Source: Spinacia oleracea (lineage: Eukaryota; Streptophyta; Magnoliopsida; Caryophyllales; Amaranthaceae). Taken from it: a stretch of 64,000 bases of DNA. The notes beneath the pieces are model-generated. The model had not been told where the DNA came from and did not search any database. It saw nothing but the letters and a program-made list of their open reading frames with translations. The DNA lies in contig NC_079488.1 of assembly GCF_020520425.1 (NCBI RefSeq), positions 86,967,285 through 87,031,284 on the forward strand. Direction: 5' to 3'. Position 1 is the first letter of the stretch, and each line of letters begins with the position of its first letter. Below are positions 1 through 64,000 of this stretch, piece after piece. Both the position numbers and the translations under genes were made by a program.

Positions 1-276
1 AACGTATCAGTACTAATATAAAATATTATTTTTATTGGCATAAAACATTAATTGATTAATCACAATTTACTTTAGTTTATTGATTAGTGATTATACCTAA
101 ATTTTTATTATGAGTGTCTTTTGAGTTGTTTATGTTTTGGGAAGTATTGAATTAACATTAAAATGAGACAAACAAAAAATAAAAGGAAAAATAAAAAAAA
201 GGGAAGATAATGGAGAAGGTGACACATGTCAGTGATGTAACTATGGTTTGGGTTTTTAAGTACTAGGTATAGATAG
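1..276. other. AT-rich sequence, no gene recognised
   Basis: AT-rich DNA without a supported reading frame or clear repeat. It leads directly into the LINE fragment that starts near 277 and may be a more decayed part of the same element, but I see no conserved reverse-transcriptase motif here. Confidence 0.4.
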
Positions 277-545
277 ATGGTAACTTGTGATAATTTGATT
301 AAGATTGGTGTGAATTGTAGTTTGCAATGTAGCCCGTGCTCGATAGAAAACAACTATGTTAACCACCTATTCTTTGATTGCGAATATTCTAAAGTTGTTT
401 GGAGTACCATTCTTCAATGGTTGGGTATTTGTAGAAGGCATGTGATGGGATAATCAGTTTCGTTCTATGGCAGCTCGTCAATGTAACACTCTACTAATTC
501 TTTGCTTTTATAAAACCATTTTCCAACTTAAAATAAAGGAATTAC
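277..545 (+). mobile_element. LINE reverse-transcriptase tail (zf-RVT domain), 5' part
   Basis: One plus-strand frame reads as the zinc-binding tail of a plant LINE reverse transcriptase. It has a CSPC pair, then NHLFFDCEYSKVVW, which matches the family pattern C-x2-C...HLFF.C..S..VW, and stops at TAA near 451-453. The matching downstream part (RMTLATTVYVL, a stop in place of the usual Trp, then KERNMRK) resumes at about 3373. A 2.8-kb insertion therefore split the element. With at least two stops it is a dead remnant. The family assignment rests on the zf-RVT pattern; the exact LINE clade is not determined. Confidence 0.65.
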
Positions 546-3372
546 TAAAGTATTACCGCCACCGTGATAACGGTTAAGGCTATTACCAGAATTACGCAGC
601 GGAATTTAATGTCAACTAACTTTTCAAAAACATAAATAATAAATTATCGAGGCCTCCTACAAATTGGAACCATAACGGCCCAAAATCCAACGAAATAAAA
701 GTTCAACGGATTCAAACATAATTAAAGTATAAATAAAATAGTTTTAAAGTACGAAAAACATGCAACTCTCTCAATCATCCCAAGCCACATGATTTCGATC
801 GTACTTCGATCTACCAACCTGCTATATTATTCTACTCCCCATCAATGCAAGTGCAAATGATGGATCATCATAGGGTCATTAAGGCAAAGGCCATGACCAA
901 AAGACACAAAGCACGTAGTCAGCAAAAGCTGAGTACTTACAAGAATAGAGTGAAACAAAACTATAAACATGCATCACTCACTAAGTGCTAATCAACATGC
1001 AAATGCCATCTAATAATAACAAGTAAATCATGAATACAAGACTCGACGCTTGACTCGACTCTTGACTCACAATTTAATTAGAATAATCGAACGGGCCGAA
1101 AGAATATTCCATAAAGGAAGGGTGATGGGAGCCAACCATACACCAAATAATAAATAATAATATCGGACCATACCGAGTGTCGGGCCATACCGACGGAATT
1201 CCTGCGCATAATATGAATGAAACAACGTCTTGTATCATTAGTAGGAGATCAAGCTTTCCGGCAAGTCTCCCCCCATTGTTCATACTCAAGGTATATACGT
1301 TCCAAGAGTTGTGAAGCTTGTTCTGGTTGCACTTTACGTTTATTAATATTTTATTAAAGGCGAACTCAAGACTCAACAAACATACACACAAACAATTAAT
1401 AAACAACAACCAAAACAATCTTATTTTAATGCTTTAGGACTTGTGATCAACAAAGCAAGACACTGTGAAATTACTACCAGGTTCCTTCTCACAAAAGTGA
1501 GATTCCACATCATGCCTATTAACATGAGGGTTGTGCCATTGCACGACAAATCCTAATTCATTTCACATAATATTCCCAACTGAACCCTACATGTGCGGTG
1601 GCTTACGTGAGCGAACCCTTCACATGTGGTAAGAATAAGTAGTACGATGTGGTACGATTAATTGGCTCAAGAGTATGCTAGACATCCCGTACAATAGCAT
1701 AATAATAAATAATCCATCCCTTGCATGTGAAAACAACCCATACATGCATAAATATTGAACAACATGATTGATAATGAAATCCATACTCATAATAATCCCA
1801 ACATGCTTGTTCAACCAATAATTCAATAATCCAACATAATAATTCACATGATCGTTCACCAAAACAATTATGAATCCACATAATATAATTCACATCAACA
1901 ACAATCATGTAATTATCTTGACAAATAGTGTGGTCGCCCTAGACTTGTACGTACCTTGAATACCTAAGCGTAGGGGTCACTTTGCAATAACGAGCACTCA
2001 CTTAGAAATCACCTCCTATCATCAAAATAATGAAACTTAAATTTTTTCCATGTTCATTAAATTTCCAGCAACTTTATAAAATATTAAACCTTGTTTAAAC
2101 TTTAGAATTCAATCGTTCTTTAATAAAATAATCGTCTCAATTTGCAAAACTAATCCCTAGTATGAAAACATATTTTTTTTCCACCCTTAAAATCAATAAA
2201 AATCAACACTAGACCTTTTTATAAATCTGAAAATATAATTGATTATCATAATTAAAATCATCACCTAATTATGCTAATCAATTGACTCATTAGGTCTAGG
2301 TTAAAAACCTAACTTGAAAATCCCAATAAAACCAATTTAACATCATAAAAATCAATTCTTTATTAAATAAACGAATCTGAAAATTCATGCTTTAATAATT
2401 AAAACAAGCCTCGTGAATCACAACACATCAATCCTCAAAGTACGGTGTTCATAACCGATTCCCAGCATTTTAATTAATCAAAACAATAATAATAATATAA
2501 TTTAAAACACGGAATTGAAATAGAATAGGTAAGGAAGAAGAGAATTATACCAATCCGGCCTATAGCACGGAACAACCACGAATTAATTGTGATTGGGCGA
2601 AAGAATTGAACGAATGAACAACGAAACACACACACACACACACATAATGGTGTGTGCGCGTGCGCGGGCGAAGGAACGAAGGCAGCAGGCACAACGCTCG
2701 CTGGCGCGAGGCTGGGCGACAAAGGCTAGGCGCGAGGGCGTGCGAGAGAGTGAGGACAAGGGCTGGATGGCGCGCGCGAGAGACGCAGCAACAACAGGGA
2801 CACAACAGCAGCACAGGGCACGACGAGTGCACACTGCGGGCTGCGAGCAAGAGGGAGTGGGCGAGAGTGTGGGACGACGGGCGAGGCACGATGGCACGCA
2901 GCACTCGAAGGCCGAGTGTGGTGCTGGGTGTGCGGGTGAGCCGAGCAAGAGAGAGAGGAGAGAAGGAGTGTGGGGCAAGAAAAGCAAGAGAGGGTTTATG
3001 AAAAATAAGGGGGATCATTTAATGAGGGGAGTCCTATTTATAGGCTCCCAATTTCTAATGGGCTAGGCTTAGGAAATTAGTATTGGGTTAGCTTAGAGCT
3101 TTGAATTAAATTCTTTTGATTGGGCTCGTTTAATAAAACGAGTTGGACTTTTCATTTAAAACCCAAACCTTTTTAAAATTACTTGCGACCCATTAAATTT
3201 CCCGACTCGAAAATTAAATTCGTTTTGTAATTAATTAAAATAGTAAATATTCTAATTAATTAGAATACATTTAAATAATATTTAAATGCGAAATAAATTC
3301 TAAAAATCGTAAAATGCTTTATAAATATAATAAAATATATTTATAAATATTATAAAAATACGAGGTATTACA
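546..3372 (-). mobile_element. LTR-like insertion (probable gypsy-type solo LTR or remnant)
   Basis: This block interrupts the LINE fragment. Read on the minus strand it starts TGTAATACCTCGTATT, a beginning common among long plant LTRs, and finishes near the CCACCGTGATAACGG stretch at 555-570. The centre (about 2590-3000) is GC-rich and CpG-rich, with a short CA microsatellite at 2629-2644 next to it. No gag or pol motif is present, so it is more likely a solo LTR or decayed copy than a full element. I could not find a convincing target duplication, and both edges are approximate. Open frames inside are compositional only. Confidence 0.45.
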
Positions 3373-3675
3373 GTCAACAACTCTATAGAATGACTCTTGC
3401 TACTACTGTGTATGTACTGTGAAAAGAAAGAAACATGAGGAAGTCTCATATTGTTTTCCGATACCCTATTGTTGTAATGCAAGAAATTCAGTTCATGGTT
3501 CATGCGAAATGATTCCTAAAGCCTAAGCTTAATGGTGTATTAGCTTAGTTTTGTTTTGGTGGTTTGTTTTGTTTGTTCTGAAGCTTGTTTCATATTTAGT
3601 TTTTGTGGTTGTATGAAGTTTGTACTAAACGTTTATTTGGTGATTAATAAAATCCTATTTTACCAAAAAATAAAA
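3373..3675 (+). mobile_element. LINE 3' end, distal to the LTR insertion
   Basis: Continuation of the LINE reverse-transcriptase tail. The frame shows RMTLATTVYVL, then TGA where Trp is usual, then KERNMRK, as in the R..LA..VY.IWKERN pattern of plant LINE zf-RVT tails. Next comes a T/G-rich 3' untranslated region and an A-rich end after TTTTACC at about 3658-3675, typical of LINE 3' ends. Split from the part at 277-545. Confidence 0.6.
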
Positions 3676-4400
3676 GCGAGGGATGTGTTGGATTTGCGTA
3701 CAATCATCACCAGTGGGCTTAAGCTCCTCGCATCTTCTTTTGAGTAGAATATACATATCAAAGTAGATACACGAGGTCAATCATGCTCGGGTGTTCCAGA
3801 GTCGAGATGTATTTACTCATATTATTTCACAAACTGCAAAAAATCCAATTTAAATCAAGTTACAATAAAAATTAGGTCATACACATAACCATACATAATC
3901 TCATTCTAAGTTCAATCGTTGACATCAATTGTGAATGAATTTGCAAGTCAATATGAGAGAGAGAGTTGTGGATCAACTAATTTACTTGAGGAAGCCTACC
4001 AATTAAACATTGCAGTAAACTTTTATGCTTTTGCTTAAATAATTTTGTTGAACTCTAATACCGTGTCGAGTCAAAGACCGCATGAAATTCAAGACACTAA
4101 TTTTAATTTATGATGTCAAGTCAAACATTGATCAAGACATAGCTCTCACAATCGGAATAACTTCATAATTTTCATAACGGGTTATTATAAGTTTGAGGGC
4201 TTAATGAGATGAGATCATATCGTGAGAAAATTAGTTCTAATTCTAATCGAACATTACATATTGTTGAGCCACAAATTTATCAGCATAAAACTTCAAAAAA
4301 AACAACCTCCAAATTCAAACATTTCGTACAATCTCGCGCATGTGAACTGAGATCTAGTAAATATGAGATAAACAAAAAACACCGAAACCCTAGAACTCAC
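3676..4400. other. Intergenic, no gene recognised
   Basis: AT-rich sequence with no supported coding region. The open frame at 4209-4511 on the plus strand overlaps a more plausible minus-strand exon and shows no family resemblance. Confidence 0.4.
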
Positions 4401-4685
4401 GTGTACTCACCAGTGACGAGAAAGAGTGCAATGGTTTGGACCTTTGAAAGTTACCTTCGGAATTTGAACATCGCCATAGACAGATCCAAGCTTATCGAAA
4501 AAACGTCATAACAAGTGTTAGTGTGAGGAATACCGTCGGAGTAGAACTTAACGAGAGTTTCGCCGATCAAAAAACCGAGAAGGTGGTGAGAGACATGATC
4601 CGCGAAAGAATTGGTGCAACAAAGAAGAACATCAAAGGAAGAGACAAATTTGGGAGGAGAAGGTGGGGAGGGAGATCGAGGAAGT
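4401..4685 (-). pseudogene. Unidentified gene fragment at the CACTA insertion site
   Basis: On the minus strand a coding-like stretch reads about 50 residues (VLLCCTNSFADHVSHH, then GFLIGETLVKFYSDG), then shifts frame at a run of six T, and continues as DKLGSVYGDVPKVTFKG up to a good GTGAGT donor near 4411. I do not recognise the family. The run-of-T shift means it is broken or a sequencing error sits there. It abuts the CACTA end; restoring the site joins it to 19037 onward, whose sequence could be the 5' leader. No in-frame start codon is seen for the first part. Confidence 0.35.
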
Positions 4686-4890
4686 CACTAGTAGAAAAAT
4701 ATTGATTTGAGGCGTCACTTTTATATTGTTTTGCGGCGTTTTAGGCGTAGTAGCAAATAGAGTGGAAGCAAATGAATGGTATTGATTTGCGGCGTTAAAA
4801 AACGCCTCAAACCAATCATTCATTTGCGGCGTTATTAAGCAAAAACGCCTCAAATTAATTGAATTGTATGGTGGCGTTTCTACCTGAATG
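4686..4890. repeat. CACTA left terminal and subterminal repeat region
   Basis: The terminal inverted repeat is followed by several copies of TTGCGGCGTT or its complement AACGCCTCAAA. Some form short inverted pairs, for example the GCGGCGTT and AACGCC blocks near 4783-4808. The same motifs appear at the opposite end (18858-18925). Confidence 0.7.
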
Positions 4891-5247
4891 CCTCCAACTT
4901 TGGTAAAATTGCAGGAGTTTATACGCCGCGAATAATTTGTAATTTTTTTTAATAAATAATATATTTTGTGTAAACTAAACAATCCCAAAAATATAGAACC
5001 TGTACTCACGCCACATTTATACAACGTTCAAAAGTGTCATCAACCACCAATAACTTCCAAAAAACTTTGATTTTTACATATAAGTTAACCATCACATGTT
5101 TACAAAAATAAACCACCTAAATAGTTTCAAGTCTATAAATCTTTTACACTTCATACGTTACAAAATTGCACCAAAAATATAATAAGGAAATTATATATGA
5201 TTTTAATAGCATGAAACATCCACAAAAAGAGATCATTTAAGCGTTAA

Positions 5248-5331
5248 TTACACACAATGTTCGGTGAAGTATGATGCCCATTTGTCTCGTATTTCATCAA
5301 TTTGCTCATCGGTGAAAGGATCTCCACTCAT
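5248..5331 (-). pseudogene. Ulp1/C48 protease remnant, putative C-terminal exon
   Basis: A minus-strand stretch reads SGDPFTDEQIDEIRDKW, then ASYFTEHCV and TAA. Plant transposon Ulp1 proteases commonly end in a segment of the form F/YT.EEIDE.R.EWA, which this resembles. An in-frame TAA lies just upstream of its ATG, so as an exon it must begin at the AG at about 5327-5328 or be broken. The phase does not simply match the donor of the exon at 15762. The 10-kb tandem array lies between the two. The short length makes the call tentative. Confidence 0.5.
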
Positions 5332-5600
5332 TTATGTGCAAACCTAACAAAATAATATATATATCATAAAATTAGTTATCTTCGGTTAGATGATCTAAAA
5401 AGTTGTTGTCTCCTAGGTCCTCGAACCATGGCTAAGCATGGAAGGGCGAAGCCCTAGGAATCAAGAACCTTGACAACATGACAACAATATTATTCATGAC
5501 AATAAAGGAACCAAAAATCGTGTGTCTTTCCATCAATAAAACTTAGTCCAATGAAATAATAAAGGTCATATTTTGACTGTTATAGTCATATTCATGACAA
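5332..5600. other. Spacer between Ulp1 terminal exon and the tandem array
   Basis: Non-coding AT-rich DNA inside the CACTA element. A lone truncated monomer start (AAAGGTCATATTTTGACTG at 5561) precedes the regular array and probably marks its decayed edge. Confidence 0.5.
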
Positions 5601-7973
5601 TAAAGGTCATATGTTGACTGTTATAGTCGTTTTTGCTCCCAACTCTAACCCGTGAACTTAGATTGGTATTATAAACCCTTTAAATTTTTAACATACTTAC
5701 TATTAGGTTACTTAGACTCATTCTCATCTACTTTGGTCAAGTTATGCGCGTTTAAGACTTTAATGATCATTATAGGTCATATTTTGACTGTTATAGTCGT
5801 TTTTGCTCCCAATCCAACCCGTGAACTTAGATTGGTATTCTAAACCCTTTTAATGTTTAATATACTTAGTATTAGGTTACTTAGACTCATTCCAATCTAC
5901 TTTGGTCAAGTTATGCGCGTTTAAGGCTTTATTGATCAATAAAGGTCATATTTTGACTGTTATAGTCGTTTTTGCTCCCAACTCTAACCCGTGAACTTAG
6001 ATTGGTATTCTAAACCCTTTAAATGTTTAATATACTTATGATTAGGTTACTTAGACTCATTCTCATCTACTTTGGTAAAGTTATGCGCGTTTAAGGCTTT
6101 AATGATCATTATAGGTCATATTTTGACTGTTATAGTCGTTTTTGCTCCCAACTCTAACCCGTGAACTTAGATTGGTATTCTAAACCCTTTAAATTTTTAA
6201 TATACTTAGTATTAGGTTACTTAGACTCATTCTCATCTACGTTGGTCAAGTTATGCGCGTTTAAGGCTTAATTGATCAATAAAGGTCATATTTAGACTAT
6301 TATAGTCGTTTTTGCTCCCAACTCTAACCCGTGGACTTAGATTGGTATTCTAAACCCTTTAAATGTTTAACATACTTATTATTAGGTTACGTAGACTCAT
6401 TCTCATCTACTTTGGTCAAGTTATGCGCGTTTAAGGCTTTAATGATCATTATAGATCATATTTTGACTGTTATAGTCGTTTTTGCTCCCAACTCTAACCC
6501 GTGAACTTAGATTGGTATTATAAACAATTTAAATGTTTAATATACTTAGTATTAGGTTACTTAGACTCATTCCCATCTATTTTGGTCAAGTTATGCTCGT
6601 TTAAGGCTTTATTGATCAATAAAGGTCATATTTTGACTGTTATAGTCGTTTTTGCTCCCAACTCTAACCCGTGAACTTAGATTGGTATTCTAAACCCTTT
6701 AAATGTTTAATATACTTATTATTAGGTTACCTAGACTCATTCTCATATACTTTGGTCAATTTATGCGCGTTTAAGGCTTTAATGATCATTATAGGTCATA
6801 TTTTGACTATTATAGTCGTTTTTGCTCCCAACTCTAACCCGTGAACTTAGATTGGTATTCTAAACCATTTAAATGTTTAATATACTTAGTATTAGGTTAC
6901 TTAGACTCATTCCCATCTACTTTGGTCAAGATATGCGCGTTTAAGGCTTTATTGATCAATAAAGGTCATATTTTGACTGCTATAGCCGTTTTTGCTCACA
7001 ACTCTAACCCGTGGACTTAGATTGGTATTCTAAACCCTTTAAATGTTTAATATACTTATTATTAGGTTACATAGACTCATTCTCATCTACTTTGGTCAAG
7101 TTATGCGCGTTTAAGGCTTTAATGATCATTATAGGTCATATTTTGACTATTATAGTCGTTTTTGCTCCCAACTCTAACCCGTGAACTTAGATTGGTATTC
7201 TAAACCATTTAAATGTTTAATATACTTAGTATTAGGTTACTTAGACTCATTCCCATCTACTTTGGTCAAGTTATGCTCGTTTAAGGCTTTATTGATCAAT
7301 AAAGGTCATATTTTGACTGTTATAGTCGTTTTTGCTCCCAACTCTAACCCGTGAACTTAGATTGGTATTCTAAACCCTTTAAGTGTTTAATATACTTATG
7401 ATTAGGTTAATTAGACTCATTCTCATCTACTTTGGTAAAGTTATGCGCGTTTAAGGCTTTAATGATCATTATAGGTCATATTTTGACTGTTATAGTCGTT
7501 TTTGCTCCCAACTCTAACCCGTGAACTTAGATTGGTATTCTAAACCCTTTAAATGTTTAATATACTTAGTATTAGGTTACTTAGACTCATTCTCATCTAC
7601 GTTGGTCAAGTTATGCGCGTTTAAGGCTTTATTAATCAATAAAGGTCATATTTTGACTGTTATAGTCGTTTTTGCTCCCAACTCTAACCCGTGGACTTAG
7701 ATTGGTATTCTAAAACCTTTAAATGTTTAATATACTTATTATTAGGTTACTTAGAATCATTCTCATCTACTTTGGTCAAGTTATGCGCGTTTAAGGCTTT
7801 AATGATCATTATAGGTCATATTTTGACTGTTATAGTCGTTTTTGCTCCCAACTCTAACCCGTGAACTTAGATTGGTATTCTAAACGCTTTAAATGTTTAA
7901 TATACTTAGTATTAGGTTACTTAGACTCATTCTCATCTACGTTGGTCAAGTTATGCGCGTTTAAGGCTTTATT

Positions 7974-10900
7974 GATCAATAAAGGTCATATTTTGACTGT
8001 TATAGTCGTTTTTGCTCCCAACTCTAACCCGTGGACTTAGATTGGTATTCTAAACCCTTTTAATGTTTAATATACTTTTAGGTTACGTAGACACATTCTC
8101 ATCTATTTTGGTCAAGTTATGCGCGTTTAAGGCTTTAATGATCATTATAGGTCATATTTTGACTGTTATAGTCGTTTTTGCTCCCAACTCTAACCCGTGA
8201 ACTTAGATTGGTATTCTAAACCCTTTAAACGTTTAATATACTTAGTATTAGGTTACTTAGACTCATTCCCATCTACTTTGGTCAAGTTATGCTCGTTTAA
8301 GGCTTTATTGATCAATAAAGGTTATATTTTGACTGTTAAAGTCGTTTTTGCTCCCAACTCTAACCCGTGAAGTTAGATTGGTATTCTAAACCCTTTAAAT
8401 GTTTAATATACTTAAGATTAGGTTACCTAGACTCATTCTCATCTACTTTGGTAAAGTTATGCGCGTTTAAGGCTTTAATGATCATTATAGGTCATATTTT
8501 GACTGTTATAGTCGTTTTTGCTCCCAACTCTAACCCGTGAACTTAGATTGGTATTCTAAACCCTTTAAATTTTTAATATACTTAGTATTAGGTTACTTAG
8601 ACTCATTCTCATCTACGTTGGTCAAGTTATGCGCGTTTAAGGCTTTATTGATCAATAAAGGTCATATTTTGACTGTTATAGTCGTTTTTGCTCCCAACTC
8701 TAACCCGTGGACTTAGATTGGTATTCTAAACCCTTTAAATGTTTAACATACTTATTATTAGGTTACGTAGACTCATTCTCATCTACTTTGGTCAAGTTAT
8801 GCGCGTTTAAGGCTTTAATGATCATTATAGGTCGTATTTTGACTGTTATAGTCGTTTTTGCTCCCAACTCTAACCCGTGAACTTAGATTGGTATTCTAAA
8901 CCCTTTAAATGTTTAATATACTTATTATTAGGTTACTTAGACTCATTCCCATCTACTTTGGTCAAGTTATGCGCGTTTAAGGCTTTATTGATCAATAAAG
9001 GTCATATTTTGACTGTTAAAGTCGTTTTTGCTCCCAACTCTAACCCGTGAAGTTAGATTGGTATTCTAAACCCTTTAAATGTTTAATATACTTAAGATTA
9101 GGTTACCTAGACTCATTCTCATCTACTTTGGTAAAGTTATGCGCGTTTAAGGCTTTAATGATCATTATAGGTCATATTTTGACTGTTATAGTCGTTTTTG
9201 CTCCCAACTCTAACCCGTGAACTTAGATTGGTATTCTAAACCCTTTAAATTTTTAATATACTTAGTATTAGTTTACTTAGACTCATTCTCATCTACGTTG
9301 GTCAAGTTATGCGCGTTTAAGGCTTTATTGATCAATAAAGGTCATATTTTGACTGTTATAGTCGTTTTTGCTCCCAACTCTAACCCGTGGACTTAGATTG
9401 GTTTTCTAAACCCTTTAAATGTTTAACATACTTATTATTAGGTTACGTAGACTCATTCTCATCTACTTTGGTCAAGTTATGCGCGTTTAAGGCTTTAATG
9501 ATCATTATAGGTCGTATTTTGACTGTTATAGTCGTTTTTGCTCCCAACTCTAACCCGTGAACTTAGATTGGTATTCTAAACCCTTTAAATGTTTAATATA
9601 CTTAGTATTAGGTTACTTAGACTCATTCCCATCTACTTTGGTCAAGTTATGCGCGTTTAAGGCTTTATTGATCAATAAAGGTCATATTTTGACTGCTATA
9701 GCCGTTTTTGCTCACAACTCTAACCCGTGGACTTAGATTGGTATTCTAAACCCTTTAAATGTTTAATATACTTATTATTAGGTTACATAGACTCATTCTC
9801 ATCTACTTTGGTCAAGTTATGCGGGTTTAAGGCTTTAATGATCATTATAGGTCATATTTTGACTGTTATAGTCGTTTTTGCTCCCAACTCTAATCCGTGA
9901 ACATAGATTGGTATTCTAAACCATTTAAATGTTTAATATACTTAGTATTAGGTTACTTAGACTCATTCCCATCTACTTTGGTCAAGTTATGCTCGTTTAA
10001 GGCTTTATTGATCAATAAAGGTCATATTTTGACTGTTATAGTCGTTTTTGCTCCCAACTCTAACCCGTGAACTTAGATTGGTATTCTAAACCCTTTCAAT
10101 GTTTAATATACTTATTATTAGGTTACTTAGACTCATTCTCATCTACTTTGGTAAAGTTATGCGCGTTTAAGGCTTTAATGATCAATAAAGGTCATATTTT
10201 GACTGTTATAGTCGTTTTTGCTCCCAACTCTAACCCGTGGACTTAGATTGGTATTCTAAACCCTTTAAATGTTTAATATACTTATTATTAGGTTACGTAG
10301 ACACATTCTCATCTATTTTGGTCAAGTTATGCGCGTTTAAGGCTTTAATGATCATTATAGGTCATATTTTGACTGTTATAGTCGTTTTTGCTCCCAACTC
10401 TAACCCGTGAACTTAGATTGGTATTCTAAACCCTTTAAACGTTTAATATACTTAGTATTAGGTTACTTAGACTCATTCCCATCTACTTTGGTCAAGTTAT
10501 GCTCATTTAAGACTTTATTGATCAATAAAGGTTATATTTTGACTGTTAAAGTCGTTTTTGCTCCCAACTCTAACCCGTGAAGTTAGATTGGTATTCTAAA
10601 CCCTTTAAATGTTTAATATACTTAAGATTAGGTTACCTAGACTCATTCTCATCTACTTTGGTAAAGTTATGCGCGTTTAAGGCTTTAATGATCATTATAG
10701 GTCATATTTTGACTGTTATAGTCGTTTTTGCTCCCAACTCTAACCCGTGAACTTAGATTGGTATTCTAAACCCTTTAAATTTTTAATATACTTATTATTA
10801 GGTTAATTAGACTCATTCTCATCTACGTTGGTCAAGTTATGCGCGTTTAAGGCTTTATTGATCAATAAAGGTCATATTTTGACTGTTATAGTCGTTTTTG

Positions 10901-12390
10901 CTCCCAACTCTAACCCGTGGACTTAGATTGGTATTCTAAACCCTTTAAATGTTTAACATACTTATTATTAGGTTACGTAGACTCATTCTCATCTACTTTG
11001 GTCAAGTTATGCGCGTTTAAGGCTTTAATGATCATTATAGGTCGTATTTTGACTGTTATAGTCGTTTTTGCTCCCAACTCTAACCCGTGAACTTAGATTG
11101 GTATTCTAAACCCTATAAATGTTTAATATACTTAGTATTAGGTTACTTAGACTCATTCCCATCTACTTTGGTCAAGTTATGCGCGTTTAAGGCTTTATTG
11201 ATCAATAAAGGTCATATTTTGACTGTTAAAGTCGTTTTTGCTCCCAACTCTAACCCGTGAAGTTATATTGGTATTCTAAACCCTTTAAATGTGTAATATA
11301 CTTAAGATTAGGTTACCAAGACTCATTCTCATCTACTTTGGTAAAGTTATGCGCGTTTAAGGCTTTAATGATCATTATAGGTCATATTTTGACTGTTATA
11401 GTCGTTTTTGCTCCCAACTCTAACCCGTGAACTTAGATTGGTATTCTAAACCCTTTAAATTTTTAATATACTTAGTATTAGGTTACTTAGACTCATTCTC
11501 ATCTACGTTGGTCAAGTTATGCGCGTTTAAGGCTTTATTGATCAATAAAGGTCATATTTTGACTGTTATAGTCGTTTTTGCTCCCAACTCTAACCCGTGG
11601 ACTTAGATTGGTATTCTAAACCCTTTAAATGTTTAACATACTTATTATTAGGTTACGTAGACTCATTCTCATCTATTTTGGTCAAGTTATGCGCGTTTAA
11701 GGCTTTAATGATCATTATAGGTCGTATTTTGACTGTTATAGTCGTTTTTGCTCCCAACTCTAACCCGTGTTCTTAGATTGGTATTCTAAACCCTTTAAAT
11801 GTTTAATATACTCAGTATTAGGTTACTTAGAATCATTCCCATCTACTTTGGTCAAGTTATGCGCGTTTAAGGCTTTATTGATCAATAAAGGTCATATTTT
11901 GACTGCTATAGCCGTTTTTGCTCACAACTCTAACCCGTGGACTTAGATTGGTATTCTAAACCCTTTAAATGTTTAATATACTTATTATTAGGTTACATAG
12001 ACTCATTCTCATCTACTTTGGTCAAGTTATGCGGGTTTAAGGCTTTAATGATCATTATAGGTCATATTTTGACTGTTATAGTCGTTTTTGCTCCCAACTC
12101 TAATCCGTGAACATAGATTGGTATTCTAAACCATTTAAATGTTTAATATACTTAGTATTAGGTTACTTAGACTCATTCCCATCTACTTTGGTCAAGTTAT
12201 GCTCGTTTAAGGCTTTATTGATCAATAAAGGTCATATTTTGACTGTTATAGTCGTTTTTGCTCCCAACTCTAACCCGTGAACTTAGATTGGTATTCTAAA
12301 CCCTTTCAATGTTTAATATACTTATTATTAGGTTACTTAGACTCATTCTCATCTACTTTGGTAAAGTTATGCGCGTTTAAGGCTTTAATG
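7974..12390. repeat. 13-monomer (2,210-bp) tandem segmental duplication within the array
   Basis: Rare monomer variants recur at exactly 2,210 bp: GACTGTTAAAG at 8331/10541 and 9011/11221, GACTGCTATAGCC at 9691/11901, GCGGGTTTAA at 9821/12031, TAATCCGTGA at 9891/12101, CCCTTTCAAT at 10091/12301. The hybrid motif AATGATCAAT near 10177-10186 marks the junction between the two copies. Confidence 0.85.
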
Positions 12391-15100
12391 ATCATTATAG
12401 GTCATATTTTGACTGTTATAGTCGTTTTTGCTTCCAACTGTAACCCGTGAACTTAGATTGGTATTCTAAAACCTTTAAATGTTTAATATACTTAGTATTA
12501 GGTTACTTAGACTCATTCTCATCTACGTTGGTCAAGTTATGCGCGTTTAAGGCTTTATTGATCAATAAAGGTCATATTTTGACTGTTATAGTCGTTTTTG
12601 CTTCCAACCCTAACCTGTGGACTTAGATTGGTATTCTAAACCCTTTAAATGTTTAATATACTTATTATTAGGTTACGTAGACTCATTCTCATCTACTTTG
12701 GTCAAGTTATGCGCGTTTAAGGCTTTAATGATCATTATAGGTTATATTTTGACTGTTATAGTCGTTTTTGCTCCCAACTCTAACCCGTGAACTTAGATTG
12801 GTATTCTAAACCCTTTAAATGTTTAATATACTTAGTATTAGGTTACTTAGACTCATTCCCATCTACTTTGGTCAAGTTATGCTCGTTTAAGGCTTTATTG
12901 ATCAATAAAGGTCATATTTTGACTGTTATAGTCGGTTTTGCTCCCAACTCTAACCCGTGAACTTAGATTAGTATTCTAAACCCTTTAAATGTTTAATATA
13001 CTTATGATTAGGTTACTTAGACTCATTCTTATCTACTTTGGTCAAGTTATGCGCGTTTAAGGCTTTAATGATCATTATAGGTCATATTTTGACTGTTATA
13101 GTCGTTTTTGCTCCCAACTCTAACCCGTGAACTTAGATTGGTATTCTAAACCCTTTCAATGTTTAATATACTTATTATTAGGTTACTTAGACTCATTCTC
13201 ATCTACTTTGGTAAAGTTATGCGCGTTTAAGGCTTTAATGATCATTATAGGTCATATTTTGACTGTTATAGTCGTTTTTGCTTCCAACTCTAACCCGTGA
13301 ACTTAGATTGGTATTCTAAAACCTTTAAATGTTTAATATACTTAGTATTTGGTTACTTAGACTCATTCTCATCTACGTTGGTCAAGTTATGCGCGTTTAA
13401 GGCTTTATTGATCAATAAAGGTCATATTTTGACTGTTATAGTCGTTTTTGCTTCCAACCCTAACCTGTGGACTTAGATTGGTATTCTAAACCCTTTAAAT
13501 GTTTAATATACTTATTATTAGGTTACGTAGACTCATTCTCATCTACTTTGGTCAAGTTATGCGCGTTTAAGGCTTTAATGATCATTATAGGTTATATTTT
13601 GACTGTTATAGTCGTTTTTGCTCCCAACTCTAACCCGTGAACTTAGATTGGTATTCTAAACCCTTTAAATGTTTAATATACTTAGTATTAGGTTACTTAG
13701 ACTCATTCCCATCTACTTTGGTCAAGTTATGCTCGTTTAAGGCTTTATTGATCAATAAAGGTCATATTTTGACTGTTATAGTCGGTTTTGCTCCCAACTC
13801 TAACCCGTGAACTTAGATTGGTATTCTAAACCCTTTAAATGTTTAATATACTTATGATTAGGTTACTTAGACTCATTCTTATCTACTTTGGTCAAGTTAT
13901 GCGCGTTTAAGGCTTTAATGATCATTATAGGTCATATTTTGACTGTTATAGTCGTTTTTGCTCCCAACTCTAACCCGTGAACTTAGATTGGTATTCTAAA
14001 CCCTTTAAATGTTTAATATACTTAGTATTAGGTTACTTAGACTCATTCCCATATACTTTGGTCAAGTTATGCTCGTTTAAGGCTTTATTGATCAATAAAG
14101 GTCATATTTTGACTGTTATAGTCGTTTTTGCTCCCAACTCTAACCCGTGAACTTAGATTGGTATTCTAAACCCTTTCAATGTTTAATATACTTATTATTA
14201 GGTTACTTAGACTCATTCTCATCTACTTTGGTAAAGTTATGCGCGTTTAAGGCTTTAATGATCATTATAGGTCATATTTTGACTGTTATAGTCGTTTTTG
14301 CTTCCAACTCTAACCCGTGAACTTAGATTGGTATTCTAAAACCTTTAAATGTTTAATATACTTAGTATTAGGTTACTTAGACTCATTCTCATCTACGTTG
14401 GTCAAGTTATGCGCGTTTAAGGCTTTATTGATCAATAAAGGTCATATTTTGACTGTTATAGTCGTTTTTGCTTCCTACCCTAACCTGTGGACTTAGATTG
14501 GTATTCTAAACCCTTTAAATGTTTAATATACTTATTATTAGGTTACGTAGACTCATTCTCATCTACTTTGGTCAAGTTATGCGCGTTTAAGGCTTTAATG
14601 ATCATTATAGGTTATATTTTGACTGTTATAGTCGTTTTTGCTCCCAACTCTAACCCGTGAACTTAGATTGGTATTCTAAACCCTTTAAATGTTTAATATA
14701 CTTAGTATTAGGTTACTTAGACTCATTCCCATCTACTTTGGTCAAGTTATGCTCGTTTAAGGCTTTATTGATCAATAAAGGTCATATTTTGACTGTTATA
14801 GTCGGTTTTGCTCCCAACTCTAACCCGTGAACTTAGATTGGTATTCTAAACCCTTTAAATGTTTAATATACTTATGATTAGGTTACTTAGACTCATTCTT
14901 ATCTACTTTGGTCAAGTTATGCGCGTTTAAGGCTTTAATGATCATTATAGGTCATATTTTGACTGTTATAGTCGTTTTTGCTCCCAACTCTAACCCGTGA
15001 ACTTAGATTGGTATTCTAAACCCTTTAAATGTTTAATATACTTAGTATTAGGTTACTTAGACTCATTCCCATATACTTTGGTCAAGTTATGCGCGTTTAA
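12300..15100. repeat. 5- and 6-monomer (850 and 1,020 bp) duplications within the array
   Basis: GTCGGTTTTG occurs at 12931, 13781 and 14801; CCCTTTCAAT recurs near 12301, 13151 and 14171. Spacings are 850 bp (5 units) then 1,020 bp (6 units), showing successive local amplifications in the AIR9-proximal part of the array. Confidence 0.8.
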
Positions 15101-15537
15101 GGCTTTAATGATCATTATAGGTCATATTTTGACTGTTATAGTCGTTTTTGCTCCCAACTCTAACCCGTGAACTTAGATTGGTATTCTAAACCCTTTAAAT
15201 TTTTAATATACTTAGTATTAGGTTACTTAGACTCATTCTCATCTACGTTGGTCAAGTTATGCGCGTTTAAGGCTTTATTGATCAATAAAGGTCATATTTT
15301 GACTGTTATAGTCGTTTTTGCTCCCAACTCTAACCCGTGGACTTAGATTGGTATTCTAAACCCTTTAAATGTTTAACATACTTATTATTAGGTTACGTAG
15401 ACTCATTCTCATCTACTTTGGTCAAGTTATGCGCGTTTAAGGCTTTATTGATCAATAAAGGTCATATTTTGACTGCTATAGTCGTTTTTGCTCCCAACTC
15501 TAACTCGTGAACTTAAATTGGTATTCTAAACCCTTTG

Positions 15538-15761
15538 GCCTTGGATGATTAATTGGATTTAGTTAGGAATGAAGAAATGGAGATGAGAAAAGTCACCCCT
15601 GCTCAAAATAACAAAAGATAACTACGGGTTTCTCATTTCCCTTTGTATGGATCCATTAGTTAGGTTCTCAGAGGACCAAACTTCATACAATCATCTAGGA
15701 TTCTAGACGGAACTGAATTCCAGAAATAAATTAAACTATATAACAAGGATAACACCCTTAC
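15538..15761. other. Spacer between array and Ulp1 exon
   Basis: Non-coding sequence inside the CACTA element, probably intron of the Ulp1 remnant. No other feature seen. Confidence 0.4.
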
Positions 15762-15860
15762 CTTCTCTAAATCTGAAACATCATTGTCGCAGGAGACTAA
15801 ATCAAACATGTACCTCATTACGTAAAATCCACACTCAAGGCCTCCCTTTTGTTGAGCGCA
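15762..15860 (-). pseudogene. Ulp1/C48 cysteine protease remnant, catalytic-Cys exon
   Basis: A clean 99-bp minus-strand exon (acceptor CTCTAG before 15860, donor GTAAGG after 15762) encodes 33 residues including CAQQKGGLECGFYVMRYM. This matches the catalytic-cysteine region of SUMO/Ulp1-type C48 proteases found in plant CACTA and Mutator-like transposons (family pattern P.Q.....CG.YVM.YM). The Cys of ECGF would be the nucleophile. The His and Asp parts of the catalytic centre were not found intact. A possible upstream exon lies at 16394-16470, and a possible terminal exon at 5248-5331 beyond the tandem array. Probably a non-functional transposon ORF. Confidence 0.7.
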
Positions 15861-16393
15861 CTAGAGACAAGGGTAAGATTTAGATTAAGTAAAAACGGAA
15901 TCCATACAAATTATAAATATCAAATCATTTTTACGTGGGAATTTACCTCCACATATTTCCATAAAGGCTCTTTCCTGTTGACACGGTTGCCACACATCTT
16001 ATACCTTGTAAAAAAACTAGAAATTCCCAATTAATCTTAAGTTATAGTGCTTGGTTATATCCTTAAAAGCATACTTGATAAAAACATAATTACATAACGA
16101 AAAAACTAAACATACTTACTGTCTCACTATTGTCTTCATCTTCACTTTTCGACCTAAACTCAAGTGAACTGAATCGAAGTGATAGATGGTGCAATTTTTA
16201 ACAGTCGCTGGATCCAATAACAATTCCATTACCATTTTAATAATATAAGTAAAGAATATGAGCAACGCAGCAGACGCAACAACTTAGAACAAGGGTATAA
16301 AGAACAAGGGTTTTGAATTGTTTGGAGATAACAGTGTGCTAGTTCAGGACTCATACCTTACAAAAAACCAAAACTAAAACCAAAACCAAAACC
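15861..16393. other. Spacer inside the CACTA element
   Basis: AT-rich DNA between two putative Ulp1 exons; likely intron. A simple CCAAAA repeat lies at 16367-16394. Confidence 0.35.
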
Positions 16394-16470
16394 AAATGTC
16401 TTCAGGTAAGAAAGGAAGTGTTTTAATTCTTTGACTGGTACTGTTGAGCTACCCAAGTCAAGACTATGCA
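16394..16470 (-). pseudogene. Possible upstream Ulp1 exon fragment
   Basis: The minus strand after a TTGCATAG acceptor reads LDLGSSTVPVKELKHFLSYL. This resembles the segment of transposon Ulp1 proteases that follows the catalytic His strand (..LDS....ELK.F....). It is short and weakly diagnostic, but strand, order and spacing relative to the Cys exon at 15762 agree. Confidence 0.3.
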
Positions 16471-17336
16471 AGAAAAGAACATTATAAGATCAACATTACA
16501 AGAACATGTTCAAACATACTCCTGGAAATGCCCTGCTTCTGGTAAACTATGCCAGATTTTTAGAGGAGGTAGCAACACTGAAAATGAACATTTTATATGG
16601 TTACAATTTTCTGGTTTAATATTTTTGTGTTAGGTTAGACTGGTGATTTGGCTAAACCAGAAGAGTATTGCGAACGAGTTTAGCAGCAGCAGCAGGTAAT
16701 CCTAATGACAGGTAATCCAAACTTAGCAGCAACAACAACTTAGCATAACAACAGCAGCATAATAACAAGAAAATCAGAAGCAATAATACAACATACATCA
16801 GATAGCAGCAGCAGCATAACGATCAGACAACATCTACTTGAGTCATTTGGTGCAAATATAAACCTTAAAGTCGAGGAGATGAGTAAGGAACACATTTTCA
16901 ACAAAACTAAGTAAGATGACTAATTGTATAAGTATAAAGCGGGTAAGTAGGTGACTAAGTAAGATGGCGCGAACTGTTGCATTGTTGGTGGTAGTGGTGG
17001 TAGGATGAGGTAATTTTCTATACAGTGTCATATAATGCCCATTTTTCGTACAGGGTCAATTTAATGTTCATTTCTTTGTAGCACAATTAGCGATATGAAC
17101 CTTTACATATGCTAAATGATGATTTTGGCACTATACCCCATATTTATAATATCAGCTGTAATATGGTAAGATTGAGAGGAGAACTGTCCAACCCCAACAG
17201 AAGCAACCTTGTAATATAAATAAAGAGTAACAATCACAGGACCAGACTATGATCATGTTTCTATCTTCTACAAATAGAGCTAAGTAACGCAAGCTGACTA
17301 GTGAGTAGACTGAAAATATGCGCTTTAGTAACTTAC
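16471..17336. other. Non-coding CACTA interior
   Basis: Contains CAG/CAA-rich low-complexity DNA (about 16680-16815). No intact exon was found. It separates the AIR9-like capture from the Ulp1 remnants. Confidence 0.4.
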
Positions 17337-18121
17337 CACATCATCCCCAGCTTTGGTCTTCACTTGTGGCAGAAATATGAAGCGAGAATCCTGGCATTCA
17401 GGGGTAGCTGCCGACTTCCGACCAGATAAACTTGAACTTTGGTTCCGTGATGCAGACACAGTACCCTTTCTGATACCACTACTTACAGATGAAGACCGAG
17501 CTAAAGGCGAAGAAAGCTTGTTGCTTTTCCACTTGAAATCGGAGGGGATTGAACTGAAGGCATGGAGCTCTTTGATACAAACTTTTCAGTAATGCTGCTT
17601 GATGTACTATCTACTGATGAAGAAGAATTAACCTTCCTTGTTGAGGAACCATTCTTATTAGCAGAATCATTCTTATTTAAACTCGAGCTTGTAGGCGTCT
17701 TCAAAGTTCTAGCCCCAGGTGAAACTGGCCCTAACCTTTTTGTGTCTCTGACACCCACAGTGCTTAAATTTTTACCACCATCAGGAAGCTTGGACGTTCC
17801 CAGATCTGGCATTGATCGCCTTAATGGCTGTGAAACAGAAGGACCAGTGGGTTTTTTCTCCGCCATACCAGGACCAGTCCGCTGTTTTTTTTACAGGAAT
17901 TGACTGTTTTTCACCCAACCCACCAATGCTAATCCTTCTTGCACTTACAGGAACCACATTTTGACTCTGTGGACTCATGCTTACGCCTGATTTAGCCACA
18001 GCTGTTTTCGAAGTTAAACCATTCCTTGCTTCTGCTCTCCTATTAGTAGACCCAACAGCTATTCTCGTTGCTTCCATGATTTTTTCACCGCCACCAGCGG
18101 AACCAACTTGTAAACTCCTAC
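17337..18121 (-). pseudogene. Captured 5' part of an AIR9-like microtubule-associated protein gene
   Basis: From ATG at 18077 the minus strand encodes a Ser/Lys/Arg-rich basic N-terminus (VPVSARRISIGGLGEKQS, RTLKTPTSSSLNKN) ending with DSRFIFLPQVKTKAGDDV at a GTAAGT donor (17336). The end matches the DSRLIMLPQVE.KA.DD segment that in AIR9 precedes the leucine-rich repeats; the basic Ser-rich region is the microtubule-binding part in that family. Two frameshifts break the frame: an extra A in the A8 run near 17888 and a lost base near 17515. Only the leader and first coding exon are present; the LRR and A9 domains are absent. The preceding 5' UTR intron (18122-18610) and leader were captured too. 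It lies wholly within the CACTA element. Identity is from family memory, not alignment. Confidence 0.68.
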
Positions 18122-18840
18122 AAAAATAAGTACAATTTTACTATTTTAGGAAGCACGGGGTATAATAGGGTTGCATACACCAAAACACAGTAATTAAGAA
18201 TGATTCCTCGGCATTGTCACACCCAATATGCTGCCAATTATGCAGTATTTTAACCAAAATAGAAAGAAACACGCAACTTCAAGTGGAACAAACAATTCAA
18301 CAACACACAAAAACCGCAATTTAGAACTTCAATTGAACAGTGAGGAAATAGAAGAAATAGATCTGGAAATGCTGGAATTTCTAGGATGCCATGAAAATGG
18401 TGTCAAAGAACATTCGAAATTATGCCAAATTCTGAGCCATTTTAATTAGGGTTTACAGTACAGCGGGAGAGAACAAAGGAGAGGAGCAAGAGAGAAATAA
18501 TTCGACAATTCAAACCCAATTAAAGTAATTTGAGAGACTAAAACTAGGAGAATAGAGTAATTGAACGAAAATACGGAAATGATGAGGAGGAGTCGGTGGC
18601 GCATAATTACCTTAAATACGAACGGCGGCGGTGGAGATCAGTTCGAAGGAAAGACAGTGACGGCGGCGGTGGGGCTTCACTTTCCCAGCGAAATTCGATG
18701 GTGAAGAAACTATGGAGGTCAGGGTCAGTCCCAGTAGTTTGAAGGAAGGAAGAAGAAGTTTTGTGAAAGGACGACAAGGAAAATAAACAAAAGAAAGAAT
18801 TATGTGCGCGGGGGAAATTATTGTTTTAGGTTTCCTTGTT
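18122..18840 (-). pseudogene. Captured 5' UTR, intron and possible promoter of the AIR9-like fragment
   Basis: On the minus strand a leader with GGTAATTATG donor near 18610 and a TTTTTGTAG acceptor at 18122 fit a 5' UTR intron just before the AIR9-like ATG. The GC-richer leader (about 18615-18730, CCGCCGCC-type runs) resembles a host 5' UTR. Sequence up to about 18840 could include promoter. Confidence 0.45.
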
Positions 18841-19033
18841 TGAGACAGCCAGCAACTTTGCGGCGTTAATCATTCAGACGCCGCAAAATAATGATTTTTG
18901 AGGCGTCAGCTTCCCAATAACACCGTCAAATAATATTCTTTCACGTAATTTTTCCATTTTGTCATTTAATCAGAGACGTTTTGTAATTAACGCAGCTAAG
19001 TCGTGGCAGCAAATCAATATTTTTCTACTAGTG
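18841..19033. repeat. CACTA right subterminal and terminal repeats
   Basis: Contains TTTGCGGCGTTAATC, GACGCCGCAAAA and TGAGGCGTCAGC, matching the motifs at the left end, then the inverted terminus ending TTTTCTACTAGTG. Confidence 0.7.
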
Positions 19034-19036
19034 AGT

Positions 19037-20061
19037 GAAGGAATTTATTGGGGAAAGAAGATGAAGAGTCGTGAAGGCCAAAATGAGAATGGCAGAGGAA
19101 TAAAATTTTACTTAAGGGCAAACCAGTCAATTAACAGCTCCTAAGAGAAATCAACATTTCTTCAAGTGTAGTGTAAGGGCGTGGTTGTCATTCCACAATT
19201 GTTAAGGAAATGCTAGCAGGATTTTCTTGATTTTTAAAGGGCTAGGAATGCACCATATATAATAATTCCGTAAAGAAATAAATCCATAGGTTGGTTCCAT
19301 CAGCACATGGTCTTCGACACAACTAGGCTTTATGAGTGTGTGTGACAGTTAGGCTTCTACAAAGCCTATACACCAAGTGTTTTGATGCTCATGACAAAAC
19401 ATTAATAACATTACATGAAAACTAATCCTAGATGTCCTTCTAAGATTGAAGAACTTCAACGAGTTTACATGAACACCATACAAAATATAAGTTCTTAAGA
19501 AATACTTCTTTCAGTCGTTCTTTTTTAGCTGACACGTTCATTTTATCACATTTGGCAATGCAATATTTTAAGCATTAATATCTTTAATTATCAATGAATA
19601 TATAAAAAAAAAAATATTGATATTATAAATCTATACAATGAGACGAATATAACAACATCTCATATGATATTTTTTTTCTTAAACATAAATTACAATTGAT
19701 AATCAAAGTAGATTATATGAATAACTACTTTAGGGCCCGTGCAACGCACGGCTACTACTAAAACAATTTATTATTTTAATAGTAACTAAAAGACTTGTGA
19801 TATTAGGAAAACGTGAGAGTAAAAAAGATATATGAAAAAGTATAAATTCAAAGTTTTGTAAAAAAAATATTCAAATGAACTAAATTTGGATATTACTATG
19901 CAAAGTTAAAAAGTATAGTCGTTTATTTGTACGTAGAACGATCTAACAACGTTAACCAAACCCGAATGACTCAAGACTAATTTTCGAAAAGACACGAGCA
20001 TAACCGAGTTAGTCAAATACAACATATTTTGAATTGAGTAAAATCTTGATAAATAAACTTA
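19037..20061. other. Intergenic AT-rich DNA right of the CACTA element
   Basis: No supported gene. The first 100 bp may be the displaced 5' part of the fragment at 4401-4685. A GC-rich hairpin CCCGTGCAACGCACGG at 19735-19750 resembles the hairpin near Helitron 3' ends, but the following CTACTACTA is not the usual CTRR terminus. Confidence 0.4.
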
Positions 20062-20323
20062 TTACCTCCGTTCCTTAATGTTCTTTACGTTTTGAAATAT
20101 GTGTCCAAAGTATGAAAACTTGTAGCGTGAATTCTCACTGTTATATACGGAGTACATCAAAATATTTCATGTAAGATCTTATTATATTGGTCTTGTTATG
20201 TATTTTTAAAATATCAAAATTTTATATTTTTTTCACATACGAAAATTGATATATAAGCGGTTAAATATTGCATTGGAGTTCGTGCAAATAGTAATCGTAA
20301 AGAACATTAAGGAACGGAGGTAG
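20062..20323. mobile_element. Stowaway-like MITE
   Basis: Inverted ends ACCTCCGTTCCTTAATGTTC and its reverse complement (near-perfect over about 25 bp), flanked by TA on both sides (20060-20061 and 20324-20325), as for Tc1/mariner-derived Stowaway MITEs. Confidence 0.75.
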
Positions 20324-20326
20324 TAT

Positions 20327-20415
20327 ATGTTAGTCTACTACCATGTATTATTATTTTAATTAACATTCTTACTTACCAGTTACCATGTATTATATTATTA
20401 ATAGTAGACTAACAT
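20327..20415. repeat. Small inverted-repeat element
   Basis: Perfect 14-bp inverted arms ATGTTAGTCTACTA (20327-20340) and TAGTAGACTAACAT (20402-20415) enclose about 60 bp of AT-rich DNA. It directly abuts the MITE at 20062-20323. Confidence 0.5.
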
Positions 20416-20710
20416 TAGAAGTTCATTTATCAATATTTTTCATATTTCTTATCAGATAAAAAAGTTATAATAATACATAAATAAAATTATATCATAAAGG
20501 AAAAAATAATATTGATTTAGCTTTCCTCCAATAATATATTATGCAGTACACATCTATGGTAATTAAAATATATTTTTGTCTTAGTTTCCTAAAAAGTGTA
20601 ATGTAATTTATTTATTTTAAAGTAAACAAATAAATAAAATATTTTGACGGGAAAAAATCGCACCAGTAAATGACACGTGTCATTCCTAGTGTCTCTTTTA
20701 GTATATAGTA

Positions 20711-21040
20711 CTCCCTCCGTCTCTTTTGTTTTTTACATTTGGTATTTTGCACGAGTTTTAACGACTAATTAATGTGCATTGAGATTCCTCTATTTTTATT
20801 TATAATGTTTTCACTCTTATCAAAATTCTGATATTGGGAAAATGAGAAAAAAATTTAATGTCCCAATGGAAAAGTGTGAGAGATTAAATGACCCAATGAA
20901 TTTAATTGGTTAAAATAATAATTGAACGCAAATTTAGATAAAATATTAAATCATTTATGTGATAATATAAAAGGAAATGTAAAGAACATTTTGAAACATC
21001 CAAACAGGAAAACGTAAAGAACAAAAAGAGACGGAGGGAG
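20711..21040. mobile_element. Stowaway MITE, 330 bp
   Basis: The ends CTCCCTCCGTCTCTTTTG and their reverse complement are flanked by TA (20709-20710 and 21041-21042). Classic Stowaway structure with no coding capacity. Confidence 0.85.
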
Positions 21041-21370
21041 TAATAGATAGATGTCAAAAGTCAAACTGTATCAACTTAAAAAAGAAGGGAAGAAATAACA
21101 AATTCAAATAACAATGGCATAGAAGAGCAAATTACCCCCCTGATTTTTTGAGGGTGTCACAAATGTGCACCTTTAAACTGGGAATCTTAATGTTCCATTA
21201 AACTATGCAGTTACAGAACGCATAACTACCTGAAAGTCATGACTACAAGATGTCATTGTAGTCAACATCCTTAAAAAGATTTCAATCGAGATGTTTTCTT
21301 CCTAGCTTAGCAGCCTAGAAATAAGTACAGAAATGGGCATACTGTGTAAAATTACCTAATTACAAGTTGA

Positions 21371-21630
21371 CAGCAATATCACTTGAGCATCCCGTTACAT
21401 TTCCTTCTACAAATATTCAATCTTTCTTTCTACACTTAGCTTCAACAGATGGAGATTTGCGTGAAGATGGCGCATAGTTAAGCCGACAACAAACATGTAA
21501 AGGTACTGAAGACTGTTTCAGCATCAGAACTTCCCTGCACTACTGAATTACCTAATATCTTAAACTTTCCTGCACTACTGAAGGATATTTCAGCATCAGA
21601 ACTTCTGTTGAACACCACCCTGGTACAGAC
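21371..21630 (-). pseudogene. Tandem duplicate of the PWWP gene 3' coding end
   Basis: This stretch repeats the final coding part of the adjacent PWWP gene (21631-21860) at an offset of roughly 230-260 bp. It has the same TTCAATCTTTCTTTCTAC stop-codon region, the GGAGATTTGCG block, the GGCGCATAGTTAAGCCGA block and the TGAACACCACCCTGG block, with scattered substitutions and rearranged copies of TTTCAGCATCAGAAC. It has no start and is separated from the gene by its stop codon, so it is probably an untranslated duplicate lying in the 3' UTR. Confidence 0.7.
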
Positions 21631-21675
21631 AGCGATATCACTTAAGCATCCAGCTGCATTTCCTTGTACAAATGT

Positions 21676-24153
21676 TCAATCTTTCTTTCTACGCTTAGCA
21701 TCAACAGATGGAGATTTGCATGGAGATTTGCGTGGAGATGGCGCATAGTTAAGCCGATAACAAACAAGTGAAGGTCCAAATATCTTAAACTTCCCAGAAC
21801 TACTGAAGGCTGTTTCAGCATCAGAACGTCTCTTGAACACCACCCTGGCACATAGTTTTTTGGCCACTACTTCAGTCTCCGATTCCTTCAAGGAACCAAA
21901 GTGGCTGAAAACATTAATTAACTTGGTTTCTGTAGGCATAGAATCCATGTCAGTGAATTTCAGAGTTAAAGCTGTTGGTGAATCTTCCTGCTGCATTTTC
22001 TCATCCACTTGACCCCCTTCTGATGTACCATTTTCAGATCCACAATGCTGCTGAGAAGATGAAACTGTAGAGCCTATCTCCTGTGAACAGACAGATATTC
22101 CATCTACCTCGGAATGATCAGGCTCAACTACAGGCAACTTGACATCACTCAAGGAAGTTTGTTGCTCAAGGACTTTGATGGTTTTGTTGCTCAACTTGAC
22201 ATCTTCTCCAGCTTCGACGTCTGATAGTGTCGTAATTTCAGACTCGGGTGCCTTTGATTTAGACTTGGTAGCAGAAGAATACTCTTCTTTGCAAATTTCA
22301 GCAGGTCCTGACTCGTAAAGTCCTTCCTTATCACTGCTACTTGTACCTTCCTTTCCGGACTCCTCGTGCTTCTGCAAGAGCTCACTGTCAGGGACAATTG
22401 AATTTCTAAAATCGGAAATGAAAGTGACCATCTTACTCAACAAACTGAGTTCTTTGAGAGGTTCAATAGCAGCCAAGTGTAGCTCGGAAAGAATTACATC
22501 AAGAGAAGCATACTTAGAAGTGATTTTGCTGCATTGCTTGCTGTTACCTTTATCTTTCTTCCCATGAGATGCCAAATCAAGTTTAAGTAAAGGCGATGGC
22601 TGACTCAATTGACCAGCAACTCTTAGAATGCTTTCTCCGACTTTATAAGACGGTTTTGTGTCTTTAAATTGGATACTTGTTTCCAAGGGACTGCATTCTT
22701 TAGTTGTTTTGATCTCCTTTCGTCTCCTGGCAGAAGGTGAGATGGGTTTACTGCCAGATTTTCCTTTAGTTTCCTTGTCATCTTTCTTTTGTAAGCCCTT
22801 CTTACCTATCAAGTCAGAGAAGCACCTGGCTTTTTTAGTCGATTGTCCACCATCACTGGAAGTTTTCTTCCTTTTCTGAGGCCTGATATCATCTTCTTCA
22901 ATGGTTATTGGTGGAAGATTGCCATCAGCAATCACTTCACACTTCTCTTTGTCAGCAGTGACCGGAGCATCAGCCTCATTATTCACATACCCTATCAGGG
23001 ATCCAAATTCGGCTAGATGATAAATACCCTTCCATCTATAGAAGGCTGCCATTTGAGCTCGGGCTATCACGTGTTCAAGTCGGTCAACATCAGCATGTGG
23101 CCCTTGTGCCAAATCATTTACATAATCAAGAAACTTCACCGGCTGAAAAGATGATGCAGTAAAAAATCTGTCACCTCCTTCTCGAACTCTTGATTGTTCA
23201 AGGATTCCAGCATTCTCAACAACCTGAGTTTTTAATTGGTTGTAAACTTCGTCAACAATACAATGACAAGAGAGACCGAACTCTACCCGCCTAGAGGTTT
23301 CAACCAAAATACAATCCACAGCATGTCGAAAAGCATCCATACGAGTCTGTTTCACCATCTGGGAGAAATTCGGGGCAAAAGGCTTCAACTTTGTCTCGTC
23401 ATTCCAAGCAAAAGTTTGATCCCCAAAGTAACCCACAAAATAACCCTTTGAATTGAAATATTTTCTAGACTTCTCCGAAGCATCCCCAGATTCAAATATC
23501 TGTGCCGGCCACCAAGGATGGCTCTTCACTTTGCCCCAAACCAAATCTGATGCACAAAACCCACCTTTCTTTTTCCCCTTTTTCTTATCATTTCTGATAC
23601 ACTTGTCTAAATCAACAACAAGACTCACTCCCTTATGATTGGAAAACCCTCCTCCATCATCATCAACCCCACAGTCCTCTTTCTCACTCGTGGCAGCCTG
23701 ACTTTTAACCTCAACTGATCGGTTCTCCACAGTTTTCTTTGCCTCCACTTCTTTACCACTTCTATCCACATTAACAGGACTAAGAAAAAACTGTTGTGCA
23801 AACGAATTGATATTCGCCTTAATGGGATTATCCTGATTAATTACACCCTCAACAGCTACGAAATTCTTTCCTAAATCTTTTCCTTCCTTCTTAACACAAG
23901 CATCATTCACATAACCTATTTCACCCTTTAAACCGCTAGCCTCTCCTCTATCACTCAAATGCTCCGAAACCGCCTTCCAATTCCCGTCCCCGACATAAAC
24001 ATAATCAACCTTCATACCCTCAGACTCTCTCTTCCCCCTCAAACCCTCTTCTTGAACTAGGGTTTCATCCACAGGAACATCAGGCACACCATTCAATTCT
24101 GTACTGACGACATTTTCCGAACAAGGGTCGTCAGAAACAACGTTGAGTTGCAT
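21676..24153 (-). CDS. PWWP-domain chromatin protein (PDP-like), single exon
   Basis: An uninterrupted frame of 825 codons. After an acidic/polar N-terminus and a KKKGKKKGG basic run, residues about 200-262 form a PWWP domain (DLVWGKVKSHPWWPAQIF, then GYFVGYFGDQTFAW). In this family PWWP binds methylated histone H3 tails and DNA. The middle is Lys/Ser-rich with nuclear-signal-like runs (RPQKRKKTSS). Residues about 722-805 look like a degenerate RRM (ALTLKF...VFSHFGSLKESET...ARVVFKRRSDAETAF), the arrangement of plant PWWP proteins such as PDP family members, which work with chromatin-silencing complexes. The minus strand shows a probable 5' UTR intron: donor GTAATC near 24331, acceptor CTGTAG just before ATG. 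The last residues (SPRKSPCKSPS) include a small internal repeat. Confidence 0.9.
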   Translation of the reverse strand: MQLNVVSDDPCSENVVSTELNGVPDVPVDETLVQEEGLRGKRESEGMKVDYVYVGDGNWKAVSEHLSDRGEASGLKGEIGYVNDACVKKEGKDLGKNFVAVEGVINQDNPIKANINSFAQQFFLSPVNVDRSGKEVEAKKTVENRSVEVKSQAATSEKEDCGVDDDGGGFSNHKGVSLVVDLDKCIRNDKKKGKKKGGFCASDLVWGKVKSHPWWPAQIFESGDASEKSRKYFNSKGYFVGYFGDQTFAWNDETKLKPFAPNFSQMVKQTRMDAFRHAVDCILVETSRRVEFGLSCHCIVDEVYNQLKTQVVENAGILEQSRVREGGDRFFTASSFQPVKFLDYVNDLAQGPHADVDRLEHVIARAQMAAFYRWKGIYHLAEFGSLIGYVNNEADAPVTADKEKCEVIADGNLPPITIEEDDIRPQKRKKTSSDGGQSTKKARCFSDLIGKKGLQKKDDKETKGKSGSKPISPSARRRKEIKTTKECSPLETSIQFKDTKPSYKVGESILRVAGQLSQPSPLLKLDLASHGKKDKGNSKQCSKITSKYASLDVILSELHLAAIEPLKELSLLSKMVTFISDFRNSIVPDSELLQKHEESGKEGTSSSDKEGLYESGPAEICKEEYSSATKSKSKAPESEITTLSDVEAGEDVKLSNKTIKVLEQQTSLSDVKLPVVEPDHSEVDGISVCSQEIGSTVSSSQQHCGSENGTSEGGQVDEKMQQEDSPTALTLKFTDMDSMPTETKLINVFSHFGSLKESETEVVAKKLCARVVFKRRSDAETAFSSSGKFKIFGPSLVCYRLNYAPSPRKSPCKSPSVDAKRRKKD

Positions 24154-25507
24154 TTCTACAGCCTAATCAGTAAGATTAAGAAACAAAAAAAAAAAGCAAC
24201 GTTTCAATCTTGAGATGGTAAATGAAGTATACCAAAAAAAAAAAAAAAGTAACTAATAACTAAAATAAGAAGGCTAAAATGTAAAAATGGTGTCTTCCAT
24301 TAGAGATGAAGGTGGAGTGAAGAGAGATTACCTTGTGAAATGGATGATTGTATTTTCGCTTCTCAAGAACACCGAAAAGGATTTTGTCTCGGTTCCCTTC
24401 GAGATTTGGGAAAATGAGTAAGGGGTAATGAGGGAAACGGGGAAGGGAGAGGAAGACCCTTTTCTTCCCAAAATGGCAAGTCAAATTAGCTATAATGTCA
24501 CCTAAAATTTTAAGTTAATTAACTTTTTAGCTAGTTTGGTTAGAAGTTGTTAGCTATTAGATAGCTGCCTAGTTTGACTAATCGTTAGCTGTTTGTATTA
24601 ACTGGGTTAACTAGATATTTGAATTAGTTGTTTATGTAAAAATATTTGGTAAAATAGTTGTTAGCTGTTTAATATGGTAAATGACTATTAAGGATATTGT
24701 CACAATTTGTTATTTAATACTTTGTTTCTTATTAATATTAGACAAATGGTTTATTGTGATGATCATTTTCTTTTTATTTCTTGAATAAGCATTGAATAAA
24801 TAAAACAAGTATATTTAAATATATATATATTTTTAAATTAAAATTTTAAATATATAAATTCTTGATTTGCAAATAGAGAAATATTACCAATAATATTACA
24901 AGCATGATTGCAATAGTTTATAAGCGTTTAAAAGTTATAATATAAAGTTTAATACAATACACAAGTCTAGTATAACAAATACATTGAACATTCGAACATC
25001 AAGTAAGACGAAAATGAAGATCAGATGAAAGAGGCTAATGTAAAACCAAAATTCTGAATTTAACTTGTAAAGACACTAAAATTCTATACTCAATTAGAAT
25101 CAAAAAGTACAAAAAAAAATAAAAATTTACATGGATACAAAGTTGTGAAAGTTGTGAATAGAAAGAGAAAAATAAAGGCCAGACGAGGAAGGCTAATGTG
25201 TGAATAATGTTTTTAGTGGGAAATGTTAATGGTTGGTAAGAGTTGTAATTTTAGGCAATATTAAGACTAGGTACTAATTTGACGTTTATCCTCTCAAATC
25301 TCTAATTACAAAAACTTCCTATCCCTCATACCTCTCTTCCAATCCTCTCCTAACCAAATACTCTCAATTAGCTTTTTGTAAAAGTCAAACCTCTAATTTA
25401 TTAAAAAAAAACTCTTCCGCAACCCCACCCACCACTCCTGCCCAAACACCCATATGGCCATATTGGTTTTCCGCCAAAAGTCCTACAAAATCCTCCAGTC
25501 TTTAGCA
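24154..25507. other. Divergent intergenic region between PWWP gene and MCM8
   Basis: Holds the PWWP 5' leader and probable UTR intron (24154-24480), an AT-rich tract with repeated TTAGCTGTTTG-like words (24520-24700), and the MCM8 promoter side. A second E2F-like word TTTCCGCC lies at 25468-25475. No further gene seen. Confidence 0.5.
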
Positions 25508-25516
25508 TTTCCCGCC
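25508..25516 (+). promoter_or_regulatory. E2F-type site upstream of MCM8
   Basis: TTTCCCGCC matches the plant E2F consensus TTTSSCGC exactly and lies about 110 bp upstream of the MCM8 start codon. E2F control of MCM genes in S phase is well established in plants; its action here is inferred. Confidence 0.6.
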
Positions 25517-25625
25517 AGATTGCCGGAAATGAGAGGGGAGCTCGCTCTGTAGTCAGTCAGTTAAGCAGTTACGCTACTCAATACTGATACCTACGGAGGT
25601 TGGAGAGACAGAGTTGCATACTCGC

Positions 25626-45907
<20,282 letters not shown>

Positions 45908-46964
45908 ACATGGACAGAAGGATATCATTGCAGATTGTCTTCAAGATGGTAGTTTTGGTGATGTCATTTTAGAGTCGCATGTCATAGAAAAGTGATAGCC
46001 TTGTATAAATAGAAGGCTCACTGGTATCAACAAATTTATACATGTACAAATTTTGTTTGAATCAAACTACAGCTACTTGTATTTTGTGAATAAACTAGTA
46101 TTTGGTCCCGGCATTGCAAGGCTTCGGGAACTAACCTTGAGTCCTTGTGAATTGTGATCAATGATGGTTAGCATGAGCCTCATTCTCTATTCAATGGCGA
46201 TGAACGACAAGGTATATAAACATATTATACATCAAATTTACCAGCCACTAAATTGCACACTATGGTCAGAAGATGCAGCAAGCCAATTGTCAGAAGAAAA
46301 TTTTGGTACAAAGGAAACATTTTAATAATCTAGTCCGAGATGCTACATAACCCAGGTTGACAATTTACAATGAAATCTAGGTGCAAGAGCCACAACTGAA
46401 AACAAATTGTCACTGATGACTCTACTGAAGGATTAGTTGACTCCAATAACGTCCAATACCCAATTATGTCATGTAAATAAGAACGGAGGAATTATTATCT
46501 AACAAAGTATATAATGAAAAGAAATAAATCCCTAATATCTAAGAACTGGTGAAAGAACCTAATGTCTGCAATCTTTCTGGGTATGGATGCTGAATATCCG
46601 TAGTAGACAGTTGCAGACCACAATACACGCGAGGCACAATACTCAAGTAAAAGATGAATCTTGGTAGCTTGTGTTTTGTGCTGCTACTGTTATTTCCATG
46701 CAGGAGCAACCGAGGATATTGCTTAACAATTCCCACTTCATAATGTTCCCAAGGTAAGCCTAAAGTAAACAGTACAAAATCATTCCATTCAAACCTGAGT
46801 CGAGCCATAACTCATAAGAGATTGTTTCGACTATCAAAAGATTCGGTGCAGAACAACCCGTACAGCGTTATTTTCGTGCTGACAACTACAATATCTCAAA
46901 CTATCAATGCAACAAGTTTACAGAAGAATGATCAGTTATGTACAAGTAGCACAGGAAAGACATC
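45908..46964. other. Convergent intergenic region, 3' UTRs of MCM8 and the WIYLD gene
   Basis: MCM8 and the WIYLD-domain gene end tail to tail here. TGTGAATAAA at about 46085-46094 could serve the MCM8 transcript. No further gene is supported; the minus-strand frame at 46539-46808 lies in the WIYLD 3' UTR. Confidence 0.5.
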
Positions 46965-49900
46965 TCATACAACATCATAAGGGACAACAGGCCCAACATC
47001 CCACCTAGATTTCCGCTTCCTCTGCTTCTCTCCAGTCGTCCTACCCCAAACAGGTGAAGGCGTCAAAAACACAAAATCTTCATCATCCTCAGGACCCATC
47101 CAACCAAAGCAAGGTTTGCGTTTACGGGCTGTAATCCTTTCCTTAACAATATGTTCAAATCCTGGTGGACTCGGAAACGTATAAATTGAGCTGAAACCAG
47201 CAATCTTTTCCTCCTGGCCTATGAGTATATCATTAGGCCGATTAATTTCATTTGACATAGGGATCATGCTTTGTACATTGTCTGCAGTAAACACAAGTTA
47301 AAAAGGCTAAGCGGGAACCCAACAAAGTAGTTCACTCCTAGCGCAAAAGATGAACTGTTTTTTACAGTGAACTTTATTTTATAAAGAGCTATCTATTGAC
47401 AAAGTAAGATTTTAGTGCGAAATCTTTGCATTTAGAAGTGAGATTATAGACTGTAAAGCACATTAACTTCAAGCACACTATTGACAAAGTAGCATGAAAC
47501 TGAAGCAGACATGTAAGCAGAAAGATTGCTGGCAAATCTGTATGAAACAACAATATTTCTTTAAACAAATCATGGCAGATGTGTACTTCAATATGTTGAG
47601 GTGTTATTCAAAATGGAAAGGCCATACTATCCAATCACCACAGGTACAACTATGATTACATTAATATACTTAGGTCCTTAACCACTGACATCGGAATAAA
47701 TAAAAGCATAACAAGGTATAGTTCAGCAGCACCATCCATCTACTATGGGCAGCAACAAAAAAAAAAGAGAAATTTTACTCAATGTATGGTGGCACAGAAT
47801 GGTAAGGGCAGCAATGAGCCAAAGAATTCTCTATTCTTATCTATTAAAATTCTACCTGATACTCCGAAACATACAAATGCAAGCTGGGATTTCAGTTACC
47901 TTAAACAATTCTATCAAAGAATAGAGTCAAAAGCTTGGTTGGCGAAGGCACGGAGGCAGAAAAGATACCATTTGTTTTTTGGGTACAAGAAAGACACCAT
48001 TTTGAATGAATATAAGTAAAACAGAACTCAGTAGGGAAGCCACTCTAGATTCCACCACTTAGACTCTTTTTATAAGAACACTTCCCACTAGACAGGTCAT
48101 GGAGAAACATTAATTCAAGTAATTCAAACACTATGGCACTATCACACTAGGTGGGAAGTTGTAAACTAGAATTTTGCAGGAAATGTTATGGACCCCAATA
48201 CTTCTTTATCCGTTTCTGGCCCGCAGAACCACATACTGACACTCCCAAAATATTTTTTGTTGACAACAAAAGCTCTGCCCAACAAATAGAACCACTAAAC
48301 AAAGAAAATAGTTTATTCAAGCTTTTCCCCTATGGAATCTGAGCAAACTGCAAATATTAGGAGATATTGTCTTTTATAGCAGCTAAATGAGCAATTTGTG
48401 TTAAATTTATTCAAGGCAGTGAATCAAACAAAAGCCACATGGGTTTCCAAATCACATGGGATACTGAAGAGAGACTTGGATATGGTGCTTAATTTCAAGG
48501 TGCTCATAAATTAATTAGGACAGAACACACAAGAAGAAACAGTCGTCAAAAAGTCTAAAATTAGGTCTATTGCCCATAAATAACCGGGGCCGGGGGGTGG
48601 GGGTGTCAAATGTTCCAATGAGTTTGTCCAATCATTGGACTCTCGATAAAGAGAATTTCCACTGCAGAATAAAAAATAGAAAATTCATACTCTCCAACGT
48701 AAAAACAGTGTAATAAGTTATGTGAAGGCTAAAAGGCAAGGCAAAAAAGTGGAAGGTCCCCCATATGACTTGGATGGTGCTTGGCTTCAGGTGCGCAAGA
48801 AGAAACAATAGTCAACAAGTCTTAAATCTGGTCCATAAGTAATTAATGGGTTCCATAAATCCCAATAAATTTGTCCAATCACTGATCAACGAGATTTCTA
48901 CAGAAGAAAAAATCAACTAAAAAGATCTTATTTTCCCACATAAAAACAATGTAAATAAGTAAAGCAAGGTAAGAAACTGGAAAGTAGAAGGTCCCCTCCC
49001 AAGAGTTCTCCCAAAAGATTACTTTTAGTATATTACCAACTTGCACATACTAGAGAAAGATGAGAAAGAATCTGGCTAATGAATCTTCAAGGGATCAGAT
49101 ACATACTTAGTTCCTCAAAGCACTTCAAAGGCATCCCAAGTACAAAACTTCGAAGCAACTTATCACCAAGGAATTGTTCCATGATGCTAAACTCTTAAAC
49201 CGCAAGACTCCCACAGTGGCCTCTCACTAGACGCAACTATGATATTGCCGAAACCCCAACTAATCAAATGTTCATCTGATTCTTCACCACTCCTAAAAAC
49301 CTTGATAAACTCAAACTAAATAACAGTCTGAATTAAGGAAAGAGAAAATCAATGCTTACACTTATATGGAGTAACAAGACTAACAACTTATTTCCACTAC
49401 AAGAGTATGTTGTATATACACACAGATCCCCTTGGACTAACAATTTAGCAATAGAAGATATTGGATTTAAGCTTGTTCAAGGAACCATGTCCAAATTTCT
49501 GTTGTTACTAACATCCCTATTTCCCCCATATCACTTAAAAATAAGATCCAGTCTCGACTCTCTAGTGATAAAGTGAAGGAGAGAGAACAAAAAGGTACTT
49601 TATGCAGCAACATACATGTAGCAGAGAATCAACAATGTGCAAGAACACAGGGATGACTTAGGCTCCGTTTAATACACAACTTGACCAACCCTAAGGCTTA
49701 GACTATACTTACCACAAGGACAAGCTAACTTTAGGAGTCCATTTATACTCTGAAAAGATTAAGTAAATTCATTAATGGTTAACCACAAAACATATTCACG
49801 TGCCAGGCTTGCGTAAGAGAAGATGATATATATACAGTTTATTTATGCATTGTTGCATCGAGGTGTTTCAGTCATATAAGAGCATGATTAACTGTGGTAC

Positions 49901-52220
49901 AAAAGTCAGAGAGATGACACAAATAATTCTGAATGTCAACTTGCCTAACTATTCACAATAATAATCAAACAAAATACTTCCTCCGATTTTTAATACTCGC
50001 AAAGGTTTGTGATTTCTACACTATTCACATATTAAACTTTGATCATTGTTGGTGATTTATACGTAAGATAAAACATAGTCATGTGGGATCTTGTTAGATT
50101 TGTCTTAATGTGTATTTTCAAAATTTTAACTTTATATAATTTTTGCTTAAAGATAATTAAAGATATTAATGATCAAAGTTGTGCATTGGCATGTGTAAAA
50201 GTGACAAACGTTGCGAGTAAAAATGAACCGGAGGAAGTATATACTAGGATAAAAACAACAAGAAGTCTCATTTAATAATGCCAGAAGCTTCTGCACTGCA
50301 TCACTTTCACATCATTAAAGGTTTATTCATTGATTGGCCAATAGGATTACAGATTCAGATACAACATCATCATTGTATGATAAGGATAATTTTACAATCT
50401 TGACCACCTTCTAATTGGGATATGCTACTAATAGGTGAAGTATCAGATTATGACTCTTTTTAGTCACATTTATAACAAAAAGGTAAAAGACCCCAATGAA
50501 GAGATTAAGAAAAAGAACAGTTTGTGGTTCGTAAGGCTCCATTGAGATCATGGCCGACCAATTCTTTTACCAACTTCCCTAACAACACAACTCCACAAAG
50601 TTGAGGCCTTAATGATTTATCCTATAATTTTGTTTTCTTTTTAACAGGATAATATATAGTATAAGAATGTTTGCCTATTTTTACAGGATACTAAAAGAAT
50701 ATATAGGACAGCCACCCGGGTGTCCGATCAACGACAGTAAAGAGAAAAAATGGCCCTTCTATATGTTTGCAATAAATCAACCTCCCCGCTTGTTTAACTA
50801 TCATTTCCAGTGGAAACTACAGTGCACAATCTGCACATCACTTAACAGGTGATTTGCACATGTTTTGATCTTGACATTAAGAAATGTAACTACATACACA
50901 GATGTTGGAACATATTTAATGAATTTGTTGATTCATTACAGTTGAACTCTAGGACGTCTAGCAGAATCATTAAGATGCTACTGTTACATGTTCTGAGCAA
51001 CATATTTCAATATTTCTACAGAAGAGATAAAATAATCAAAAGGGCAGCTTACTACTTGTGTTAGCAGGGACTGAAATATATCAAAGCTATAAAGAGTTAA
51101 CTAGAGTATATATATATTGAAATATCACAATGTTCTCATTTTCAGAAGCAAAGGTAAGATAGTCTGAAGACAACACAGCAAGAGATCCTCTTACCTAGAA
51201 GAGGTACAGGGCTAGCCAAAGGAACAAGAGGTAACGGGTTTGCCAAAGGAGAATCAATTACAGGAGTTGCCGACAGAGTAATTTGGCTAGAGCATAAAGG
51301 CTCACTAGCTTCACTAGATGGTCCAGCCTCTGATGGCTCATCCTCCCCACCTCCATGATTATCTTCGTCTGGAAAATCCTTCAACTCATATGAATAAACC
51401 ATATTACTAAAATAGTTATCTCCAACTCGAAACAATGTTTCAACAGAAATAGCTTCTCAACGATTATAAAAAATAAAAAATAAATTAAATACCCAAGAAA
51501 AGACGCTTGCTTTACATACTTGGTCACTTCAAGAAACCTAGTAACCCATTTCCATTACAGAACCCCAAACCCGAAAAACAATCAATAAAATTGTCATTAC
51601 AACAGGAGCAGCAGCAGCAGCAGTAGTAGTTAGGGTGTAACATCGAGTAATTGACAAATTGACACGATTATAAAAACAATAAAACTACCATACTCTAAAA
51701 GAAATCAAGGGCATAAAATACAAGAAAATGGGTACCCTTGGTTCCTCTTGGTCACGGGGAACTTCCTGCTCCCCCAGTATGAAATCGATCAGTTCCTTGT
51801 AGTAGCCTTCCTCAATAAATTTCCATCCTTCTTCACCACCATACGCCTACAATCACACAAAAAACAAACCCCCCACAAATTATTTCATCAAAACTGACAT
51901 AAAATTGTAATGCACTCCTGCAAAAAACATCAGAATTTGAGTTTAAATACACATGAAAGAAGACTTACTTTGAGCAATGCATTAACACTCCTGCGAATTA
52001 ATTCAGGGGAGAAGCCCATTTCAGTCAAAGCATCTAAGGCAGCGTCAATACGTCTCAGACCCACCTAGAAAATGGCAAGAATTCATACAAAAAACATCAA
52101 AATACCCAAAACGGAGTTAAACCCAGTCGGCCAGTTGAATTTTACAAGAAATGGTTGAAATAGAAGTAATTTAGGAAAACAGTGTACCCTGCTGCTGCTA
52201 GGTCTTCCCCTTCTAGCCAT
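46965..52220 (-). CDS. WIYLD-domain protein, five exons
   Basis: Exons on the minus strand: 52188-52220, 51969-52064, 51756-51846, 51195-51455, 46965-47281 (798 bp, 265 residues). Residues about 13-66 (LRRIDAALDALTEMGFSP, SVNALLKAYGGEEGWKFIE) are a WIYLD domain, a plant module found at the N-terminus of SUVR histone methyltransferases, where it is reported to bind ubiquitin. No SET domain follows, so this is a stand-alone WIYLD protein. After an acidic Ser/Pro-rich middle, the C-terminus carries CFGWMGPEDDEDF and a basic KQRKRKSRWD. The exon 3 donor is uncertain: CCCC|GTGACC (51756) keeps frame, while the better-looking AGG|GTACCC (51736) does not. The last intron is 3.9 kb and holds a MITE and duplicated segments. 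Function unknown, likely nuclear. Confidence 0.8.
48475..48975. repeat. Direct duplication in the WIYLD gene intron
   Basis: Words ACTTGGATATGGTGCTT / ACTTGGATGGTGCTTGG, AAGAAGAAACA, GTCAACAAGTCT-like and TTTGTCCAATCA recur at about 48475-48670 and 48768-48890, an offset of roughly 290 bp. Confidence 0.5.
49977..50237. mobile_element. MITE in the WIYLD gene intron
   Basis: Inverted ends CTTCCTCCGATTTTTAATAC / complement of GTAAAAATGAACCGGAGGAAG with flanking TA (49975-49976, 50238-50239). Same family as 44404-44656. Confidence 0.7.
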
Positions 52221-52790
52221 AATTCCTCGGCCAAAATTAAACTGTAGAATACTACAAAAATCAATTGAAATTGATCAAAAGAATGGGATTTTGAACGATT
52301 TCCAGGAGAGAGAGAGCGTGGCCGTGTGGAAGTGAAAGGAGAGAGTTTGGATTTATAGTTGCGAAGGGGAGGAAATGGAAAACACTTCTGATTAATGAGG
52401 TTTAATGAAAAACAGGGATTTATGGGAGTAATTAGGAATTTGAGAATTTCTAGCTAATTGTTGTTGAGTTGTTGTACACTTGTACTACACTACTACGGAG
52501 TACGGAGTATATAATTATTTAAGGAAGATATTAGAGCATTTTACCGTCAAGTGGAGCTCAGTTGCGCATTTTCATTTCACCGGAAACATGAATTTATAAT
52601 ACCGGGTGAATTATTATCAAATCCAGGAGGGTAATTCAGTGGTTCAGGGTGATGTCCAATCGAGCAAATGGGTTTGGGCGGTTGTGTCTCCTAATTAATT
52701 TACTTTAGCGTATTTAATCCGTTCATTACACTTTGTGAAGCGTATTACGACACTCCCCTTTGAACGGATTTTAATATGAGGGACTACAAA
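52221..52790. other. WIYLD gene 5' flank and promoter side
   Basis: 5' UTR and upstream DNA of the WIYLD gene, including a GAGAGAGAG tract at 52307-52316. No other gene seen. Confidence 0.4.
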
Positions 52791-53325
52791 CATAAAAGAA
52801 AAAGTACAATTTTGTTTATTGTCCTGATGTTTCTGCCTCGTTAAAACCTTGCCAAGAAAAACCCATTGGGATAAAAAAAAACATAGAGGAAGGAAAACGA
52901 GTACAAAGAAATAAGGCTCCCCCTCAATTTAGTGTATGTATCGAAGACGACGCATGCCAGTCATGCGCACAAGCTCTTGAAATTTCTTGGGCGGTAGAGC
53001 CTTCGTGAATAGGTCAGCTAGGTTGTCGCATGACTGGACTTGTTTGACATCGATCTTTCCTTCTTTCTCTAAGTCACGAGTGGAGAAGAATTTAGGATCA
53101 GTGTGTTTCGTCCTATCACCTTTGAATTGCCTTCTTCGATCTGTGCAATACAAGCAGTTTTATCTTCATATATGAACTGTTGGGTCTTCTTCGGTTGATT
53201 TCATACCACTTTCCTTGATTACATGATGGATCAATAATGATCTCAACCATATACATTCTCTTCCAACTTCGTACGGTGCAATTAGTTCAGCTTGATTTGA
53301 TGAGGTGGATGTTAGAGTCTATTTT
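52791..53325 (-). mobile_element. Ty1/copia retrotransposon remnant, RNase H end and 3' tail
   Basis: The minus strand encodes the end of a copia polyprotein: SSNQAELIA (like the SS..AE..A of copia RNase H), RECIWLRSL, then KGDRTKHTDPKFF, QSCDNLADLFTKALP and MRRLRYIH. The frame is broken by stops and shifts near 53150. Downstream on the minus strand GAGGGGGAGCC at 52916-52926 is a good polypurine tract, followed by LTR-like sequence. RT, integrase and gag parts are missing. Confidence 0.8.
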
Positions 53326-55215
53326 CCCAAGAGATTGCGGTGTTGTGAGGGGATCGAAAAATACGACGGGGCGCCTCTAAAAGAGTATACGGCCCGCACG
53401 ACTTTTCCCCTCTGGATGTGGCAAGAATATTAAGTAAATAGGAACTAACTGTGGGCGTTAGCCTCTTTTTACTAGCCTATAGGAGTCGCCATTCAGTTTA
53501 AGAAAATTGACAAAACCCGGTTATCGTGATATGCCTGGAGTGAAAACATATTTAACTCACAACGGCCATAGGTCCCCTTGTGATCCCTGATGTGGAGATC
53601 GCTCAACGTACATCCAGCGGAGTAGAGATTGAGAGTTCGGGGGACGTTAACTAATACAGGGAGTGCCCAACATTAGCCCACGCGGCGCGGTCCTTACTAG
53701 TTCAATTGTGACGATGATGGGACATGCGTTATGCTACATTACTACTCTTGATTTATTTTAATGCACATATATTACTAAACAGATGTCAAAAGCTGATTTA
53801 GATTGATTTAAGGTGCTTAACAATAAACTGGTTTGTCCAAGTATTATCTGATTTAGGCGAGAGCAATATATCAGATTTATATGGTATGGAAAGCAATATA
53901 AATATAGATTCAAGTTACAGCAAAGCGTAGGCTTTACTGCGGTTCTCAGAAACACCTACCACTTGACTTTGCTAGCTTTCCGTTTGGCTTTATAACTTTC
54001 CGATGACTGACTAACTATGGGACGAGATTCTTCCAGAGTTTTGAGTATTTTAGGCTTAGGGATTGTGTTTAGGTTTCAGCAGCACTTCGACGGTATTCAG
54101 GCTATCAGGCGGTCGTGCGGGCAGGGTCTGCTTATCAATGTGTTAAATGCGGCAGACACACGAATACAGGACATAGAAAAGCTTCGGTCAATACTCAAGC
54201 TTAAAGGTTTAGGGTTAGGAATGTGTTATTTTCCGATTTTCAGAGGCCTTTTTTATAATAAAATAGGCCAGAATAAGATAAATCTTTGAAATGAGAATTT
54301 TTCAACTAAGATATGTGCAGCGCTAGAAAATTCCAACGCTTGGATCAAGAGCGCTGGTTATTCCTAGCGCTTAAAATTTGTGCGCCAGGATTATTCTGGT
54401 GACAGCTGGATCAATTCTATCTTTGCGTGATTTGTGTAAGGAACAAACTGCAACGCTGGAATATAACAGCGCTTAGGATTTGTGCACTGGAAAATAATAA
54501 CGCTTAGAATGCCATCGCTAGAATTTTCTAGCGCTGGTGTTTTAGTTCACTTTTCCAGTCTTATCGGTTCTTTACCGAACCTTACTCATGTTGTTTATCC
54601 TTAGGAATATGAGTTGGGATGCAACTCTTAGCCCTTATCCAACGATAAATCGTAATGTGATATAAACACTTAGATATTTTATCTTATATGGTTGTTACTC
54701 TGGACAGCGTTCAGGGATAGAAGTTACTATAAATAGTAGTTTCTAAATTGGAAATATGGTTTACGGGATATCAGTCAGTCATGGATCGTTCGCAGCATAT
54801 TTAGGAAAGCTTAGTCAAGCGGTGTTTGGTTTCATCATCGAACACACCGTGCCGGGCCTAGGGACAAATGCAGGCGTCTATAGTTAGCCCCCACTTTGAT
54901 TGAGTCTGAGCAAGACGACAATCAAAGTATTGGTAAACGGAGTGCGTCTGGGACCTAGCTTGGTTAAAACCATGTCCGAACGAGGGTCTCGCGATCCCCC
55001 GAGTAATAACATTTGACTGAAGGGTCATCACTGGGAATGTCAATAGCTCCCTCACGAATCATTGAGAATCTACTGACTTGATCCGACTTCTCACAGAGTC
55101 ATCGAAGACGTTTAACTGGTAATTGGAGCTTTTCGAAAACAGATTCTTAACTTTGACTTGGGATGACGGGATATAAAGTAAAAGATCAGAAATGAAGACG
55201 GGTAACGGGTAAACT
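53326..55215. mobile_element. LTR-like repetitive DNA, unclassified
   Basis: No host gene. At 54310-54545 there is a cluster of AGCGCT/AACGCT words, including the hairpin CGCTAGAATTTTCTAGCG (54513-54530). Related GCGCCAGAATTTTCTAGC at 55970-55990 suggests one element spans to about 56000. Confidence 0.3.
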
Positions 55216-55625
55216 TTTTAAACTGGAAATGAGGAATCTGGTGACCTCTAACTGGGACTCTAGTTATCCTTAAATGAAAATGAGGCGTCTGGTAACCTCG
55301 GTCTAGAACTTCTGGTCATCCTTAAGTGAAAATGAGGGGTTTGGTAACCTCGATCTGGGACTTCTGGTCATCCTTAAGTGAAAATGAGGCGTCTGGGACT
55401 TCTGGTCATCCTTAAGTGAGGCGTCTGGCAACCTTGATCTGGGACTTCTGGTCATCCTTAAATGAAAATGAGGCGTCTAGTACCTCAGTCTGGAACTTCT
55501 GGTCGTCCTTAAGTGAAAATGAGGCGTCTAGTATCTCGGTCTGGGACTTCTGGTCACCCTTAAGTGAAAATGAGGCGTCTAGTACCTCGGTCTGGGACTT
55601 CTGGTCATCCTTAAGTGAGGAGAAA
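55216..55625 (+). repeat. 51-52-bp minisatellite, about 8 units
   Basis: The unit TGAGGCGTCTGGTAACCTCG...GGGACTTCTGGTCATCCTTAAG starts at 55281, 55333, 55385, 55417 (a unit shortened by 20 bp), 55469, 55520 and 55571. Because 51 is 17 codons, the last units give an open frame with a repeated SVWDFWSSLSENEAS peptide; I regard this as incidental. Confidence 0.85.
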
Positions 55626-55639
55626 ATCTGGATTTCTAA

Positions 55640-55722
55640 TTTCTGAGGATCGGGTCCTTTAATTTATGAGGATCGGGACCTTTAATTTCTGAGGATCAGG
55701 ACCTTTAATTTTTGGAGAATAT
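55640..55722 (+). repeat. Short tandem repeat, about 3 units of 26-27 bp
   Basis: TGAGGATCGGGACCTTTAAT-type units at about 55644, 55671 and 55698, directly after the minisatellite. Confidence 0.7.
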
Positions 55723-56060
55723 CACGACTTCTAACTTGAACTTGAAAATGAGGAGTATGTTTTAGAAAACTATTACCTAAAATGGGTCACAACTATTTTC
55801 CGATGTGTCGTGCCTGTCGGTGGGCCAACGGAATAACTCATTATTATAGGAAATAATAATTTAAAAAACTGTTACTCTTTCTGTGGGAGGAAAATAGACT
55901 AAAGCTGGCGGTTATTTGCATTATACGAAGGGTGAGGTGGCCCGACAGTTTTCTGAATGAGAATAATTACGCGCCAGAATTTTCTAGCCCGTGCATTCGT
56001 TGCATTTGAATTTTCCAGCGTGTGCATTTTTTATATACGGGCAGCAGCGGCCGTTTTTTT

Positions 56061-56294
56061 TTACTTTTTTTCCATTTTTTTCGGTGTCAAAATCTGGTTC
56101 AAATCATCCAATTGATTTTCTGGGTTTGTTGAATGTTCAGAAACATCGTCGCAATCCTCCATTGCTAGACCTGCATCGTGCCTAAGATCAGTTCGCACTT
56201 TCGGTGCCGCTTTCGAGGCCGCTTGTGGTGTCTTAGTCTTTGTCTTATTTCCACCATTGTTGTTCTTCTTTGCTTGCTTACGCGTGTTCGCCAT
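56061..56294 (-). pseudogene. Possible retrotransposon gag N-terminus remnant
   Basis: The minus strand from ATG at 56294 reads MANTRKQAKKNNNGGNK, then a Lys/Thr/Ala-rich stretch and DVSEHSTNPENQLDDLNQ, ending at a T-rich junction. The composition and MANTR-type start resemble gypsy gag proteins, and its position next to LTR-like DNA fits, but no conserved gag core or zinc knuckle is present. Confidence 0.3.
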
Positions 56295-58397
56295 GGCGAT
56301 GGAGGAGGAAAGAGAGGTTTCCTCTTCGAACCCTCGCAACAAGAAACTTAAGTTTACTTTTAACTTTACTCTATTTTCTCGAAAACAAAACTGAAAAAGT
56401 CCAAACCACTTTTTGTGGTTTTTCCTTTTTCGTTTTTCTCCTTATAACAAGATTAGAAAATTAAATCCTTTCTCCATTTTTTATCCCATTCTTCAACCTC
56501 ATGAAATACCACATATAGACAACCTACAATTAATCCTGCACCTTTTGTGTTCGGAAAATATGAATCCCGAGAAATCTCCGGCGAACTATCGCATCCGAAA
56601 CGGAAACCCAAAGGCCTACAATTTCTCGCATCGATCTTTATCGGCCTTTTTTAAAAGGGGGAAGGGGGATAAAATCACCTCTACTGGGGATAACAAAAAA
56701 TATACAATAATTAGGATCTTCAAATTCAAGACTGTCGAAATTCGGGATAAAGATTTCATACGGTGGTATAGCCTGGAAAGCTCAAGACAATTGCGCAATA
56801 ATTGCAAAGGGAGGAAACAAAATTTGTAGTACCAGTAGGATGCACCCGACCTTGGAAGCCATGGATATATGTCTTGAAGCTCTCAAAGAGAGGAGATGGA
56901 GACACATAGATATCTCCGCCGAGAACGATAATCTGTAAGGATTGCAAGCCAAATACAGGTTGTAGGATTTCGGTGAGTGGCCTTTTTGCTCTATACAGGG
57001 CAACCATTGTGTCTCTAGCATTGTTCTCACCTACCTTATTCGGAAGAAAAGGATGATAGAGTAAGCTTAAGAAAGCTGATGGATTAATCTCTTTTCACAC
57101 TTGTCAAAAACAATGGACCATGAACTGACGAATGGTGGTTTTGAGATACATAATATGCAACGTGGTTTGGTTGATACTTCTTCAATGTTGTGGTTTTTAA
57201 TGGTTTTGATAAAATAAAAAAACAAATCTCAAAATCAGTTTTTAGTTTTTAGAAAAGCAAAAAAAAAAATGAGATCGGTACCGAACAAGCCCTTAGTTCT
57301 GAATCAAAGCAAAATATGTCAGCTAATTTTTGTTTTTTTTTTCACTTTCAACAATTTAATCACTCTAATCATTGAGTAATCAGTGCACTTGTACGAATTA
57401 AAATTGAAAAAAAAATGTGTTAATGGTTTTTTGAAAGAAAAAAGAGCAAATAAACACGATAATTCAATCAGTAAAAAAGAGCTAATTCAATGGCTTGAAT
57501 TAAAATCGAAAAAATGTGCTCATTAACCAAAAACAAAATAGGCTAATTCATGAATCATTTTATTAATCAACAAACACTATATAAAATAAAAATCATCATG
57601 TTAACAACATTGAAATTTGGGGTAAATCAAACCCTAAATCTTTGAATCTCATTGTGTTCATTATCATCTCATCAAGGTGCCTGTGAATCGTCTTGAGTTG
57701 GATAGAAATGTGGAGCCGAATGTCTTTGAACAGTCAATGGCAACGATGGTGATAAAGAAGCTGTGAGGCGGCAAAGAAGTTGCGAGGGAAAGGGGTAGTT
57801 GAGTAGACAATCAAGAGGAAAGAGGATTGATAGAGTATTAGAGGAAGGAGCAAATCAAGATTGACGCGTTTGAGAGGTGATTTCAAATTTCATAGATTGG
57901 ACTTAATTTTTCTAGGGTTAAATTTGCGCCAAATCCAAATTCCTTTTAATTACCAAACAAGGTATTTAGACCAATTCCAATCCTAACAGGCCATTAAGGT
58001 ATTTTGTATTAAACATCGTCAAAGCAGATACCATCTTGAACCCAAAGCACCACCAACGTCCTAAATTATTCTGGCAGGTTTCTAGCTGACTTTAATTTAA
58101 ATCGGACATACTTTCTCCAAAGCGATTCCTCTCATTATATGCATGGCGGAGGGAAAATGGAAAAGCAGCCCGAGAATGCTATCACTGATTTGAACAGAAT
58201 GACTATTATTATTCCCAACATAAATGATGAACACAAAAACACTTGAATAAACCAACTTTCTGCTGTCCTTGATCAATCCACTAAGCATAAAGCTTAATAA
58301 CTCCTACATGAAATTCCTTCATTTGAGGAAAGTTACCACTGTTACATGTGTAACATATTTACAAAGAATGGAGTAACGCCAAACGCATCCATGCAAC
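56295..58397. other. Intergenic, no gene recognised
   Basis: Part of this may belong to the same retroelement. The plus-strand frame at 56413-56829 (138 codons) has no recognisable domain. The remainder (57060-58330) is AT-rich with no support for a gene. The RING gene 3' UTR lies just below 58398. Confidence 0.35.
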
Positions 58398-61300
58398 TTA
58401 TTTATCCTTTGTATTTTCAGGTAAAGCTGGGCCCTTGCAGATCGGACATGCGTTCTTCATAGATAGCCATTTCTTGATACAACTGACATGATAATCATGG
58501 CCGCAAGATTTAAGGTTTCCAACATCGTCCATGTGCTTGTACTCCTCCTGCCAAAACAAGTTAACCGCTTCAGTAACAAAACCAACAGTTTGAACAATAA
58601 CAACTAATATGAATCCATCTGTAACTTTGTTTCATATCTCCAAACTTTGATATCTAAGCATCTACTCATGTTTGCTTTTGCTATCTCTCTCCTAAAGAGC
58701 AACAGAACGTGTTCCCTAGTATTTTCTTACGGGGATAAGTGGTTAAGCCTGATCATCAACCTTTCTAACTGTTTTTCAAATAGCCATATAGGTAGTTTAC
58801 AAAAGTTCACTTTCAGGATATTTTTGTTTCCCTTAAAAAAAATAATTTCCAACGACCTAGCATACCAAAAAGTTCCCACACACTAAACTGTGACAGTGAA
58901 TGACTAAGGTCTGTACATGATGCGTAAATACAGTGAACAAGAAAGAACCGAGATTAGAACATTAGATTATAAGCAATAATCATCCATCTATATCTAGCTT
59001 AACTGAACAAAAACATCATTTTTTCAGTCTAGTGATCACTATCATTGCATCCCCCAGTAATAGTACTCAATGGGAAAATGTCAAAATTCTACAACAAGCT
59101 AAGGGTTTGTGGAATAGAACAGTACCAGGCATATTACACATCTTCCTTCTTCCTGCACCTGATCTGATGAACAGTACACGGTCTCTGTCAAACACTTGTG
59201 CAATTGATCATCACGCAACCCAGTGTTGACACTTCCAATCCTCTCTCCAAGAGCAAGTAATTCCTGCTCATGCAAAAAGTTAGATTCAAACATTATCTGA
59301 AAGCACAGCGATATACATACGTCAAACTCAGATACACTAACCTCATAGCTCATGCTGTCTACGTCTAGTCTCATGTCACGATGTTGATCCATAAAATTTC
59401 TTGAACCATACAGGGAAGAACGGTCAACAACCATCAGACCCTGCAAGTAAAAATCAAATCCAAAAGAGCAGGGTAAGTAAGAAACTTAAGGCACACACAA
59501 AAATTCACTTCAAAACATTACTATAACCTTATGATACAGAATCACAGACTTTGGAAACCCCAACCCCCTCTTTCAATCCCTCACGCCCTCCGAAAGAAAA
59601 AAAAAAGGCTCCAGAGTGCAGAGAAATTAAACGCTTGGTTTACATGATAGAAGTTCTCTATATCCCACGCACAGCTTATTCACAATAAATCAACAACGAA
59701 TATTTTCACTTCAGCCCCCCTCCCCGCAGAGCACACAAATTATGGTCGCACCTCAAGTCTGTTTCTTATAAAATAGCTTGATAATCAGGGCATTTTTCCA
59801 TACAAAGTCTGTGAACCACCTCAAGAGGATGCTCAACAGTAAAGACACCCTTGAATTTTCAGCATAGTGAACCACCTTGCCAACTCCAACAGTTATCAGC
59901 CTACTGGAAGTCTTAACTACCTGCCATACCATAGAGCAAATGATTGTCTCACAGGCCTAACCGCCTAACAAAATTCAATTGAGTTTTCTCTATCTCCTAA
60001 GATTAATTCCTAAGCAAATAACTGTACATCATACTGAAATTCTACTCCCCATTTCCCCCCTGCCAACTTCATCACACTCGTGGGCCTACCTTTAATTTCT
60101 CACATCATGGCCTATCATTTTGGTTGCACACCCACACCCAGTAGAGACACTCTTAAATTTTCAGCATAGTGAACCACCTCAAGAGGATGCTAAATTGAGC
60201 ATGTTCTACTAATATCAAGGAGAAGGGAACACCAGGAAAAGATGAATAAGACACAGGGTGCACAGCAAATTCATCCAGACATGCACAAAATGGCCAAGAA
60301 ATATGCTCCAAGGACCCTAGGGGAATCATTGGCAGAGGTCATGGGTAACTTCAGCAGACACTTCTTTGCGGAGACAGTTGCTGTAAGCAGGTTGCACCGT
60401 TGCTTGACCACTGATGGGGAAGGGGGGAAAGGCTGTGGTCATTTTTTACAACTTGATTTGTTCTTAAGGAATGGTCAAAGATTTACTTCAGAAATATAGG
60501 AAGGTTTAAAAACCAGGCACATAATGCTTTAACTGAGCAGCAGCAGTTGGCTTCCCCTTATACGTTATAATAACTACCATCAAAATACAAAATCAAGTGA
60601 CACGTTAAGCACAATGTTCATAAAAGAGACCCAGAGGCACTTTCTAGCAGCTAGCCAATAAAGTAAGGGGGTGTACAACAGGTTTGGGCTTGAGTTTAGG
60701 CTGGCTAATGTGAGGCACTTGATCCTACTGGGATTTTGGTATGGGATTAGTAGGTTATGATCTCAACTGGCCTAAGGAACGACCAAAAATTATAACCAAC
60801 AAAAAAAATGCTAAGAACAAAAAACCGCGTCTCAAATAGTGCAACGACATCAATCTAAATTCCACTGACATCAGATTTAATTTCAGACATATCTTCATCC
60901 TTTTCAGGAAGGCTTGGTTTACAAAAAATGCTGACTTATTGGACTTATATTATCTGATCTTATCTTATTTTATCCGAGAAAACTTATTTTGTTTGAAATA
61001 AACTTAACTGTGTGTGAAAATGTGTTCTTTTTTGAGCTTACCTTAAGTGCTTGAACTAAACGGCCCTAAAGACGGCAATATTTCATCCCAGACATAGACC
61101 AACAAAGGTCTAGGTCACAAATAAGAAAAATGCTATCTCCTACACTAATCCGAAGCCAATAAATACAATGAAATCCTATTTACTTTCCTACCTTAAAGGT
61201 CATCATCTAAGGCTCCGTTCTATTCGACTTATTCATATTTGAACTTATCTTGTGTTATCCGAGAAAAGCTTATGTTGTCTAAAATAAACTTAATTGTGTG

Positions 61301-63521
61301 TGAAAATGTCTTCTTTTCTAAGCTTACCTTGAGTGTTTGAACCAAACGGCCCCTAAAGATGGCAATATTTCATCCCAGACATAGACCAACAAGATCTAGG
61401 TCACAAATAAGAAATATGCCATCTCCTACACTAATCCGAAGCCAATAAATTCAAAGAAATCCTATATACTTTCCTACCTTAAAGGTCATCATCTAAGGGT
61501 CGTTCTATTCGACTTATTTTGTCTGGACTTACATTATCTGATCTTATCTTAACTTATCTTATTTTATCTGAAATAAACTTAAATGTGTGTGAAAATGTTT
61601 ATCTGAACTTATTTTCTTTAAAATAAGTCACAATAAGTTGAATAGAACATAACATAAATCTTAAAACGTACACGATAAATACAATACCTCTATCAGATTA
61701 CCCCACGCCCATCCATACACCAGTAAAATCACCCTTATTTTTATAACAATGCAAGGTGAAATGGCAACTTGTAAAACCAGAAGTACAGCTCAAAAGTTTA
61801 TCTACCTCAGGTGTAAGGTGATCGTGGATGCCAGCATCCTCAGAAAGCAAACGGTATCTCTCAGAAGACAACCTAGATCTACCATTCCTGTCCCCATTGC
61901 GCCATCCTACAGGGCCAAACGATCTTGGATGTCTTGTCGAATGAGTCTCTCCCAGCAACTGAAGACTTTCATCAGAAGGAGCCACATGGCTCATACGTAT
62001 ATTGCCCATTGAAACAGTCCTATTAGGAGTGGATCTGTGAGAATAACTACGAACTCCCCTTGTATGAGATGGAGTAGGATGCAAACTTTGGGAAAGAGAA
62101 TTTCTGCTGGCAATGTGCTCATGATGATAGCCAGCCATTTCCCCAGAAGTATTCGCAATGCTGCTTCCAGCAAAGAAGTGATTACTCTCATGACCCAAGT
62201 TACTTGAGACTATAGTCCTTCCATGAGGAGCACCAGATACATGAATAGGAGTCCATTCCGGCAAAGGAACACTTGGGTTTTGACTAGGATCAACTGTACC
62301 AGGATGATCAATTGGAAACCTACTCGAACTAGGATGGTGAGGATAATTAGCTGGGAGATGGGTCCTAAAAACATCTGACTCCAGTTCTAATGTGGATCGG
62401 CTTCTCACGTTCCTCAAAGAAGTTTCACCTCCAATTGAAAGTTGATTGGTTCTGTAACTAGAAGGAACAGACAGTGATTCCCAATGATTATGTTGAGCAT
62501 CCACAGTTGATTTTTCCTGTCGCAATTCTGATGACGAAGATACATCTGATGAACTTCCAGCACAATAGTACCTACTTGTGCTGCCCCTTTCAGAAATAGC
62601 AGGGATCCCAGGGCTTTTCCTTTTGTATGGACCCCTTCCATTGCCCATTGAAAGATCAAAAAAGTTGTTTTCAACTGCGTAATTCGAGGAAGATGCATGG
62701 TGAACATGATTGTCTGGGGCCATAAAAACATTTCCAGCAGCAGATGGATGCATAGAATCACGAGAAGGATCAGAAGAATCAGGTTGATAATGGGGTGCAT
62801 TCACCATCTGGCTTGACGAAGAGTATCCACCTAATCTTGTAGCAGCATTCCATGGAGAACCATAATGAACTCGATCTACTGGTCCGTTCTCCACAGGATG
62901 AAAATTTGGGGCATTTTCTGCAGAACTAGTTCTTGCTGCAATTCAATGTGATTGTTATTAGTTGATGTACAATAAATCATGCAATTCTGCACATGGTGAG
63001 AACAAGGCAGAAAACATGAACAGACACAAATAACATACGACACCTACAGCCACCCCAATTTCATTTATCGTGAAGTAATTAGCATACTAACCCCAGCATA
63101 AGTGTGTATAATAATTAAGAATCCAAAGACACAATCATCACTCTGAAGTAAGACCAAAAGGTAAGAACAATCTCCAAACTATGGGCAGTGAACATAATAA
63201 ATGCATTAGACAAGTAATGGAACAACTTGCCTTTAGGCCTATGTAAGTTGCACAGACAGGAGATCTATTACCAAGCCAGAAATTCTCAACAATAGCGATC
63301 CTAAATTTCTAACTGGTAAATTACAAACCAACAAAACAAAATGCAAATAAGACTCTTAATTTCGTATCACATTACTGTTACAAATATAATTTGCATATAT
63401 ATATACAAAAATTAATACCAAAGTGCATGTAAGGATCTTCGCTATGCACAAGATTCCAGTGTTGGTCGGCCTCAGCCTCAAATATCTGCGACGATGTATT
63501 GTATATGTGTCGGTGTGCCAT
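58398..63521 (-). CDS. RING-H2 E3 ubiquitin ligase (ZFP1/RHG1A/MBR-like), five exons
   Basis: Exons on the minus strand: 63419-63521, 61806-62935, 59342-59440, 59126-59263, 58398-58547; 1,620 bp (539 residues), all in phase. It starts MAHRHIYNTSSQIFEAEADQ, as in plant ZFP1/RHG1A-type ligases. A long Ser/His/Asn-rich disordered region (exon 2) follows, then the conserved stretch LYGSRNFMDQHRDMRLDVD, ELLALGERIGSVNTGL, and a C-terminal RING-H2: CVICLEEYK, CGHDYHVSC, CPIC. The order C-C-C-H-H-C-C-C fits RING-H2, which recruits E2 enzymes to ubiquitinate targets. Substrate unknown. A GTGCAG acceptor at about 63574 upstream of the ATG points to a 5' UTR intron. Intron 2 (2.4 kb) holds tandemly duplicated DNA. 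Confidence 0.92.
59810..60205. repeat. Small direct duplication in RING gene intron
   Basis: GTGAACCACCTCAAGAGGAT and TTTTCAGCATAGTGAACCAC both occur near 59810-59875 and again near 60155-60190. Confidence 0.55.
60930..61640. repeat. About 285-bp tandem duplication, 2.5 copies, in RING gene intron
   Basis: The block GGCAATATTTCATCCCAGAC...CCTTAAAGGTCATCATCTAA occurs at 61073-61213 and 61358-61498. Each is preceded by an AATAAACTTAA.TGTGTGTG block (near 61000, 61285 and, partly, 61580). Confidence 0.75.
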
Positions 63522-64000
63522 AATCACATCCGTTACACCACCGCCTTAGCCAAATAACAAATCAGAAAGCTAAAGCCTGCACATGAAGGAAGAACACGAA
63601 AATTAGGATAATCAGATGTAAATCAAGCTAGATAATATAAAGTTTACATATTGAGAACAACCCATACCAACCTATGTAAATGTGGGACAAACATTGTTTT
63701 TTTCACTTTTACTAAAAGGTTAACATCAGGAAAAAGAAACAAAAAGGAAAATACAAAACTGAATTGAACTGAATGACACAAAAAAATGAATCCTTTATGA
63801 ATCTCAAATCTCAATAGTTGAATAACTAACTAACTAATGAACCACCCATAACAGCCAATAAGTAACCCAGAGAAGTTGCACAACTTCAGCCTCAGGCAAG
63901 GAATTGAATAGGGATAATTTCATTGACTCCATAAACCTTGATCAACTAAGATATCCATGACCATATTGTGTATAAAGAGAAAAAACAGAGACATTTTAGG
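63522..64000. other. RING gene 5' UTR intron and upstream DNA
   Basis: Probable leader and 5' UTR intron of the RING gene (acceptor about 63574); the first exon may lie beyond the window. No other gene seen. Confidence 0.4.

Follow-up and report, generated by a model that had tools for sequence, protein, structure and literature searches.

The closest described system is that of the Jozin-type CACTA transposons of Chenopodium quinoa, which carry 32.5 copies of a 171-bp unit near the 3' end, an array found in several copies of the element (PMC8978399). In the accessible part of that paper, the authors consider the array to be captured and saw nothing to indicate that the element had produced it. 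Peptidase_C48 was known in related elements, and FISH showed the family to be dispersed over the chromosomes (PMC8978399). Thus, a CACTA-borne array of nucleosome length in the same plant family as spinach is an already known kind of structure.

The spinach (Spinacia oleracea) element described here is found in the window, i.e. the whole stretch of 64,000 nucleotides that was analysed (C2:86967285-87031284). It resembles the quinoa element in its CACTA class, in related terminal inverted repeats (TIRs) starting CACTAGTAGAAAAA, and in having a nucleosome-length array near the 3' end. It differs in that spinach shows a site in the last Ulp1 intron, target site duplications (TSDs) around the copies and a change in size between sibling copies, whereas no exon or intron placement is given in the accessible part of PMC8978399. 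Relative to that part, what is new is the precise intron site, the fact that two families share it, and the different array sizes of sibling copies. The quinoa 171-bp monomer and the window unit have a local alignment score of 29, which is not significant (shuffled mean 27.8 +/- 6.6, with 97 of 300 shuffles scoring at least this much). When the quinoa monomer is compared with the array of a second spinach locus, L045, the score is 50 (shuffled mean 36.6 +/- 7.1, 17 of 300 as high).

Other satellites show partial resemblances. CficCl-61-40 is tied to a CACTA element of the same plant family (tnp2 of Jozin), but its monomer of about 40 bp comes from transposase coding sequence, in contrast to the 170-bp noncoding intron repeat (PMC7320549). 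Spsat1-3 are from spinach itself and have units of about 52, 365 and 325 bp, compared with 170 bp here (PMC6337768). SolSat01-171-s (GenBank MN918730), also of spinach, has nearly the same unit length; the comparison was by length only, and the two may be identical (PMC7840529). Its FISH signals are located at telomeric regions of chromosomes 1, 2, 5 and 6 (PMC7840529). Pacific oyster has satellite-like arrays borne by mobile elements genome-wide, but the carriers are Helentrons and the host is an animal (PMC7492417). Tandem repeats inside retrotransposons are reported to seed longer arrays, but these elements are not CACTA transposons (PMC7004042). Among the open-licence PMC papers listed for CACTA elements with Ulp1, introns and satellites, no title or beginning of an abstract describes a satellite array in an Ulp1 intron, and the accessible part of PMC4158355 has no mention of tandem, satellite, Ulp1, peptidase or large intron.

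The spinach copies bear on the long-standing question of how satellite arrays originate and by what route they reach new loci. The reading favoured here, with a probability of roughly 0.8, is that of a nonautonomous CACTA element with a nucleosome-length array in the last intron of an Ulp1-type gene, the array being moved whole with the element, re-amplified in place, and an old resident of the lineage. The copies also show that a 10-kb array can build up within an intron of a gene carried by a transposon, and that DNA of satellite type may be dispersed while not existing as a free satellite.

The element and its array

The CACTA element with its array is 14.3 kb in length (4686-19033), with perfect 24-bp TIRs and the TSD AGT on both sides; the TIR CACTAGTAGAAAAATATTGATTTG begins at 4686 and its inverted copy ends at 19033. 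The window copy displays three features of the CACTA superfamily, i.e. TIRs starting with CACTA at both ends, a 3-bp TSD and subterminal short repeats at both ends. An earlier note on this DNA had claimed that a CACTA element with intact ends contains a 170-bp unit repeated about 58 times, and the TRF count as well as the perfect TIRs and TSDs agree with it (Table 1).

Table 1. Features of the array-bearing CACTA element; positions are those of the window, and a slash marks a splice site.
Feature	Position	Strand	Evidence or remarks
TSD AGT, left copy	4683..4685		sequence at element edge
CACTA TIR, gene-3' side	4686..4709	+	TIR of this type at 19 of the 20 array loci fetched
Subterminal GGCGT/ACGCC repeats, gene-3' side, 10 motifs	4709..5012		motif positions
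Ulp1-type terminal exon, VCT*MSGDPFTDEQIDEIRDKWASYFTEHCV	5248..5343	-	in-frame TAA in window copy; acceptor TTATTTTGTTAG/
Last intron of Ulp1-type gene, 10,418 bp	5344..15761	-	phase 0 at both ends; mostly filled by array
Tandem array of 170-bp units (58.5 copies, 93% matches) with alternating subtypes	5594..15536	+	TRF, score 17478
Ulp1-type exon with catalytic-Cys motif CAQQKGGLECGFYVMRYM	15762..15860	-	reads CAQQKGGLECGFYVMRYMFDLVSCDNDVSDLEK; acceptor TTGTCTCTAG/, donor AAG/GTAAGG
Preceding Ulp1-type exon, YKMCGNRVNRKEPLWKYVE	15947..16004	-	donor /GTAAAT; 5' limit inferred
Captured host-gene fragment	16932..18407	-	source-like locus on C5, 91% and 76% identity; in window copy and two siblings
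Subterminal region, gene-5' side, 3 GGCGT/ACGCC motifs	18395..19033		resembles three other members of the family at 93-94%, the remaining listed ones at 69-86%
CACTA TIR, gene-5' side	19010..19033	-	inverted match to 4686 TIR
TSD AGT, right copy	19034..19036		sequence at element edge

A unit length of about 170 bp is typical of plant satellites. The array is 9.9 kb long and qualifies as satellite DNA by the criterion of a long, homogeneous tandem; a chance tandem repeat is rejected. Spacing is exactly 170 bp in 55 of 57 neighbouring anchor pairs, and the 58 window units have a mean pairwise identity of 0.93. Two unit subtypes alternate, as seen by an identity of 0.94 at even lags versus 0.92-0.93 at odd lags (lags 1-6), and some units recur exactly. 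Outside the array no unit-like sequence is present elsewhere in the window at the threshold used. A single unit has no excess of DNA hairpin potential (z -0.71), and about three units contain 15-19 stops per frame on both strands.

The window copy is probably nonautonomous. No open frame of at least 180 aa is present inside the element. The captured host-gene fragment, which we assume to resemble the plant microtubule protein AIR9, matched no Pfam family in a profile search. It is common to the window copy and the sibling copies L014 and L028, which are the only full-length matches among the best 40 of 200 candidates.

The Ulp1-type gene and its last intron

On the minus strand three in-phase exons are found in the order YKMCGNRVNRKEPLWKYVE, CAQQKGGLECGFYVMRYMFDLVSCDNDVSDLEK and VCT*MSGDPFTDEQIDEIRDKWASYFTEHCV. 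The second exon has the motif LECGFYVM in the window copy, and its Cys is presumably the catalytic Cys of Ulp1/C48; Arg replaces this Cys in the short-array subfamily. The limits that the earlier note gave for the Cys exon (15762-15860) are exact. It had placed a terminal exon at 5248-5331, and this call is right as well, with an acceptor present and the limit extended to 5343; in the window copy the TAA interrupts the exon.

A profile search of the two flanking exons had also been proposed earlier. When the exon pieces are joined, with the terminal exon taken from L042, Pfam Peptidase_C48 gives 21.5 bits against a cut-off of 20.7, but the two window pieces joined with the upstream exon omitted give 12.8 bits, which is under this cut-off, and neither window exon taken singly has a match. 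The exon call therefore leans mainly on splice-site phase and on conservation across copies.

An acceptor is readable in 29 of the 33 copies examined (it is unreadable in L012, L019, L020 and L040), and 24 of these 29 have an open terminal exon. TAA directly follows the acceptor in four (window, L010, L014 and L028), and one has a frameshift (L041). The donor GTAAGG is kept in all 16 copies that have a matched Cys exon, and internal exon stops are found in L020, L036 and L043. The broken exons of these several copies count against the favoured reading. The Ulp1-type gene of the window copy is broken. Given the phase-0 sites on both sides and the terminal exon that is open in most copies, the sequences support the proposal, already made in the earlier note, that the array sits in an intron of an Ulp1-type gene. 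The intron might tolerate such an array in that splicing, or loss of the gene, would remove any cost.

Array loci, older arrays and a second CACTA family

The genome searched has 894,210,420 bases in 242 contigs, with C1-C6 of 115-189 Mb. A 681-bp query consisting of repeat sequence alone yielded 39 other loci, the best 39 of 903 candidates, and these are dispersed over C1-C6. At 37 of these best 39 loci the 3' flank or terminal exon of the window's family (family A) is less than 900 bp away and in the expected orientation; the remaining two, C2:48863472 and C5:21628957, have the Cys exon 63 bp past the matched array. It had been considered that a genome-wide search might find the monomers mainly unlinked to CACTA ends, but each of the 39 best-scoring loci is beside a family-A flank, a terminal exon or a Cys exon. 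Twenty of the 39 loci were read as 10-kb stretches, and 19 of them have both the TIR and a matching 3' flank; L031 and L032, which were partly read, also have the TIR. The array is flanked by both exons in the window and in eight of the 20 loci, as well as in six of eight loci in a second reading set and one of six in a third (L043).

As the 681-bp query scored the best candidates only, a 39-base array pattern served as a second census. With up to two mismatches there are 692 matches in the 894-Mb genome and none with the reversed pattern as control, and the window and fetched loci account for 352 of the 692. The exact 39-mer matches listed (C1, and C2 up to 61.1 Mb) represent 14 loci, all of which were read: an intact 3' TIR is present in 12, L042 has the 3' flank without a TIR, and L019 has the Cys-exon side only. 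L037 and L040 have the flank, but the array ends after 0.9 unit or is absent in the stretch read and other sequence is next to it. At L047 and L048 the terminal exon is present, but the 1.1-1.5 kb that was read contains no array.

Arrays that appear to be older are found in the same position. L045 and L044 have the family-A terminal exon, and the units in the same intron match the modern consensus at about 83% and 80%, respectively; L046 units are intermediate (92%). The CCCGTGAACTTA block, which young arrays have as a standard, is present in one unit of L045, and six of its units have an older block. Over 34 copies there is no correlation between flank divergence and unit divergence (Spearman -0.02), which is read as homogenisation within arrays and which also weakens simple co-descent. 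With the old array of L045 as query, the best 40 of 2,356 candidates were grouped into 40 diverged array loci. Twenty-one of the 40 are within 900 bp of a family-A or family-B end by coordinates, and L053 was added by reading; for 18 of these best-scoring 40 no link to a CACTA end within 900 bp was established. C5:105175579 is 14 kb from a family-A flank, three others are 6-26 kb from a family-B end, and the 1.3 kb read to one side of the old array at C1:110014616 includes no CACTA end. The examined set comprises 27 of the 40 diverged loci.

Family B (L050, L051 and L052) differs in its subterminal repeats, CCCAAGCACTTGA, and its terminal exon, FTTDEIKCVRDKLARFITNECL, is 36-41% identical to that of family A over 22 residues. 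From the acceptor ATTATAG/, L051 and L052 have the exon in frame and in phase 0; L050 does not. The family-B array starts just upstream of the terminal exon (gene sense) and has the same orientation as in family A. Arrays of the two families are 82-83% identical, and the family-A 3' flank has no blastn match in family B; at the right edge of one family-B array, 1.3 kb at or past the array shows no clear Cys exon. Since the likeness of the arrays is far above that of the terminal exons, exchange or separate capture is suggested. A third CACTA-like end is found beside L009, followed by a decayed exon and then by a related array that is inverted relative to the exon.

Under capture, CACTA elements would have taken up a pre-existing satellite on one or several occasions, and transposition would then have spread it. 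Arrays in families A and B that are much more alike than their flanks are what it predicts, and the C1:110014616 array, the inverted array in the third CACTA-like element and the 13 of 40 diverged arrays outside the examined set may be counted on the same side; there is also a precedent, as the Chenopodium authors read their own case in this way (PMC8978399). No free window-type satellite was seen among the loci looked at, however (39 of 39 are in family-A surroundings), the last-intron site and the orientation are identical in families A and B, and old heterogeneous arrays share the intron with young ones. We regard capture as unlikely, if still a serious competitor.

Alternatively, the array may have had a single birth and later passed between CACTA families via recombination or gene conversion, in which case it would act as a recombination hinge. 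The disparity between array and terminal-exon identities, the lack of a blastn flank match and the strong homogenisation inside young arrays all fit such an exchange. No element was seen that has a family-A end on one side of an array and a family-B end on the other, with one right-hand edge of family B read. Exchange is considered a rather improbable but live alternative.

Perhaps several CACTA families of one plant lineage have long had the array as a standard module of their last Ulp1 intron, one that intra-array recombination both maintains and exchanges between families. This is a tentative and rather improbable suggestion; if it is true, CACTA elements would be both nursery and distributor of a nucleosome-length satellite. 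According to the favoured reading of an intron-borne array moved with its element, the array would be an old resident of the CACTA lineage that has been repeatedly re-amplified, as opposed to a recent capture into the window copy.

Mobility and changes in array size

Both transposon ends are seen in 11 copies, including that of the window, and all 11 have matching 3-bp TSDs. These copies and their shared array site are in keeping with the idea, put forward in the earlier note, of a mobile element as a route by which arrays spread to new loci. Short arrays at the same site in other family members, for which it had proposed a search, also exist. Array size across copies is from about 3 to 59 units; an array of about 5.6 units is present in six of eight loci of one reading set, and a further transposed group has 6.7 units. 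L010, L016, L017, L024, L025 and L031 have six anchored units each, with an identity of 0.99 at equal positions versus 0.95 at unequal positions. For the '1138' group a mean left-flank divergence of 0.09 was set aside, as the split flank match of L010 makes it too high. The presence of the same short array at several loci of one group indicates that the array moved as cargo. A transposase provided in trans may move the entire element, and the array would reach new loci with it. A possible transposase source is the sibling copy L013, in which a partial match to Transposase_21 (E 1e-46) and a transposase-associated domain lie on the same strand as the gene.

A size change is seen between L014 and L028, which have 49 and 33 units, respectively, and show 3 differences over 4,409 flanking sites. 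In the alignment the 16-unit gap is made up of three internal blocks, of 2, 12 and 2 units, and both array ends are kept. The window copy, with 59 units, differs from L014 at 19 of 4,402 sites. Loss or gain of multi-unit blocks between near-identical copies is what unequal exchange or slippage predicts. As regards size change, the claim that the array grew inside the intron is thus upheld, in the sense of growth or shrinkage there, by the L014/L028 pair.

Tandem arrays are prone to misassembly, and collapsed or expanded repeats could in principle produce such length differences. This explanation appears very unlikely, as L014 and L028 differ by clean internal blocks and, when aligned unit by unit, show 0-2 differences per unit, and as the six loci of one transposed group keep an equal unit number together with their high identity at equal positions.

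Taken at the sequence level, the copies support the view that transposition spreads the array and that the array grows and shrinks inside the element. Within the intron, unequal exchange or slippage would duplicate and delete blocks of units and keep the array homogeneous. The copies represent a natural series, in which one intronic site holds the array in many transposed elements, at widely different sizes and with near-identical flanks as a clock, and both the rates and the step sizes of array change may be read from sequence alone.

That a CACTA element inserted into an ordinary chromosomal satellite, so that the array abuts or surrounds it by chance, is rejected as having hardly any probability: although the unit length is usual for plant satellites and SolSat01-171-s of spinach is similar in length (PMC7840529), the array is inside and not outside the TIRs in the 11 copies with matching TSDs, the same flank is present at 37 of the 39 best loci among 903 candidates, and the 692 pattern matches are few for 894 Mb.

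Array subtypes and the captured fragment

Units of two subtypes alternate in the 170-bp array of the CACTA element. Their differences are paired and the palindrome is retained in both (an example site is at window 9157–9166), the variants being AATGATCATT (n = 29) versus ATTGATCAAT (n = 27).

The host-gene fragment carried by the element may resemble AIR9 and has a source-like locus at C5:50436720–50438804 (identity 91% and 76%), where about 0.5 kb of sequence is found that is absent from the CACTA-borne copy.

Features of the window
Feature	Position	Strand	Remark
Host-gene fragment within CACTA element	16932–18407		also in two siblings
Long ORF with PWWP domain	21676–24162	-	61.3 bits
51/52-bp tandem repeat	55227–55618
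414-aa open frame	61698–62942	-

Sequences outside the element

The PWWP-domain frame lies about 2.6 kb past the CACTA element, and the 414-aa frame has no Pfam match. The short tandem repeat shares its unit length with the spinach satellites Spsat1/SpSat02-52.

Related loci elsewhere in the genome

At C1:60927414–60983676 and C2:61061716–61104139 of the spinach genome (G000), gene-5′ and gene-3′ ends of the window element's family share a strand and are separated by about 56 and 42 kb, respectively, each pair with a catalytic-Cys Ulp1-type exon between; these are possibly very large or nested elements. At the array loci L049/L009 (C1:17699200–17701751) there is a third CACTA-like end, with TTGCAGCGTACA in its subterminal part, that seems to have inserted into one array. 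Beyond this end come a decayed Ulp1-like exon and then a second related array, inverted. An array of old-type, diverged units at C4:114552869–114558456 (G000) suggests a higher-order repeat, because three matches occur there at a spacing of about 1.58 kb.
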